NCBI GenBank assembly: GCA_947488085.1
Contig: CANKYI010000001.1
Coordinates: 930,001 to 994,000 of the forward strand
Length of the DNA: 64,000 bases
Reading direction: 5' to 3'
Source: an uncultured Erythrobacter sp.
GTDB lineage: Bacteria; Pseudomonadota; Alphaproteobacteria; Sphingomonadales; Sphingomonadaceae
The notes below the pieces were generated by a model. The model was not told the DNA's origin. It saw only the letters and a program-made list of their open reading frames with translations, and ran no database searches. The number at the start of each line of letters is the position of its first letter. The stretch's first letter is position 1. Positions 1 through 64,000 of this stretch are shown in pieces. Made by a program: the position numbers and the translations under genes.

Positions 1-202
1 GCCTGCGTTAGGCGAAGAAGGTCTTGCCGATTATGGCGCGCTGCCCAAAGCGGACAGCAGCGCCAAGGGCGAGGGCTCGATTAGCTCTTACCCGATTGCA
101 GACTTTTACCTCACCAATCCGATCGCGCGGGCAAGCGCAGTGATGCAGCAATGTTCGGCAGAGCTGCTTCACGCGGATGAGATCAAGGAGGCTGCGGAAT
201 GA
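1..202 (+). CDS. nuoG: NADH-quinone oxidoreductase subunit G, C-terminal end (partial)
   Basis: The reading frame that enters at base 2 stays open to a TGA at 200-202 and ends in a tail typical of alphaproteobacterial NuoG ([13 protein letters not shown] followed by an acidic end). NuoG is the large iron-sulfur subunit in the peripheral arm of respiratory complex I. Only about the last 66 residues are present, so none of the cluster-binding cysteines can be seen. The stop overlaps the nuoH start in an ATGA, which fits translational coupling within the nuo operon. The call rests on the tail sequence plus its position directly before nuoH. Confidence 0.85.
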
Positions 203-1248
203 CCGAGTTCTTCGAAGGCCTGGGTATGTCCTATGAATGGGCGTGGACCGTTGCGACGCTTGTGGGCATTCTCGCCATATCGCTGATCGTGATGTTCTCG
301 GTTGCGATGGTGATCTATGTTGATCGCAAGGTGCTGGGCGCGATTATGTTGCGACGTGGCCCGAACGTGGTGGGTCCGTTTGGCTTGCTTCAGTCCTTCG
401 CGGACGGCCTCAAAGTATTCCTGCAAGAGACGATTATCCCGAGCGCTGCGAACAAAGGTATTTTCCTACTCGCGCCTATCATAACCTTTACCGTGGCACT
501 GGCTGCGTGGGCTGTGATCCCGTTTGCGGACGGAGTGGTGTTGGCCGATATCAATGTTGGCCTGCTCTATATCCTCGCGATCAGCTCGCTTGGCGTTTAC
601 GGCGTCGTGATGAGCGGGTGGGCGTCAAACTCCAAATACCCGTTCTTCTCCGCCATGCGCGCGGCGGCACAGATGATCTCTTACGAAGTTTCGATCGGCT
701 TTATTCTGGTTTGTGTCGTGCTGTGGGCGGGATCATTCAACATGACCGATATTGTCATGGCTCAGAAGGGGCACGGGCTTGGCATCGTCAACGGGTTCTT
801 CTTCAACCCGCTGTTGTTCCCGATTTTCGTTGTGTTTTTCATCTGCGCGCTGGCTGAAACCGCACGCGCACCATTCGATCTGACAGAGGCGGAGAGTGAG
901 CTCGTCGCCGGGTATCAGACCGAATATTCCTCCATGAGCTTCGCACTGTTCTGGCTGGGTGAATATGCGAACATCCTGCTGATGTGCTCGCTGTGCACGC
1001 TGCTGTTTGTGGGTGGTTGGTTGCCGCCTGTCGAGTGGGCGCCGCTCTACTATGTGCCTGGGATCGTTTGGTTCCTGCTGAAAACCTTCGGGTTCTTCCT
1101 CGTGTTCAGCTGGATCTGGGCAACTGTGCCACGCTATCGCTATGACCAATTGATGCGGCTTGGCTGGAAAGTGTTCCTGCCGATGAGCTTGATCTTTGTT
1201 GCCCTAATTTCTGGCTATCTTATGGCCACAGGACATTTTGCAAAATGA
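199..1248 (+). CDS. nuoH: NADH-quinone oxidoreductase subunit H
   Basis: A 349-residue polytopic membrane protein, the usual NuoH length. NuoH sits at the junction of the membrane and peripheral arms of complex I and helps form the quinone-binding pocket. Family signatures are visible: the early [19 protein letters not shown] stretch near residue 55, and the [20 protein letters not shown] loop near residues 220-240, the most conserved cytoplasmic loop of the subunit. The ATG overlaps the nuoG stop, and its own stop overlaps nuoI by 4 bases. Confidence 0.98.
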
Positions 1249-1733
1249 CCACCGCAACCCAGCTTCTCAAATCATTCACGCTCTGGGAATTTCTCAAGGC
1301 GCATGCGCTGACCTTGAAGTATTTCTTCAAGCCTAAAGTGACGATCAACTATCCGTTTGAGAAATCACCTCTCAGCCCGCGTTTTCGTGGTGAGCATGCG
1401 CTGCGCCGTTATCCGAACGGTGAAGAGCGCTGCATCGCTTGCAAACTGTGTGAGGCCGTCTGCCCTGCGCAGGCGATCACGATTGAGAGCGAACCGCGCG
1501 AAGACGGCAGCCGCCGGACCACGCGATACGACATCGACATGACCAAATGTATCTACTGCGGGTTTTGTCAGGAGGCCTGCCCGGTTGACGCCGTCGTGGA
1601 GGGGCCAAACTTCGAATATGCCACTGAAACGCGTGAGGAATTGCTTTATGACAAGGCAAAACTGCTCGCAAATGGTGACAAGTGGGAACGGGCCATCGCG
1701 GCCAATCTTGAAGCGGATGCACCCTACCGCTAG
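1245..1733 (+). CDS. nuoI: NADH-quinone oxidoreductase subunit I (two 4Fe-4S clusters)
   Basis: A 162-residue ferredoxin-like subunit that carries electrons through clusters N6a and N6b towards quinone. Two complete CxxCxxCxxxCP motifs are present: Cys63, 66, 69, 73 and Cys102, 105, 108, 112. The N-terminal 45 residues are the usual membrane-facing extension of the alphaproteobacterial and mitochondrial TYKY-type subunit. It overlaps nuoH by 4 bases and is followed by a 30-base gap before nuoJ. Confidence 0.98.
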
Positions 1734-1763
1734 GGGCCTGCGCGGGATGGAAAAACAGGGATC

Positions 1764-2387
1764 ATGATTCAGACACTAGCCTTTTACCTGTTAGCAGGGC
1801 TGGTCATCGCAAGCGCGGTGATGGTTATCCTGTCGCGCAACCCGGTGCATTCTGTGCTCTGGCTCATCCTCGCGTTCTTTAACGCGGCGGGCCTGATGGT
1901 TTTGGTCGGCGCAGAGTTTATCGCGATGCTGTTGGTGATCGTTTATGTGGGGGCTGTCGCCGTCCTGTTCCTGTTCGTGGTCATGATGCTCGACATTGAT
2001 TTTGCCGCGATGCGCGCAGGATTTGTGAAGAATTTCCCACTGGGGATCGCGGTTGCACTCATCCTTCTGGCAGAACTGGGCCTTGGCATTGGAGCCTATG
2101 GTGCAGGTGGGCTGGAACTGGGCGCAAGTGACGAAATGGCGCCTGTGAGAGATGACGTTAGCAATATCGCGTCCATCGGTGCGCTGCTTTACGACGACTA
2201 CATCATTCTGTTCGAAGTGGCTGGCATCATCCTGCTCGTTGCCATGATCGGGGCAATCGTCCTGACCCATCGCGAACCGAAACCGGGTGCGCGCGGTCGT
2301 CAGGATATCGGCAAGCAAATTTCGCGTCGCCCGGAAGAGGCAACGGTCCTCAAAAACCCAGAGTATGGCAAGGGGGTTGAGCTATGA
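1764..2387 (+). CDS. nuoJ: NADH-quinone oxidoreductase subunit J
   Basis: A 207-residue membrane subunit with about five hydrophobic segments, including the conserved block around residues 45-75 ([20 protein letters not shown]) that forms the pi-bulge helix of NuoJ/ND6. Part of the proton-translocating membrane arm of complex I. The last 40 residues are polar and basic and lie in the cytoplasm. The stop overlaps the nuoK ATG by 4 bases, so the two are probably coupled. Confidence 0.97.
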
Positions 2388-2698
2388 CCGAAGCTGTCGG
2401 CATCGAACATTACCTTGTCGTGGGCGCAATCCTGTTTGTGCTCGGCGTGTTGGGTATCTTTATCAATCGCAAGAATGTGATTGTGATCCTGATGTCGGTG
2501 GAGCTGATTTTGCTTGCCGTGAACATTAATCTGGTGGCGTTTAGCGCGGCTAAGGGTGATCTGGTCGGACAGATATTCGCCATGATGGTGCTCACCGTCG
2601 CGGCGGCAGAGGCAGCCATCGGACTTGCAATTCTTGTCATCTATTATCGCGGACGCGGCACAATCGCAGTCGACGATGTCAACCGGATGAAGGGATAA
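2384..2698 (+). CDS. nuoK: NADH-quinone oxidoreductase subunit K
   Basis: A 104-residue subunit with three transmembrane helices, standard for NuoK/ND4L. It carries the conserved membrane glutamates expected in the proton channel ([17 protein letters not shown] near residue 43 and the [13 protein letters not shown] helix near residue 78). It overlaps nuoJ and lies 6 bases before nuoL. Confidence 0.98.
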
Positions 2699-2704
2699 GC
2701 ACCG

Positions 2705-4696
2705 GTGGATCCAATCCTTATCATCGTCTTTGCACCCTTGCTCGCTGCGATCATCGCAGGGTTGGGCAACCGGATGCTGGGCAATGTGGTCACAAAGTCG
2801 ATCACAACAGGGGCCTTGTTCCTGTCCGCCGCGCTTAGCTGGCCGATCTTTATCGGGTTTTTGAACGGTAGTGAGACTGCGCAAGTCGTGCCGGTGCTCA
2901 AATGGGTGCAATCGGGCACGATGAGCTTCGACTGGGCGCTGCGGGTCGATGCGCTGACCGCTGTGATGCTGGTGGTGATCAATACGGTCTCTGCGCTCGT
3001 CCACCTCTATTCATGGGGTTACATGGACGAGGATCCGGATCAGCCGCGCTTCTTCGCCTATCTGTCGCTGTTTACATTCGCCATGTTGATGCTGGTGACT
3101 GCCGATAACCTCGTCCAAATGTTCTTTGGCTGGGAAGGGGTGGGGCTGGCCTCTTACCTACTGATCGGGTTCTGGTTTAAGAAGCCAAGCGCCGGTGCGG
3201 CCGCGATTAAGGCTTTTGTAGTCAACCGGGTTGGCGATCTCGGCTTTATGCTGGGGATCTTTGGTACCTTTGTGGTGTTCCAAACGACTTCGATTCCTGA
3301 AATCCTCGAAGCGGCGCCTGCGATGAGCGGGTCGACGATCACGTTCCTTGGCATGCGCCTTTATACGATGGATATTCTGTGCATCCTTTTGTTCATCGGA
3401 GCGATGGGCAAATCGGCTCAATTGGGTCTGCACACATGGCTTCCCGATGCGATGGAGGGGCCAACCCCGGTTAGCGCTCTGATCCACGCAGCAACTATGG
3501 TGACCGCGGGCGTGTTCATGGTTTGCCGCCTGTCGCCGATGTTCGAGACTGCGCCGACCGCGCTGATGCTGGTGACCATTGTTGGCGCAGCGACATGTTT
3601 CTTTGCCGCGACCATCGGGACCACGCAGTGGGACATCAAGCGGGTGATCGCATATTCGACCTGTTCACAGCTGGGCTATATGTTCTTTGCCGTGGGCGTC
3701 GGCGCATACGGTGTGGCGATGTTCCACCTTTTCACGCACGCATTCTTTAAGGCTTTGTTGTTCCTCGGTGCTGGCTCGGTCATCCACTCGATGCACCATG
3801 AGCAAGACATGCGCTATTATGGTGGTCTTCGCAAAGCGATCCCGCTGACGTTCTTTGCCATGTTGATGGGCACGCTCGCGATCACAGGTCTGGGTGTTTA
3901 TCATCTCGGCTTTGGCTTCGCTGGTTTCTGGTCGAAAGATGCGATCCTCGAAGTGGCATTCGCGCGCGGCACCGGGACTGGGACGATGGCGTTCTGGTTG
4001 GGTGTGACGGCAGCTTTGCTCACAAGCTTTTACAGCTGGCGGCTTATGTTCCTCACATTTTGGGGCAAGCCGCGCTGGATCGAAAGCGAGCATATTCAGC
4101 ACACCGTCCACAAAACTCCCGAAGAAGCGGGCGAAGACACGACTGGCGGATATCATCCGCATGAAAGCCCCGTCTCGATGTTGATCCCGTTGGGTGTCCT
4201 GACACTTGGCGCAGTGGCGGCGGGTCAGGTCTTTGCGCCAAGTTTCTTGGATGATGCGGCGTTTTGGGCTGGATCGATTGTCTATAATGAGAACCTGATC
4301 CACGCGATGCACGCGGTCCCATATTGGGTAAAATACTCCGCTCTCATCGTTATGATCATCGGCTTTGCAGGTGCATATCTTGCCTACATGGCAAAGCCCG
4401 ACATTCCGGCAAAGTTCGTTGCGAGCTTTGGCTGGCTGCACAATTTCGTGTTCCGCAAATGGTATTTCGACGAATTGTATGATGCCATCTTCGTCAAACC
4501 TGCCTTCTGGTTTGGCCGCCAGTTCTGGAAGCTAGGCGATATCGGCACGATTGACCGCTTTGGACCTAACGGCGTCGCTTGGGCGGTCGAACGGGGCTCT
4601 ATCGCGGCCAAGTCGATCCAGTCGGGCTATCTCTACACCTATGCGTTGATCATGCTGTTGGGCCTGATCGCCGCTGTCACTTACGTGCTGCTCTAG
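2705..4696 (+). CDS. nuoL: NADH-quinone oxidoreductase subunit L
   Basis: A 663-residue antiporter-like subunit at the far end of the complex I membrane arm, with the long C-terminal lateral helix region typical of NuoL. Family blocks are clear: the FFGWEGVGLASYLLIGFW stretch near residue 145, and the LHTWLPDAMEGPTPVSALIHAATMVTAG region near residues 245-270 with the conserved Lys and His of the proton path. The start is GTG at 2705, 6 bases after nuoK; no ATG is suitably placed. Confidence 0.98.
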   Translation: MDPILIIVFAPLLAAIIAGLGNRMLGNVVTKSITTGALFLSAALSWPIFIGFLNGSETAQVVPVLKWVQSGTMSFDWALRVDALTAVMLVVINTVSALVHLYSWGYMDEDPDQPRFFAYLSLFTFAMLMLVTADNLVQMFFGWEGVGLASYLLIGFWFKKPSAGAAAIKAFVVNRVGDLGFMLGIFGTFVVFQTTSIPEILEAAPAMSGSTITFLGMRLYTMDILCILLFIGAMGKSAQLGLHTWLPDAMEGPTPVSALIHAATMVTAGVFMVCRLSPMFETAPTALMLVTIVGAATCFFAATIGTTQWDIKRVIAYSTCSQLGYMFFAVGVGAYGVAMFHLFTHAFFKALLFLGAGSVIHSMHHEQDMRYYGGLRKAIPLTFFAMLMGTLAITGLGVYHLGFGFAGFWSKDAILEVAFARGTGTGTMAFWLGVTAALLTSFYSWRLMFLTFWGKPRWIESEHIQHTVHKTPEEAGEDTTGGYHPHESPVSMLIPLGVLTLGAVAAGQVFAPSFLDDAAFWAGSIVYNENLIHAMHAVPYWVKYSALIVMIIGFAGAYLAYMAKPDIPAKFVASFGWLHNFVFRKWYFDELYDAIFVKPAFWFGRQFWKLGDIGTIDRFGPNGVAWAVERGSIAAKSIQSGYLYTYALIMLLGLIAAVTYVLL

Positions 4697-4711
4697 GGGC
4701 GTTGACGAGCA

Positions 4712-6262
4712 ATGGACTTTCCCATCCTCACCACCATGATGCTGGTGCCCCTCGCAGGCGCGATCCTGTGCCTGTTTGTAGGCAATCAAGGAGACGGAGC
4801 GCCCGCGCGCGGCATCGCTTTGGCCAGCACACTGGCTACCTTTGCGCTCGGTATATTGCTGTGGGTCAATTACGATATTGGCGGCGCACAGTGGCAATTT
4901 CAGGAAAGCTATGACCTGTTTGCAGGCTTCTCATACGCGCTAGGCATCGACGGCATATCCTTGATGCTGATTATGCTCAGCGTGTTCCTGATGCCGATTT
5001 GCATCCTTGCCAGTTGGGAAGCGATAACAAAGCGCGTTGGCGAATATATGGCGGCGTTCCTGTTCATGGAGGTGCTGATGATCGGCACCTTTGCGGCGCA
5101 GGATCTGTTCTTGTTCTACATCTTCTTCGAAGCAGGCCTGATCCCGATGTATTTGATCATCGGAGTATGGGGCGGCGATAATCGCATCTACGCGTCCTAC
5201 AAATTCTTCCTCTACACGCTGCTGGGATCGGTGCTGATGCTGGTGGCAATGTTCTGGATGACGGCGACCGCTGGCACATCGGACATTCCGACACTGATGG
5301 AGTATCCGTTCCCAGAAGGCGCACAAATGTGGCTGTGGCTCGCATTCTTTGCCAGTTTCGCGGTGAAGGTACCGATGTGGCCGTTCCACACATGGCTGCC
5401 CGATGCGCACGTTCAGGCGCCGACTGCAGGTTCAGTGATTTTGGCGGGTGTGCTGCTGAAATTGGGCGGATACGGTTTTATCCGGTTCAGCCTGCCAATG
5501 TTCCCAGAGGCCAGCGCTGAATTTGCATGGCTCGTTTTTATCCTCTCGATGATCGCGGTGATCTACACTTCGCTGGTCGCGTTGGTTCAGGCAGACATGA
5601 AGAAACTGATTGCCTATTCCTCGGTTGCTCACATGGCGATTGTTACGGTCGGATTGTTCGCGTTCAATGTACAAGGGTTGGAGGGCGCGATGCTGATCAT
5701 GCTCAGCCATGGTCTTGTTTCTGGCGCTTTGTTCCTGTGTGTAGGCGTGATTTACGACCGCCTGCATACGCGCGAGATTGAGCGGTATGGCGGGCTCAGC
5801 ATCAACATGCCGTATTACGCGATATTCTTCCTGCTGTTCACGATGGCCTCTATCGGTTTGCCGGGGACCAGCGGCTTTGTTGGTGAGTTTCTCTCACTTG
5901 CGGGCATCTATCAAACATCGAGTCTCGTGGCGCTGATCTGCACCACCGGTATCATCCTCGGTGCCGCTTACATGCTTTATCTCTATCGCCGCGTCGCCTT
6001 TGGCGCTCAGACGAACGAAGACGCTGCTGCAATGTCTGACATCCGTCCGCGCGAATGGGCGATGATGGTTCCGATTGCGGCTGTTGTGTTGTGGATGGGC
6101 GTCTATCCAGAGAGTTTCCTTGCCCCAATGCGTGAAGATATCAGAGTGCTGAATGCACAAATTGCAGACGCTGCCCCGGCAAGTGATGCGGAGCTTGCCG
6201 CTGGCACTCCGCGTGATGGAATGGCCAATGCGATTGAGCATGATGGGGAGGGGGCGCACTGA
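4712..6262 (+). CDS. nuoM: NADH-quinone oxidoreductase subunit M
   Basis: A 516-residue antiporter-like subunit of the complex I membrane arm. Recognised by the FYIFFEAGLIPMYLIIG block near residue 135, whose Glu is essential in the family, and by the FHTWLPDAHVQAPTAGSVILAG block near residue 230. The C-terminal 50 residues are a polar tail. The stop (TGA, 6260-6262) shares its last base with the nuoN ATG. Confidence 0.98.
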   Translation: MDFPILTTMMLVPLAGAILCLFVGNQGDGAPARGIALASTLATFALGILLWVNYDIGGAQWQFQESYDLFAGFSYALGIDGISLMLIMLSVFLMPICILASWEAITKRVGEYMAAFLFMEVLMIGTFAAQDLFLFYIFFEAGLIPMYLIIGVWGGDNRIYASYKFFLYTLLGSVLMLVAMFWMTATAGTSDIPTLMEYPFPEGAQMWLWLAFFASFAVKVPMWPFHTWLPDAHVQAPTAGSVILAGVLLKLGGYGFIRFSLPMFPEASAEFAWLVFILSMIAVIYTSLVALVQADMKKLIAYSSVAHMAIVTVGLFAFNVQGLEGAMLIMLSHGLVSGALFLCVGVIYDRLHTREIERYGGLSINMPYYAIFFLLFTMASIGLPGTSGFVGEFLSLAGIYQTSSLVALICTTGIILGAAYMLYLYRRVAFGAQTNEDAAAMSDIRPREWAMMVPIAAVVLWMGVYPESFLAPMREDIRVLNAQIADAAPASDAELAAGTPRDGMANAIEHDGEGAH

Positions 6263-7737
6263 TGGATTTTCCAGCTTCCTTCGCGCTGATCGCGCCCGAA
6301 TTGATCCTGACCGCATCAGGCTTGATGCTCCTTTTGGTATGCGCATGGCGCGGCGACAAAATGGCGCGGCCTGTCGCCATTCTCGCGGCTGCCGCTCTGT
6401 TTGGCGCAGGTTTCATGCTTGTTCCGGGGCTACATTTCGGCACCGGGCCTGACACCTACGCTTTTGGCACTTTGATTAAGGTTGATGGCTTTGCGCTGTT
6501 TGCCAAAGCACTGATCTATCTCGCTGCCATTGGTTGTCTGATGATTGCGCCGGCCTTCTTCAACAGCGAAGCAGCTGGGAGCGAGAAGGGCTTGCGGGCG
6601 GAATACTCAGTGCTGGTGCTCTTTGCCGTTTTAGGCATGAGCATCATGGTCTCTGCCGCCGATTTCATTACGCTCTATCTTGGGTTGGAGCTGAATTCGC
6701 TGGCCGCTTATGTGCTCGCATCCATCCTGCGTCAGGACCAGCGCTCGGCTGAGGCGGGCCTCAAGTACTTCGTCCTAGGCGCACTGGCCTCGGGTATCCT
6801 GCTATACGGGATTAGCCTGCTCTACGGTTTTACCGGAGGGACCGACTTTGTCAGCGTCCGCGCGGGGCTAGAGGGCGACTTGAGCACTGGGCAATTGTTT
6901 GGCCTGATCTTTGTGATGGCCGGCCTTGCGTTTAAAATCGCCGCCGTTCCATTTCACATGTGGACGCCTGACGTTTACGAAGGTGCGCCGACACCTGTAA
7001 CAGCCTTCTTCTCCACCGCACCCAAAGTGGCAGCCGTCGCCCTGACAGCGCGAGTCGTGTTCGAAGTGTTTGGCGGGCAAGTCCTAGCTTGGCAGCAGAT
7101 TGTAATGTTTGCTGCACTTGCGTCGATTGTGTTCGGGGCATTGGGCGCGATTGGCCAAGAGAATTTGAAGCGTCTGCTTGCTTATTCCTCGATCAACAAT
7201 ATCGGTTTTATCCTGCTCGGTCTGGCGGTTGCGAATGCTGACGGTGCCAGCGCAATGCTGGTGTACCTGTTCATCTATGTTGTGATGAGCCTTGGCAGCT
7301 TTGTCGCTCTCCTAATGCTCCGCAGCGAGGATGGTCATCTCTATGAGACATTTGGGGATATTCGCGGCCTTGCGACAACGCGCCCGGTGATCGCCTGGTC
7401 GCTGCTTGTGTTGATGTTTAGCCTTGCGGGCATCCCACCACTGCTTGGTTTCTTCAGCAAGTTTGTGATCTTTAAGGCGACTGTCGAGGCGGGCCTTGTC
7501 GCCTTTGCGGCGATTGCCATTGCAGCGAGCGTCATTGGCGCGTTCTACTACATCAAGTTCGTCAAAGTGATGTTCTTTGATGATGCGGTCGATGTCGTTA
7601 AAGGCAAAAGTGGTAATTCGCATTGGGCTCTCTTGATCCTGACAGCGCTGATCGTATCCCCCTTGGGATACCTGATGACGCAATCACTCACTGATCTTGC
7701 GGATAAGGCGGCTGCCGCGCTGTTCGTTGCGGTTTGA
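6262..7737 (+). CDS. nuoN: NADH-quinone oxidoreductase subunit N
   Basis: A 491-residue third antiporter-like subunit of complex I. It shows the YLGLELNSLAAYVL helix near residue 135 and the PFHMWTPDVYEGAPTPVTAF block near residue 230, both diagnostic of NuoN/ND2. It overlaps nuoM by one base and closes the nuo gene set. The operon then runs straight into birA through a 4-base overlap, a common alphaproteobacterial arrangement. Confidence 0.98.
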   Translation: MDFPASFALIAPELILTASGLMLLLVCAWRGDKMARPVAILAAAALFGAGFMLVPGLHFGTGPDTYAFGTLIKVDGFALFAKALIYLAAIGCLMIAPAFFNSEAAGSEKGLRAEYSVLVLFAVLGMSIMVSAADFITLYLGLELNSLAAYVLASILRQDQRSAEAGLKYFVLGALASGILLYGISLLYGFTGGTDFVSVRAGLEGDLSTGQLFGLIFVMAGLAFKIAAVPFHMWTPDVYEGAPTPVTAFFSTAPKVAAVALTARVVFEVFGGQVLAWQQIVMFAALASIVFGALGAIGQENLKRLLAYSSINNIGFILLGLAVANADGASAMLVYLFIYVVMSLGSFVALLMLRSEDGHLYETFGDIRGLATTRPVIAWSLLVLMFSLAGIPPLLGFFSKFVIFKATVEAGLVAFAAIAIAASVIGAFYYIKFVKVMFFDDAVDVVKGKSGNSHWALLILTALIVSPLGYLMTQSLTDLADKAAAALFVAV

Positions 7738-8459
7738 GCGGCAGCGGACCCATAACTTGGGTTGAGGAAACCGGATCAACCAACGCTGATCTTGCCAGTG
7801 CAGTGCGGGCAGGGGATATCCCTGCTGAGGGGGCATGGCATGCAGCCCGCCGTCAATCTGCCGGCAAAGGGCGACAAGGTCGTGAATGGCAAGATGGTTC
7901 CGGCAACTTTATGGGATCGACCGTGGTCGCAGTCCGCAAAGGGGACCCGGTCCCTGCTTCACTCAGCTTCGTAGCCGCGCTTGCTGTTGGCCAAGCGATT
8001 GATGTGACGCTTGATGGAGCGTGTCGACCAAAATTGAAATGGCCTAATGACGTGTTGCTCAATGACGGCAAGGTCTCTGGCATCTTGTTGGAAATGATCG
8101 ACCATCATGTGGTTGTTGGCATAGGTGTAAACTTGGCGAGCGCGCCGCAATTCTCCGACCGCAAAACTGCCGCTCTATCGGATTATGCCGCAACGCCGGA
8201 CGTTCAGAGCTTTGGCGTAACTCTGGCAGGCGTCTTTGCCGACTACCTCAAAGCGTGGCGCAAAGACGGCTTGGTTCCCATCCTGAAAGCCTTCTTACAC
8301 AATTCTGGTTACTATACGGGGGCACCCGTTAGCGTCCACGATGCCGATGGGAGTTCAGTCCAAGGAACATTCGCAGGTTTAGAACAAGTCGATGGCGCAC
8401 TGCGTCTGCGCTTGGCGGATGGCTCTGAACGTGTCATTCGGGCAGGCGATATCTCGTAA
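7734..8459 (+). CDS. birA: Biotin--[acetyl-CoA-carboxylase] ligase (BirA-type, no repressor domain)
   Basis: A 241-residue biotin protein ligase that attaches biotin to the carboxyl carrier protein of acetyl-CoA carboxylase. It contains the ETGSTNADL start of the catalytic domain, the GKGRQGREW adenylation loop near residue 45, and the [10 protein letters not shown] and SGILLE blocks near residues 100-120. There is no N-terminal helix-turn-helix, so it cannot act as the biotin operon repressor of E. coli BirA. The start is TTG at 7734, overlapping the nuoN TGA; the first residues after it fit the family. Confidence 0.93.
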
Positions 8460-8470
8460 GGAGTAAGGCT

Positions 8471-9274
8471 ATGCTGCTGGCAGCTGATGTCGGAAACACC
8501 AATGTCGTATTTGCGCTGTTCGATGCTGAGGGTGATGACACGCAAACGCCGCGCGCTCGCTGGCGTATTGCCACGGATCCGCGTCGCACTGGCGATGAAT
8601 ACGCCGTGTGGTTGCTTCAATTGCTGGCGATTGAAGGTGTCGAGCGTGAAGATATCAAGAAGATCGTTTTTGCTTCTGTTGTCCCTCGTGCCGATCACAA
8701 TCTGACTGTTCTTGCGCAGAAATATTTTGGCATCACCCCGCTTAAAGCCGGAGTGGGTGAGGCCGCCTGGCGCTTTGAAATTGATGTGGATCAGCCCAGC
8801 TCCTTGGGTGCGGATCGAGCGCTGAACATCCTTGCTGCGCATCACAAATATGGCGGTGATTTAATCGTCATCGACTTTGGAACAGCGACGAAATTTGAAG
8901 CGGTCGATTTCAATGGCGCATATAAAGGTGGGTCCATCGCGCCGGGCATCAACCTGTCACTCGATGCATTGGTGGGTAAAACCGCAAAACTGCCCCGTAT
9001 CGCCATTCGTGCGCCGGAAAGCACCAGCGTCATTGGGCGCAACACCGAGGACCAAATGCTCATTGGTGTGTTTTGGGGCTATGTGGCAATGATGGAAGGC
9101 ATCGTTGAACGCATGAAGTCTGAGATCGGGCGTCCTGCGAAGGTCGTGGCAACCGGCGGGTTGGCGATCCTATTTGACGAGGCAACCGAGATATTTGATG
9201 AGGTCGATGCTGATTTGACCATACAGGGCCTAGCGATCCTTGCTGGACAAGCCGCTACCCGGACCCAATCCTGA
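8471..9274 (+). CDS. coaX: Type III pantothenate kinase
   Basis: A 267-residue kinase for the first committed step of coenzyme A synthesis (pantothenate to 4'-phosphopantothenate). Acetate/sugar kinase fold motifs are visible: [13 protein letters not shown] at the N-terminus (phosphate loop), GADRALN near residue 120, [11 protein letters not shown] near residue 137 and GGSIAPGI near residue 157. A strong ribosome site (AAGGAG) lies 8 bases before the ATG at 8471. It lies 11 bases after birA and is probably in the same transcript. Confidence 0.96.
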
Positions 9275-9299
9275 CATTCTAATCTGAATTTGAGACTGC

Positions 9300-10970
9300 G
9301 TGAAAAAGAACTATTCTCCCGAAAAAGAGCTGTTGTTTCTGGCTCTTGGTGGGTCCGGCGAAATTGGCATGAACGTCAACCTCTATGGGTGCGACGGCAA
9401 ATGGCTGATGGTCGATTTAGGCATGACCTTTTCCGGGGGCGAGTATCCCGGCGTTGATCTGGTCTTTGCGGACCTCGACTTTATTGAGGAACGGACCAAG
9501 GACCTGCTCGGTATCGTCCTGACTCATGCGCATGAGGATCATATCGGCGCGGTTCCCTATTTCGCAGGTGAACTTGGCGTACCTCTTTACGCGACGCCGT
9601 TCACTGCCGATCTGGTCGCGCGCAAACTGCAAGAAGCGGGTTTGCTGGGCAAGGTTGAGCTGAACGTCATTGCCGATGATCACGGCGCTTTTGACATTGG
9701 GCCGTTCAACATCTGTTACCTGCCGCTTGCGCACTCTATTGCAGAGGGCAACGCGCTGTTGATCGACACGGCCTATGGCCGCGTTTTTCATACTGGCGAC
9801 TGGAAGCTGGACGAAGATCCTATCATTGGCGAACCGACAACCGAGGAAGAGCTACGTGCCATCGGTGATGAAGGCGTTGATGTGCTGGTGTGCGACAGCA
9901 CCAATGTCTTCAATCCCAATCCATCCGGTTCCGAAGGGGCCGTGCATAAGGGGCTGATGGACGAAATCGCTCTCCATGCGGGTAAACGTGTTCTGGTCAC
10001 AACCTTCGCCAGCAATGTCGCCCGTTTACAGACTCTAGGCGAAGTTGCGCGCGAAAATGGCCGACAGATTTGCGTGGCAGGGCGTTCACTCGACCGTATT
10101 ATCGAAGTAGCGCAGAGCAACGGCTATCTTCAGGATTTTCCTGAGCCGGTGGATTTCAACACAGCCATGCAATTGCCGCGGGGTGAAGTTCTGATCATTG
10201 CGACGGGTGGGCAGGGTGAGCCTCGTGCGGCGCTTTCGCGCATTGCTGATGATAACCACCCGCTCGAATTGGTAAGCGGTGATGTCGTGCTGTTCTCCTC
10301 GCGGCAGATACCGGGCAATGAGATTGCTATCGGAAAGATGCAGAACCAATTGTCGCGGCGCGGCATTACGATGGTTACTGACAGGCAAAGCCTGATCCAC
10401 GTTTCAGGCCATCCGGGACGCCCAGAGCTTGAGGCCCTCTATGACTGGTTGCGGCCCGACATCCTGATCCCAGTCCATGGCGAAATGCGGCACATGCGTG
10501 AGCAGGCGAAGGTTGGCAAAGAGCACGGTATTCCTTCCAATATCGTCCAGTCCAACGGAGATATTGTGCGGCTTGCTCCAGGTGATCCGGGTAAGATCGC
10601 GGAAGTCCGCAATGGTCGCCTTGTGCTTGATGGTGACATCATCGCGCCCGCTGACGGCGAAGCGGTTGCCATGCGTCGCCGTGTCGCGCATGAGGGGCTT
10701 GTCTTTGTCGTTCTGGCCCGTGGGGAAAGCCCGGCGATCGAGGCAATAGGCCTGCCGCTGGATGAGGACATGCCCGAGTTCATCGAGGAAACGCAGCGTG
10801 ATATTCTGAAAGCGATTGGTAAGCTGAAAGGGCGCGATGCAACTGATCCAGTGGCTGTCCACGAGGCAACGCGTCTTGCAGCGCGGCGTGCTGCGCGGCG
10901 TTGGTCGGGTAAGAATCCGCAAGTGCGCGTGATTATGCCGGGCCTTGATGGTGGAAATGCAACGCGATGA
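9300..10970 (+). CDS. rnj: Ribonuclease J
   Basis: A 556-residue metallo-beta-lactamase/beta-CASP ribonuclease, with both 5' exonuclease and endonuclease activity in this family, used in rRNA and mRNA processing. The metal-binding HxHxDH motif is at His76, His78, Asp80, His81. The beta-CASP region follows (SRQIPGNE block, then the HVSGHPGRPELEALYDWLRP block with a further metal His). Start GTG at 9300. Alphaproteobacteria often carry RNase J at this place after coaX. The stop overlaps the next gene in an ATGA. Confidence 0.96.
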   Translation: MKKNYSPEKELLFLALGGSGEIGMNVNLYGCDGKWLMVDLGMTFSGGEYPGVDLVFADLDFIEERTKDLLGIVLTHAHEDHIGAVPYFAGELGVPLYATPFTADLVARKLQEAGLLGKVELNVIADDHGAFDIGPFNICYLPLAHSIAEGNALLIDTAYGRVFHTGDWKLDEDPIIGEPTTEEELRAIGDEGVDVLVCDSTNVFNPNPSGSEGAVHKGLMDEIALHAGKRVLVTTFASNVARLQTLGEVARENGRQICVAGRSLDRIIEVAQSNGYLQDFPEPVDFNTAMQLPRGEVLIIATGGQGEPRAALSRIADDNHPLELVSGDVVLFSSRQIPGNEIAIGKMQNQLSRRGITMVTDRQSLIHVSGHPGRPELEALYDWLRPDILIPVHGEMRHMREQAKVGKEHGIPSNIVQSNGDIVRLAPGDPGKIAEVRNGRLVLDGDIIAPADGEAVAMRRRVAHEGLVFVVLARGESPAIEAIGLPLDEDMPEFIEETQRDILKAIGKLKGRDATDPVAVHEATRLAARRAARRWSGKNPQVRVIMPGLDGGNATR

Positions 10971-11257
10971 AAATCACTTCCATCATTGCAATCTATTTCC
11001 TTTTCTTTGTGATGAGCGCCTTTGTCATGCTGCCATTTGGCGTGCGCACTGCGGACGAGGCGGGTGTCGAAAAAGTGCCGGGTCAGGCCGATAGCGCGCC
11101 GGTCAATTTCCGTCCCGGTAAGTTGGTAATCCGGGCAACAATAGTAGCAGCTTTGCTGACCACTCTCTTTGTGCTTAATTTCGAATATGGCTGGATCAGC
11201 GCGGACGACATCAATGTCTTCCCCGATCCTCCGTCCAATCTTGGCACTGAGCGTTAG
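10967..11257 (+). CDS. DUF1467 family small membrane protein
   Basis: A 96-residue protein with two hydrophobic helices (about residues 4-25 and 50-70) and the PFGVRT sequence between them, characteristic of the DUF1467 family restricted largely to alphaproteobacteria. No function is known for the family. Its ATG overlaps the rnj stop by 4 bases, so it is co-translated at the end of the nuo-birA-coaX-rnj transcript. It ends 3 bases before the convergent coiled-coil gene, leaving no room for a separate terminator. Confidence 0.85.
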   Translation: MKITSIIAIYFLFFVMSAFVMLPFGVRTADEAGVEKVPGQADSAPVNFRPGKLVIRATIVAALLTTLFVLNFEYGWISADDINVFPDPPSNLGTER

Positions 11258-11260
11258 AGC

Positions 11261-13822
11261 TTAGTTGCGCAACCGTTCAATCGACTGAGCGAGAACCACG
11301 TAAAGCTTGCCCATATCCGACCCGAGGATCGTCACGCCTAACGCGTTGCCATCACGGGTCGAGAGCATGGAGCGGAGCATCGCCTCGAAATCGTGGATGT
11401 AGCGGCTGACATTGCCTTTAAAGGCATCGTCGCTTTGATATAGGTCCGCGATCTCTTTTGCATCGCCATTGTCGAGCAGTCGGACCGCGCGTCGGGTAAA
11501 GATGCCCCGGTCGCCTTTCAAATAGGCGTCCCAAGCCGTGTCGGTGACTTCCGTTGAGAGCGCGCCAGCAATATCGATCGCACTTGAATTGAGGCTATCT
11601 GTGATGAGTGCCATTCGCCGGGCAAAGTCATTGCCAACCTGTTCCTCGGCCAGTTCGCGTGATCTTGCGATGCGCTGTTCCAGATTGATGGTCAGCTCGT
11701 TGACCTTGGCCAATTGATCACGCAGTTGGACCGTCACTTCGCGCCCAGCGCCAGAGGCCTGAGCAGCCGCTTCCTCGAGCTTTCCAACCGCTTCAGCAGT
11801 GTCACTGCGCAAAGCCCGCTCGATCTCTGCCACGGCATCCTGAGAAATGGTCCCAGCGAGCGATGTCACTTTCTCACGCGCACCATCTTCCAATGTTGCA
11901 AACGCGGTGGTGGTTGCTTCCTCCAGCTTCGCAAGCGCTTCTCGCAGTTTGCCCTGCGTATCTTCTGCAAAGCCCTCGCTCTGTTTGGTTAGGCGTGTGA
12001 ACCCTCCGCGGAGCCCTTGCAGTTTGGCAAGAGCATCTTCTGATTGCTCGGTCAGTTTTGTCTGCAAAGCATCGATGGAACTATCCGTGTCCTCAATCTT
12101 GGACTGGGTTTCGATCAGGTAATTGCTGATCCCTTGCGCTTGTTGATTGGTGGCGAACATCATGCCTGACAATTTGGCTGCACGTTCTTCAACCGTGCCC
12201 AATGATCCCGACGCCACTTCGATCGCTTGCGGCAGATCTTCCCGGCTGTGCTGAGCGCCTGACTGGATGATCTCAAGCAAGCGAATGCCCGCTTCCGTCA
12301 GTTCGCTCAATTTCGCTTCGGTTTCGCCAAGAGCAGCCTGTTTATCAGCAACTGTCGCGCTGAATTCTTCCAGTCCTGATGTCAGTCCGGCGCGTGTGGT
12401 TTCTCCTTGCGTGTCAATCTCGCTGATCAGTTTGGAGAGCGCATCCAGCTGTTCAGTCATAGCAGCGCTTTGTTCAACCAGCTTTTCCGTCTGTGCCGTC
12501 TGCGCTTCGCGACGTTCTGCTAGAGCATCGTCGAGATTGGTCAGGCGCTGCGCTAGAACTTCGCTTGCCTGCGCCTCACGCGTGTCGAATTCTTCCTGAC
12601 GTTTGGCCATCTGCTCTTGGAAGTTGCGATCACGCGTCGCTAGTTTCTCATCAAAACGAGCGGCTTCTTCGTGGAGCTCTTTGATCCGGTTCTGTGACGC
12701 GCCCAGCGCATGGGCATCAAGCCTGTCGAGCGATTCCACCGTCTTTGTAACGTCCGCTTCAAACCGTTCACGCGATTGCTTTAACTGTTCCATCGCGCCC
12801 ACTTCCGCTTCACGCAATGTGCCGGCAATCGCTTTGGTCTCGGACTGCAACATCTCCATCCGCTCATTTAGAGCGGTCAGAGCCTTGCCTTCGGCTGCGT
12901 CGACCTCGGATCGATAATTGCCAGCCTGTTCCTGAACCGCACCAAATCGAGCGCTGATCACGTCGTTGATCCGCTCCATCTGCGTTTCAAACCCGCTTAA
13001 CGACTCGGAGACTCGGCCATCCAGAGCGGTGACCTGTGTTTCGCTGGCTTTGCCAAACTGATTGAGCCGTTCAAACCCACTGATCAATTTCTCAAGCTGC
13101 TCTTGCGCATTGCGCCCGGCATTTCCGACTTGATTGGAGACATCGCGCGCAGAATTCGCCACCACAGGCAAATCATCGCGCAGGCTCGTCATATTACCCA
13201 AGGCCGCTTCGCTGGCGCTGCCAATCGCATCGACTTGAGCACCGTTGTCTTTGATCAATTGTTGCAATTCGCCCGCATGGGTGGAAATCCGCTCACTTGC
13301 TACGCGGCCCAGAGACTCCAACTCAAGCGACTGAGCGCTAAGAAACTCGCGCGCCAAGCTCAATTCGCGATTGACCACGGTAAGACGTGTCTCAAGCTCG
13401 CTGCTTTCACGCGACAACAGCGATGCGGTCTGAGCGAAGCGATTAGCCTCTGCGTGAGAATGGCGCATCGTCAAAAGCCAGCCAACGCCAACCAGCAGCA
13501 CGGGAACCGACCAATCGATGATCCAGCGGACCCATTCGCTGGGCGCAGCGAGCAATTGCCCCTGCATCGCCCACAAATATAGTCCCGTCCAACCCACGAT
13601 CAGAGCGGCGGCAATAGCCGGCGCGACCCAGCCAAACCGCTCGCCCAATTGCTCGTCGGTATCCTCGTAAGGAGACTCTTCGAGGTAATCGCTCAGATCG
13701 AGATCTTCGCCTGCTTCAGACGTCTCAGATTCCGGCGCATCGCCTTCTTCAGAAGTGATTTCCGATTGCGCATCCTGCGCAGCGTCCTGGCCCACGGCCC
13801 GAATATGGTTACCAATCGACAT
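11261..13822 (-). CDS. Membrane-anchored coiled-coil protein, TipN-like polarity factor (inferred)
   Basis: An 853-residue protein in four visible parts: an acidic cytoplasmic N-terminus (1-62), two close transmembrane helices (about 65-87 and 99-118), a very long heptad-rich coiled coil (about 122-760) rich in Ala, Glu, Gln, Ser and Leu, and a compact C-terminal region (about 770-853) with aromatic and charged residues. This order matches Caulobacter TipN, a birth-scar and pole marker of similar length (about 880 residues). The identification rests on architecture and size, not alignment; it could instead be a generic sphingomonad coiled-coil protein, and such proteins are sometimes misnamed ATPase. 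It is transcribed divergently from the Hpt-like gene, with 70 bases between the two starts. Confidence 0.6.
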   Translation of the reverse strand: MSIGNHIRAVGQDAAQDAQSEITSEEGDAPESETSEAGEDLDLSDYLEESPYEDTDEQLGERFGWVAPAIAAALIVGWTGLYLWAMQGQLLAAPSEWVRWIIDWSVPVLLVGVGWLLTMRHSHAEANRFAQTASLLSRESSELETRLTVVNRELSLAREFLSAQSLELESLGRVASERISTHAGELQQLIKDNGAQVDAIGSASEAALGNMTSLRDDLPVVANSARDVSNQVGNAGRNAQEQLEKLISGFERLNQFGKASETQVTALDGRVSESLSGFETQMERINDVISARFGAVQEQAGNYRSEVDAAEGKALTALNERMEMLQSETKAIAGTLREAEVGAMEQLKQSRERFEADVTKTVESLDRLDAHALGASQNRIKELHEEAARFDEKLATRDRNFQEQMAKRQEEFDTREAQASEVLAQRLTNLDDALAERREAQTAQTEKLVEQSAAMTEQLDALSKLISEIDTQGETTRAGLTSGLEEFSATVADKQAALGETEAKLSELTEAGIRLLEIIQSGAQHSREDLPQAIEVASGSLGTVEERAAKLSGMMFATNQQAQGISNYLIETQSKIEDTDSSIDALQTKLTEQSEDALAKLQGLRGGFTRLTKQSEGFAEDTQGKLREALAKLEEATTTAFATLEDGAREKVTSLAGTISQDAVAEIERALRSDTAEAVGKLEEAAAQASGAGREVTVQLRDQLAKVNELTINLEQRIARSRELAEEQVGNDFARRMALITDSLNSSAIDIAGALSTEVTDTAWDAYLKGDRGIFTRRAVRLLDNGDAKEIADLYQSDDAFKGNVSRYIHDFEAMLRSMLSTRDGNALGVTILGSDMGKLYVVLAQSIERLRN

Positions 13823-13892
13823 AAATGCCTAATACCACACACGGGTTCAGGATAAACCCTGCTTTAACCTAATACGCGTTATCCCGTTCCCT

Positions 13893-14198
13893 ATGGCATA
13901 TGAAAGCGGAGCTCTGGATGCGACACTTGCTGCGGCTGCCGGAGATGATCCGGCGCTGTTGGGCGAGTTGCGCAGTGCGTTTGTAGAAAGCGCGGCGAAG
14001 CAACTCGACCTGCTAAAACGGTCGCGTTGTGATGGCAATTGGAACGTCGCAGCAATGCGATTGAAGGGGCTAGCTGCCAGCTTTCACGCTGAGGACTTAC
14101 TGATCGCGGCAGAGAACGCGCTGTCATCGGCACCGGGGGAACCGGCCGCCGTCCGTGACATCGAAACCGTTCTCGCCCGTTTCGCTGGCAACGCTTAG
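13893..14198 (+). CDS. Hpt-like domain protein lacking the phospho-acceptor histidine
   Basis: A 101-residue all-alpha protein that reads as a single histidine-phosphotransfer (Hpt) domain. The central helix has the family pattern, but where Hpt proteins have His-x-Leu-Lys-Gly this one has Met55-Arg-Leu57-Lys58-Gly59. The helix following it and the Ala-rich helices on either side fit the fold. A histidine occurs ten residues later (His65), not at the active position. It may therefore be a scaffold or phosphorelay inhibitor rather than a phosphotransfer protein. It stands alone between the TipN-like gene and the fusion gene and could belong to the same island as the histidine-less kinase at 16529. 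Confidence 0.6.
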   Translation: MAYESGALDATLAAAAGDDPALLGELRSAFVESAAKQLDLLKRSRCDGNWNVAAMRLKGLAASFHAEDLLIAAENALSSAPGEPAAVRDIETVLARFAGNA

Positions 14199-14204
14199 GG
14201 CGGC

Positions 14205-14315
14205 TCAAACAACCAGCTGCCGCAAAATGACGGGGTTTATCTCAGACGCACGCTTGATGCGCGGCACAGTTGCGGCGTAGCTCATGGGTTCCGGCTCAAG
14301 TGAGGGCCACGCCAT
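14205..14315 (-). CDS. Possible 36-residue small protein
   Basis: An ATG-started frame (ATG at 14313-14315) of 36 codons ends at 14205 and fills nearly all of the 129-base gap between the Hpt-like gene and the next gene. About two thirds of its codons end in G or C, as in neighbouring genes. The peptide has a Pro/Glu-rich start, a basic middle and a hydrophobic end (VILRQLVV). I see no clear ribosome site and recognise no family. The frame also stays open further upstream, antisense to the next gene, which is probably chance. Confidence 0.25.
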   Translation of the reverse strand: MAWPSLEPEPMSYAATVPRIKRASEINPVILRQLVV

Positions 14316-14327
14316 AGGAACCGCCGC

Positions 14328-15548
14328 TTGCGTATCGCCCTGATCGCCGCCGTTAAACGCACCACTAGCGGCGAATTGCGCGCGGAATTGATGCTGGGCG
14401 GGAGGCGTGTGCTCGAATGGCAAGCCGATCTGGCTCAAGCGTTGGGGTGTGACCGGATCATTTGCTTGTGTGATGCGCCGACCAACACAATACTGGCGTT
14501 GCAGCGCGCGGTGGAGGGTGCTGGCGCAGAATTCCATGCAATTCGAGGCAATATTCAACTCACCAGCCTTGTGAGGACGGATGATGAATTGGTGATGATC
14601 CGTGATGGTTTGGTGATTGATCGCCAGACGGCGCTCAATTCTGTATCCAGCGGTGAAGTTTCGGGCCTCGGGATAGCGACACTTCCGGCAAATGACGTTC
14701 TGGCCCAATCATATGCTGAGGATTTTGAGCGGATTGATCGGGACCGGCATTGGGCTGGCCTTGCAATTATGCGCGCCGGGCAAGTCCAACAGCTTGCCGA
14801 CTTGCCGCCCGATGGTGACCCAATGTCCCTCTTGCTGCGGCTTGGATTGCAGGGAAGGACGCAGTGTCGTGATATTGGCGCAGTTTTGGAGCAGCCACAG
14901 AACTGGTTGCTCGCAGTGGACGATGAGATGCTCGCAAAGCGTGAAGCGACTCTGATTGACGCCGCCGTGACAGTTCCATCCGCATTAAGTCCAAGTAAGG
15001 CTGTCGCAGCCGCTACCGTGCGTGCATTGGCTCCGCGTGGCATCGAAAGCGGCGCTGAGGTGGGCGTAGCAATTGCTTGTGCGGCAATGCTCGCAGGGGT
15101 TGCATTGACAGGGTTCGGCTATGGGATTGTAGGTCTGGCCCTGGCCGCTGTTGCGGCTTTTGCAGGCAATTTCGCAGACGCGCTGGCCTCATTGCGCGAA
15201 AACCTATGGTCGAGAAAACGGTCGGGCAAGCTCGATTTGGCGCGCGTTATCTGCATTGAATGTGGTGCGGCATTGGCCGCGGTACTTGCCTATGTGCAGT
15301 TTTCTGATGCGGGCTTGACTGCCAAGATCGCATTGCCAATCCTCGCTCTAGGGCTGCTTTACTTGGCCGGAAAGCCAGGAAAGACTCGACTTGCTTCTTT
15401 CTGGAGCGACCGCGCCTTGCACCTTGCTCTGCTCGCAATTGCTGCGACATCAGGTCATCTCGACGCAGCTTTGGCGGTGTTCGGCCTCCTTGCATTGGCT
15501 GATTTGCTACTGCACGACATGCTCCCATCAGCTAAGTCAGAAAGCTAA
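14328..15548 (+). CDS. Nucleotidyltransferase-like domain fused to a six-helix membrane domain
   Basis: A 406-residue protein. Residues 1-240 look like a divergent sugar/alditol-phosphate nucleotidyltransferase (MRIALIAAVKR..., then GGRRVLEWQADLAQALGCDRI near residues 24-44). Residues 243-398 form about six membrane helices, in the size range of a CDP-alcohol phosphatidyltransferase domain, but the DxxDGxxAR...GxxxDxxxD signature of that family is not present. The combination recalls bifunctional cytidylyltransferase/phosphatidyltransferase proteins, here apparently degenerate. The start is TTG at 14328, the only start codon after an in-frame stop at 14301. Function unknown; it lies 36 bases before the DUF2336 gene. 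Confidence 0.5.
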   Translation: MRIALIAAVKRTTSGELRAELMLGGRRVLEWQADLAQALGCDRIICLCDAPTNTILALQRAVEGAGAEFHAIRGNIQLTSLVRTDDELVMIRDGLVIDRQTALNSVSSGEVSGLGIATLPANDVLAQSYAEDFERIDRDRHWAGLAIMRAGQVQQLADLPPDGDPMSLLLRLGLQGRTQCRDIGAVLEQPQNWLLAVDDEMLAKREATLIDAAVTVPSALSPSKAVAAATVRALAPRGIESGAEVGVAIACAAMLAGVALTGFGYGIVGLALAAVAAFAGNFADALASLRENLWSRKRSGKLDLARVICIECGAALAAVLAYVQFSDAGLTAKIALPILALGLLYLAGKPGKTRLASFWSDRALHLALLAIAATSGHLDAALAVFGLLALADLLLHDMLPSAKSES

Positions 15549-15584
15549 CCGGGGCTTAACCATAGGCGGCGTAAAGGCTACCCC

Positions 15585-16532
15585 ATGGGCAATATGGCAT
15601 TGGACCGCACTGAAACCACGTCCGTGGAAGCCATCCTCAAGGGTGCATTAGCGCGCGAGTCCCGCGCCCTTCGCGGTGTTGCGCCTGTTATTTCGCATAT
15701 GTTGGATAGTCCGGGTCAGGCTCTCGTTACCGATGCGATTGTCGCTCGATTACGCGGAATGCTCAACGATTTGGCGCAGCAATTGCTCAACGCTTGCCAA
15801 GCATCGCCGCCTAGCGAGCCCAGCGATCCAGCGACTATCGATGCCTTAGCCGAAGAGATTGCGCGTGATACTGCGCTGCTGGACCATTTGTATGCGCTCG
15901 CGATCGAGGGCCATTTTGCCGCCCGCCTTGAGCATCGTGCCTCGATTGATCCCGTGCTGTCGCCTCTGTTGCAAGAATTGATCGCATCGGACAAACCGTC
16001 GATTGCCGAGCTGGCGATGGGCACTTTGGCTGCGCAATCACGCTTTATGCAAAGCCAGCGGCGGATGGATTTGCCATTGAGTGAATTGCCATCCGAGCTG
16101 TTTGCGAGGGTTCTCGCACAATTTGAAGCTGTCGATCTAGATCTGGGCCTTGATACTGGCGAAATTGGGGTCGCTTTGACCATGCTTAGAGCGAACTACG
16201 ACGAAGGGGCAGGGCGGCTTGGTCTGCTTGCGCGTCTTACGTCCTCGATGCGTGGCGGTGCTGTTGCGGCTCTCGAGTTGGAACATGCAGGGCTTGCCTT
16301 GTTCGCAAGCTCAATGGCGGCGTTGACCCGGCAGAAACGTGACTTTGCGGTGCTTGCTTGCCATGAAAATCAAGGCGCTCGACTTGCTCTGAGTCTTCGT
16401 GCAGGCGGGATGAGCGCGACTGCGATTGAGCGTCAGTTTATGCTCATCAATCCCGCACAAATGCTCCCAGAAGATCTCGCGGCATTGCCAATCGAGCGCG
16501 CGCAAGCGCTACTGAATGGGATTGACCCGTGA
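15585..16532 (+). CDS. DUF2336 domain protein
   Basis: A 315-residue, mostly helical soluble protein that matches DUF2336, a family of unknown function found mainly in alphaproteobacteria and often near two-component genes. Visible blocks include the N-terminal Ala/Leu-rich region and the SELPSELFARVLAQFE stretch near residues 165-180. Its TGA overlaps the GTG start of the following kinase gene (GTGA), which implies the two are made together. An adaptor role for the kinase is inference from that coupling only. Confidence 0.75.
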   Translation: MGNMALDRTETTSVEAILKGALARESRALRGVAPVISHMLDSPGQALVTDAIVARLRGMLNDLAQQLLNACQASPPSEPSDPATIDALAEEIARDTALLDHLYALAIEGHFAARLEHRASIDPVLSPLLQELIASDKPSIAELAMGTLAAQSRFMQSQRRMDLPLSELPSELFARVLAQFEAVDLDLGLDTGEIGVALTMLRANYDEGAGRLGLLARLTSSMRGGAVAALELEHAGLALFASSMAALTRQKRDFAVLACHENQGARLALSLRAGGMSATAIERQFMLINPAQMLPEDLAALPIERAQALLNGIDP

Positions 16533-17932
16533 ACCGTCAGCAATCTCTTTTGGCCGCACGCGGATTAACCGATGGTAGCGATCGCCTGATCACTGCAGAT
16601 GAGCCGCTGGCTGACCTGCATGAGGCATGCGGCGGTGCGCTGCCTGGCACGTTGGCAGTGCCAGAATTGCTCGATTTGGTGCAGCAGGGCCGCCGAATGG
16701 GTTTGCGCATCGCGCGTGAATTCAGCGCCTTTGATGGTGAGGAAATGGTGACAGGATTTGTCCGTATCCACCCGCTGAGCGACGAAGAGGGCGGTGGTTG
16801 CGAATTGCTGGTCGAAAACTGGCAAAGAACGCCATTGCCACAAACCAATTCTCAGGAGTTGGGCGAACGGATCGACGCGATTGACCGTGCAGCGGCAGAG
16901 ATCACAGCGCGTCTCGATGCTCGTCAACGGGTGCAGATCGTTTCCACCACTGCCGGCGACGCAACCGGGTTCCAATCGGCTATTTCAACGCAGCCGGGAA
17001 AAGTGTGGAGCGACTATGTTGAGCTTCATGAGGTCGCGCACCACCAACCGCTGCATTGGCGACTGCTAGATGGAACACGCTGCACGATACCCGGTTCGCA
17101 ACGCGAGTGGCGGACTCGTCTGCTACCAATTGGCCCGGGAACCGCGTCACCACGCGGATTTGAGTTGTTGCTGGTTGCAGATGAACCGTTTGTGCCGGTG
17201 GATATGCTCGACGATATCGATGAGGAGGGGGAGCATTCTCGCCTAGTCGGGAGTGCATTGACCCCTGTCCTGCGCCAACCCATAGCGCGGATCATCGCGA
17301 ATGCTGAGACTATACGCACGCGCCTCGCCGGACCATTGCGCGAAGAATACAGCGAATATGCCGGGCATATATCAGCCGCAGGTCAACATCTCTCGGGCAT
17401 GTTGGACGATCTGGCTGACCTTGAAGTGGTCGAGGCCGCGGACTTTCAAACCGCAAGCGAGCCAGTTGATGTTGCTGATGCTGCAAGCCGTGCTGCGGGT
17501 ATTCTGGGCGTGCGAGCACAGGACAAAGCAATAACAGTCGAACTCAGCGATTCCTGCGCGCCCGCCATGGCCACAGGTGAATTCCGCCGTGTACTGCAAA
17601 TCTTGATCAACTTGATCGGTAACGCGATCGCCTATTCACCTGAGAACAGCCGAATTCTTGTGACCAGCTGCGCATCCTCACGAGACACTGTGAGTGTCAC
17701 CGTGCGCGATGAAGGTCCCGGTGTCGACGCACAACAGGCAACAAAAATCTTTGAGAAATTCGAACGCCTTGGTCGTGACAGCGACGGCGGCAACGACAGC
17801 GGATCAGGGTTGGGCCTGTATATCTCGCGCAAATTAGCCTTGGCGATGGGCGGCGATTTGGAGATTATGACGCCTGACAGCGCCGATCAAAGGACCGGCG
17901 CTGAATTCAGACTGACACTACCCGCTGACTAA
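16529..17932 (+). CDS. Histidine-kinase-like protein without the phospho-acceptor histidine
   Basis: A 467-residue soluble protein. Residues 1-225 contain a probable PAS-like sensor region. Residues 240-300 align with the dimerisation/phosphoacceptor domain, but the H-box reads Thr245-Pro246-Val-Leu-Arg-Gln-Pro-Ile where active kinases have Ser-His-Glu-Leu-Arg-Thr-Pro-Leu. The ATP-binding domain looks intact: N-box with Asn361 and Asn365, G1 box DEGPG (394-398), F box IFEKFERLG (407-415) and G2 box GSGLGL. It could bind ATP and signal by conformation, as the atypical kinase DivL does, but orthology to DivL is not shown: that protein is longer and has Tyr at this position. Start GTG, overlapping the DUF2336 stop. 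It ends 5 bases before the convergent gltA. Confidence 0.7.
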   Translation: MNRQQSLLAARGLTDGSDRLITADEPLADLHEACGGALPGTLAVPELLDLVQQGRRMGLRIAREFSAFDGEEMVTGFVRIHPLSDEEGGGCELLVENWQRTPLPQTNSQELGERIDAIDRAAAEITARLDARQRVQIVSTTAGDATGFQSAISTQPGKVWSDYVELHEVAHHQPLHWRLLDGTRCTIPGSQREWRTRLLPIGPGTASPRGFELLLVADEPFVPVDMLDDIDEEGEHSRLVGSALTPVLRQPIARIIANAETIRTRLAGPLREEYSEYAGHISAAGQHLSGMLDDLADLEVVEAADFQTASEPVDVADAASRAAGILGVRAQDKAITVELSDSCAPAMATGEFRRVLQILINLIGNAIAYSPENSRILVTSCASSRDTVSVTVRDEGPGVDAQQATKIFEKFERLGRDSDGGNDSGSGLGLYISRKLALAMGGDLEIMTPDSADQRTGAEFRLTLPAD

Positions 17933-17937
17933 CGTGT

Positions 17938-19224
17938 TCAGCGACTGCCCATCGGCACATAATCACGCGCAGTCGGGCCAGTGTAAAGCTGACGCGGACG
18001 GCCAATAACTTGGCCCGGATCAGAGATCATTTCGTTCCATTGAGCAACCCAGCCCACTGTGCGCGCGAGCGCAAACAGAGCTGTGAACATTGTGGTCGGG
18101 AAGCCGATCGAGCTCAGGATAATCCCGGAATAGAAGTCCACATTCGGGAACAGCTTCTTCTCTTTGAAATAGTCATCGTTGAGCGCCAGTTCCTCGAGCC
18201 GTAATGCGGTCTCAAAAACAGGATCATCCACGTTCAGCGCCTCAAACACCTCTTTCAGCGTTTGCTGCATCACAGTCGCGCGCGGATCGTAATTTTTATA
18301 AACCCGATGGCCAAAGCCCATTAGGCGGAACGGATCGCTCTTATCCTTCGCACGTTCAATATAATGAGGAATACGGTCAGGCGAACCGATCTCTTGCAAC
18401 ATATTGAGCGCGGCTTCGTTGGCACCGCCATGTGCAGGACCCCAGAGGCAAGCAATGCCGGCCGCAATACATGCAAATGGGTTTGCACCTGAAGAACCCG
18501 CAAGCCGAACGGTTGAAGTCGACGCGTTCTGCTCGTGATCGGCGTGGAGGATGAATATCCGGTCCATCGCTTTTTCAATTGCGGGGTGAACCTCATATTC
18601 CTCTGCCGGAACACCAAAAGTCATCCGCAGGAAATTTCCCGTATAGCTCAGGTCATTCGTGGGCTGCATGAATGGCTGGCCCACCGCATACTTATAAGCC
18701 ATCGCCGCAATCGTCGGCATTTTGGCGATCAAGCGGTGCGAGCTGATCTTGCGGTGCTCCGGGTCCGAGATATCAGTGCTGTCATGGTAGAACGCGGAAA
18801 GAGCACCCACTACGCCGCACATAATCGCCATTGGGTGCGCGTCGCGGCGGAAACCGGTGTAGAACGTGTTTAACTGATCGTGCAGCATCGTGTGACGCGT
18901 AATCGTGTGCACAAACTCATCATGCTCGGCCTGATTGGGCAGCTCGCCATTGAGCAACAGGTAGGAGACTTCCATAAAGCTGGAATGTTCTGCCAATTGA
19001 CCGATGGGATAACCACGGTGGAGCAGTACGCCTTCTTGACCGTCAATATAGGTCAGCGCGCTTTCGCAGCTCGCGGTTGATTTATAGCCGGGGTCAAATG
19101 TGAAAGCGCCAGTTTGGCCGTAAAGCTTGCGAATATCGACTACATCAGGTCCGGTGCTGCCTTCGAGCACGGGAAAATCATAGGTTTCGCCGCCCAGTTC
19201 GAGTTTCGCCTGCTTGTCTGCCAA
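17938..19224 (-). CDS. gltA: Citrate synthase
   Basis: A 428-residue type I/II-like hexameric citrate synthase that condenses acetyl-CoA with oxaloacetate at the entry of the TCA cycle. The catalytic blocks are recognisable: LVHT-type His region in the middle ([15 protein letters not shown], near residue 265), [14 protein letters not shown] near residue 310, and the late Asp region (VDFYSGIIL near residue 360). The start is TTG at 19224 with a good ribosome site (AGGAGA) 6-7 bases upstream. It follows gltX by 41 bases on the same strand. Confidence 0.97.
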
Positions 19225-19265
19225 GGTTGGTCTCCTGCCCTAAATCTATCTATTCCCTCGCGGCT

Positions 19266-20654
19266 CTACGCAGCTTGCGCGTTGAGCCGTGCCAGGGATT
19301 CTTCCCGTCCTAAAAGGACCAGAACATCGAAAATACCGGGCGAGGTTGTCGTCCCGGTGAGTGCTGCGCGCATCGGCTGCGCCAGCTTGCCAAAGCCCAA
19401 TCCCTGTTCCTCAGCAAGCGTTTTGGTAGTGGCTTCGAGAGCCTCGATTGTCCAGCTATTTGTCGCCGCAAGCGCCTCTGAAATCGAGACAAGCCGCGCG
19501 CGACCGTCATCGTCGAGGAATTTTGCTGCCTTTTCTGTCATCGAAAGTGGTCGTGATGCGAATAAAAATCCAGCACCATCAGCCAGTTCATCGAGATTCT
19601 TCGCACGAGGTTTGAGCACTGGCATGGCCTTAGTCAACAACGCTAGGTCTGCATCACCTTCCATCCGCTCGGCCACTAGTGGCGCAAGCACCGCATCATC
19701 GCTTTCACGAATATAGTGCCCGTTCAGGTTCTCCAGCTTTTTGATGTCAAATCGCGAGGGGCCTTTGCCAACGCCTGCTAGATCAAACAACTCAATGGCT
19801 TCCGCACGCGTGATTTCCTCGCGATCACCGTGGCCCCAACCAAGTCGCAGCAGATAGTTAAACAAAGCATCGGGAAGAATGCCCATCTCATCGCGATATG
19901 CCTCAACCCCCAATGCCCCATGACGCTTGGACAATTTCGCACCGTCCGAACCATGGATCAGCGGGATATGCGCATAGGTCGGGCGATCCCATCCCATCGC
20001 ATCATAAATTGGCAATTGTCGGAAAGCGTTGTTGAGGTGATCATCGCCGCGCACGACATGCGTCACACCCATATCGTGATCATCAACCACAACCGCGAGC
20101 ATGTAGGTCGGCGTGCCATCAGCGCGCAGGATGATATAGTCATCAAGTTCCGCATTCTGGACCGAAACAACTCCCTGAACCTCATCCTGGATGGTGGTTT
20201 CGCCATCTAAGGGGGTCTTCAATCGGATAGTGAAGGGCGCATTCGCATCGGCTTCAGAGGGATCGCGGTCGCGCCAACGCCCATCATATCGCATCGGCTG
20301 CTTATTCGCGCGCTGCTCTTCCCGCATTGCGCTAAGCTCTTCAGGGGTCGCAAAGCACTTATAGGCATGACCAGCCTCAAGGAGTTGATGCGCGACTTCC
20401 GTATGCCGCTCCACTTGTTTCGATTGAAATGTAGGCGCGTCGTCATAATCGAGACCGAGCCAATCGAGCCCATCAAGAATTGCGTCAATCGCCTCCTGAG
20501 AGGAACGCTTCTTATCAGTGTCCTCAATCCGCAACAGCGCCCGTCCGCCGTGATGGCGAGCATAAAGCCAATTGAACAGCGCCGTGCGCGCACCACCAAT
20601 ATGCAGAAATCCGGTGGGCGAGGGCGCAAATCGGGTGACGATGTCGCTTGCCAT
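19266..20654 (-). CDS. gltX: Glutamate--tRNA ligase
   Basis: A 462-residue class I aminoacyl-tRNA synthetase. The HIGH-type motif is HIGG (residues 18-21, within [19 protein letters not shown]) and the KMSKS-type motif is KLSKRHGA near residue 240. Length and C-terminal anticodon-binding region are normal for a bacterial GluRS. Many alphaproteobacteria have two GltX copies, one charging tRNA-Gln with Glu; which kind this is cannot be told from sequence alone. It is divergent from comEC, with 67 bases between the starts. Confidence 0.95.
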
Positions 20655-20721
20655 GAGCGCTTAATTCCTATTCATTCGCAACGATGCAAACCGAGCCAAG
20701 CGCCGCTGGGGGACATGGCTG

Positions 20722-22989
20722 ATGGCTGATGCGCCGATGATACCGATTGCGGGCGATCCTGAAAGCAGCGTTTCTGCCGACGGAACCGCGCCGTCCGGGC
20801 CGCGACGACCCACCTCGCGCCTGTGGCAAAGGGGCAGCGGATTGTCCAGCATTGCGAGCGCTATCGGCAATGGTGGCGAGCGATTTTTGAGCCATGCTGG
20901 GTTTGACCGAGCACCGTGGCTGGCCGTGGTGTTTGCTAGCGGCATTCTGACCTGGTTCGCGCTTAAAGCACCATGGCAATGGGCAGCCGCGATCGGAATC
21001 GCTTTGCTTATCGCCCTGTTCGCACTGGCTCTTTGGCGCGATGTGACAGAGCGCGATCAATTGCGTCGCGCGGTGATGGCCTGCTCGCTGATCTTCGCAA
21101 TGGGTATAGCAGTGATCTGGGTCCGTTCGGAGATGGTTGGAGCCGAGGCAATTGAGCGCCCTATCGTGGAGAGGGTGCAAGGCTTTGTGCTGGAGCGAAC
21201 CGACCAACCCTCACAAGATCGCATCCGCCTAACTCTGGCGGTTCGCGATGCCGAGACGGCAGAAAGTCGGAAGATTCGGGTCAATGTGCCATTCGAAGAG
21301 GCTGAGCGGGCCGAGGCTGAGTTCGATCTGCCTTACGGTGAAAGCGCGCTGAAAGAGGGCGCAATTGTGCGAATGCGTGTGCGCTTGATGCCGCCGGCAA
21401 GCCCGATGTTACCCGGCGCCTATGATTTTGCTCGCGCGGCCTGGTTTAAAGGACTGGCCGCCACTGGCAGTCTGATTGGCGAGATCGAAGTGGTCGAATT
21501 GCCGGACGCAGAATTTGGAATACCCTATTTTCAGCGCGCGCTCTCCGCACATGTCCGCTCGCGGGTAGATGGATCAGCCGGTACTATCGCTGCCGCCTTT
21601 GCGAGCGGAGATCGCGGAGCAATCCTAAAGGCGGACGAAGACGCAATGCGTGATGCGGGCCTTACGCATTTGCTGGCAATCAGCGGTTTACATGTGAGCG
21701 CTGTCATCGCAGCCGCATATCTGGTGGCGATCAAGCTACTCGCCTTATTCCCCGCATTGGCGCTGCGCGTTCGACTGCCGGTTATGGCCGCTTTGGTGGG
21801 AGCGCTGGCGGGGGTTTCATATACGCTCCTAACCGGTGCTCAAGTGCCCACAGTTCGCAGCTGTGTTGCCGCGATGTTGGTCCTTATCGCGCTTGCGATG
21901 GGGCGCGATGCGTTGTCCTTGCGCATGGTTGCAGTGGCAGCGATCTTCGTTCTGTTGCTTTGGCCCGAAAGCGTCATTGGACCCAGTTTCCAAATGAGCT
22001 TTTCCGCAGTCCTTGCTATCGTGGCACTCAGCACCAGTTCGCCAGTAAGAGCCTTTATGGCACCGCGCGAAGAGCCTTGGTTCAAACGAACGGGTCGCGG
22101 GATAGTGATGCTGTTCATCACCGGGTTGGTGATTGAGATAGCACTAATGCCTATCGTCCTGTTTCACTTTCACAGGGCAGGGCTTTATGGTGCCTTTGCT
22201 AATGTGATTGCCATCCCGCTTGTAACCTTTGTTTCCATGCCATTGATCGCAGTCGCCTTGATCTTCGACATCGTCGGTCTGGGTGCGCCGTTCTGGTGGT
22301 TGGCTGAGCAATCACTCAACCTGTTGTTGGGCATAGCGCGTTTCACTTCTAGCCAACCCGGAGCGGTCAAACTGATGCCGCAGATGAGCGGATTGGCCAT
22401 TGCTCTGTTCACAATAGGCGGTTTGTGGCTTGCTTTATGGAGTGGCGGGGCGCGCCTACTTGGGTTCCTTCCCGCGGCGGCAGCGACTGCAATGCTGGTC
22501 GCGACGCCCATTCCCGATGTGTTGATCGGACGCGAAGGTCGCCATGTTGGTATCACTATGACCGCAAGTGATGGGAGCCGCAGCCTGCTTTCGCTGCGCG
22601 ATAGTCGGTCATCCTATTCACGGGACAATCTGCTTGAGCTGTCCAGTGTGACCAGCGATCCTGTACCCTTAAGCGAGTGGGAAGGTGCGCGTTGCTCTAC
22701 TGAGTTCTGCACTCTTGTAATCACCAGAGGCAATCGTGATTGGACCCTTTTACTTGCCCGCAACCGCGACTTGATCGAAGAGCGCGCTCTGGCCGCCGCC
22801 TGTGAGCAAGTCGACATCGTTGTTGCTGATCGTTACCTTCCACGATCCTGTTCGCCGCGTTGGCTCAAAGCGGATCGTGGGTTGTTGCAGCAGACTGGCG
22901 GACTTGCACTCGATCTTGAAGGCGAGCGTATAACCAGTGTGGCAGCCGGACAGGGTCAGCACGGATGGTGGCGCGGGACCGAGGAGTGA
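20722..22989 (+). CDS. comEC: ComEC/Rec2 family DNA-uptake channel protein
   Basis: A 755-residue polytopic membrane protein. Residues 45-135 hold the first hydrophobic helices, residues 140-270 a DUF4131/OB-like periplasmic region, and residues 290-560 the Competence domain with the diagnostic GLTHLLAISGLHVS motif near residue 315. The C-terminal 170 residues lie where other ComEC proteins carry a metallo-beta-lactamase-like domain, but no HxHxDH is visible, so that domain is reduced or absent. In competent bacteria ComEC passes single-stranded DNA across the inner membrane; competence here is not shown. Confidence 0.9.
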   Translation: MADAPMIPIAGDPESSVSADGTAPSGPRRPTSRLWQRGSGLSSIASAIGNGGERFLSHAGFDRAPWLAVVFASGILTWFALKAPWQWAAAIGIALLIALFALALWRDVTERDQLRRAVMACSLIFAMGIAVIWVRSEMVGAEAIERPIVERVQGFVLERTDQPSQDRIRLTLAVRDAETAESRKIRVNVPFEEAERAEAEFDLPYGESALKEGAIVRMRVRLMPPASPMLPGAYDFARAAWFKGLAATGSLIGEIEVVELPDAEFGIPYFQRALSAHVRSRVDGSAGTIAAAFASGDRGAILKADEDAMRDAGLTHLLAISGLHVSAVIAAAYLVAIKLLALFPALALRVRLPVMAALVGALAGVSYTLLTGAQVPTVRSCVAAMLVLIALAMGRDALSLRMVAVAAIFVLLLWPESVIGPSFQMSFSAVLAIVALSTSSPVRAFMAPREEPWFKRTGRGIVMLFITGLVIEIALMPIVLFHFHRAGLYGAFANVIAIPLVTFVSMPLIAVALIFDIVGLGAPFWWLAEQSLNLLLGIARFTSSQPGAVKLMPQMSGLAIALFTIGGLWLALWSGGARLLGFLPAAAATAMLVATPIPDVLIGREGRHVGITMTASDGSRSLLSLRDSRSSYSRDNLLELSSVTSDPVPLSEWEGARCSTEFCTLVITRGNRDWTLLLARNRDLIEERALAAACEQVDIVVADRYLPRSCSPRWLKADRGLLQQTGGLALDLEGERITSVAAGQGQHGWWRGTEE

Positions 22990-23017
22990 TCTTCCTCAGG
23001 CCCCGCAAGCCATACAA

Positions 23018-23701
23018 TCAGTGATAGCGACGCAGAAGACCTGCAAGTTTGCCCTGAACCTCAACGTCGTCTGCACCATAGACCTGGGGGTCATAGGAGG
23101 CGTTGGCAGGGTCGAGCCGCACCAGTGAGCCATCCTTATGCAGGTATTTGAGCGTTGCTTCCTCGCCTTTCACCAATGCCACCACGATCTCACCATCGCG
23201 GGCGGTGTTGGTGCGACGAATGAGAGCAAAGTCACCATCGAAGATCCCAGCTTCAACCATAGAGTCACCAGACACCTCAAGCGCATAATGCTCACCAGGG
23301 CCAAGCAAAGCCGCGGGAACAGGCAGAGAGCTTTGGCCCTCTAACGCCTCAATCGGCGCACCTGCTGCGATCCGGCCATGAAGCGGGATCTCAATCACAT
23401 CATTGGCAGGCTCTGGTACGTTCACATTAGCTGCAGGAGGCACGATAGACGCAGGCGCTGCACTCGCACGCGGTGCAGGTGTTGCATCCTCCGGTTGCCG
23501 GATCACTTCCAGCGCACGTGCGCGGTTGGGTAGGCGGCGGATAAAGCCGCGTTCTTCCAAAGCCGAAATCAGGCGGTGAACGCCGGACTTGCTCTTCAAA
23601 TCGAGCGCTTCCTTCATCTCTTCGAAACTTGGCGAGACGCCAGTCTCTTCGAGCCGCTGTTGAATGAAGCGGATCAGTTCATGCTGTTTTGCCGTCAACA
23701 T
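23018..23701 (-). CDS. lexA: LexA repressor, SOS regulator
   Basis: A 227-residue LexA. Residues 1-65 form the winged-helix DNA-binding domain, followed by a linker rich in Ala and Pro, then the S24 self-cleavage domain. The cleavage site is Ala113-Gly114; the catalytic dyad is Ser147 (GDSM) and Lys185 (ATLKYL). I chose the ATG at 23701 ([12 protein letters not shown]), where LexA proteins begin; an upstream in-frame start adds 14 residues foreign to the family. A canonical operator lies 140 bases upstream (23842-23856), so the gene is very likely autoregulated. Confidence 0.97.
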
Positions 23702-23841
23702 GGGCAACCTTCCATAAAGCCGCACTATCGCGCTCAATGCCAAAGAGGCGCAGAGCAGTGCCAGTTCCTACGCGTTTTCAGAGGCACCCAGTTTTGTGAA
23801 AGCGGGATGCTTGTCTAACGCTCAACGCGCACCGATATGGT

Positions 23842-23856
23842 GAACGAATACAGAAC
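23842..23856 (-). promoter_or_regulatory. SOS box (LexA operator) of lexA
   Basis: On the minus strand this reads GTTC-TGTATTC-GTTC, an exact match to the alphaproteobacterial LexA consensus GTTC-N7-GTTC. It lies about 140 bases before the lexA start and after the convergent-free end of moeA's upstream partner, so lexA is the only gene it can control from here. This implies a lexA leader of some length or a promoter close to the box. Confidence 0.85.
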
Positions 23857-23912
23857 AAGTAGGCAACTTGATTCCTCGAGTCAAGCGCTCAAGCCACTCA
23901 AACCCACGCAAT

Positions 23913-25091
23913 TCAGCCATTCTGGAGTTTGTACACCGTGACGCGCTCGCCTTCTTGCACCGCAGGCGCATGAGCGCGCCGGTCGATCAAGCAGTTCGCA
24001 CTCGCCAATGCCCGCAAAGCGCTTGAGTCCTGCGAGGTAACCGGTCGCACCGTGTCTCCATCGCTAAACCCTCTCAGGAACTCGCGCCTTGAGCCCGTCG
24101 TGGGCAAAGCCTCTGAAGCGACCCGCGTTTGCGCTCTTGGTAGCGCATCGCCCACTCCCATAGCCGCGCGCACCAGCGGCATCGCGAACAGGAACGCAGT
24201 CACGAAGCTCGACACCGGATTGCCAGGTAGGCCAAGCACGACCTGTGCGCCGCGTGTGGCCACCATCAACGGCTTGCCGGGCTTGATCGCGACCTTCCAG
24301 AACGCGAGGTCTGCGCCCCAGTCCACCAAAGCATGCTGGATCAGATCGTGATCGCCGACCGACGCACCGCCGGATGTGATGAGGATGTCAGCGCCTTCCG
24401 CCTGCGCCAACGCCTCTGCCAATGCACTGCGGTCGTCAGGCACGGGCCCTAGTCTCTCGGTCGCGCCGACCAGCGGCGCCAGCATTGCAGCGATCATCGC
24501 GCCGTTGCTGGCGGGGATCTGGTCAGGTCCGCAATTGGTCGGGTCGAGTGATAGCTCGTCTCCGCTATCGAGGATCGCAACCGTGGGGCGGCGGCTGACT
24601 GGCACCGCGCCATGCCCTGCTGCCATGGCCAAGGCGATCTGCGCAGGGCCGATCAGCGTGCCTTGGGGCAGCAGCGCATCGCCATCGCCAAAGTCGAAGC
24701 CGCGCTTTCGCACATGGCGCGCTGGCGGAGGGGGCTCGCTGCTCGTCACCTCTCCATCGGACACCTCTGCATTCTCTTGGATCAGCACTCGGTCGCTGCC
24801 CGCTGGCATGTGTGCGCCGGTTGAGATGCGCGCGGCTTGTCCCGGCTTGAGAGTGCCAGCGAACGGCATGCCTGCGCGGCTCTCGCCAACCAGCCTCCAT
24901 GGTCCTTCTCCTGCAATCGCATAGCCATCCATCGCCGACAGGTCGGAGGGCGGCTGCGTGCGCTGTGCAGTGAGGTCTCTTGCCAAGACGCGTCCCGAGG
25001 CCTCCTCTATCGGAACCACTTCAGACACCACCTGTGGTGCCAATGCGAGTAACCGCTTCTGCGCCTCCTCAAGCGGCAGCAGCTCGCTCAT
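23913..25091 (-). CDS. moeA: Molybdopterin molybdotransferase MoeA
   Basis: A 392-residue enzyme that inserts molybdate into adenylated molybdopterin, the last common step of molybdenum cofactor synthesis. Family blocks: SAMDGYA near residue 55, [12 protein letters not shown] near residue 93, the [11 protein letters not shown] molybdopterin-binding loop near residue 240, and LPGNPVSS near residue 288. I placed the start at the ATG (25091) that overlaps the moaC stop in an ATGA, with a GGAG-type site upstream; a further in-frame ATG adds 5 residues. Confidence 0.95.
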
Positions 25092-25561
25092 CCTTCTGCC
25101 CTCCAAGTGCCGCTCTTCCCGCCGCGCTTCTCGATCAGGCGAACCGCGCCAATCACCATGCCTTTGTCGATTGCCTTCGCCATGTCGTAGATCGTCAGCA
25201 ACGCGGTCGAGACCGCCACCATCGCCTCCATCTCAACGCCGGTCTTTCCGGTCAGCGAAGCGGTCGCAGTGGCCTGGACTGCGTCATCTCCGAACGTGAA
25301 GTCGATGTTGACCGCTTCCAGCCCCAGAGGATGGCATAACGGGATCAGCTCACCTGTCCGTTTAGCGGCCATGATCCCGGCAATGCGGGCGGTGCCCAAC
25401 ACATCGCCTTTTGGCGCATCGCCTGCGCGGATCGCGCTGAGCGCATTGGCGGACATCGTGATCGTACCCGATGCTATCGCAACACGGTGCGTCTCGGCTT
25501 TTCCGCCCACATCGACCATATGAGCCGCACCGTCTTCGCCAATATGCGTGAGATCGTTCAT
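25088..25561 (-). CDS. moaC: Cyclic pyranopterin monophosphate synthase MoaC
   Basis: A 157-residue protein that completes the conversion of GTP to cyclic pyranopterin monophosphate, the first molybdenum cofactor step. Conserved blocks are present: LIPLCHPL near residue 73, [10 protein letters not shown] near residue 108 and the [11 protein letters not shown] motif near residue 125. The start is the ATG at 25561 (MNDLTHI). The 183 bases between trpC and this gene hold no credible gene; a short inverted repeat (arms TGTCCT/AGGACA, 25714-25727) has no T-run. Confidence 0.96.
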
Positions 25562-25744
25562 TTTCAAAACCTTAGCTGATGCTTCAGCAAAACTGCCTTA
25601 AGAGACATGGACCGCATGTTACACGCTCTAGTAGGATTTATCGCCGCCTTTGCGCGATGGACAAAATTGGGGAGGGGTGCAGGGCAACTCATCGGCCCCT
25701 CATGCCAGAATCGTGTCCTGTAGGACAGCGGTCCATTGACCCGT

Positions 25745-26536
25745 TCAGCCATTCAAGAGCGTGCGCGTTGCCGCCTCGATATCGTCATTGCGCATCAGGC
25801 TTTCCCCGACGAGGAAGTTGCGCACACCGCTTTTCGCGAGACGCTGGCAATCATCATGGCTCGCAATGCCGCTTTCACCGACTGCAAAGTGATGACCTTC
25901 ACCGATCAACCCGGCCAATCGCTCGGTCGTAGCAATGTCGGTTTTGAACGTCTTTAGATTGCGATTGTTGATGCCGATCATCGCAGACTTCAGATTACTA
26001 AGAGCGCGATCCAATTCTGCTTCGTCATGCACCTCGACAAGAATATCCATTTCAAGCGTCGAGGCCGCGTCTTCGATCTCTTTCATCACGCTGGTTTCAA
26101 GCGCTGCAACAATGATCAGGATTGCATCAGCCCCCATCGCGCGCGCCTCTAAGCACTGCCACGGATCAACCATGAAATCCTTGCGCAGCACGGGTAAGTC
26201 ACACGCGGCGCGGGCGGCGATAAGGTAATCCTCGTGCCCCTGAAAATAGTGTTCATCGGTGAGGACTGAAAGGCAAGTTGCACCGCCCGCTTGATAGGAG
26301 GCGGCGTGTTCTGCAGGACGGAAATCCTCACGGATCACACCTTTGGAGGGGCTGGCTTTCTTGACTTCCGCGATCAATCCAAAGCCGGTTTTACTGGCCT
26401 GGCGCAATTCCCACTCGAACCCGCGCACTTCGCTTTGTTCAGCAGCACGCGCTTCAAGGTCCGCAATTGAGATTGCAGCTTTGCGACGGGCGACCTCGCG
26501 GCCTGTGTTAAGGCAGATTTCTTCTAGCTTGTTCAT
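25745..26536 (-). CDS. trpC: Indole-3-glycerol phosphate synthase
   Basis: A 263-residue TIM-barrel enzyme that closes the indole ring in tryptophan synthesis. Recognised by the [12 protein letters not shown] block near residue 55, [12 protein letters not shown] near residue 112, and the [11 protein letters not shown] and VGESGI blocks near residues 180 and 213. The start chosen is the ATG at 26536 (MNKLEEI), 4 bases after the trpD stop; the longer frame adds 7 unrelated residues. Confidence 0.97.
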
Positions 26537-26540
26537 GGGC

Positions 26541-27533
26541 TTATTTCGCCAACGCAATCCATTGTTCGAGCAGCGCCTTTGCGCGGCCTGAATCGAGCGC
26601 TTCGGCAGCCATTGCCACCCCTTCGGGCCATTCGGACGCCTTATCTGCGACTATTAAAGCACCGGCTGCATTGAGCAAAACAGCATCGCGATAGGGGCCA
26701 GGTGTCCCTTCAAGCAGCGCTTTCAACGCCGCTGCATTATGGACGGCATCGTCGCCTCGGATTGCTTCAATTGGGGCAAGCGGCAGGCCCGCCTCATCAG
26801 GGTGCAGACGGTTCATTTCAAATGCATTGCCGGTGACCACAGCGACTTCATTGCCGCCCGCAAGGCTCAACTCGTCGAGTCCCTCATCACCCGAAACGAT
26901 CAAAGAGCGCCCGGTGCCCAATTTCGCCATAGCGCCCGCATAAATCGGAACATAGGCCGGGCGGGCAATTCCGATCAACTGACTGGTAACACCAGCGGGG
27001 TTTGAGAGGGGCCCCATCAGGTTGAAGATTGTGCGTCGGCCGATCCGTTTGCGGATTGGTTGGATGCGGCCCATGGCGGGATGGTGGTTCTTTGCAAACA
27101 GGAAGCAGATACCGATCTCCGCCAGCGTCTTTTCCGCCGTTGCGCCCGCTGCATCCATATCGAGGCCAAGTGCCTCCAGCGTATCCGCCGCGCCCGCTTT
27201 GGATGATGCGGCACGGTTCCCGTGCTTGGCAACCGGAATACCGCAGGCCGCCACGACCAAGCTAACGGCGGTTGAGACATTGAGCGTATGGTGCCCATCG
27301 CCGCCAGTGCCACAGACATCAATCGAGCCGTCTGGCGCATCAATCGGGATCAAGCGCGCGCGCAACGCCCGTGCTGCGCCCGCAATCTCATCAGACGTCT
27401 CGCCGCGCGCGGAAAGAGCCACAAGAAAGGCTTCGATCTCGTCCTCAGTCGTGCCCCCATCCAAAAGCGTGCCGAAAGCGGTTTCAGCCTCGGTCTCGTT
27501 CAACGGTTTGCTCACATCGGGAAGCGCGCTCAT
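26541..27533 (-). CDS. trpD: Anthranilate phosphoribosyltransferase
   Basis: A 330-residue enzyme transferring phosphoribose to anthranilate. The phosphoribosyl-pyrophosphate loop [16 protein letters not shown] is at about residues 74-89 and the [12 protein letters not shown] block follows near residue 104. Length is standard. Its ATG overlaps the trpG stop in an ATGA, so G and D are translationally coupled, followed by trpC. Confidence 0.97.
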
Positions 27534-28141
27534 GCGGATAGCCTTTCGGGAAGGCGCGCATCGACGCCGCAGATTTTGAGGAAATTGGCAAGCAGGGCGT
27601 GGCCATGCTCGGTTGCGATGCTCTCTGGATGGAATTGCACACCGTGAATGGGCAGGCTCTCATGGCGAAAACCCATTACGCTGGCATGGTCGCCGCCGGG
27701 CGTTTCTGCGCGCGCATTGGCAAGCAGTGAGCCAGGCACGTCCACCACTTCAAGGCTGTGATATCGCGTCGCGGTAAAGGGTGAGGGGAGATCTGCAAAC
27801 ACTCCCGTTCCATCATGCGTTACTGGAGAGGTCTTGCCATGCATCAACCCGCCGCGTGTGACGGTACCGCCGAAATGCTGACCGATGGATTGATGGCCAA
27901 GGCACACCCCCAGCAAAGGCTTTGCCGCATCAGCACAGGCCGCGACCAGATCAAGGCTGATCCCAGCTTCATTCGGAGTGCATGGCCCGGGCGAGATGAG
28001 AAACCCGCTTGCACCGGTTGCCAGAGCTTCTGCCGCAGACATGGCGTCGTTCCGTTCCACTCGCACTTCTGCACCCAATTCCATCAGATAATGGACCAGA
28101 TTGAACGTGAAGCTGTCGTAATTGTCGATGACGAGAATCAT
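27530..28141 (-). CDS. trpG: Anthranilate synthase glutamine amidotransferase subunit
   Basis: A 203-residue class I glutamine amidotransferase that supplies ammonia to TrpE. The nucleophile is Cys80 in [10 protein letters not shown], and the C-terminal VQFHPES block gives the catalytic His and Glu. The N-terminus ([15 protein letters not shown]) is typical of TrpG/PabA; TrpG is preferred because trpD and trpC follow at once. The matching trpE lies about 2.2 kb upstream, separated by three unrelated genes. The same subunit may also serve PabB for folate. Confidence 0.95.
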
Positions 28142-28165
28142 GTAATGGCTTTCGCGGAATTGGCT

Positions 28166-28585
28166 CTAGGGTTCAAGCCGCGCGGTGAGTGCGGCGTCTG
28201 CCGATACCGCAATCAGCGCGCCAACCGCATAAGCGGCAATGTCCTCCCACGTGAACGTCGTACCAAGCACGATGCGCGCGATTGGGTTGTCCTGAAGACC
28301 AAGCAGAGTGAGGGCATCGACGTACTGCATGATCTCGATCACAACACCGACGAGAAAAGCGAATAGGGCAGCTGTCCAGCGGCGAAGGTTAATCACACTC
28401 AAGAGCGCACAATATACCAGCACAACGGCCAGCACATCGCCAAGGACGGGGCGCACAAAACTGTCACGGACGAAAAGGGCAATAACGATCTCAATTGGCA
28501 AAAGAGCCGCAGCGGCAAGCGCATATCCGCGGTGCAATCTCACTCTATTGGTCAGCAAATCGATCCGTTGCGCGCACCAGTCCAT
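28166..28585 (-). CDS. DUF2809 family small membrane protein
   Basis: A protein of about 139 residues with four predicted membrane helices, matching DUF2809 by the RLHRGYALAAA start and the GTTFTWEDIAAYAVGA segment near the end. Function unknown. The start is uncertain: ATG at 28585 overlaps the iminopeptidase gene by 41 bases, whereas a GTG at 28543 follows that gene's stop directly and still keeps the conserved RLHRGY. It ends 24 bases before trpG. Confidence 0.7.
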   Translation of the reverse strand: MDWCAQRIDLLTNRVRLHRGYALAAAALLPIEIVIALFVRDSFVRPVLGDVLAVVLVYCALLSVINLRRWTAALFAFLVGVVIEIMQYVDALTLLGLQDNPIARIVLGTTFTWEDIAAYAVGALIAVSADAALTARLEP

Positions 28586-29516
28586 CGATAATGCCCGGCT
28601 CACTAGCCGAATGCCCGGCATCATCGACGACCCAAAACTGCGCCTCTGGCCACGCTTTCTTGACCTCCCAAGCGGAGCGGGGCGGGGTGCAGATGTCGTG
28701 GCGCCCTTGAACTATGATGCCGGGAATATGGCGAATCTTGTCCATATCGCGCAGCAATTGACCCTCTTCCAAAAAGAAGTCCTCTAGGAAGAACCGCGCG
28801 CATATCCGCGCGAATGGCACCGCTTTGCTGGGGTCAGCGAACTCCTCCAACAAGCCCTCATTCGGCAGCAGCGTCGCAACCGTCCCTTCCCACAAAGACC
28901 ATTGCTTTGCAGCCTCCAACCGGGTGGCTTCATCGTCGCTGGTGAGGCGGGTATAGTATGCCTTGACGAGGTCATCGCGCTCATCATCCGGGATAAGGCC
29001 GGTGAACTCGTCCCATTGCTCCGCCATGATCTCGCTGGCACCAAAGCGGTAGAGCCAGCCTTTTTCCTTTTGCCGAGCAAGGAACACGCCGCGCAGAATG
29101 ATCTCTGTAGTCCGCTCCGGATGCGCCTGCGCATAGGCGAGCGAAAGCGTCGCGCCCCAACTGCCTCCAAACACCTGCCATGCATCATGCCCGCACATTT
29201 TACGCAGGGCCTCGATATCGGCAACGATCCGCCAGGTATCATTGTGCTCAATTTCAGCAAAGGGGAGCGAACGCCCACATCCGCGCTGATCAAACAGGAG
29301 CACATCATACTTTGCCGGGTTCCATTGTCGGCGATGGGATGGAGCCATGCCGCCACCCGGTCCGCCATGTAGGAAAACCGCCGGTTTCGCGCCCGGAGTT
29401 CCCACCCGCTCGTAATAGATCTGATGCCCGTCGCCGACATCGAGCATGCCGGTCTCATAGGGCTCTATCTCGGGATAGAGGCCCGTGTCGTAGGTCCGCA
29501 TATTACCTGCCGTCAT
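28545..29516 (-). CDS. pip: Proline iminopeptidase
   Basis: A 323-residue alpha/beta-hydrolase of the S33 family that removes N-terminal proline from peptides. It shows the HGGPGGG oxyanion motif (50-56), the DQRGCGRS motif (76-83), the nucleophile Ser119 in GGSWGATL, and the late Asp and His blocks (RHDICTPP and DDAGHS near the C-terminus). Start taken at the ATG (29516) that overlaps the previous stop; another ATG 15 bases inside is possible. It sits between trpE and trpG without an obvious link to tryptophan synthesis. Confidence 0.93.
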   Translation of the reverse strand: MTAGNMRTYDTGLYPEIEPYETGMLDVGDGHQIYYERVGTPGAKPAVFLHGGPGGGMAPSHRRQWNPAKYDVLLFDQRGCGRSLPFAEIEHNDTWRIVADIEALRKMCGHDAWQVFGGSWGATLSLAYAQAHPERTTEIILRGVFLARQKEKGWLYRFGASEIMAEQWDEFTGLIPDDERDDLVKAYYTRLTSDDEATRLEAAKQWSLWEGTVATLLPNEGLLEEFADPSKAVPFARICARFFLEDFFLEEGQLLRDMDKIRHIPGIIVQGRHDICTPPRSAWEVKKAWPEAQFWVVDDAGHSASEPGIIDGLVRATDRFADQ

Positions 29517-30358
29517 CACTTATTCTCCACGACAATCAGTGGGCCAACACGGCGACTATCCATGCGGCCGCTGGCTTTGTCCCAAAGGGATGAGATATTG
29601 CCATCAAGGAACAAGGCGTTGGGTGTCTCCAATTCATCGCGGAAGAACCGGGCGAGTTGGCCGAAACTCAGCGGTGCGTTGGAGATCACGAAATGCGCCT
29701 TTCCATCGCGCGCAATGCCTACGCCGTTGCGGATTGCCTTTGATGGGCCGTCATCAGAGATTTCCGGGTGCAGGTCGCCGTTGATGACCAGCATAGGTCC
29801 CGATTGCGTCCCGAATTTGGGGCGTGTGCCAACCGTGCGCAGGAACGTATCCGTTTCCAGAATGCGCCAGCGACCATTGCTACCGAAGAACACGCCATTG
29901 GGCTTGAGGAAGAAATTACCCGACCCGTCGGCACGGTTTAGCTCGACCAGTCGGTTCTCGTCCTGAACGAAATATCCAATGGCTTTGAGATCATCGCCAT
30001 ACATTCCGCCGTTCATCACAAACGCAATGTCGCTTTCATTCCGGCCCGAGGCCCATCCTTCGATAGTGCCAAACTTATCGCCGCTGGATGGAGCAAGGCT
30101 GGCGCGGATGCGGTGGGTCGCGGGGTCCGCGATACAGTGAGTGAGCGAGACCCCTTCGAAAGTCGCGGGTCGGCATGGCGAATTGGCATCCGGCGTCGCG
30201 GTGGGCGTTGGCTCCACTTCCTCTGCTGCAACGGCGACCTCTTCAACCGGGTCGGAGCCATCAAGCTGCGTGCGCACCACCGGTTCACCAGCGGGTGCAG
30301 GGTCGCATCCGGTTAGTGTGAGTGCGACGACAGCCAGCAAAGCGGCACTAGTTTTCAT
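29516..30358 (-). CDS. Phosphodiester glycosidase family lipoprotein (DUF2233/NAGPA-like)
   Basis: A 280-residue exported protein. The N-terminus is a lipoprotein signal with a lipobox LTGC ending at Cys18, followed by a Pro/Thr/Glu-rich linker to about residue 55. The rest matches the NAGPA/DUF2233 fold (FVMNGGMYGDD near residue 110, KPNGVFFGSN near residue 145, SGPMLVINGDLHP near residue 175). Family members cleave sugar phosphodiesters; the substrate here is unknown. Start chosen at the ATG (30358) that overlaps the trpE stop in an ATGA. Probably anchored in the periplasm. Confidence 0.8.
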   Translation of the reverse strand: MKTSAALLAVVALTLTGCDPAPAGEPVVRTQLDGSDPVEEVAVAAEEVEPTPTATPDANSPCRPATFEGVSLTHCIADPATHRIRASLAPSSGDKFGTIEGWASGRNESDIAFVMNGGMYGDDLKAIGYFVQDENRLVELNRADGSGNFFLKPNGVFFGSNGRWRILETDTFLRTVGTRPKFGTQSGPMLVINGDLHPEISDDGPSKAIRNGVGIARDGKAHFVISNAPLSFGQLARFFRDELETPNALFLDGNISSLWDKASGRMDSRRVGPLIVVENK

Positions 30359-31872
30359 TGTCCAAATCCCACATCTTTTGCGACCCGCACCGCTTCGCGC
30401 GCAGCGGCTATCAATGCGCCTGCCTTGGCGCGGCATTCGGCGAGTTCGTAATCCGGGTTGCTATCGGCCACAATCCCGGCACCTGCTTGCACATGCATCG
30501 TCCCGTCTTTCACCACAGCGGTGCGTAATACGATGCAGGAATCGACCGACCCATCCGGTGCGAAATAGCCGACACCGCCAGCATAGGCTCCACGCGTTTC
30601 TGGCTCCAACTCCGCTATAATCTCGCACGCGCGGATTTTGGGAGCGCCTGAGACGGTCCCTGCGGGAAAACCGGCGAACAGCGCATCGAGCGCGTCGCTA
30701 TCAGGTGCGAGTGCGCCGATCACATTGCTGACAATGTGCATGACGTGGCTGTAGCGCTCAATCGTGAAGCTGTCGGTGACTTCGACACTGCCGCGCTTCG
30801 CAACGCGTCCCACATCATTGCGCCCCAGGTCCAGCAGCATGAGATGTTCTGCCAGCTCTTTTGGATCGGCCAACAAGCTCACTTCGTTCTCGCGATCCTG
30901 AGCTGGGGTGTCACCACGTGGTCGCGTCCCTGCGATCGGGCGAACCGTCACTTCGCCGTCTCTCACCCGCACCAATATCTCCGGACTGGAGCCAACAATG
31001 GCAAAGCCGGGCAGGTCGAGAAAATAGAGGAATGGCGAAGGGTTCACTCGCCGTAAAGCGCGATAGAGCGCCAGCGGAGGAAGCTCAAAGGGGCACGTGA
31101 AACGTTGGGCCAAAACGACCTGAAAGATGTCACCAGCAAGGATATAATCCTTCGCCCGTGCAACCAGCGCCTTATATTCAGTATCCGCCATCACCGGTGA
31201 CAATTCCGGGTCGGCAAGATCAGCTGGAACCCGCGTCTCGGTGGGCCGAGGCTGGATCAGAGCGCGCAGAGTTTCATCAATCCGTTCGCTTGCATGTTCA
31301 ATGGCAGCAGCAGGATTGGACGCGCTCCAGATTGGCGCAATGCAAAACAACTCATCTGAAAGGCCATCAAAAACCAGGATAAGCGTTGGCCGAACAAACA
31401 GCATATCAGGCAGAGCCAGTTCACCGGGCTGCGCGCGTGGCAAAGTCTCGACAAGACCGATCGTCTCATACCCGAAATACCCGACAAGACAGGCGAGGGC
31501 AGGGGGCAACGCAGCTGGCGTGTCGATCCGGCAGCTATCGGCAAGCATCCGCAGCTCAGCCAGTGCATCACCCTCGCACGGCTCAAACGCATCGCGATCA
31601 TGCCGCCATTGGCGGTTGGTTGTCGCTGAACCTTCAGTGGCCCGAAACACCAGATCGGGATCAAGGCCCAGCAGGCTGTAACGCCCGCGAACTTCGCCAC
31701 CTTCAACCGACTCGAGCAGAAAGTCACCGCGCCCCGGTTCAATCAATCGCCGCGCTGCGCCCACTGGCGTGTCGCAATCGGCCACGACTTTCCGCCACAC
31801 CAGCGCAGGCGAGCCATCGGACAAGGCCTGCGCAGCCTCAAGCGCGTTTTCAAGCTGAGTAGAAGACGTCAC
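30355..31872 (-). CDS. trpE: Anthranilate synthase component I
   Basis: A 505-residue chorismate-using enzyme that makes anthranilate with ammonia from TrpG. The C-terminal chorismate-binding domain has the expected blocks: DIFQVVLAQRF near residue 245, FYFLDLPGF near 282, IAGTRPRG near 318, and the GAPKIRACEII and GAGIVADS motifs near 410 and 470. An LLESVEGG site near residue 53 resembles the feedback tryptophan site. Start GTG at 31872, 26 bases after the upstream chaperone gene, so it probably shares that transcript; no leader-peptide attenuator fits in the gap. Confidence 0.95.
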   Translation of the reverse strand: MTSSTQLENALEAAQALSDGSPALVWRKVVADCDTPVGAARRLIEPGRGDFLLESVEGGEVRGRYSLLGLDPDLVFRATEGSATTNRQWRHDRDAFEPCEGDALAELRMLADSCRIDTPAALPPALACLVGYFGYETIGLVETLPRAQPGELALPDMLFVRPTLILVFDGLSDELFCIAPIWSASNPAAAIEHASERIDETLRALIQPRPTETRVPADLADPELSPVMADTEYKALVARAKDYILAGDIFQVVLAQRFTCPFELPPLALYRALRRVNPSPFLYFLDLPGFAIVGSSPEILVRVRDGEVTVRPIAGTRPRGDTPAQDRENEVSLLADPKELAEHLMLLDLGRNDVGRVAKRGSVEVTDSFTIERYSHVMHIVSNVIGALAPDSDALDALFAGFPAGTVSGAPKIRACEIIAELEPETRGAYAGGVGYFAPDGSVDSCIVLRTAVVKDGTMHVQAGAGIVADSNPDYELAECRAKAGALIAAAREAVRVAKDVGFGQ

Positions 31873-31898
31873 ACTTTCGCCAATCGAAAAGCCGCCGC

Positions 31899-33836
31899 TC
31901 AGCTTTCGCCAGCGAGGGTCTTGCGAAGGGCTTCGATTGCTTCTTCATTGCGCTCGACACCGATTTCTTCGCGGATCGCACGGGCCAATTGGGCATTATA
32001 TTCGTTGACCAATGCCGGTGCGAGCTGCTGACGCGTCTGCGCCAACAGCTCTTCATTTCCTTCAAGCGAATCTGTCTCAATCGTATCGAGGTCGACGACA
32101 TACCAGCCCAGATCCTGTCCATCTTCGAGTACTTTGGTCGACCCTTGCGCCATTGAGAACAACAGCACGAGAGCAGGCGGAATGTTGCGATCTTGCGAGG
32201 CAAGCAATTCGGTACGGCGCAGATTGACGTCCTCGACCTGTGTCAGGCCGGCATTTTCGCTACGCATAGCCTCGGTCAAAGATGCACCATTGCGCACCGC
32301 TTCGAGAATGCGATTGGCGGCTTCTGCGGCAAGCTTGTTGCCCTCCGCCAGACGCCAGCGTGCCTGCACCTGTTCACGAACTTCGGCGAGAGGCGGGGCG
32401 GCGCTTTCAACGATGTCTTCAACGTCAAAAATCAGGAACTGCGCACCCGGCACCAATTCGGCAAGCTGCGGTTCGCTTTCGTCCATCTGAAATGCGGTGT
32501 CGAGGATCGGACGAAGTGCTGGGCTAACGCCTTGGCCGGGCGTGCCAAAGATCTGACCATCGGCAGTAAGACCGGGAACGACGTTTATTTCCAGCGAGAA
32601 TTCCTCTGCCACATCGGCGAGAGAAGTGCCGGTATCGACTTTTTGCTCAATCTCACTGCTCAGCTCTTCCAATGCATCGGCGAGCGCCTCTTGCTGCAAT
32701 TGCTGGCTGATCTCATCGCTGGCCTGCGCCAATGTGCGGGCAGGGGTGACATCGATATCGTCGAGCCGGGCGACATACCAACCCAGCGTCGACTGAGCAG
32801 GGGTTAGGATATCGCCTTCACTCGCTGCAAACGCAGCCTCAGACACAGCAAAACTAAGGCTGGAGGCCATGCTCTCAGCGTTAAGAAGTCCACCTGCGGA
32901 CACTTGAAAACCAGCCTCTGCGGCTGCGGCCTCCAAGGAAACGCCGCCACGAATGCGCGTCACCAATGCTTGGGCAGCTGCTTCGGTTGGGACAACAAAA
33001 GAGGAGATCGCGCGTCGTTCGCTTGCGCCATAGACATCTGCATCACGCTCAAACCGTGCAGCGATCTGCGTCGGTGTTGGTGCGATATCCGCGCTCACAC
33101 TTTCGGCACCGAACGCGGCAAAGCGTACTGTGCGGCGCTCAGGCAGAATATAGTCGGATTGGGTGTCGCTATAGAAGGTGTTGAGCTGTTCATCACTCGG
33201 ATTGTCTTCGGGCGCGAAATCAAGGCTTGGAATCAAACCGATTTGTCCCTGACGCCGCTCCAGCACCAAAGCGGCATATTGACGCGCTGCGGCTTCTGGC
33301 ATCTGCGGTGCGGCAAAAGCCGGGCGCAGGATTTGTTGCGCGAGCAGGCCATCACCGATGTCCCGACGCAAAATCGCATCAGTAATTCCCTGACGGCGCA
33401 AGGCGTTTTGATAGACAGTCTGATCAAACTCACCCGTTGGTCCACGGAAAGCGCCAATCTTCAAAATCTCGCTATTCACCAGATTGTCGCCTGCGCGCAG
33501 GCCATACAATTGCGCGAACTGACCCACGCCATAACGCTCAATCAAAAGATCAAGTTCACCTTCCAGGCCGCCGCCTGCGACGAATTGCGGCATCGTGATC
33601 GTCGGATTCTGATCGCGCGCTCGGTCCAGAGCATTGGACATCGCGCCGTTCATTTCATTGGCGCTGATCGTGTCGTCACCAACAACGGCCAGTTTATCAT
33701 CGCCGGTCAGCCCACCAAAAGTCGAAGATCCCGAAATATCGCTGGCCGCAAAGGCGAGAGCGACAATAATCAGAAAGCCAATAAAGATCGGCAGACCAAT
33801 CTTGGACTGAAAGAAATTGCGGAACATCGAGATCAT
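31899..33836 (-). CDS. PpiD-like membrane-anchored periplasmic peptidyl-prolyl isomerase
   Basis: A 645-residue protein with an N-terminal signal anchor (about residues 14-33), a SurA_N-type chaperone region (35-250), a parvulin rotamase-like segment (about 260-370) and a long C-terminal chaperone part. This is the PpiD layout (SecYEG-linked folding helper in the inner membrane). The parvulin domain is divergent and may be inactive. Start at ATG 33836; another ATG 9 bases inside (MFRNFFQSK) is also plausible. Neighbouring tpiA and secG on the other strand form a common alphaproteobacterial context. Confidence 0.85.
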   Translation of the reverse strand: MISMFRNFFQSKIGLPIFIGFLIIVALAFAASDISGSSTFGGLTGDDKLAVVGDDTISANEMNGAMSNALDRARDQNPTITMPQFVAGGGLEGELDLLIERYGVGQFAQLYGLRAGDNLVNSEILKIGAFRGPTGEFDQTVYQNALRRQGITDAILRRDIGDGLLAQQILRPAFAAPQMPEAAARQYAALVLERRQGQIGLIPSLDFAPEDNPSDEQLNTFYSDTQSDYILPERRTVRFAAFGAESVSADIAPTPTQIAARFERDADVYGASERRAISSFVVPTEAAAQALVTRIRGGVSLEAAAAEAGFQVSAGGLLNAESMASSLSFAVSEAAFAASEGDILTPAQSTLGWYVARLDDIDVTPARTLAQASDEISQQLQQEALADALEELSSEIEQKVDTGTSLADVAEEFSLEINVVPGLTADGQIFGTPGQGVSPALRPILDTAFQMDESEPQLAELVPGAQFLIFDVEDIVESAAPPLAEVREQVQARWRLAEGNKLAAEAANRILEAVRNGASLTEAMRSENAGLTQVEDVNLRRTELLASQDRNIPPALVLLFSMAQGSTKVLEDGQDLGWYVVDLDTIETDSLEGNEELLAQTRQQLAPALVNEYNAQLARAIREEIGVERNEEAIEALRKTLAGES

Positions 33837-34107
33837 TTGGTATTTTTCCCGGGTATATTCTGTGCGTCATCATCGCGGTTATAACCATGCAGACGCGGAG
33901 GTTTCATCTGTATTTTGGCCGAAACCTGCGGGTTTGAAGGGTCTTTGCCGCAAGTCTCAGTTCTCGCAGGCGCTTTACCCAGCCTGCGACCTCGCGGCAA
34001 CAGGTTCGACCACGTTTTGACTAAACTATACACCTCGGGTAGCGGACGCGCGCTCTCGACCCTAAATCGGATCGACAGATTCGACACTCACTATACTGGA
34101 TACCCCG
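33837..34107. other. Divergent intergenic region between ppiD-like gene and tpiA
   Basis: The 271 bases must hold the promoters of both genes. A TATACT just before the tpiA ATG could be a -10 element. One minus-strand frame of 84 codons (33833-34087) spans most of it and ends over the ppiD ATG, but its basic, low-complexity peptide and lack of a recognisable family make chance more likely than a gene. Confidence 0.3.
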
Positions 34108-34872
34108 ATGCCCCAGCGGCCCTACATCGTTGGAAACTGGAAGATGCACGGCACTCGCGCCATGCTATCCGAAGCCCGCACAATCGACCGCGCTGCACAG
34201 CGCCATATGAAGGTCGAGGTTGCGATTGCGCCACCATACACTCTGATCCACCCGGTCCATCGCGAAGCAGAGCAGATCGCTGTTGGCGCTCAGGATTGCC
34301 ATGATCAGGAGAGCGGCGCCTATACCGGCGATATTTCAGCAGCGATGATTGCGGATGCGGGCGGCAAGTTCGTGATCCTTGGTCATAGTGAGCGGCGCGA
34401 TGCGCATAGCGAGAAAGACGCGAAAATCTGCGCTAAGGCCGATGCCGCTTTGGATGCTGGACTGCGTATTATCCTGTGCTGCGGCGAAAGTGAGGCTGTG
34501 CGCGATGCTGGCCGCGCGATCAGCCATGTGAAGAAACAACTTAACGCCTCGCTCCCCGATAATATCGAGAATGCAGCTGAGCGTTTGACGGTCGCCTATG
34601 AGCCGATCTGGGCGATCGGCACGGGGAAAACGGCCGGGCTTGATGATATCGCCGAAATGCACGCCGAAATCCGCAAATTGCTTGTTGATCGTTTCGGTGA
34701 TGAGACGGGCCCCGACATCCGCATCCTCTATGGCGGTTCGGTAAAGCCTGAAAACGCTGGTGAAATCCTTGGCCTGCCCGAAGTTGGCGGTGCACTTGTC
34801 GGCGGGGCAAGCCTTACCGCAGACAGCTTTATGGGCATCGCAATGGCTGCCGGAGACGCGGTCGAAGCCTAG
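34108..34872 (+). CDS. tpiA: Triose-phosphate isomerase
   Basis: A 254-residue TIM barrel interconverting dihydroxyacetone phosphate and glyceraldehyde 3-phosphate. Catalytic residues are in place: Lys in the NWKMHGTR start (residues 9-16), His in LGHSERR (near residue 90) and Glu in AYEPIWAIGTG (near residue 160), with the phosphate loop YGGSVKPEN near residue 210. No ribosome site is obvious before the ATG, and the transcript may have a short leader. Normal length. Confidence 0.97.
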   Translation: MPQRPYIVGNWKMHGTRAMLSEARTIDRAAQRHMKVEVAIAPPYTLIHPVHREAEQIAVGAQDCHDQESGAYTGDISAAMIADAGGKFVILGHSERRDAHSEKDAKICAKADAALDAGLRIILCCGESEAVRDAGRAISHVKKQLNASLPDNIENAAERLTVAYEPIWAIGTGKTAGLDDIAEMHAEIRKLLVDRFGDETGPDIRILYGGSVKPENAGEILGLPEVGGALVGGASLTADSFMGIAMAAGDAVEA

Positions 34873-34954
34873 GTTATCCCTCTCCACGCTTGCCGATAGG
34901 GCTTCGCATCACTAAGTGCGCTCCACCTAAAGGTTGCCAATAGAAGAATTTTGC

Positions 34955-35362
34955 ATGTCGCTGTTCATTATCCTCACCATTATTCAGGCCCTGATCGCGG
35001 CCTCGCTAGTCGGCGTTGTGCTGATGCAGCGGTCTGAGGGCGGGGGCCTTGGCATTGGCGGCAATCCTTCAGGCGCCTTGGGTGCCCGCGGCGCAGCGGA
35101 TTTTCTAACCCGTTCAACGAAGTGGTTGGCAGTCGCTTTTGTGGCGCTTTCGATCCTGTTGGCAGCGTTAGCAGTCAGCGAATCGAGCGTCGATATCAGC
35201 ACTGATCTGGACCGTGATGTTGGCGCGCCAACCGCTGATGATCTGCTCGGTGAAAGCTCTGCACCTGCCGAAGGCGGCGCAGTCGATGTCGATGATCTGT
35301 TGGCCGAACCTGGCGCGGCGCCTGCCGAACCGGCAGCCGGCGACGATCCACTCGCTGAATAA
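34955..35362 (+). CDS. secG: Preprotein translocase subunit SecG with long acidic tail
   Basis: A 135-residue protein. The first 75 residues are classic SecG: helix 1 (3-24), the cytoplasmic loop GGGLGIGG...G-rich, and helix 2 (about 50-70). The remainder is an Asp/Glu/Ala/Pro-rich tail with repeating DDLLGE, DDLLAEP and DDPLAE segments. SecG assists SecYE in protein export. The start is the ATG at 34955; a longer TTG-started frame adds 7 residues that do not fit the family. Confidence 0.92.
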   Translation: MSLFIILTIIQALIAASLVGVVLMQRSEGGGLGIGGNPSGALGARGAADFLTRSTKWLAVAFVALSILLAALAVSESSVDISTDLDRDVGAPTADDLLGESSAPAEGGAVDVDDLLAEPGAAPAEPAAGDDPLAE

Positions 35363-35390
35363 TCGCGACAATTTAGACACGCTTGTGGAT

Positions 35391-35407
35391 GGCGCATGAT
35401 TTGCGCC
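35391..35407 (+). terminator. Small hairpin after secG, possible weak terminator
   Basis: GGCGCA and TGCGCC form a six-pair stem with a 5-base loop, 29 bases after the secG stop, followed by GCAATTTG rather than a T-run. It may attenuate read-through into pyrG or simply be a structured leader. Confidence 0.35.
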
Positions 35408-35455
35408 GCAATTTGCTTGCCTCGAATCCAAACGCACCCTTAAGGCTTGCCTCCC

Positions 35456-37093
35456 ATGGCGCGGTACATTTTCATAACCGGCGGCGTGGTCTCCTCGCTC
35501 GGCAAAGGTCTCATGGCAGCAAGTCTTGCTGCACTCCTACAGGCACGCGGGTATAAGGTTCGGATCCGCAAATTTGATCCCTATCTGAATGTCGATCCTG
35601 GCACGATGAGCCCGTATCAACATGGCGAAGTCTATGTGACCGATGATGGGGCGGAGACTGATCTCGACCTTGGCCATTATGAGCGCTTTACCGGGGTTTC
35701 TGCGCGGCAAAGCGACAACATCACCTCTGGCCGGGTCTACCGCGATATCATCACGAAAGAACGCCGGGGTGATTACCTGGGCGCCACCGTGCAGGTGATC
35801 CCGCACGTGACCGACGCAATCAAGCAGTTTGCGCTCGATGATCAGGACGATCTTGATTTCATCCTGTGCGAGATTGGCGGAACGGTGGGCGATATCGAAT
35901 CGCTGCCGTTTATGGAGGCGATCCGTCAGCTAAGGAATGATCTGGATCCGCTGCAAACACTCAGCGTGCACGTAACTCTGGTGCCCTATATCGCGGCGGC
36001 CGGTGAGCTGAAAACCAAGCCGACGCAACATTCCGTGCGCGAACTTGCCAGCCTTGGGATCAAACCCGACGTATTGCTTTGCCGTGCAGAACATCCAATC
36101 CCGGATTCAGAGCGCCAGAAAATCGCCAATTTCTGCAATGTTCGCAAGCAGGCTGTGATCCCTGCGCTGGATGCGCCGTCCATTTACTCTGTCCCGCTGC
36201 AATATCATCGCGAAGGGTTGGACGAGGAAGTGTTGCGCGGTTTCGGCATTACCGATGCACCGGCGCCTGATCTTACCTCATGGAATGATGTCACCGACCG
36301 ATACTTCAATCCCGAAGGGGAAGTGACCATCGGCGTGGTTGGCAAATATGTTGGTCTGCCCGATGCATATAAGAGCCTGAACGAGGCGCTGGTCCATGGC
36401 GGATTGGCAAACAGGGTTAAGGTCAACATCAAGTGGATTGATGCTGAAATCTTCGAAGAGAAAGACGAAAGCGAAATCGTCGCGGCGTTAGAGCCAATGC
36501 ATGGCATTCTGGTCCCCGGTGGTTTTGGGGAGCGCGGCTCCGAGGGCAAAATAGCGAGTGTCCGATTTGCCCGTGAACGCGGTGTGCCATTCTTTGGCAT
36601 CTGTCTTGGTATGCAAATGGCTTGTGTCGAAGGTGCACGGTCAGCGGGAATTTCCGCAGCATCTTCAACCGAATTCGGTGATACCGCAGAGCCGGTTGTT
36701 GGGATCATCAGTGAGTGGATGAGCGAAGAGGGCCTCGAACAACGCGAAGAGGGCGGTGATCTTGGCGGCACTATGCGGCTTGGTGCTTATGAGGCGAAGC
36801 TTGGCAGCAACAGCCACACATCGCGCATCTATGACGGAGCAACCACGATCTCGGAACGCCACCGCCACCGATATGAGGTCAACAGCGCCTATATTGAGCC
36901 ATTGGAGGCACAAGGTCTGGTTTTTGCTGGCATGTCGCCCGATGGCTTGTTGCCAGAGATTGTCGAACGGCCCGACCATCCTTGGTTTGTCGGCGTTCAG
37001 TTCCATCCAGAGCTGAAATCGCGTCCCTTCGATCCGCACCCGCTGTTTGCTGGCTTTATCGAGGCTGCACTGGCGCAATCGCGCTTGGTCTGA
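35456..37093 (+). CDS. pyrG: CTP synthase
   Basis: A 545-residue bidomain enzyme that aminates UTP to CTP with glutamine or ammonia. The synthetase domain opens with [18 protein letters not shown] (nucleotide loop) and includes [20 protein letters not shown]. The C-terminal glutamine amidotransferase domain has the Cys nucleophile in FGICLGMQM (near residue 385) and His-Glu in VQFHPE (near residue 522). The ATG at 35456 is the family start. A 6-pair hairpin overlaps the stop codon (37092-37106). Confidence 0.98.
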
Positions 37094-37106
37094 TTGGCTC
37101 CCAATC

Positions 37107-37370
37107 AAAGCTGCAAAGCTCTCATGTTGCCTCACTGACGCGGTATCTCCGTCCCTTGCTCGGCCTGCGTAGGATAGCGGATACTCCCTTTCACCGGATA
37201 GTTTTGTCGTCTTTTTACAAACCTGACGATTATCTCTTGCGTGTAAGGGGAATTGAGGCCTACCGAACACCCTACAGGTTTCCATAAGGGGTTTGACGGG
37301 TAATCCTGTCCTCTTTGTGAAAATGTGTTGGGGGGAAAATTGAGACTATCTGAGGTTTGGCAGTGCGCCT
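37107..37370. other. Intergenic sequence without a credible gene
   Basis: This is the left part of the 434-base gap between pyrG and hsp20. It is richer in A and T than the flanking genes. Frames on both strands are short and look like chance. A TTGACG at 37292-37297 could be a -35 element, but the sequence 17 bases on (TTGTGA) is a poor -10. Confidence 0.4.
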
Positions 37371-37501
37371 GAATTGCGTTTGCAATCATGGCTTTGCTGT
37401 AAAAAGCTCGCGCTGGAATTGACCGTCTTCTGCGACCCGGACGGTCAGGGCTGGACGAGGCGACTCAATGTCGCGGGGGCAGGTCCGCAAGGACCGCCCC
37501 C
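37371..37501 (+). ncRNA. Run of hairpins, possible small RNA or structured 3' region
   Basis: Three clear stem-loops and one smaller one follow each other. ATTGC/GCAAT with a GTTT loop (37373-37386); TTGACCGTC/GACGGTCAG (37419-37448, one G-U pair) with a 12-base loop; GCGAC/GTCGC (37460-37474); and directly next to it an 11-pair stem (37475-37501) of GGGGGC, a bulged A and GGTCC, closed by a GCAA tetraloop. The last one is followed by ACTTTAAT, so it is at best a weak terminator on the plus strand. It also lies 26 bases after the hsp20 stop on the minus strand and may be that gene's 3' hairpin. Orientation and transcription are unproven. Confidence 0.4.
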
Positions 37502-37527
37502 ACTTTAATCATCCAATTTGCGTAAGC

Positions 37528-38019
37528 TTATGCCGCGTCTGCGGTGTCCGCATCGCTATCGCTTTCATCGGGAACCGCAGTCAAAGTGGCTGCGGTGGCA
37601 CCGTTTACCGCGATCTTTTTTGGCTTCATTGCCTCTGGCACTTCGCGCACCAGATCGATCACTAGCAGGCCATCGGCCAGCTGCGCATTATCGACCCGGA
37701 CATAATCGGCCAGCTCAAACCGGCGCTCAAACCCGCGATTGGCAATGCCAACATGCAGCAATTCCGAGCCGTCATCGCTGTCATCGCGCTTTGCGCCTTG
37801 CACCGTAAGCAAGTTCGCTTGCGCGGTGATTTCGATATCCTGAGTCCGGAAACCGGCCACAGCGAGGGTGATGCGGTAATTGTCCTCACCACTGCGTGCG
37901 ATGTTGAAAGGGGGATAATTATCGCCCGAATTCGCGCGTGCCTGTGTTTCAAGCATATCGAACAAACGGTCGAAACCGACGGTGCTGCGGCGATAGGGTG
38001 TAAAATCAAGTCGTGACAT
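37528..38019 (-). CDS. Small heat shock protein, Hsp20 family
   Basis: A 163-residue alpha-crystallin-type chaperone that holds unfolding proteins. The N-terminal FDRLFDMLE segment leads into the crystallin domain (about residues 35-130) with the GFERRFELADYV and the DGLLVIDLVREVP strands (the I-x-I/V-type end). The Asp/Ala-rich tail is unusual but short. The start is the ATG at 38019 (MSRLDFTPY), preceded by AGAGGA; the longer in-frame reading is the untranslated leader, which folds as a ROSE-type thermometer. Confidence 0.93.
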   Translation of the reverse strand: MSRLDFTPYRRSTVGFDRLFDMLETQARANSGDNYPPFNIARSGEDNYRITLAVAGFRTQDIEITAQANLLTVQGAKRDDSDDGSELLHVGIANRGFERRFELADYVRVDNAQLADGLLVIDLVREVPEAMKPKKIAVNGATAATLTAVPDESDSDADTADAA

Positions 38020-38085
38020 ATCTGCAAATCCTCTTTGCTTGAGCAATTTGATGTTCAGCGGGCCTGCCTCATGCAGCGCCCACAT
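38020..38085 (-). promoter_or_regulatory. ROSE-type RNA thermometer in the hsp20 leader
   Basis: Read on the minus strand, the leader ends with a hairpin (38025-38050) in which CAAATTGCT pairs with AGGATTTG, the latter including the ribosome-binding AGGA. The pairing UUGCU with AGGA, leaving one bulged G, is the hallmark of ROSE elements. A second hairpin (38060-38081, GGGC-CTGC pairs with GCAG-GCCC with a bulged G) lies just upstream, as in multi-hairpin ROSE leaders. ROSE elements block translation of small heat shock genes at normal temperature and melt on heating. Confidence 0.8.
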
Positions 38086-38136
38086 GTTTGCCACCGGATT
38101 GTTCCCCAAGACTGGCGGAACGCGGCGACAGACACT

Positions 38137-38164
38137 AGTTAAGTGTCACAAAATCACTTTCAAG
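38137..38164 (-). promoter_or_regulatory. Possible heat-shock (RpoH-type) promoter of hsp20
   Basis: On the minus strand CTTGAAA (38158-38164) matches the -35 of RpoH-type promoters; CTTAACT (38137-38143) is a poor -10 candidate 14 bases further. It would start a leader of roughly 110 bases, the right size for a ROSE element. The -10 match is weak. Confidence 0.35.
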
Positions 38165-38202
38165 GGCCATAAATTGCGCCTCAATGGGACTTCGAAACCG
38201 CT

Positions 38203-38460
38203 ATGCCGACGATCGATATTTATACCAAATTCACCTGCCCATTCTGTGTTCGGGCCAAACGTTTGCTCAGCCAGAAGGGTGTCGAGTTCAATGAATTCGA
38301 TATCTCTATGGGCGGACCCAAACGTCAAGAAATGCTCGCGCGGGCACCCGACGCACGCACAGTCCCGCAGATCTTTATCGGTGATACCCATGTTGGCGGC
38401 TCAGATGAACTGGCCGCGATGGAGGCATCCGGTGAACTCGACGCATTGTTGGCTGCGTAA
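38203..38460 (+). CDS. grxC: Glutaredoxin 3
   Basis: An 85-residue thioredoxin-fold protein with a dithiol CPFC active site near residue 12, the TVPQIFIG cis-Pro block and the GGSDELAAME glutathione-binding end. It reduces disulfides using glutathione in the cytoplasm. It is divergent from hsp20 and followed 9 bases later by a nitrilase-family amidase, a pairing frequent in alphaproteobacteria. Confidence 0.95.
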   Translation: MPTIDIYTKFTCPFCVRAKRLLSQKGVEFNEFDISMGGPKRQEMLARAPDARTVPQIFIGDTHVGGSDELAAMEASGELDALLAA

Positions 38461-38469
38461 ATACCAGTA

Positions 38470-39288
38470 ATGCCCAAAATCGCCGTTCTACAGATGAGTT
38501 CGGGTATCAGTCCGGAGGCCAATTTTGCAACCATCGCTCAAGGAGCAAGGGACGCAAAGTCGGGCGGCGCTGAGGTGATCTTCACCCCGGAAATGGCATT
38601 GCTGCTGGACCGTAACAGGAAACGCGGTGCGAAGGTGATGGGGACGCGCACCTATGTCGGATATCATGATCGGTTCTGCGAATTGGCAGAGACTATTGGG
38701 ATCGACATCGCGTTAGGATCGATGCCTGTCCCATTGACGGGCGAAAAACTTGCCAATCGATCTTTCTATTTCCGAGCGAACGGGGCTGACCCTGCCTATT
38801 ACGACAAGATCCATATGTTTGATGTTGAACTGTCCACGGGTGAAACCTGGCGTGAAAGCGCGGCATACAGTCCGGGTCAGAAAATTCTTGTCGATCCCGA
38901 TACGCCCCTTGGATCGCTGGGCTTTACAATCTGCTACGACCTGCGCTTTCCCGCACTGTTCGACCGGTTGAAACGCGAGCCATGCGACGCCATCGCGGTC
39001 CCTGCTGCTTTTACCCGTCCCACTGGCGCTGCGCATTGGCATATCCTGCTGCGCGCCCGTGCGATTGAGGCCAGCGCCTTTGTGATTGCCGCTGCTCAGG
39101 TCGGCGAGCACGAGGATGGCCGTGCAACCTATGGGCATTCTCTTGTGGTCGACCCATGGGGCGAAGTGCTGCTCGATATGGGCGGCGAGGGCGCTGGATT
39201 GGGCTTTTGCGAGATTGACCTGTCGCGCATAGATGAAGTGCGTGCGCAGGTGCCCAGCCTTGCCAATGCCCGCAAAATTCCCGAATAG
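38470..39288 (+). CDS. Nitrilase-family carbon-nitrogen hydrolase (Nit1/Nit2-like amidase)
   Basis: A 272-residue enzyme with the complete Glu-Lys-Cys triad: Glu41 (TPEMAL), Lys113 (YDKIHMFD) and Cys155 (GFTICYDLRFP). It is closest in form to Nit-type amidases that hydrolyse deaminated glutathione or omega-amides, which fits its place beside glutaredoxin: a metabolite-repair role for glutathione is a reasonable inference. Normal length. Confidence 0.9.
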   Translation: MPKIAVLQMSSGISPEANFATIAQGARDAKSGGAEVIFTPEMALLLDRNRKRGAKVMGTRTYVGYHDRFCELAETIGIDIALGSMPVPLTGEKLANRSFYFRANGADPAYYDKIHMFDVELSTGETWRESAAYSPGQKILVDPDTPLGSLGFTICYDLRFPALFDRLKREPCDAIAVPAAFTRPTGAAHWHILLRARAIEASAFVIAAAQVGEHEDGRATYGHSLVVDPWGEVLLDMGGEGAGLGFCEIDLSRIDEVRAQVPSLANARKIPE

Positions 39289-39297
39289 GCGACCAGC

Positions 39298-39786
39298 ATG
39301 ATTGTATTCGATTTGCATTGCCGCGCGGGTCACCGCTTTGAAGGGTGGTTTGGCTCTGGCGCGGATTTCTCCGACCAACAGGAGCGGGGCCTGGTGACAT
39401 GCCCGCAATGCGGGTCGGACGAGGTCAGCAAGGCCCCGATGGCACCTGCGGTGTCTGCCAAAAGCAATCAACAAATCGCACCGGCACCAGCGCAAGCTCC
39501 GGTTCCAGCCTCCGACAATGCGCAGCAAGTCTCTAACACGCCAATGCCCGCCGAAATGCAGCAGGCTCTACAAAAGCTCGCAAAGGCGCAGGAAAAGGCG
39601 CTCAAAAACAGCACGTGGGTCGGCAAGGACTTCGCCACTCAGTCTCGCGAAATGCATTATGGTGAGCGGGACGAGACCGCAATCCACGGTCAGGCTACTG
39701 TCGAAGAGGCGCAATCGCTGATCGATGAAGGGGTGGCTGTCGCGCCGCTGCCATTCCCACTCACACCGCCTGACGAACTCAATTGA
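39298..39786 (+). CDS. DUF1178 family protein with a zinc-ribbon-like N-terminus
   Basis: A 162-residue protein matching DUF1178. The N-terminus has paired cysteines that could bind a metal (FDLHCRAGHRFEGW at residues 4-17 and TCPQCGSDEV near residue 37). A Pro/Ala/Gln linker leads to a helical region with TWVGKDFATQSREMHYGE. Function unknown. Gene order grxC - amidase - DUF1178 is a common alphaproteobacterial trio, probably one operon. Confidence 0.85.
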   Translation: MIVFDLHCRAGHRFEGWFGSGADFSDQQERGLVTCPQCGSDEVSKAPMAPAVSAKSNQQIAPAPAQAPVPASDNAQQVSNTPMPAEMQQALQKLAKAQEKALKNSTWVGKDFATQSREMHYGERDETAIHGQATVEEAQSLIDEGVAVAPLPFPLTPPDELN

Positions 39787-39819
39787 TTCGGAACTGATCG
39801 CTGCTATTGGGGCTAACAT

Positions 39820-39893
39820 GTTCCCGTAGCTCAGGTGGATAGAGCGTTGGATTCCTAATCCAAAGGCCACAGGTTCGAATCCTGTCGGGAACA
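39820..39893 (+). tRNA. tRNA-Arg (anticodon CCT)
   Basis: A 74-base cloverleaf. Acceptor arm GTTCCCG (39820-39826) pairs with CGGGAAC (39886-39892), with discriminator A at 39893. The anticodon stem TTGGA/TCCAA encloses the loop TTCCTAA, anticodon CCT at 39854-39856, reading AGG codons. The T arm has the standard GGTTCGAATCC core. CCA is not encoded. It lies 33 bases after the DUF1178 gene and is followed by a short T-run. Confidence 0.97.
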
Positions 39894-39953
39894 CGTTTTT
39901 CATGAACCTCGAACGCTGGGCGGGTGTCCGCCGCGACGCACCAACAAAAAAGA

Positions 39954-40014
39954 CGCTCGGCTAATCCGGTAGCGGGAGTTCCCGTTCGGAAAAAGAGCCT
40001 GAGCGCCTTCTTTT
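39954..40014 (+). terminator. Structured terminator-like hairpin after tRNA-Arg
   Basis: CGCTCGGCT (39954-39962) pairs with AGCC-T-GAGCG (39996-40005, one bulged T), enclosing an inner CGGGA/TCCCG hairpin. CCTTCTTTT follows. It probably ends the tRNA transcript, and may also serve the minus-strand MFS gene that ends at 40198. The remaining bases up to 40197 hold no gene, only an 11-base repeat CATTCGGTGAA (40052-40062 and 40092-40102). Confidence 0.6.
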
Positions 40015-40197
40015 CAAAACAGTCTGTGTCAGACTGGTGATACGACGAAAGCATTCGGTGAAACCGGAGTGAGCATGGGGTAAAGTATGCCCATTCGGTG
40101 AAGTCCGTAACGCCTTCGACATCCGATCTAAGGGCCCATGGTTAACGAAATTCTAACGCAACACTAGTTTTTCAAGAGGAGTGATTTTCCGCAGGAA

Positions 40198-41406
40198 CTA
40201 GACGCGCGAGGCCCAATTGCGTTCCGCCCAAATTGACAGGATTACTGTGCTTAAAGACACCCCAAGCAACAATGCGCAGGTGCCAGCCCATCCGCTCCAA
40301 TCATAGACCGCCGTTCCCAAGACGCTGCCAATGGCGCCGCCCAAGAACATGATCACAATGTAACTTGTGGTCAGCCGTGTGCGGATCGCAGGCTCTAGCG
40401 CGAGGAAAGTCATGCGGCCTGTTACATCGACACTGGGCCCGACAATGTTGACGATCAAAAGCGGTATGAGCACGGTCCAAGCGCTCCATCCCAACGGGTA
40501 AAACAGCATAACTCCGCACAATTGCACGATAGCGGCAATCACGCGCGCGCGCCGGGCTCCGATGCGGTCGGCCCAGCGGCCAATGCGCGGCGTTGACAGG
40601 ATGCTTATCGCAGAAATCCCCGCCAAGTATCCGACCGCATCGACACCGTATCCCATGGCATCACTGGTCAAATGCAAGGCCAGCGCCAGCCACGTCGCAG
40701 TGAAAGAAGCGAAGTTGAGACCCTGTATGACCGCCGATACGAGCATATCGCGATGCGTGCGGGCGAGAGTGAAGACGGAGGCGAGCAGGGCAAGATAGCT
40801 TCCCTTTGGTCGTTTAGGCGGCGTCCTTTCGCTGCGCATGACCATGGGAAGCGCCAATGTCACACTGGCCATAAAGGCAAAAGCGCACCAATAGACGGCG
40901 CGCCAACCAAATTGCTCCGCGACCACGCCGGCACCGACACGCGCGACCAATATACCAAAGATCACTCCGACAGTGAGCAGAGCCGTCACTTGACCGAGGC
41001 GATCCGGTGCAACCCGTTTCGAGGCGTAGGCCGGGATCAAATAGGGTGCGATGGTGACAAAGCCGAGCAATGTCGAAGCCAGCGTGAAAAGCGCAAACCC
41101 CTTCGCCAGCGCCATGCCCAGCATGAATACGCATTGCGCACAGACAAAGGCGATGCATAAAGTCCGGTTGGAGTACCGATCGCCCAGTGGCAAAAGCAGC
41201 AATATGCCAAGCGCCAAAGCCAATTGGTTGAGCGCCGGGACTATCCCAATACGTGCGTCGCTGACCCCGAAACTGGCCGCGACTTCGCCGATAATAGGGT
41301 GGATGTAATAAGCGTTGGCGGTGACGATTGCGACCGTCACCGCCAAAGCATATTCCTGTCCCCGGCTCAGAAAGGTCGGGGCTGTATCAGGCGCCGTTTC
41401 GCTCAG
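40198..41406 (-). CDS. MFS transporter, probable CTG start
   Basis: A 12-helix major facilitator of about 402 residues, drug/arabinose-efflux type, with the loop 2-3 signature region (LLLLPLGDRYSNRTL) after helix 2. The frame upstream of the only ordinary start (TTG at 41346) continues without a stop through a sensible N-terminus (SETAPDTAPTF...) and helix 1, back to a CTG at 41406. That CTG overlaps the dehalogenase stop as CTGA and has an AGG site 6 bases upstream; starting at the TTG would cut into the first helix. The CTG could also be a sequence error for ATG. Paired with the dehalogenase gene; substrate unknown. Confidence 0.75.
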   Translation of the reverse strand: MSETAPDTAPTFLSRGQEYALAVTVAIVTANAYYIHPIIGEVAASFGVSDARIGIVPALNQLALALGILLLLPLGDRYSNRTLCIAFVCAQCVFMLGMALAKGFALFTLASTLLGFVTIAPYLIPAYASKRVAPDRLGQVTALLTVGVIFGILVARVGAGVVAEQFGWRAVYWCAFAFMASVTLALPMVMRSERTPPKRPKGSYLALLASVFTLARTHRDMLVSAVIQGLNFASFTATWLALALHLTSDAMGYGVDAVGYLAGISAISILSTPRIGRWADRIGARRARVIAAIVQLCGVMLFYPLGWSAWTVLIPLLIVNIVGPSVDVTGRMTFLALEPAIRTRLTTSYIVIMFLGGAIGSVLGTAVYDWSGWAGTCALLLGVSLSTVILSIWAERNWASRV

Positions 41407-42317
41407 AGAAAACCTGCCGTTTTCGCAGTATCAATCACGCCTTGTGCCAGTTCGACCGGGCGATCCTCCTGACAGAAGTGCCCACAAGCGCTAAGCGAGC
41501 TGTGTGGCAGCCCCGTCGCACCCGCCACACGTGCAGCCATTGTGCCGGTTGCCGCGCCCAACACTTTATCATCTTCACCAATGATAGTCAGGAAAGGCTT
41601 TTCAAAGGCCGCAAGCGACTTCCACGCGGCCTTGTTTTCAGCGACGCCTGGCTTGTCATCCTCAACCGGGACCAGCTGAGGAAAAGCGCGTGCACCTGCC
41701 TTGTTTGGCTCATCGGGGAAGGGCGCATCATAGGCTGCGACCACGTCGTCGGGAAGCTGGGTCGCCGTTGCGCCCTGCAAGATGTTGCCAATCTTGAATT
41801 CCGGAGAACTCTTGGCGAATTCGCGCCACGCCATGAAGGCAGGTGAGGCTTTGCCGCCGCCCTCTGGCAAGAACGTGTTGCTGGCGACCACAAAAGCGAA
41901 GTTCCCAGGCTCCTCGCCCACCATGCGCAGACCAAGCAAGCCGCCCCAATCCTGGCAAAACAAGCCAGCAGGCCCAGGCACAACGGCATCACGCCATTGC
42001 TTGAGCCAGTTCATATGCCGGTCATAGGTGTAAAATTCGATGTCGTCCGGCTTGTCGCTTTTGCCAAACCCAATGAGGTCCGGTGCAAGGCATCGAAAAC
42101 CCGCCTCGACCAGCACAGGAATCATCTTACGATAGAGGAAGCTCCAGCTTGGCTCACCGTGGAATAGCAGGACGGGCGGCGCATCTTTTGGCCCTTCGTC
42201 CACATAGTGCATTCGCCCCGTGTACCCATCGCCGAGGTCGATATCGACCCAGTTTTCGGCGAAAGGATAATCCGGAATACCGGCAAAGCGGGCGAGGTCA
42301 GCTTTCAGGATTTGCAT
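41403..42317 (-). CDS. Haloalkane dehalogenase (subfamily I type)
   Basis: A 304-residue alpha/beta-hydrolase. It has the HGEP oxyanion segment (53-56), nucleophile Asp123 with the adjacent halide-binding Trp124 (CQDWGG), a second Trp in the cap (Trp164), the acid Asp249 or Asp250 (GEDDK) and the base His280 (GHFCQED). These match DhlA/DhmA-like enzymes that cleave carbon-halogen bonds; activity on a given halide is not implied. Start is the ATG at 42317 (MQILKADLARF) with a GGAG site; a longer frame adds 4 residues. Its stop overlaps the MFS transporter gene. Confidence 0.88.
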   Translation of the reverse strand: MQILKADLARFAGIPDYPFAENWVDIDLGDGYTGRMHYVDEGPKDAPPVLLFHGEPSWSFLYRKMIPVLVEAGFRCLAPDLIGFGKSDKPDDIEFYTYDRHMNWLKQWRDAVVPGPAGLFCQDWGGLLGLRMVGEEPGNFAFVVASNTFLPEGGGKASPAFMAWREFAKSSPEFKIGNILQGATATQLPDDVVAAYDAPFPDEPNKAGARAFPQLVPVEDDKPGVAENKAAWKSLAAFEKPFLTIIGEDDKVLGAATGTMAARVAGATGLPHSSLSACGHFCQEDRPVELAQGVIDTAKTAGFL

Positions 42318-42394
42318 AGGGGGCTCCAATCATCTGTCGATGAATAGGTAGCATAGAAAAACTCAAACCAAAGCCCCCTATGTGCCCATCGACC

Positions 42395-43246
42395 CTATGC
42401 TGGTTTCGCGACTGGCACATCCTGTTTGAATGTATGAGTGACATAGGGGAACGGAATTTCGATCCCTGCATCATCCAGCCCACGCTTAATGGCGCGCACA
42501 ACATGGTCGCGGTTCATCACCGCATCAGTGCCTGAAGAGGCCGCCCACCAGCGCACGACGAAATCAACCGAGCTGGAGTTGAAGGTGTCGGCCAGGACCT
42601 GAATATCTTTTTCCTTCGACACCAATTCTACGCTTTCAACAGCGCCTCTGATCACCGCATCCGCTTCGTCGAGATCGGTGTCATAAGAAACGCCGATGAC
42701 CACTTCAAAGCGCCGTTCAGGCAGGTCAGTGTAGACCTCCACCGGGTTCTTAAACAATTGCGCATTGGGAACGACATGCAATTCGCCCGAGAAAGCGCGG
42801 ATATGCGTCTCGCGCAGGCTGATAAATTCCACCTTACCGTGAATGTCATCGGTGCGGATGACATCGCCAATCTGCATCGTATCGCGCAGCATGATCATCA
42901 CGCCAGCAAGGAAGTTCTCAAAGAACTCCTGAAACGCGAGGCCAACAGCCACCGCACCAATACCCAGTCCTGCGATCAAACCGGATGGACTGAAATTGGG
43001 GAACACGACGATGGCCGCAAGCATGAAGCCGGTGACCCAAATGCCCAGACGCACCACTGTTTCAATCAGGTTGCGAAGAGAGGGGCGCAGTTCAGTCTTG
43101 CCGATAATCCGGGAGCTGATGCTGGTCGCACCCTTGGCGAGGAGCCATGCGATGGTCAGGATGACGGTAGCGATAACGATGCCTGGGACAGCGGCGACCG
43201 CGCTTTCGGCCATGGCGTTGATTTGATCCAATAGTGTTTGAAGCAT
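42395..43246 (-). CDS. Small-conductance mechanosensitive channel (MscS family)
   Basis: A 283-residue protein with three membrane helices (about 15-35, 58-78, 80-105) and an MscS beta and alpha/beta C-terminal body. The pore helix is recognisable (GLIAGLGIGAVAVGLAFQEFFENFLAGV, near residues 84-111), followed by GDVIRTDDIHGKVEFISLRET. It relieves turgor on osmotic downshift. Start taken at the ATG 43246 (MLQTLLDQI); a longer frame adds 17 residues. Confidence 0.9.
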   Translation of the reverse strand: MLQTLLDQINAMAESAVAAVPGIVIATVILTIAWLLAKGATSISSRIIGKTELRPSLRNLIETVVRLGIWVTGFMLAAIVVFPNFSPSGLIAGLGIGAVAVGLAFQEFFENFLAGVMIMLRDTMQIGDVIRTDDIHGKVEFISLRETHIRAFSGELHVVPNAQLFKNPVEVYTDLPERRFEVVIGVSYDTDLDEADAVIRGAVESVELVSKEKDIQVLADTFNSSSVDFVVRWWAASSGTDAVMNRDHVVRAIKRGLDDAGIEIPFPYVTHTFKQDVPVAKPA

Positions 43247-43401
43247 AATTGTTTCGTGGTTTCCTTCTTTTATTACCCAATGGACGCAGGTGCCCAAATG
43301 TTCCGAGAAACTTCGGAGCGACTGCGCGTATTATGCAATCAGACAGGTGGACTTGGCATCACCAACAAGGCAATCACGCTGCCGAATAGGGGACCCCAAA
43401 C

Positions 43402-44565
43402 GTGATCAGCCAAGAGAATGAAGAACTTGCCGAAATCCGCCGCGCAGTACGGGCGTTGTGCGATGATTTTCCCGGCGAATATTGGCGCGCAAAGGATGCC
43501 GTACGCGAATATCCCGGCGAATTTGTCGATGCGCTAACAAAGGCAGGTTTTCTTGCGGCACTGATCCCACCCGAATTTGGCGGCAGCGGATTGAGCCTGG
43601 ATGCGGCCTGCGTGATTATGGAAGAGATCCAAGCGAGCGGCTGCAACGGCAGCTCCGCCCACGCGCAGATGTACATCATGAACACGCTGTTGCGGTATGG
43701 ATCAGACGCACAAAAGGCCGAGTATCTGCCGAAGATCGCTAATGGCACCTTACGGCTTCAAGCCTTTGGCGTCTCTGAACCCACAAGCGGCACTGACACA
43801 CTCAGCCTGAAGACGCGCGCAGTCAAAGACGGCGATGAATATGTCATCAGCGGCCAGAAGATCTGGACAAGCCGGGCGGAGCATTCCGACCTTATGTTGC
43901 TGTTGGCACGGACGACTCCTCGTGAAGAGGTAGAGAAGAAGACCGAGGGGCTGTCGATCTTCCTTGTCGATATGCAGGCAGCGCTGAAAAATGGGATGAG
44001 CGTCAAGCCCATTCGCACGATGATGAACCACTCATCCTGCGAAGTGTTCTTCGATGACCTACGCATCCCGGCCAGCGCATTGGTTGGCGAGGAGGGGAAG
44101 GGCTTTCGCTACATCCTCTCAGGCATGAATGCAGAGCGTATCCTGATCGCGGCAGAGTGCATCGGAGATGCCAAATGGTTCATCGAACAGGCGCGAACCT
44201 ATGCCAGTGACCGAAAGGTATTCGCACGGCCTATCGGACAGAACCAAGGGGTCCAGTTTCCGATCGCGCGATCCTATGCCCAGATGTGCGCAGCCGAGCT
44301 GATGGTGCACCACGCCGCGCATGTTTACGATGAAGGCGGCAATCCGGGAGCAGAGGCGAATATGGCGAAGCTGCTCGCGTCAGAGGCGAGTTGGGCAGCG
44401 GCAGATATGTGCGTTCAAACCTTCGGTGGCTTTGGCTTTGCCGAGGAATATGATGTCGAACGCAAATTCCGCGAAGCACGCCTTTATACCGTCGCGCCAA
44501 TCTCAACCAATTTGATCCTTTCCTATCTGGCCGAGCATGTTCTCGGCCTGCCGCGATCTTATTAG
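43402..44565 (+). CDS. Acyl-CoA dehydrogenase
   Basis: A 387-residue flavoenzyme of the acyl-CoA dehydrogenase family. It shows the FGVSEPTSGTDT flavin/substrate block (near residue 120), ISGQKIWTSRAEHSD (near 150), and the C-terminal QTFGGFGFAEEYDVERKFREARLYT block (near 340-365). The acyl chain specificity cannot be read from sequence. Start GTG at 43402 with no strong ribosome site. Unrelated to its neighbours, which are a channel and a cell division gene. Confidence 0.93.
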   Translation: MISQENEELAEIRRAVRALCDDFPGEYWRAKDAVREYPGEFVDALTKAGFLAALIPPEFGGSGLSLDAACVIMEEIQASGCNGSSAHAQMYIMNTLLRYGSDAQKAEYLPKIANGTLRLQAFGVSEPTSGTDTLSLKTRAVKDGDEYVISGQKIWTSRAEHSDLMLLLARTTPREEVEKKTEGLSIFLVDMQAALKNGMSVKPIRTMMNHSSCEVFFDDLRIPASALVGEEGKGFRYILSGMNAERILIAAECIGDAKWFIEQARTYASDRKVFARPIGQNQGVQFPIARSYAQMCAAELMVHHAAHVYDEGGNPGAEANMAKLLASEASWAAADMCVQTFGGFGFAEEYDVERKFREARLYTVAPISTNLILSYLAEHVLGLPRSY

Positions 44566-44679
44566 GCAAAAACACCGATTTTGGCCACTATTTGGCCCAA
44601 TTTCAGCGCTTTGGCCGCATTTTCCTTGCGTCGCATGGTTAACTATGATTCTGTGCTTTTTGGCATAGGGAATTCGGTC
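44566..44679. promoter_or_regulatory. Leader of the ftsB-like gene with repeated TTTGGCC
   Basis: The gap before the ftsB-like ATG contains TTTGGCC three times (44580, 44591, 44610), spaced 11 and 19 bases. The spacing is near one and two helix turns, so a repressor or activator could bind them, but the repeats are short. A frame extending upstream of the chosen ATG through this region exists and is not taken as coding. Confidence 0.3.
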
Positions 44680-44979
44680 ATGCACAAACCACCGCGGGAT
44701 CATGTGAAGCAGGCGCTTGCGCTCACGCTGCTCGTTGTCCTGACGATTGCATCGATTGCCGGCCCAACTGGTTTGCTCGCATGGGCGGAGAATGGCGAAG
44801 CACTTGAACAACGCGAAGCGCGCATTGCGGTGCTGACCGAACAACGTGACGCTTTGAAGAACCGTGTTGCGTTGCTCGATCCAAATGGTGCCGATCCCGA
44901 TCTGGTGAGCGAGCTGGTTCGTGAAGATTTGGGTGTGCTCCACCCAGATGAAATCGTCATTACACTCGAAGACGAGTAA
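44680..44979 (+). CDS. ftsB: FtsB/DivIC-type septum formation initiator
   Basis: A 99-residue membrane protein: short basic N-terminus, one helix (about 12-34) and a coiled coil (about 40-68, EQREARIAVLTEQRDALKNRVALL) ending in an acidic tail with the LVREDLGVLHPDE box typical of FtsB/DivIC. It acts in the division complex with FtsL and FtsQ. Start taken at the ATG 44680 (MHKPPRDHVK). pdhA follows, a frequent alphaproteobacterial order. Confidence 0.85.
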   Translation: MHKPPRDHVKQALALTLLVVLTIASIAGPTGLLAWAENGEALEQREARIAVLTEQRDALKNRVALLDPNGADPDLVSELVREDLGVLHPDEIVITLEDE

Positions 44980-45042
44980 CCACAGGCATCCGACGATGCT
45001 GCAAAATTCTCCTATTTGGTAATTCCGCTTCAACAACGCTGG

Positions 45043-45078
45043 TTGACGTTGCGTAACGCGTAATTGCACGCCTATAGG
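45043..45078 (+). promoter_or_regulatory. Candidate promoter of pdhA
   Basis: TTGCGT (45049-45054), 18 bases and TATAGG (45073-45078) resemble a housekeeping promoter; a TTGACG directly before it could be an alternative -35. It would give a leader of about 60 bases before the pdhA start. Confidence 0.4.
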
Positions 45079-45146
45079 GGGTGCGCAAAAGGTCGTGCGT
45101 TCCCTCCTCCCCGGCCAGCGCACACATGTAAGAGAAGGACCCTATT

Positions 45147-46268
45147 TTGGCGAAGAAACCAGCGGCCAGCAAAGCGCCTGCGAAGAGCGCTGCGCGTTCA
45201 CGAACCAAGGCGAAATCGCCGCAAACGGCAGCACCTTCGGACGATCCCGATTTCATTCTGCATTCGCTTCAGGAGGAATTCGAAGCTGCAAAGAGCTTTG
45301 CCGCCAGCGATGAGCAATTGATGGAGTTCTACCGTCAGATGCTGCTGATCCGTCGTTTTGAGGAGAAGGCTGGGCAATTGTATGGCTTGGGTCTGATTGG
45401 TGGATTCTGCCACCTCTATATCGGTCAAGAAGCGGTCGCGATTGGTCTTCAATCGGCGCTCGACAATGACAAGGACAGCGTGATCACTGGTTACCGCGAT
45501 CACGGCCATATGCTTGCTTACGGTATCGACCCCAAGGTGATCATGGCCGAATTGACCGGTCGCGAAGCTGGCATTTCAAAGGGCAAGGGCGGCTCGATGC
45601 ACATGTTCAGCACCGAGCACAAATTTTACGGCGGTCACGGTATCGTTGGTGCGCAGGTTGCCCTGGGCGGCGGACTGGCTCTGGCTCATCAGTACAACGA
45701 AGATGGCGGCCTGTGCCTCGCCTATTTTGGCGATGGCGCGGCGAACCAAGGACAGGTCTATGAGACCTTTAACATGGCTGCCTTGTGGAACCTGCCCATC
45801 GTGTTTGTAGTGGAAGACAATCAATACGCCATGGGCACCGCCAGCGCGCGTTCATCGGCTGAGACACGCTTTTATCGCCGTGGCACCGCATTCCGCATCC
45901 CTGGCATGGAAGTGAACGGCATGGACGTGCTCGAGGTGCGCGCCGCAGCAGAGGTTGCCTTCAAACATGTGCGCGATGGCAAGGGTCCTGTTCTGATGGA
46001 GCTCAACACCTATCGTTATCGCGGGCATTCCATGTCCGATCCCGCCAAATACCGCACCCGTGATGAGGTTCAGGAACAACGCGACAATCACGATCCGATT
46101 GAACGGATGAAAGAGGTGCTGATAAAGGCGGGCCATGATGAAGCGGATTTAAAAGCCATCGACAAAGACATTCGAAAGGTCGTGACCGAAGCGGCAGACT
46201 TTGCCGAAAGCTCCCCCGAGCCAGCCCCGGGTGAACTCTACACCGAAGTTTTGGTGGAGGAGTATTGA
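45147..46268 (+). CDS. pdhA: Pyruvate dehydrogenase E1 component, alpha subunit
   Basis: A 373-residue thiamine-diphosphate enzyme subunit of the E1 heterotetramer that decarboxylates pyruvate. The thiamine-binding block GDGAANQGQVYETFNMAALWNLP is near residues 195-217 and the phosphorylation-type loop YRGHSMSDPAKYR near residue 290. The first 50 residues are a Lys/Ala/Ser-rich extension. Start TTG at 45147 with AAGGA upstream. Followed 3 bases later by pdhB. The E2 and E3 genes are not in this window. Confidence 0.96.
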   Translation: MAKKPAASKAPAKSAARSRTKAKSPQTAAPSDDPDFILHSLQEEFEAAKSFAASDEQLMEFYRQMLLIRRFEEKAGQLYGLGLIGGFCHLYIGQEAVAIGLQSALDNDKDSVITGYRDHGHMLAYGIDPKVIMAELTGREAGISKGKGGSMHMFSTEHKFYGGHGIVGAQVALGGGLALAHQYNEDGGLCLAYFGDGAANQGQVYETFNMAALWNLPIVFVVEDNQYAMGTASARSSAETRFYRRGTAFRIPGMEVNGMDVLEVRAAAEVAFKHVRDGKGPVLMELNTYRYRGHSMSDPAKYRTRDEVQEQRDNHDPIERMKEVLIKAGHDEADLKAIDKDIRKVVTEAADFAESSPEPAPGELYTEVLVEEY

Positions 46269-46271
46269 GCC

Positions 46272-47624
46272 ATGGCTATTGAACTCAAAATGCCCGCGCT
46301 TTCGCCAACAATGGAAGAAGGCACTCTTGCCAAGTGGTTGAAATCCGAAGGGGACACGATTGAGCCGGGCGACATTATCGCTGAGATCGAGACTGATAAA
46401 GCGACAATGGAATTCGAAGCCATTGATGAAGGCGTGCTCACCAAAATCCTTGTTGCAGAGGGTTCTGAGAATGTCGCGGTTGGCACTGTTATCGCACAAC
46501 TCGAAGGGGAAGGGGAGGACAGCGCTCCTGCACCCACGCCTGCACCCGAGCCGATCGCGGAAACGCCAGCGCCTGCACCTGTCGCAGCAAAACCGGTTGC
46601 ATCTTCGCCCGCAAGCGATCCTGAAATTCCCGCAGGCACGAGCCTAACCCAAGTCACCGTGCGTGAAGCATTGCGCGATGCGATGGCCGAAGAGATGCGT
46701 GCTGATCGCCGTGTCTTCGTGATGGGCGAAGAGGTCGCCGAGTATCAGGGGGCTTACAAAGTCACTCAAGGTTTGCTTGATGAGTTTGGCCCTAAGCGGG
46801 TTATCGATACACCGATAACCGAATATGGCTTCGCCGGCATCGGAAGCGGCGCAGCGATGGGTGGATTGCGTCCGATCGTCGAGTTTATGACTTTCAACTT
46901 CGCGATGCAGGCCATTGATCACATTATCAATTCTGCGGCGAAGACCAATTATATGAGCGGCGGCCAAATGCGCTGTCCCATCGTCTTTCGCGGCCCCAAT
47001 GGCGCGGCGAGCCGTGTCGGTGCACAACACAGCCAGAACTATGGCCCATGGTACGCCAGCGTCCCTGGCCTGATCGTGATCGCACCCTATGACAGCTCTG
47101 ATGCGAAAGGCTTGATGAAAGCGGCAATCCGCTCAGAAGACCCAGTGGTCTTCCTCGAAAACGAGCTGGTCTATGGTCGCAGCTTCGATGTGCCTGACGT
47201 TGATGATCATGTTCTGCCCATTGGCAAGGCGCGCATCGTGCGAGAAGGCAAGGATGCGACCATTGTCACCTATTCGATTGGCGTCGGGTTGGCGCTGGAG
47301 GCAGCAGAAGCCTTGGCGCAAGACGGTATCGATGCCGAAGTGATCGATCTTCGAACTCTGCGTCCGCTTGATAAAGAGACGGTGCTCAAGAGCCTGGCCA
47401 AGACCAACCGTCTGGTCGTTGCGGAAGAAGGGTGGCCCACATGCTCTATTGCCAGCGAGATCATCTCGATCTGTATGGAAGAGGGTTTTGACGACCTCGA
47501 TGCGCCGGTCACGCGGGTGTGCAACGAAGACGTGCCGCTGCCTTATGCAGCGAACCTTGAAAAACTCGCGCTGATCGATGCCCCGCGCATTGTCGAGGCG
47601 GTCAAGAAGGTTTGCTACGTTTAA
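46272..47624 (+). CDS. pdhB: Pyruvate dehydrogenase E1 beta subunit with N-terminal lipoyl domain
   Basis: A 450-residue fusion. Residues 1-80 are a lipoyl domain with the modified Lys43 in ETDKATMEF; residues 80-125 an Ala/Pro linker; residues 125-450 a standard E1 beta (transketolase pyrimidine and C-terminal domains). Such lipoyl-bearing E1 beta subunits are known from Zymomonas and other alphaproteobacteria. A bidirectional terminator follows at 47637. Confidence 0.96.
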
Positions 47625-47636
47625 GAGGCGTAAGGG

Positions 47637-47659
47637 GAGGGCGCTATAACGGCGCCCTC
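47637..47659. terminator. Bidirectional terminator between pdhB and the tadE-like gene
   Basis: GAGGGCGC (47637-47644) and GCGCCCTC (47652-47659) form a perfect 8-pair stem with a 7-base loop, midway between two genes that converge. TTCGCCCTTA follows on the plus strand. Confidence 0.75.
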
Positions 47660-47670
47660 TTCGCCCTTAC

Positions 47671-48360
47671 TTAAGTCGCACGGGCTTTTTGGAACACATT
47701 GCAAGCTGAAACCGGCTCTGGCGGATCGGTATTGAACAGTCCCGTCAGATCCCGACTGTCGCGAATGTTAAAAGCGGCAGTGTATTCGATTTCTGTGTCA
47801 CCAAAGAAATCAACCGGTGTGATCGGCTCATAAGTGTATGAGACCTCAACGAAAATCACCGCAGTGCCTGCGCTGGACGTGATGATATTACCGGGTTCAC
47901 CCATGCCAGCGAATGACGTGCCACTAGAGCCAGTGCCTTCCCCGCCATATTTGCTGACATAGTTTTTCGCGCCGCGGCACCGCTGCCATGCAATCCACTG
48001 CCCACCATCAGCGTTTTGCTGAAGGCTGGAAATGACGACGCGCCCTTGGCCATAAATGTCGAAGGGATCGCCCAGCTTCTCGCCGCCAATTAGCGATTCG
48101 TTGATATCATCTTCGAACACCCGACGCGCGACCAGCACGTCAGCTTCGCCCACACGGCTAGCATTATCAGCAACCTGCATGGCAAGCTGGCTCATTTGCA
48201 TATGCGTGATCGTAAAGTTCGCAGTTTCCGTTCCGAGAAGGCCCAAGGCGAGTACAATCGGTGCCGAAAAGGCGAATTCAACCATAGCAACACCAGAAGT
48301 GTTGGACTTGAGGCCAGCGAGCACGCGCCGTGCACGCGAAAGGCGAGGGCGATGGGTCAT
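47671..48360 (-). CDS. TadE-like minor pilin
   Basis: A 229-residue protein with the class IV-type start of Tad minor pilins: a basic leader to about residue 22, then GVAMVEFAFSAPIVLALGLLG, where the Glu at +5-type position and the hydrophobic helix are diagnostic. The rest is a periplasmic globular part. TadE proteins assist Flp pilus assembly. It is the third of three overlapping genes (1-base overlap with the previous). No tad ATPase or secretin lies nearby. Confidence 0.75.
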   Translation of the reverse strand: MTHRPRLSRARRVLAGLKSNTSGVAMVEFAFSAPIVLALGLLGTETANFTITHMQMSQLAMQVADNASRVGEADVLVARRVFEDDINESLIGGEKLGDPFDIYGQGRVVISSLQQNADGGQWIAWQRCRGAKNYVSKYGGEGTGSSGTSFAGMGEPGNIITSSAGTAVIFVEVSYTYEPITPVDFFGDTEIEYTAAFNIRDSRDLTGLFNTDPPEPVSACNVFQKARAT

Positions 48361-48962
48361 TATGGACAGTTTCCTGTTTCCGTAGAGCGATCCTGCTCAT
48401 CAAATGGTTGGTTGCGAAGCACAGTCGAAGCGCGCAGTTCAACGTTCTCTGGCAAGCCGGCCAAACCGGCCATCGGGAACAGCCGTGGATAGGTCACGAC
48501 GGCCGTGTAAAGCACCGCATCACGCGCGCCGCCAATGCCGGAAGTACCGCGATTGGAGTCCCACTGACCGTTGCCATTGGCGTCAACATACACTTCGTTG
48601 TTGTTGCAAATGCCGTCCAGTGTTCCTTCGTCGGTCCACTCTTCGGCTTCGCCAATGTCGCTGAAGTCAAAATGCGACAGCTTTTCGAGCGTCACGGTCG
48701 CTGAATCCGGCACAACATTCTGCACCTGATCGATAACGGCCTGATCGATGTCATCCTGCCTGCTACCCGCGCTTTCCAGCGTCAGGTCGCGGCCTGATTT
48801 CTGCATTGCACCGTTCACCAAAGCGGACGTGTATTGCGAATGCGCCATGTCGAAAATGCCCATCACCATCAGGATCAGAACCGGAGCGACAAAGCCAAAT
48901 TCGGTCAGTGTCGCCCCGTTCTCGTCACGGCGAATGCGTTTGAGGAAGCCTGTGCCGATCAT
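48360..48962 (-). CDS. TadE-like minor pilin
   Basis: A 200-residue protein with a basic leader (MIGTGFLKRIRRDENG) and the TadE hydrophobic start GATLTEFGFVAPVLILMVMGIFD, followed by an alpha-helical and Asp-rich periplasmic part. Its ATG overlaps the stop of the vWA gene in an ATGA, and its stop overlaps the next tadE-like gene, so three pilin-type proteins are made together. Confidence 0.78.
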   Translation of the reverse strand: MIGTGFLKRIRRDENGATLTEFGFVAPVLILMVMGIFDMAHSQYTSALVNGAMQKSGRDLTLESAGSRQDDIDQAVIDQVQNVVPDSATVTLEKLSHFDFSDIGEAEEWTDEGTLDGICNNNEVYVDANGNGQWDSNRGTSGIGGARDAVLYTAVVTYPRLFPMAGLAGLPENVELRASTVLRNQPFDEQDRSTETGNCP

Positions 48963-50956
48963 TGTGTGAGCCTCAGTGCAGCGATCTGCTGTGCGATATT
49001 GCGGAACTGTTCGTCCAATTCAGCCGCGTTGGTTGCGGCAAATGCGCGACCCGGTGTGGCACAGTCGATCAGGTTCTGCGTAAGGTTCACACCGAAGGCG
49101 ACAACCCAAACGGAGATGTTTTCCTGACGGGCCGCACGGCACGCAGCCTGGAAACGTTCCGTGTGACGCGCCCACTGCATGTCTTCGACATCATCGAAAC
49201 TAGTGACGGAATCGTCAGCGACGCGGCGATCCCACCACTCCACACCGTACGGCGTGTACCAGTCGGGCTCTACGTCAAGCGTACCATCGGTCATGAATAC
49301 GATGTGACGAGAAATTGCATCACCATTGGGGGCAGTCGCATTAGAAGATGCATAAATGCCATTGGGTGAAATAAGCCGTGCACCCCAAATCATGCCAATG
49401 TCATGATAGGTGAAGCCATCTCCGCGAAGAGCATTCAGGTAGTTATTGAGGTCACCACGTGAAATATCTTCAAGAGTGATCGCTTCGGCTGGGCAAGTCC
49501 AATCGCCGGTATCTTGGATGCGGTCGAAGTTGTCGTTGCTCAAGATATCGTTGCGTGTGAAGTTGCCGGAGCCATCTTCGCGCAAGAACACAGCGCCCGG
49601 AAGCACGGGCTTCCACCGTTCATCATTGTTTGTCGGAGTGAGATTGATATCCAAGTCGAATGCATCGGCTGGAGTTGTTGGATTAAAGGTCGCAACGTTT
49701 GTTGTTGCCGCTTCTTCAACACAACCAGTCCAGTTGATTGATCGGTCTGAGCCGTTCGCTCCGAGCGGCAGGTTAACATTCAAGTTAAGCGCTGCGGTCG
49801 ATGTCGAGTTGAAACCTGTGTAAAGGTCGGAAAGTGAGTGCGTGACTTGCGTGTAATTCCACGTGAAGATTTCTTCCCGCTCTTCGGTGACGGTGATCGT
49901 GGAATCCGCTTGATAACGGTAAATGTCGAAATTTACGTCGCACAGGCCGCTGCTACCATAATAGGTTCCGCCAGCGCCGCGACGCTCTTCATAGGTAACA
50001 GAACCCGTGTGTTGAACAGTGCGCGGATTACCGCCACTGGCTGACACTTGGGTCCAACCGGACTCGTTCGAAGACACGAAGATGTCAGAAATCTGGTACG
50101 CGTTGTAATGCGCTACACAGGAATCAAAGCTTCCATGGTACGTTTGGTTATTGATCTGCCGGTTGTAGTTGTAATTGCTGCCGTCGCCGGTGCGTTCATA
50201 CAAATAGCCGGTTGGTTCCCACGGCCCAAAGGTGATGTCAGGCTCGCGTGATTGATAATCCGCTTCGGTCGCCATCCAAGATGGGTTTCCTTGCAAGATG
50301 GCCTTACCAACGTTCACGTTCGCGGCATAAGGAACGACGCCATAACGGACCTGAGCGCCAGACGAAGTGGCCGTGTCCACGGTGTCATAAAAAGTCAGCA
50401 CCGCATCGCGCAAGCCCTGCAAACGCGAAGAAGAACCACATCCACCCGAACAGCTGGTGCCATCCGGACGGCGATTCATCGAACCGGTAACGTCGAGCAC
50501 GAACATAATATCGGTGTTCGAGATGTTGATATCTGCGGTACAAGTCACATCGAGGCTGAATTCGTCGTAACCAAATGCACCCATTATGCTCGTCGGCAGC
50601 GTGCCTTTCGCGGTACCGTTGACTTCACCATCACTCGTGCCGGTGTAGCTGCGCGTCAGATTCTCGGTACCAAAGATGCCGTCCGAATAGTTTTGGTCGA
50701 AGAAGTTCTCACCAATCTGGCGATGTTCAGTGCTGAAATCATCATCGTCCATCGAGCGCCGCGCGGCCAACGCACCCGCATCACAGGCCGCCTGCAAACG
50801 CGTTTCAGCCATGTAGAACCGGCTTGCATCCACGCCGCCACCGACCATTGCCATCAATGGAACAAGCGACGCTGCAGAGATCGCAATAGTATTCGCGGTT
50901 TTGTCCTGGGCGATATTGCGCAGGAACGATTGGCGGTCGCGATTTACATGGGCCAT
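48959..50956 (-). CDS. TadG-like pilus assembly protein with vWA domain
   Basis: A 665-residue protein. Residues 15-65 form the Tad_N/TadG helix (DKTANTIAISAASLVPLMAMVGGGVDAS..., shown in part). Residues 148 onward hold a von Willebrand A domain whose metal site is Asp155-x-Thr-x-Ser159 (DVTGSM). A long Thr/Asn/Tyr-rich insertion (about 200-500) separates that motif from the C-terminal vWA part (HIVFMTDGTLD near 565). Such proteins act at Tad pili and adhesion. A GAGGAA site precedes the ATG at 50956. Confidence 0.85.
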   Translation of the reverse strand: MAHVNRDRQSFLRNIAQDKTANTIAISAASLVPLMAMVGGGVDASRFYMAETRLQAACDAGALAARRSMDDDDFSTEHRQIGENFFDQNYSDGIFGTENLTRSYTGTSDGEVNGTAKGTLPTSIMGAFGYDEFSLDVTCTADINISNTDIMFVLDVTGSMNRRPDGTSCSGGCGSSSRLQGLRDAVLTFYDTVDTATSSGAQVRYGVVPYAANVNVGKAILQGNPSWMATEADYQSREPDITFGPWEPTGYLYERTGDGSNYNYNRQINNQTYHGSFDSCVAHYNAYQISDIFVSSNESGWTQVSASGGNPRTVQHTGSVTYEERRGAGGTYYGSSGLCDVNFDIYRYQADSTITVTEEREEIFTWNYTQVTHSLSDLYTGFNSTSTAALNLNVNLPLGANGSDRSINWTGCVEEAATTNVATFNPTTPADAFDLDINLTPTNNDERWKPVLPGAVFLREDGSGNFTRNDILSNDNFDRIQDTGDWTCPAEAITLEDISRGDLNNYLNALRGDGFTYHDIGMIWGARLISPNGIYASSNATAPNGDAISRHIVFMTDGTLDVEPDWYTPYGVEWWDRRVADDSVTSFDDVEDMQWARHTERFQAACRAARQENISVWVVAFGVNLTQNLIDCATPGRAFAATNAAELDEQFRNIAQQIAALRLTQ

Positions 50957-51167
50957 AATAGCATTTCCTCAGATCGAATCCGTCCCGGCATAGGGCGGAA
51001 TCTTCAATTCATCGGAAAGCAATAGCCCACAGAGTGTAAGGGGTTTCCCAAGCACCTTGGTAAACAAGAGGTAAACACGGACACGAAACCTTAACGTCAA
51101 TTACGGACGAAGATTTGGGCTACAGGATGCATCTAATTTACATTGATTTACAAAGGTTGAAGCGACG

Positions 51168-51815
51168 TTGACGCCCGCCAGCACTTCAGAAAATTTGCCA
51201 CCAGAGGCACAGATCGCGCTGGCTCATACGCCGGCGACGATGCGCGATCCGTTAAGGATATTCCTCGAATTGGACCTACGCTTGGCGCGTATTGTCGCCG
51301 CAACTTCGGAACCGATGCTGGGGCAAATGCGGTTGGCGTGGTGGCGTGATATGTTGGCTAAACCTCTTGCTGAGCGACCCAGCGGTGATGCCGTGCTCGA
51401 TGGTATTAGTGAGCATTGGGCAGGCAACGAGAAGCCGCTAGTCGCCCTGATCGATGGGTGGGAGCACATGTTGGATGAGGCTCTAAGCCAAGAAAGTGCG
51501 CTTGCATTTGCAGATGGACGCGGCGCACCTTTCGCATGGCTTGGCGGTCTGGATCGCGCGGAGGCAAGTCACGCAGCGGCGCGGCGATGGGCTTTGGTCG
51601 ATGCTGCCACTCATATCTCTGAAGGCGCAGAACGCGACATGCTATGCGCTTTGGCAAGCAGCATCGGTGCTTTACCGCGCCTTCCCAGAGCGCTCAGAGG
51701 CCTTGTAATCCTCGATGCGCTATCCCGCCGCTCTTTAAAACGCGCGGGTCGGCCACTAATGGAAGGTCGCGGCGCATCGATTGTTGCAATAAGAGCCGCT
51801 ATCTTCGGACGTTAA
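51168..51815 (+). CDS. Squalene/phytoene-synthase-like protein without catalytic Asp motifs
   Basis: A 215-residue all-alpha protein related in its first half to the squalene/phytoene synthase fold (SEPMLGQMRLAWWRDML near residues 47-63). The two Asp-rich motifs that bind prenyl diphosphates are not visible, and the length is shorter than real synthases, so it is more like the NDUFAF6 group of non-catalytic relatives linked to complex I assembly. Start is TTG at 51168, the first after an in-frame stop. The 211 bases before it hold only the two divergent promoters. Confidence 0.6.
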   Translation: MTPASTSENLPPEAQIALAHTPATMRDPLRIFLELDLRLARIVAATSEPMLGQMRLAWWRDMLAKPLAERPSGDAVLDGISEHWAGNEKPLVALIDGWEHMLDEALSQESALAFADGRGAPFAWLGGLDRAEASHAAARRWALVDAATHISEGAERDMLCALASSIGALPRLPRALRGLVILDALSRRSLKRAGRPLMEGRGASIVAIRAAIFGR

Positions 51816-51856
51816 ACCCGTGTATTCCTCCGATCTATAGGGCCGTGAGGGAAGTT

Positions 51857-52321
51857 ATGCGTCAGACAATACTGGGAGTGTTTGTTGGGTTGATCCTGTC
51901 CGGGGTCGGTGTGTTCTGGTGGCAAGGGCGCGCGCAGGTGGAAACCAATGCTCCGCCACCACCCGAAGTCGAAGACGTCGCTGAAGCTCCCGAGGACGAA
52001 CTGCCTGAGGTCGATCCCGGCGAACTGGTGGGTCCCGCTCCGCCAAAAGCGAGCGAATTGACTCGCGAGGAACGCCGCTTCTTTCGCTATGACCGCAACC
52101 GCGACCGGATCATCACCCGCAACGAGATGCTATCCACGCGCAGCGATGCTTTTCGAAAGCTGGATGTCGATGGCAACAATCTGCTCACCTTTGAAGAATG
52201 GGCCGTGCGCACGACGGAGCGGTTCGAAGAGATGGATGCCGATGGCAATTCTCGGCTGAACGCATCGGAGTTTGCGACATCTGCTCCAAAGCCGCGCCGC
52301 ACACCAGCCTGTCGCTGCTAA
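51857..52321 (+). CDS. Membrane-anchored EF-hand protein
   Basis: A 154-residue protein: signal/anchor helix (4-22), an acidic Pro/Glu-rich linker (30-65), then three EF-hand calcium loops at Asp79-Glu90, Asp103-Glu114 and Asp127-Glu138, all with the right D-x-N/D-x-D/N pattern. It ends in a basic tail with CRC at the C-terminus. It probably binds calcium in the periplasm. A GAGGGAAG site supports the ATG at 51857. Its stop overlaps the convergent trmFO stop by 4 bases. Confidence 0.8.
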
Positions 52322-53703
52322 GCCGGAACGCGCTCTTCGCTCGCGGTTAACCAGTCCTGCAAATCTGCCTTTGCGCGAGATGTGTACGCTTCTTTGCGCT
52401 GCTTCTTCTTCACTTCGTGCAAAGGTGGGAACAGACCGAAATTGACATTCATTGGTTGAAACGTCGCGGCCTCTGCGTCGCCGGTAATGTGGCTTAGCAA
52501 CGCACCCAAAGCGGTTGATGCGGGCGGAGCGGTCCATTCGCGGCCAGCCAGTTCGCCGGCCGTCATCATCCCTGCAACCAAACCGATGGCCGCGCTTTCG
52601 ACATAACCCTCACAACCCGTGACTTGCCCTGCAAAGCGGATGTGAGGCGCGGCCTTCAACCGCAATTGCCGGTCGAGCACTTGAGGAGAATTCAAAAACG
52701 TGTTGCGATGCAATCCGCCCAACCGCGCAAATTCTGCGTTTTCCAGCCCAGGTATCGTGCGGAACAATTCGACCTGCGCGCCATATTTTAACTTCGTCTG
52801 AAACCCGACCATATTCCACAGCGTGCCGAGTTTATTGTCCTGACGCAGTTGCACCACCGCATAGGGCCAACGCCCCTGCGGATGCTCCTCATTGCAGTCA
52901 TAGGGGTTGTCGAGGCCGACGCCCTTCATCGGTCCATAGCGCAAGGTCTCGACCCCGCGCGCCGCCATCACTTCAATCGGCATACATCCGTCGAAATAGG
53001 GCGTGTCCTTCTCCCACTCCTTGAACTCGGTCTTATCCCCTTCGACAAGGCCGGTGTGGAATGCGAGATATTGCTCTTTTGTCATCGGGCAATTGATGTA
53101 ATCGCCGTCTTCGTTGGAGGCTTCGGTGCGCTTGTTCCAGCGCGATTGAATCCAGCACTTCGACATATCGATACTGTCGCGGTGGATGATCGGAGCAATG
53201 GCATCGAAGAACGCCAGCCGCTCTTCCCCGGTTGCTGCAACAATGCTCTGAGCCAGATTTTGCGCGGTCAGTGGTCCGGTCGAAACGATCGTAAGTCCCG
53301 CCGCCGGCAGCGTATCAACACGTTCGCGAACGACAGTGATATTGGGATGTGCCTCCAGCTCCTTTTGCACTTCGGCAGAAAACACATCGCGGTCGACTGC
53401 CATCGCGCTACCCGCGGGAACCCGAGCAACTTCGCCCGCACGCATAACGATGGAATCCAACTCGCGCATCTCATGGTGGAGCAAGCCGACCGCGTTCTTC
53501 GTATCATCATCGGATCGAAATGAGTTCGAACACACCAACTCTGCCAACCCATCGGTTTGATGCGCTGGGGTCATTTCGCCCGATCCGCGCATCTCAGATA
53601 GGCGCACTTTCACACCGCGCCGTGCAAGCTGCCATGCCGCCTCTGACCCGGCGAGGCCGCCGCCGATAATGTGGACATCATGCGCTGGATTGGTGTTCGT
53701 CAT
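52318..53703 (-). CDS. trmFO: Methylenetetrahydrofolate--tRNA-(uracil-5-)-methyltransferase
   Basis: A 461-residue FAD protein that makes m5U54 in the T loop of tRNA using methylenetetrahydrofolate. It has the nucleotide fold [11 protein letters not shown] (14-24), the [11 protein letters not shown] block (near residue 55), and [22 protein letters not shown] near residue 235. The C-terminus reaches the usual [12 protein letters not shown]. Length is normal. Confidence 0.97.
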
Positions 53704-53717
53704 GGTGGGCGAAGTAG

Positions 53718-54437
53718 TTGCGTGCTAGCCGCGCTGCAACCCCGAGTGGTTTTTCTGGTGGGAGAGGGTCCATTCCGCAGCGCGCTTTAATCGAACATCG
53801 CCCCTATCTGCTGGCAGGGCTAGCGGCGGCGATTGCTTATTACTTCCTTTGGAACAACCCCATCGGCGGCGTATGGCTGATCCTGCTTAAAGGCGCTGGT
53901 GTTGGCTTTCTTGCTCTTTATGCGTGGCGCCGGGCCAGCGGGCTGGATGCAATTATCCTTGGCGTTGTTCTGGCGCTTTCGGCGGCAGCGGACATGGCGC
54001 TTGAACTGTCTATAGAGGTGGGCGGAGCGATCTTTGCTGTATCGCACTTGGTCGCCGTAGGCCTCTATCTTCGCAATCGAAGAGAGCAGACTTCCGGAAG
54101 CCAACGCTTCCTTGCCCTTGCTTTGCTGGTTGCCACACCGGCCATATCGTATTGGCTATCTGGCCGCACGGACATCGCAATTTATAGCGTGACGTTGGGC
54201 CTGATGGCGGCCGCCGCATGGATGAGCCGCTTTCCACGTTACCGCGTTGGGATTGGGGCGGTGCTGTTTGTTTTGAGCGATTGGCTGATCTTCAGCGACT
54301 TTGGTGAATTTGATCTTGGCCTCGTGCCTGATGCACTGGTTTGGCCGCTCTATTTCGCCGGACAGCTTATGATTGCGACCGGTGTCGTGCAGACCTTGCT
54401 ATGGGATGCGGGGCAGGGCGAACGGCCGGTCAAATAG
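53718..54437 (+). CDS. YhhN/TMEM86 family membrane protein (possible lysoplasmalogenase)
   Basis: A 239-residue protein with about eight helices, matching the YhhN family. Conserved acidic residues sit within helices ([10 protein letters not shown] near residue 93, [10 protein letters not shown] near residue 180), as in TMEM86 enzymes that cut the vinyl-ether bond of lysoplasmalogens. Whether the bacterial protein does this is not known. The start is uncertain: TTG at 53718 is the only start in frame; translation may begin later. It is divergent from trmFO with only 14 bases between starts. Confidence 0.7.
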
Positions 54438-54440
54438 GCA

Positions 54441-55277
54441 TTACACCGCCGCGATTGTGGTTCGGTGTAGCTCGCGACGATGCCCTTCATAACCGCCGGT
54501 TGCCTTGTGGTTTACGCTGCGATTGTCCCATAGCAACAGCATGTCCGGCTCCCATTTGTGACGGTACTGAAATTGCTCCTGTTCGCACCAATGGTGCAAT
54601 TCCATGATGAGGCCCATCGCTTCGGCTTCATCCATTCCCTCAATCCCAATCGTGTAACTGATTGAGCAGAACAGCGCCTCTTCTCCAGTTTCGGGATGAC
54701 GCTTTATGAGTGGGTGCGTCTGCGTTGCCAAGGCGGCTTCACTGGGCCGGATAGACATGGAACGCCCTTCGTCCTTTTCCCCATAGGCACCATCGGGCGC
54801 ATAGCCTCGCCGCGCCGAATGGACGGCAGTGAGCTTGCGCAACTCGGCTTTGCGAGCTTCAGGCAGAGCAGCAAGGGCAGCAATCTGATTGGTGAACAAA
54901 GTATCCCCACCAACAGGCGGTATCTCTATCGCAAGCAAGCACGTGCCCGATGGCGGCTTTGGAAGAAAGCTCCAATCCGAATGCCAGTTCTCCGCAAAGA
55001 GCGACGATTTCTCATCAGCCTCGCGGACAATAGATGCAACATTCTGGCGACCGGGGATGGGGTCGAAAAACGGATCATCGCCAAAATCACCCATTGCCGC
55101 CGTAAAGCGTTCAAGCGCATCGTCATCCATGCGCTGATCAGGGAAAGCGATGACTTTGTGCTCAAGCCAAGCTGCGCGGATCGCAGCAACCGTTTCCGTA
55201 TCAAGCCCCGCCGCCAGATCACACCTGCCTATCCGGGCACCGCATGATTGACCGCTTGGCTCAATACGAAGCGTCAC
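54441..55277 (-). CDS. TauD/TfdA-family 2-oxoglutarate-dependent dioxygenase
   Basis: A 278-residue non-haem iron enzyme. The iron site is His99-x-Asp101 (WHSDWSF) plus His257 (DNRSVNHKA), and Arg272 (HRTTI) should bind 2-oxoglutarate, as in TauD. The substrate is unknown; taurine is not implied. Start GTG at 55277 overlaps the gyrA stop, so it is translated after gyrA. Confidence 0.9.
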   Translation of the reverse strand: MTLRIEPSGQSCGARIGRCDLAAGLDTETVAAIRAAWLEHKVIAFPDQRMDDDALERFTAAMGDFGDDPFFDPIPGRQNVASIVREADEKSSLFAENWHSDWSFLPKPPSGTCLLAIEIPPVGGDTLFTNQIAALAALPEARKAELRKLTAVHSARRGYAPDGAYGEKDEGRSMSIRPSEAALATQTHPLIKRHPETGEEALFCSISYTIGIEGMDEAEAMGLIMELHHWCEQEQFQYRHKWEPDMLLLWDNRSVNHKATGGYEGHRRELHRTTIAAV

Positions 55278-58057
55278 CCCTCTGGCTCGCTATCTGTATC
55301 GGGTTCCGGAGATGTCACATCCCCGCCGCCGCGCCGTTCAACCATTTCCTCAACGACGGCTTCTTCTGCCTCGTCCTCTGGCGTTTCGTCCTCGTCGATC
55401 TTGACTGCGCTGACGATCGTTTCGTTCTTGGCGACAGTAAACAAGCGCACGCCAGCGGTGTTTCGCCCCATCACCCGCAGACTTTCCAGCCCGATGCGGA
55501 TCAATTTCGCCTGATCCGTAACCAGCATCAATTGCTCGCCAGTTTGGACGGGGAAGCTTGCCACGACAGATCCGTTGCGGTCGATATTGTCGATATTCAC
55601 AACACCCTGACCACCGCGGCCGGTGCGCCGATATTCGTAGGAACTGGAAACCTTGCCATATCCATTGGAACAAACGGTGAGGATAAACTGCTCTCGCTCA
55701 CCAAGGTCAGCGAAACGTTCCGCGGTCATATCAGGCTCGCCCTCGCGTTCCGCCTTGTATGGCGCGAATTTGAGGTATTGCTCGCGTTCTTCTGGTGTTG
55801 TGCCGGTCGCGCCCAAAGTTGAGAGGGAGACGACTTCGTCACCTTCAGCCAGCTTCATACCGCGCACACCGGTTGAGGTCCGCGAAGTGAACTCACGCAC
55901 ATCTTCGGCTGCGAAGCGAATGGCTTTGCCCAATTGTGTAGACAGCATCACATCATCGCTTGGCGCGACAAGGCGCACGCCGATGAGCTTATCTGCGCTT
56001 TCCTCATCGAACTTCATGGCGAATTTGCCGTTTGATGGGATGTTGGTGAAGCTGTCCATCGAATTGCGCCGGACGTTGCCTTTTGCCGTCGCAAATACGA
56101 CCGACAACGCACCCCATTCCGCCTCATCCTCGGGCAGAGGCAGCACCGTCCGGATTGTCTCTCCATCATCGAGTGATGGCAGTAGGTTCACAATCGGTCG
56201 ACCGCGAGTGGTTGGGCCGCCTTCAGGCAGCTTCCAGACCTTCAGGCGATAGACCTTTCCTGCCGTGGAGAAGAACAGCACCGGATTGTGCGTCGATGTA
56301 ACGAACATCTCGGCAATGGCGTCTTCATCTTTGGTCGACATGCCCGCGCGCCCCTTACCGCCGCGATTCTGTGCTCGGAATGTGGAGAGCGGGGTGCGTT
56401 TGATATAGCCGTCCAAAGTGACCGTCACGACCATCTCATCGCGCTCAATCAGGTCTTCATCGTCGAGCCCATCCCAAGCAGGCGCGATTTCAGACACGCG
56501 CGGCGTGGCATACGTCGCACGGATTTCCTCCAGCTCTTCACGCATCACCGCATAAAGCTTCACGCGGTCAGCCAGTATGGCGAGGAATTCCTCAATCTTG
56601 TCGGCCAGCTCTTTCAGCTCATCGCCGATCTCATCGCGGCCCAATGCTGTCAGACGGTGGAGGCGCAGATCGAGGATCGCTTTGACCTGCCGTTCGGACA
56701 GGCGATAGCTGCCGCCATCCTGATCGGAGGTCGGCTCAATCGCTTCGACCAGTTGGATATATTGCGCAATATCGCCAATTGGCCATTCTTTGGCGAGCAA
56801 GCGTTCGCGCGCAGTCGCTGGATTGGGGGCACCGCGAATAATCGCAACGATCTCATCCAAATTGGAGACCGCGACCACCAGACCAAGCAAAATGTGCGCA
56901 CGGTCGCGTGCTTTGGCGAGTTCAAACTTGGTGCGGCGAGTGATGACCTCTTCGCGGAATTGGATGAAGGCTTGAATAAAGTCGCGCAGCATCAACGTCT
57001 CTGGCCGACCGCCGCGAATAGCGAGCATATTGGCAGGGAAGCTGGATTGTGCAGGTGTGTGACGCCAAATCTGATTGAGAACGACTTCTGCTGTCGCATC
57101 ACGTTTCAGATCGATGACGACTCTCACGCCCACGCGAGAGCTTTCATCGCGGATATCGGAAATGCCCTCAATCCGTTTTTCCTTGGCCGCGTCGGCGATT
57201 TTCTCAACCAGTCCGGCCTTACCCACTTGATAGGGGATCGAGGTGAAAACGATGCTTTCACGGTCACCGCGCCGGGTCTCAATCTCGTGCCGGCACCGCA
57301 TCAGGATCGATCCGCGACCAGTGGTGTAGGCCGATTTTGATCCGCTCGTACCCAGGATCAGCGGAGCCGTTGGGAAATCCGGACCCGGGATATATTCGAT
57401 CAACTCTTCCGATGTGATCGCCGGGTTGTCCATGAAGGCAAAGCAACCATCGATCACTTCGCCCAAATTGTGTGGCGGCACATTGGTCGCCATGCCGACC
57501 GCAATCCCGCCTGCTCCATTGACAAGTAAGTTGGGGAAACGGGCAGGGAGCACTGACGGCTCACGCTTACGCTCATCATAATTGGGCACGAAATCAATCG
57601 TGTCTTTGTCAAGATCATCAAGCAGCGTGTCAGCGACACGCGCCAAACGAGCCTCTGTATAACGCATCGAAGCGGGCGGGTCGGGGTCCATTGACCCAAA
57701 GTTCCCCTGACCATCGATCAAGGGCACACGCATCGACCATGGCTGTGTCAGGCGAGCAAGGGCATCGTAAATCGCACTGTCGCCATGAGGGTGGAAATCA
57801 CCCATCACATCGCCAACAATTTTTGCGCTTTTCACATAAGGGCGACCAGCGACGAAGTTACCAATCTTACTGGCGTAAAGGATCCGGCGGTGCACCGGTT
57901 TCAACCCATCGCGCACATCCGGAAGAGCTCGGCTGACGATGACGCTCATCGCGTAATCGAGATAGCTCGTCTTCATCTCATCGACGATATCGATGCGTTC
58001 GTATTCGTCCGATGGCACTGGTGCGGTTGGTTCGAGAATTTCGCTGTCGTCGCTCAA
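55274..58057 (-). CDS. gyrA: DNA gyrase subunit A
   Basis: A 927-residue type II topoisomerase subunit. The quinolone-determining region is HPHGDSAIYD (Ser94 and Asp98, the E. coli 83 and 87 positions, both in the sensitive form). The active Tyr133 is in MRYTEARL. The C-terminal DNA-wrapping domain has a gyrase box variant QNRGGKG. The start is TTG at 58057 (SDDSEILEP follows); no ribosome site is evident. Confidence 0.98.
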   Translation of the reverse strand: MSDDSEILEPTAPVPSDEYERIDIVDEMKTSYLDYAMSVIVSRALPDVRDGLKPVHRRILYASKIGNFVAGRPYVKSAKIVGDVMGDFHPHGDSAIYDALARLTQPWSMRVPLIDGQGNFGSMDPDPPASMRYTEARLARVADTLLDDLDKDTIDFVPNYDERKREPSVLPARFPNLLVNGAGGIAVGMATNVPPHNLGEVIDGCFAFMDNPAITSEELIEYIPGPDFPTAPLILGTSGSKSAYTTGRGSILMRCRHEIETRRGDRESIVFTSIPYQVGKAGLVEKIADAAKEKRIEGISDIRDESSRVGVRVVIDLKRDATAEVVLNQIWRHTPAQSSFPANMLAIRGGRPETLMLRDFIQAFIQFREEVITRRTKFELAKARDRAHILLGLVVAVSNLDEIVAIIRGAPNPATARERLLAKEWPIGDIAQYIQLVEAIEPTSDQDGGSYRLSERQVKAILDLRLHRLTALGRDEIGDELKELADKIEEFLAILADRVKLYAVMREELEEIRATYATPRVSEIAPAWDGLDDEDLIERDEMVVTVTLDGYIKRTPLSTFRAQNRGGKGRAGMSTKDEDAIAEMFVTSTHNPVLFFSTAGKVYRLKVWKLPEGGPTTRGRPIVNLLPSLDDGETIRTVLPLPEDEAEWGALSVVFATAKGNVRRNSMDSFTNIPSNGKFAMKFDEESADKLIGVRLVAPSDDVMLSTQLGKAIRFAAEDVREFTSRTSTGVRGMKLAEGDEVVSLSTLGATGTTPEEREQYLKFAPYKAEREGEPDMTAERFADLGEREQFILTVCSNGYGKVSSSYEYRRTGRGGQGVVNIDNIDRNGSVVASFPVQTGEQLMLVTDQAKLIRIGLESLRVMGRNTAGVRLFTVAKNETIVSAVKIDEDETPEDEAEEAVVEEMVERRGGGDVTSPEPDTDSEPEG

Positions 58058-58404
58058 AGCGTGGGCCGTTTCTGATTGTGTTTATGAGTGCTTTTCGAGT
58101 GGTTGCAATCTAGTTCTTTGCGCACTGAATGACCACTCGTCAGGCGTGAGAACGCGCCGATATGAACGCTTTTTCCACATTTGGGCCATTGGCCGAGGAC
58201 AAGTGACCGATGGCAGCGTCTCACTTTTCATATATTGCGCGTATGTGAACCAATAATGCGGGCCATTCAATCGCCGTTCAGCACGCCTCATCTACAACGA
58301 ATTGCAAATGTCGGGGCACTCGTTCAAATGAGCAGCCAGACATCTAACCCCCGCGCGATGGGGAGCGACCCGCGCGACACGAACATCCTTTGGAGGACTA
58401 TTGA
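58058..58404. other. Divergent intergenic region, gyrA and 441-residue protein
   Basis: About 347 bases without a credible gene. A strong ribosome site (GGAGG) sits 8 bases before the ATG at 58405. One DnaA-box-like sequence TTTTCCACA (58171-58179) occurs alone, so it is not evidence of an origin. Confidence 0.4.
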
Positions 58405-59730
58405 ATGAAAGCCCTTTTCTCGCGCAAGCGCGCATCATCGATGGCGTTGGCCTTTGCATTGGCGACCGGAACCGCGCTTGCCGCGACCGCGCTGATCCCT
58501 GCTGCCGCAAGCGCACAGGACGATGATGGCGGCGGTTACAGCGACGAATTCCGCGCAGCCTACGTGCCACTCGATGAGGCTCTTAAAGTCGAGGGTGCCG
58601 ATGTTTCGGCGTTGCGTCCGCAGATCGACGCTCTGATCCCGTTGTTGGGCACCAATGACGAGAAAATTGCCGGTGGCGGTTTGATCTTCAACGCCGGTAT
58701 CGCATCCTCTGATCGTGCGCTGCAATTGCAAGGCATGGAGTTGATGCTGGCCAGTGGTCAGGTTCCGGTTGAACAAACTGGTCGCTACAACTTCATCGCT
58801 TATCAATTGGCGAATGAAGCGAACGACTACGTGAAAGCGCGCCGTTATTTGCAGGGCGCTATCCAGTATAATTTCACGACAGACACGATCTCCGCACCCG
58901 ATCTTCAAATTGCGATGGCAGAGAACTTCTTTGCCGCGAACGAATTGTCTGCGGGCTATGAGTTCCTTGCTGGCGCGATTGCCAACCGTGAAGCGCAAAA
59001 CCTTCCGGTGGAAGAGCAATGGTATCGCCGCGGTGTCACCGTCGCTTATGAAAATGAGAGCGTGCCGCAGGTCTATGATTTCACGACAATGTGGCTCAGC
59101 GCGTTCCCATCGGCTGACAATTGGCGCGATGCGGTCAATCTGACACGCAATCTCAATGACTTCCAAGGACCTGAAATTCTCGATCTTTTCCGCCTCAGCC
59201 GCCGTGTTGGTGCGCTTCAGGATGCATCGGACTATGACTATTACGTCGAAGCTGCTGATCCACGTCGCCTTCCTAAAGAAGTTAAAGATGTGATTGATCA
59301 AGGAATGGCTTCAGGCATCGTTAGCGGCGACAATCTGTTCATCACTGAAGCGCTTGGCATTGCCAATGGCCGGATTGCCGCTGACCGTCGTGATCTGCCG
59401 GCATTGGAGCGCGATGCGATGGCATCGGGCGCTGGCTTGCGGACTGTGGTTGCCGCCGGTGACGCATTCCTCAGCTACGATGATTTCGCGAAATCCGCGG
59501 CGTTCTTTGAGCGTGCAGCGAGCATGCCGGGTGCAGACTCCAATCTGGTGCACACACGGCTTGGCATCGCGAAGATTGAAATGGGCGATTTTGCAGGAGC
59601 CCGTGAGGTTCTCTCGCAAGTCCAAGGCAACCGTCTGCCGATCGCCAAATTGTGGATCGCCTATGCGAATGAGCGTGAAGCGACAGCGGCACCTGCTCCA
59701 GCAGCACCGGCCGCGCCAGCGACCATGTAA
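58405..59730 (+). CDS. Secreted helical-repeat (TPR-like) protein of unknown function
   Basis: A 441-residue protein with a signal peptide (1-38, SASA-type cut near Ala-Ser-Ala-Gln) and a mostly alpha-helical body with repeated 30-40-residue units of TPR/Sel1 type, e.g. RGVTVAYENESV and AAFFERAASMPGADSN. The C-terminus is an Ala/Pro run. I do not recognise a named family. It stands alone between gyrA and a strong terminator, with a good ribosome site, so it is probably well expressed and periplasmic or outer-membrane linked. Confidence 0.65.
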   Translation: MKALFSRKRASSMALAFALATGTALAATALIPAAASAQDDDGGGYSDEFRAAYVPLDEALKVEGADVSALRPQIDALIPLLGTNDEKIAGGGLIFNAGIASSDRALQLQGMELMLASGQVPVEQTGRYNFIAYQLANEANDYVKARRYLQGAIQYNFTTDTISAPDLQIAMAENFFAANELSAGYEFLAGAIANREAQNLPVEEQWYRRGVTVAYENESVPQVYDFTTMWLSAFPSADNWRDAVNLTRNLNDFQGPEILDLFRLSRRVGALQDASDYDYYVEAADPRRLPKEVKDVIDQGMASGIVSGDNLFITEALGIANGRIAADRRDLPALERDAMASGAGLRTVVAAGDAFLSYDDFAKSAAFFERAASMPGADSNLVHTRLGIAKIEMGDFAGAREVLSQVQGNRLPIAKLWIAYANEREATAAPAPAAPAAPATM

Positions 59731-59753
59731 TCAGTCCGACTGGACCAACAAAG

Positions 59754-59790
59754 AAGGGCGCGCCGGATCACTCCGCCGCGCCCTTTCTTT
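59754..59790. terminator. Strong bidirectional terminator
   Basis: AAGGGCGCG (59754-59762) pairs with CGCGCCCTT (59777-59785); after a C-C mismatch an inner CGGA/TCCG stem closes on a 4-base loop. TCTTTT follows on the plus strand, and the A-rich left side gives the minus strand a T-tract. It separates the convergent repeat protein and NYN genes. Confidence 0.85.
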
Positions 59791-59807
59791 TGCCCATACC
59801 GGAACGC

Positions 59808-60536
59808 CTAGCGCAGGCGCTTCACATAGACTTGGTTGTCACTGCGCCGGTCAATCGAGAAATTGGGTAATGTATCGAACATGTCGGACAAGCTCTGGAA
59901 ACCGTAATTGCGCACATCAAAACTCGATCGGTTACCCGCGATCTGGCCGACCTGCTGTAGCTTGGCATAGCCTTTATCATCGCGCTTTGCCTCTGAATAA
60001 GCGGCAGTGATCAGTTCCATCAGATCATCATCCACCTCGCCGCTGGCCTCAGGTTTAGAGCTCTTTTTGTCGCCCGGCTTATCGGCCGCATAATTGGCAA
60101 TCAGCTGTTTGATGTCGATGAACCGAGTGCACACCGATTTGAAGGCTTGCGGCGTTTTTTGTTCGCCAAAGCCATAGACGATGATCCCGTCCTGCCTCAG
60201 CCGAGTAACAAGCGGGGTAAAGTCGCTGTCCGATGTCATAATCCCAAACCCATCGACCTTACCCTGATAAAGGAGATCAATGGCATCGATGGTCATCGCC
60301 ATGTCCGTGGCGTTCTTGCCTTTTGAAACATCGAATTGCTGTTGTGGACGAATGCCAAATTTGTTGGTGATCGTGTCCCAGCGGGCCAGATTGTCCTTTG
60401 CAAAATTACCATAGGCGCGGCGAATATTGACCTGACCCAGCTCCGCCATAACGGTCAAAACAGGAACAATCCCCTGCGGCGTGGTGTTGTCTGCATCGAT
60501 CAGCAGTGCGATGTTTTTAAGCTCAGAATTTGCCAT
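59808..60536 (-). CDS. NYN-domain protein with C-terminal LOTUS/OST-HTH-like region (LabA-like)
   Basis: A 242-residue protein. Residues 1-150 are a PIN-like NYN domain with acidic residues of the nuclease site (ALLIDADN at 10-17, MTSDSDFTPLV near 100-110). After a Lys/Glu linker, residues 170-242 fit an OST-HTH/LOTUS RNA-binding domain (DFRN...GFQSLSDMFDTLP). Family members are RNA-acting enzymes or regulators; LabA of cyanobacteria is one. Start taken at the ATG 60536. It follows carbonic anhydrase by 39 bases and may be in one operon with sbtAB. Confidence 0.8.
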   Translation of the reverse strand: MANSELKNIALLIDADNTTPQGIVPVLTVMAELGQVNIRRAYGNFAKDNLARWDTITNKFGIRPQQQFDVSKGKNATDMAMTIDAIDLLYQGKVDGFGIMTSDSDFTPLVTRLRQDGIIVYGFGEQKTPQAFKSVCTRFIDIKQLIANYAADKPGDKKSSKPEASGEVDDDLMELITAAYSEAKRDDKGYAKLQQVGQIAGNRSSFDVRNYGFQSLSDMFDTLPNFSIDRRSDNQVYVKRLR

Positions 60537-60575
60537 GGGCTCTACATGGCGATGCATAGGGGGAGGGGCAAGCGA

Positions 60576-61217
60576 TCAATCCTCGGGTAGGAATTCACCC
60601 GTATCCTCGTCGAGGGAGTAGAGCACGCCTTCACTTATAGAGAAATGTGCACCGCGCAATTTGAGCGAGCCGGATTGTTCCTTTTGCGAAAGCCACGGAA
60701 AGCTGCGTAAATTGCGAAGGCTTTGGCGGATCGCCGCAAACTCCATCGCCAATTCCGCCTTGCGCCCGCTAGTCCCATGTTTCCGAGCCACCGGTTCACG
60801 TGCTTCATCAAGCAATTCAATCCAATTGGCGATAAAGGCCCCTTCGCCATGAGGCTTGGTCTCAAAGCTTTGAGTAAGAGCCGCCTGACAACCGCCGCAA
60901 CGTCCGTGACCCATCACCACGATCTGGCGCACTTCCAGCATCTGCACGGCAAATTCCACTGCAGCGGAGACGCCGTGATAGCCGGGACTTGTCTCATAGG
61001 GTGGGACCAGAGCTGCAACATTGCGAACAACGAAGATATCGCCCGGATCAACGTCAAAAATCTGGGCAGGATCGACGCGGCTGTCTGAGCACGCGATAAT
61101 CATCAGCTTGGGATGCTGGCCCTCGGCAATGGTCTGCTCAAAGCGTGCGCGTTGGCGTGGATAGGTGTCTTCGCGAAAACGACGATATCCCTGTAGCAGT
61201 TCGGCAAATTCCGGCAC
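60576..61217 (-). CDS. Beta-class carbonic anhydrase
   Basis: A 213-residue zinc enzyme that interconverts carbon dioxide and bicarbonate. Zinc ligands Cys43, His104 and Cys107 are present, and the catalytic Asp45-Arg47 pair is in CSDSRVDP; GHGRCGGC is the second block. Start GTG at 61217 with a GAGAGG site. The position downstream of sbtA and sbtB links it to bicarbonate handling, by inference. Confidence 0.93.
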   Translation of the reverse strand: MPEFAELLQGYRRFREDTYPRQRARFEQTIAEGQHPKLMIIACSDSRVDPAQIFDVDPGDIFVVRNVAALVPPYETSPGYHGVSAAVEFAVQMLEVRQIVVMGHGRCGGCQAALTQSFETKPHGEGAFIANWIELLDEAREPVARKHGTSGRKAELAMEFAAIRQSLRNLRSFPWLSQKEQSGSLKLRGAHFSISEGVLYSLDEDTGEFLPED

Positions 61218-61250
61218 ATTCCTCTCCCGTAGTCAGGGAGAAAGGTTGGC

Positions 61251-61559
61251 CTAAAACCGCTCTCCCCGGATCACCTGTACATCCCACATGCTCAAGATGA
61301 AGCCGAAACTGGTAAGCATGGGGGCAAGGGTTTTGGCAAGCGCATCTGCTCTATCTTCCGCAGCTATGGTGAGGACAAAGACTTTGTCTGTGCCCATGAC
61401 GCTTTCCTGGCGCCAGCTTCCATCACGCCCTTTACCGCTGGTGACCGGAACTACGGTCCAGCCCGTGATCCCAGCATCATCAATGGCATCGGTCACACGT
61501 TTTTGCAGCGCTTTGTCTGTAAGTATCTCGATCCGTTTGCGGGTGACTGTTTCGATCAT
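61251..61559 (-). CDS. sbtB: SbtB-type PII-like regulatory protein
   Basis: A 102-residue PII-like ferredoxin-fold protein. The stretch SGKGRDGSWRQ near residue 42 corresponds to the T-loop, and a GWTVVPV strand precedes it. It lacks the C-terminal Cys-rich R-loop found in cyanobacterial SbtB. SbtB binds adenine nucleotides and gates the bicarbonate transporter. Its ATG overlaps the sbtA stop in an ATGA, so the pair is coupled. Confidence 0.88.
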   Translation of the reverse strand: MIETVTRKRIEILTDKALQKRVTDAIDDAGITGWTVVPVTSGKGRDGSWRQESVMGTDKVFVLTIAAEDRADALAKTLAPMLTSFGFILSMWDVQVIRGERF

Positions 61560-62542
61560 GGCATCGCTCCACTGGTGCCTGTCAGCAAGCTGGCAAAAGC
61601 GCTGATCAGGCCGATATTGATGAGCACGTTAAAGGGGAAAGTGATACTGAGCGACATCGTGAGGTAAATACCCGGATCAGCTTCGGGAAGGGCGAGCCGC
61701 ATGGCCGCTGGAACCGCTATATAGCTCGCGCTTGCGCACAGCACTCCAAGGACAGCGGCAGAGCCAGCATCAAGGCCGATGAGCACCCCAAGGCCTGTGC
61801 CAACTGCACCATTCACAATGGGTAGGAAGATCGCAATCGCGGTTAGCCGCCATGTAATTGCACGCGATTCCATCATACGCCGGGCCGCAATCAGGCCCAT
61901 ATCAAGCAAGAAGAGGCACAAGACGCCTTTAAAGCCCACTTCGAAAAAGGGCGAAACCTCCTCAAAGCCCGCAGGCCCGGCGATCATTCCGATAGCAAAG
62001 GCTCCGAGCAACAACACAATCGACGAATTGGTGAACACTTCATGCAGCATATCGCCCGTCGACTGGGTACCACCCGCGCTGCCCATGCCGCGAGCCAAGA
62101 GTAGGCCGCTGAGGATCGCGGGAGCCTCCATTGCGGCCATAACCGCCACCATATAGCCGCCCGGTTCACGAGATTGTCCCGTCAGGATTTCGACTGCGGT
62201 GACAAAAGTGACAACGCTGATCGAGCCATAATGCGCGGCGACAGCGCCGGAATTGATCCGGTCCAATTTGCCGAAGGTTTTCAACACTGCATAGGCGAAG
62301 AATGGCAGGATGAAGCCCGCAGCGATGCCTGCTCCCAATGCCGAAATCACAGTTGCATCGATCCCCGATTTGGAAACCGCCACGCCGCCTTTGATCCCGA
62401 TTGCCGCCATCAGATAGAGCGACATCGCCTTTGCGATGGGTTCCGGGATCGTGAGGTCGCTGCGCGCAAATGCTGCGGCGAGGCCCAGAACAAAGAACAG
62501 CACAACAGGTGATGTGAAGGTTTGGATTGCGGTGTCGAACAT
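61556..62542 (-). CDS. sbtA: SbtA-type sodium-dependent bicarbonate permease
   Basis: A 328-residue transporter with about ten helices in two inverted halves, matching the Sbt_1 family. The AAHYGSISVVTFVTA segment (near residues 101-115) and the late NGAVGTGLGVLIGLD stretch are the family signature regions. Sodium-dependent bicarbonate uptake is the known role in cyanobacteria; in a heterotroph it may support anaplerosis or pH control. First of four genes running sbtA-sbtB-carbonic anhydrase-NYN. Confidence 0.9.
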   Translation of the reverse strand: MFDTAIQTFTSPVVLFFVLGLAAAFARSDLTIPEPIAKAMSLYLMAAIGIKGGVAVSKSGIDATVISALGAGIAAGFILPFFAYAVLKTFGKLDRINSGAVAAHYGSISVVTFVTAVEILTGQSREPGGYMVAVMAAMEAPAILSGLLLARGMGSAGGTQSTGDMLHEVFTNSSIVLLLGAFAIGMIAGPAGFEEVSPFFEVGFKGVLCLFLLDMGLIAARRMMESRAITWRLTAIAIFLPIVNGAVGTGLGVLIGLDAGSAAVLGVLCASASYIAVPAAMRLALPEADPGIYLTMSLSITFPFNVLINIGLISAFASLLTGTSGAMP

Positions 62543-62672
62543 GCGGATCCGTTAATGAAGCATCAGTTGTAAACTACGCAACACCGCGCGGAACTATTCT
62601 GTTCCCAACTTGCGTGTTTGGATAGTTTCGCGTGTCTTGCGATTGACGCTGCGGCAGCCTAAATGGACGGGC

Positions 62673-63629
62673 ATGAACGATCTCACCAACACGCCCAAAC
62701 CTGCGTCTGACCCCGATCGCCCTCCGCGTCAGCGCAAGCCGGACTGGATCCGCGTCCGCGCACCGGTGAGCAAAGGGTATAATGAGACGCGCAAACTGAT
62801 GCGCGACCTTAACCTGAATACCGTTTGCGAAGAGGCCGCGTGTCCCAATATCGGCGAATGCTGGGACAAGAAACACGCAACGGTCATGATCCTTGGTGAT
62901 GTTTGCACGCGCGCCTGTGCGTTTTGCAATGTTAAGACGGGTATGCCGCGCGCCGTTGATCCGATGGAGCCGGAGAACACTGCGATTGCAGCGGCGCAAA
63001 TGGGCCTGAAGCACATTGTCATCACCAGTGTGGATCGCGATGATCTGCCTGATGGCGGCGCTTCGCAATTTGTAAAGGTGATCGAGGCTCTGCGCCGCAA
63101 TACGCCAGAGACAACGATTGAGATCCTGACCCCAGACTTCCGTAACAAAATGCGCCCTGCGGTGGAGGCAATTTGCGAGGCGGGGCCGGATGTTTACAAC
63201 CACAATCTGGAGACCGTGCCGCGGCTTTACCCGACGATCCGTCCCGGTGCGCGCTATTACGCATCGTTGCGGCTGCTTGAGGAGGTGAAGGCGCACAACC
63301 CGCTGATCTTCACCAAGTCTGGCATCATGCTGGGGCTGGGTGAGCAGCGGCTCGAAGTCCATCAGGTGATGGACGATATGCGTTCGGCCGAGGTCGATTT
63401 CATCACCATGGGCCAATATCTGCAACCCACGCCCAAACATGCCACAGTCGAAGAGTTTGTGACGCCAAAAGCGTTCGGCGCATACGGCTCTATCGCGCGC
63501 GCCAAGGGCTTCCTTCAAGTCGCCTCAAGCCCACTAACCCGGTCGAGCTATCATGCTGGCGATGACTTTGCGGTGATGAAGGCTGCGCGCGAGGATAAAT
63601 TGCGCAAAAGGGATCGTCTGAGCACCTGA
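62673..63629 (+). CDS. lipA: Lipoyl synthase
   Basis: A 318-residue radical-SAM enzyme that inserts two sulfurs into octanoyl groups, making the lipoyl cofactor (used by pdhB and others). Both cluster motifs are present: the auxiliary [13 protein letters not shown] near residue 52, and the radical-SAM [10 protein letters not shown] near residue 80. The C-terminal RSSYHAGD supplies the final serine ligand. Start is ATG 62673; a candidate promoter (TTGCGA 62637, TAAATG 62660) would make the message almost leaderless. Confidence 0.96.
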
Positions 63630-64000
63630 TGGTCGGCATTCGCGAAACCCGATCGCTGCCGTATAGTGCGCAGCAGATGTTCGACCTTGTCGCAGATGTG
63701 CGGCGCTATGGCGAGTTTCTACCTTGGGTGATCGCGACCCGTGTCCGCTCGGATAACGAGACTGAAATGGTCGCGGATATGGTTGTGGGCTTTAAGAGCC
63801 TGCGGGAAAGTTTCACCTCACGCGTATCGAAAGATCGCCCGCGCGAAATCGCGGTTCACTATGTCGACGGACCGCTATCTGATCTCAGCAACGTTTGGAC
63901 ATTTCACGAACTAGATGATCGCAATTGCGAGATCCATTTCGCTGTCGACTTTCAGTTCAAAAATCGCGTGTTTCAAGCAATGGCCGGGCAATATTTCGAC
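63629..64000 (+). CDS. COQ10/RatA-family START-like protein (partial, 5' end)
   Basis: The first 124 codons of a protein with a START/Bet v 1-like fold: a conserved RSLPYSAQQMFDLVADVRRYGEFLPW start and later a GPLSDLSNVWTFHELD segment. Members bind ubiquinone (COQ10-like) or, under the name RatA, were described as a ribosome-associated toxin; COQ10-like is more likely in alphaproteobacteria. It begins at an ATG overlapping the lipA stop. The rest runs off the window. Confidence 0.85.
   Translation, partial: MVGIRETRSLPYSAQQMFDLVADVRRYGEFLPWVIATRVRSDNETEMVADMVVGFKSLRESFTSRVSKDRPREIAVHYVDGPLSDLSNVWTFHELDDRNCEIHFAVDFQFKNRVFQAMAGQYFD

Follow-up and report, generated by a model that had tools for sequence, protein, structure and literature searches.

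A probable three-hairpin ROSE-like RNA thermometer in the leader of an Erythrobacter hsp20 gene

The hsp20 gene of an uncultured Erythrobacter sp. raises the question of whether its leader is an RNA thermometer of the ROSE type and, if so, what the rest of that leader is for. Thermometers of this type are well known from the leaders of small heat-shock genes; their founder is that of Bradyrhizobium japonicum hspA, and in Rfam they are represented by family RF00435. The stretch of DNA analyzed here (the window) is 64,000 nucleotides long and contains, at 37528–38019 on the minus strand, a gene for an IbpA-type small heat-shock protein of 163 amino acids. The protein matches PF00011 at 59.2 bits (E 4.5e-16), the one such match in the genome at E ≤ 0.001, and its best NCBIfam model is IbpA (145.1 bits, under the cut-off of 212). 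We propose, with a probability of about 0.92, that the leader of this gene is a three-hairpin ROSE-like RNA thermometer controlling hsp20 translation. In the mechanism that we envisage, transcription from a sigma-32-type promoter would yield a leader of about 110 nt; in the cool, the hairpin nearest the start codon (H3) would pair UUGCU with the ribosome-binding AGGA in an imperfect helix from which one G bulges, and so keep translation low; and on warming this weak helix would open and the chaperone would be made. The two upstream hairpins (H1 and H2) are conserved, stable structures carrying the bulged-G module of the thermosensor, and could act as a folding aid, in transcript stability or as a recognition site.

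The minus-strand sequence of the leader is ...CAUCAAAUUGCUCAAGCAAAGAGGAUUUGCAGAUAUG. According to the initial annotation, CAAAUUGCUC pairs with GAGGAUUUG and masks the AGGA; both sequences are in place, and the fold is possible with one bulged G (G38044). In the resulting hairpin (H3, 38025–38050, minus strand), UUGCU (38046–38042) faces AGGA (38032–38029), which stands 9 nt ahead of the ATG (38019–38017). The lower stem is made of the pairs C38050-G38025, A38049-U38026, A38048-U38027, A38047-U38028, U38046-A38029 and U38045.G38030; beyond the bulged G38044 the stem continues with C38043-G38031, U38042-A38032 and C38041-G38033. This assignment is based on the sequence, on RNAalifold, on the comparative motif and on covariation in the lower stem. 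The UUGCU–AGGA pairing with a single bulged G had been singled out as the hallmark of ROSE, and RNAalifold, applied to 43 leaders with no structure supplied, gave exactly that bulge.

A second hairpin upstream of H3 had also been claimed, and it emerged from the same 43 leaders as H2 (38058–38083, minus strand; G38077 bulged in a CGC/GG context), which is further marked by covariation. Two features go beyond that earlier account: a third hairpin, H1 (38130–38089, minus strand), and a set of promoter-like sites (38164–38137). H1 consists of a predicted outer helix (38130–38123 with 38096–38089), taken from the minimum free energy (MFE) structure, and an inner stem-loop (38121–38101, with G38116 bulged, again in a CGC/GG context), taken from the RNAalifold structure of 34 leaders. 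Left to find its own structure, RNAalifold returned H2 and H3, the latter with its bulge, from both the 43-leader and the 34-leader sets, and the inner stem-loop of H1 from the 34 longer leaders, in which 3 of its 5 pairs show changes on both sides.

The promoter-like sites lie on the minus strand as well: a -35-like CTTGAAA (38158–38164), recognized by the conservation of CTTGA among leaders, and a -10-like CTTAACT (38137–38143), which agrees at 5 of 6 scored positions and is offset from the former by 21 nt; together they resemble a sigma-32-type promoter. Of 212 distinct leaders, 198 have CTTGA 40–240 nt upstream, compared with 11 when the opposite strand is read; 117 have a -10-like match (5/6 or better) at a workable spacing, compared with none on the opposite strand, and in 92 of those 117 the offset between the two sites is 21 nt. 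One RpoH-type sigma factor in the genome passes the cut-off, at 362 bits, and a further match of 138 bits stays below it; a sigma-70 scan of positions 37300–38300 detected no promoter-like site. To judge from these motifs, the transcript would start near 38131, so that all three hairpins would be contained in the leader. A start inside the H3 hairpin is unlikely, because the conserved sigma-32-like promoter predicts one about 110 nt before the ATG.

The evidence for H3 comes from comparison among relatives. The leaders compared came from 80 loci in named records, 29 loci, 100 further places, 12 second-copy Hsp20 loci and the window, for a total of 221 (211 distinct), with L256 left out for want of an ATG. 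Of the 211 distinct leaders, 200 carry TYGCT..AGGA at a sensible spacing; among the named loci 79 of 80 could be anchored on it, the exception (L075) having GAGAA. The 11 leaders that lack the motif include at least five with GAGAA for GAGGA, two with ACACGCUC, two with CAAUGCC..AGGAUUG, one with GAGAC and one with a mis-chosen start codon. Positions 1–4 of the lower stem of H3, which played no part in the anchoring, are paired in 96, 92, 94 and 88% of the 200 anchored leaders versus 88, 81, 86 and 80% when shuffled (0/2000 shuffles at each position). When the leaders are reduced to 116 distinct arm pairs, the same positions are paired in 93, 87, 91 and 82% versus 81, 70, 78 and 70% (0/2000). 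With the arm pairs whose 3' arm starts with UUU set aside, 27 remain, and in these positions 1–3 still exceed the shuffles (0, 1 and 8 of 2000), and position 4 is not above them (607/2000); at positions 5 and 6 of the lower stem, too, pairing is not above that of the shuffles.

The two-hairpin structure was assessed in 100 leaders aligned to a covariance model, R1, that was built from 43 leaders of (Erythrobacter-like) relatives. In this alignment, which was fitted to the structure, includes many rows that trained R1 and draws on hand-chosen sources, 98.4% of cells are paired and 163 cells have changes on both sides, with 0/500 shuffles on any measure; sliding the partners lowers the pairing to 58.4% at best. 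Nearly all of the covariation here is in H2, where 7 of 7 model pairs have both-side changes. Of the H3 pairs, four are invariant, four vary on one side only and one varies on both, so the covariation of H3 rests on the wider set of leaders. The compensatory changes sought in the hsp20 leaders of relatives are thus present, in the lower stem of H3 and in H2, and together with a two-way linkage to known ROSE models they support the ROSE-type identity that was first assigned to this leader.

That linkage has to be set against a direct search that failed. Scanning with a ROSE covariance model had been suggested as a check, and RF00435 yielded no match in the window, in the leader alone at E up to 10 or in the genome, nothing reaching its cut-off of 45 bits; nor did RF02523 (ROSE_3) match anywhere in the genome at E ≤ 0.01. 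At a permissive E value the only Rfam match in the leader region was to a snoRNA (E 6.6), which falls inside the coding region and was taken as chance. It is in the relatives that the check succeeded: RF00435 falls exactly on the leader, sub-threshold (26.9–36.6 bits, cut-off 45), in 5 of 19 scanned relatives, and across the family it matches 51 of 148 genomes at E ≤ 0.1, 15 of them above the cut-off. In the class as a whole, 14 of 240 genomes have matches at E ≤ 0.01 (none above the cut-off).

R1 scores 72.1 bits on the hsp20 leader of the window and no more than 22.5 bits elsewhere in this genome. In the reverse comparison, it recovers 15 of 17 RF00435 loci in the same places, at E 0.023 or better (L266 and L274 are missed). 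At 13 of these 17 loci the gene was recognized by script as Hsp20; of the others, the start peptides at L267, L268 and L276 are Hsp20-like by eye and that at L274 is not. Across the order, R1 has matches at E ≤ 0.1 in 138 of 296 genomes, and the labels of 135 of these place them in the same genus or family.

Weaker R1 matches were examined as candidates for further elements. Four occur in the home genome (≤ 22.5 bits), and three of these (all except L115) were read by eye and rejected: the first has no TYGCT..AGGA core, and the other two lie in longer reading frames or have no start codon where one is needed. Among the matches listed for other genomes, 12 of 19 second places precede an Hsp20 gene and the other 7 (≤ 24.3 bits) do not. 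In a selection of 20 weaker places (19 from other genomes and one from this one), the 12 that stand before Hsp20 score 25.3–40.9 bits and the 8 that do not score 22.1–24.3 bits, and the idea of ROSE elements before genes other than hsp20 was rejected. In several relatives a second Hsp20 copy (L146–L156; proteins with MRTAFDLTPYRR) is likewise preceded by a ROSE-like leader, and in these leaders an alternative upstream reading frame runs across UUGCU..AGGA.

Since the score required by RF00435, which is a database threshold, was not reached, the leader is filed as ROSE-like and not as an RF00435 hit. It stands directly before a small heat-shock gene, in the 5' UTR; its 3'-proximal hairpin pairs U(U/C)GCU with the SD imperfectly, leaving one G bulged; it has three hairpins (H1, H2 and H3), where two to four are expected of a ROSE-like leader; and its structure is kept by compensatory change, as no shuffle matched it either for the lower-stem positions 1–4 or for the two-hairpin structure. 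The element itself is ordinary, and adds a well-supported branch (Erythrobacter and relatives) to a known kind. At its cut-off the Rfam ROSE model misses this genome and 133 of the 148 family genomes, not all of which need have an hsp20 gene. Our literature search found no account of ROSE thermometers in Sphingomonas or Novosphingobium or before alphaproteobacterial hsp20; a 2005 survey of alpha- and gamma-proteobacteria and the 2001 founding paper were outside that search, and an earlier prediction is possible.

Among known thermometers, the leader shares several features with the ROSE family of RF00435: it precedes a small heat-shock gene and follows a sigma-32-type promoter, it comprises more than one hairpin, and the 3'-proximal one combines a bulged G with imperfect pairing between U(U/C)GCU and the SD; in relatives, RF00435 scores it. 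The leader differs in falling below that model and in its bulged Gs, which the RF00435 consensus places in hairpins 1 and 3 and which are here found in H2 too. The core fits both the definition of ROSE in PMC3669281 and the UGC/GG core seen in the crystal structure that PMC11342760 describes. The short ROSE-like element of Pseudomonas ibpA (RF02523) has the same anti-SD core, and its hairpin I contains UGC/GG with an unpaired G; it has two hairpins instead of three, however, and RF02523 scores nowhere in this genome. In the 5' UTR of E. coli K-12 ibpA, whose product is 51% identical to the window Hsp20, the core recurs in hairpin III, and the MFE structure shows CGC/GG in hairpin I and UGU/AA, not YGC/GR, in hairpin II; hairpin III is itself missing from the MFE structure in one of four tested lengths. 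In ROSE-G and fourU elements, too, a weak terminal hairpin masks the SD (PMC12857270). Both identities were considered and rejected, since the anti-SD here is UUGCU with a single bulge, in contrast to the CUGCU and two opposed bulged Gs of ROSE-G and the four U facing the SD in fourU.

Of wider interest than the element is a module that recurs along the leader. In the consensus structures, every hairpin contains a single 5' G that bulges out between a Y-R pair and a C-G pair (YGC/GR): CGC/GG in H1, CGC or UGC/GG in H2 and UGC/GG in H3. Single-sequence folds show it in H2 of 124 of 201 leaders (83 of 130 clusters at <60% identity) versus 103 of 4020 dinucleotide shuffles (2.6%), and in H1 of 125 of 174 leaders (53 of 83 clusters) versus 57 of 3480 shuffles (1.6%); 88 of 174 leaders have it in both and 26 of 174 in neither (MFE). 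In real flanking DNA it appears in 49 of 2400 stretches of 49 nt (2.0%). The bulge column of H2 is G in 95 of the 95 aligned sequences that have a letter there, and that of H1 in 34 of 34, while the pair below the H2 bulge varies (CG 51, UG 37, UA 7, AU 3, other 2). It is likely that this module is under selection. The near-invariant bulged G offers a single-nucleotide handle on the role of H1 and H2.

The module also lies upstream of H3 at 10 of the 17 RF00435 loci (7 are without it), UGC/GG is found in hairpin I of 4 of 8 ROSE_3-type loci (and not in the other 4), and, as noted above, E. coli K-12 ibpA has it in hairpin I. The bulged base is already implicit in the Rfam consensus structures, which have an unpaired G in hairpin I of both RF00435 and RF02523 and none in the second hairpin of RF00435. 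The portions of the literature covered by our search contain no statement that the 5' hairpins share the core of the thermosensor; the founding papers lay outside it, and such a statement may be in print. According to PMC3669281, hairpin I of Pseudomonas does not open at temperatures up to 50 °C, a construct without it remains heat-responsive, and breaking its pairs leads to derepression; this behaviour speaks against a second thermosensor.

What, then, would the repeated module do? One alternative to heat sensing, tentative and suggested by analogy, is that the leader is mainly a feedback target: Hsp20 would bind its own 5' UTR and repress translation, besides or instead of any response to heat. 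Such self-repression has been shown for IbpA of gamma-proteobacteria; that of E. coli binds its own 5' UTR, for which it needs R93 together with an aromatic side chain at position 34 (Y34), and both residues are noted to be well conserved in alphaproteobacterial IbpAs (PMC10474464). R95 and Y35 of the window Hsp20 align with E. coli R93 and Y34, the contexts of both residues are kept in 80 of 80 relatives, and the repeated bulged-G module is a candidate binding unit. R93 may, however, be kept for chaperone reasons, and H3 has a full ROSE anti-SD, which feedback alone would not require.

Twenty divergent hsp20 genes were also inspected, and of the 18 proteins among them that were read by script, 17 have the R93 context. 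The remaining one, L295, is a divergent Hsp20 without arginine at the R93 position, and its leader (L250) has CUC/GG for YGC/GR, a single case. A tie between loss of R93 and loss of the bulged G was considered and rejected, as L222, L252 and L265 have R93 yet no YGC/GR in their MFE structures.

The thermometer and the feedback target could also be one and the same RNA. All three hairpins would then be built round the module as a repeated recognition unit, most likely for Hsp20/IbpA through R93 and Y34, and the leader would both sense heat, through H3, and mediate multivalent feedback by the chaperone, through H1, H2 and closed H3. We regard this combination as rather unlikely, and the identification of the module with an Hsp20 binding site as a guess; simpler roles for H1 and H2, in the order or assistance of folding or in transcript stability, are possible. 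If the recognition-unit reading is true, it would account for the conservation of 5' hairpins in the ROSE elements of both alpha- and gamma-proteobacteria, even though these hairpins have no need to melt.

A second alternative keeps heat sensing and changes its mechanics, from a zipper that melts to a switch that refolds. In the window, the AGGA can also be displayed in the loop of a rival hairpin, GCAAA-GAGGA-UUUGC (38034–38038 with 38024–38028), so that modelled energies would allow it to swap between the ROSE hairpin (closed) and this one (open), tipping near 40 °C. By nearest-neighbour calculation (ViennaRNA), the isolated ROSE hairpin has -7.2 kcal/mol at 25 °C, -4.4 at 37 °C, -3.2 at 42 °C and -2.5 at 45 °C, compared with -6.0, -4.3, -3.5 and -3.1 kcal/mol for the rival, and the closest relative (L002) has the same AGGA loop. 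Rival stems are no commoner than chance, however: those of at least 4 bp occur in 43 of 199 leaders versus 46 and 44 in two shuffles, and those of at least 5 bp in 5 of 199 versus 6 and 8. The ranking of the two hairpins may, moreover, be wrong, as the energy model takes no account of the non-canonical contacts that have been reported in ROSE elements. When 210 scorable leaders are folded in a 75-nt context, 161 favour the ROSE pairing at 25 °C; the mean free fraction of the AGGA is 0.15 at this temperature and 0.25 at 45 °C. For the window itself, the AGGA is predicted to be 38–94% free at 20 °C and 50–89% free at 45 °C (leader contexts of 100–120 nt), and no clean melting switch is therefore predicted for this species. 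We consider a refolding switch improbable, and retain the opening of the weak H3 helix as the preferred reading.

Folding energy alone does not show H3 beyond chance, but the comparative evidence does: the 50-nt stretch with H3 has a z-score of 0.19 (114 of 200 shuffles fold equally well), and the 131-nt leader one of -2.07 (2 of 200). The view that H3 arose by chance before a gene under sigma-32 control and regulates nothing itself would agree with a 50-nt stretch that folds no better than shuffles and with the lack of an RF00435 match in the window, but it is contradicted by the covariation and the family-wide conservation and by the linkage of the leader to Rfam ROSE both ways (RF00435 in relatives and R1 at RF00435 loci), and is very hard to believe.

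The surroundings of the locus include two further genes. A glutaredoxin 3 gene (38203–38460, plus strand; TIGR02181, 110 bits, cut-off 90) is divergent from hsp20, with its start codon about 40 nt from the -35-like site of hsp20, and the promoters of the two genes may overlap. A tRNA gene (39820–39893, plus strand; 72.8 bits) is the sole Rfam match at gathering level in the window.
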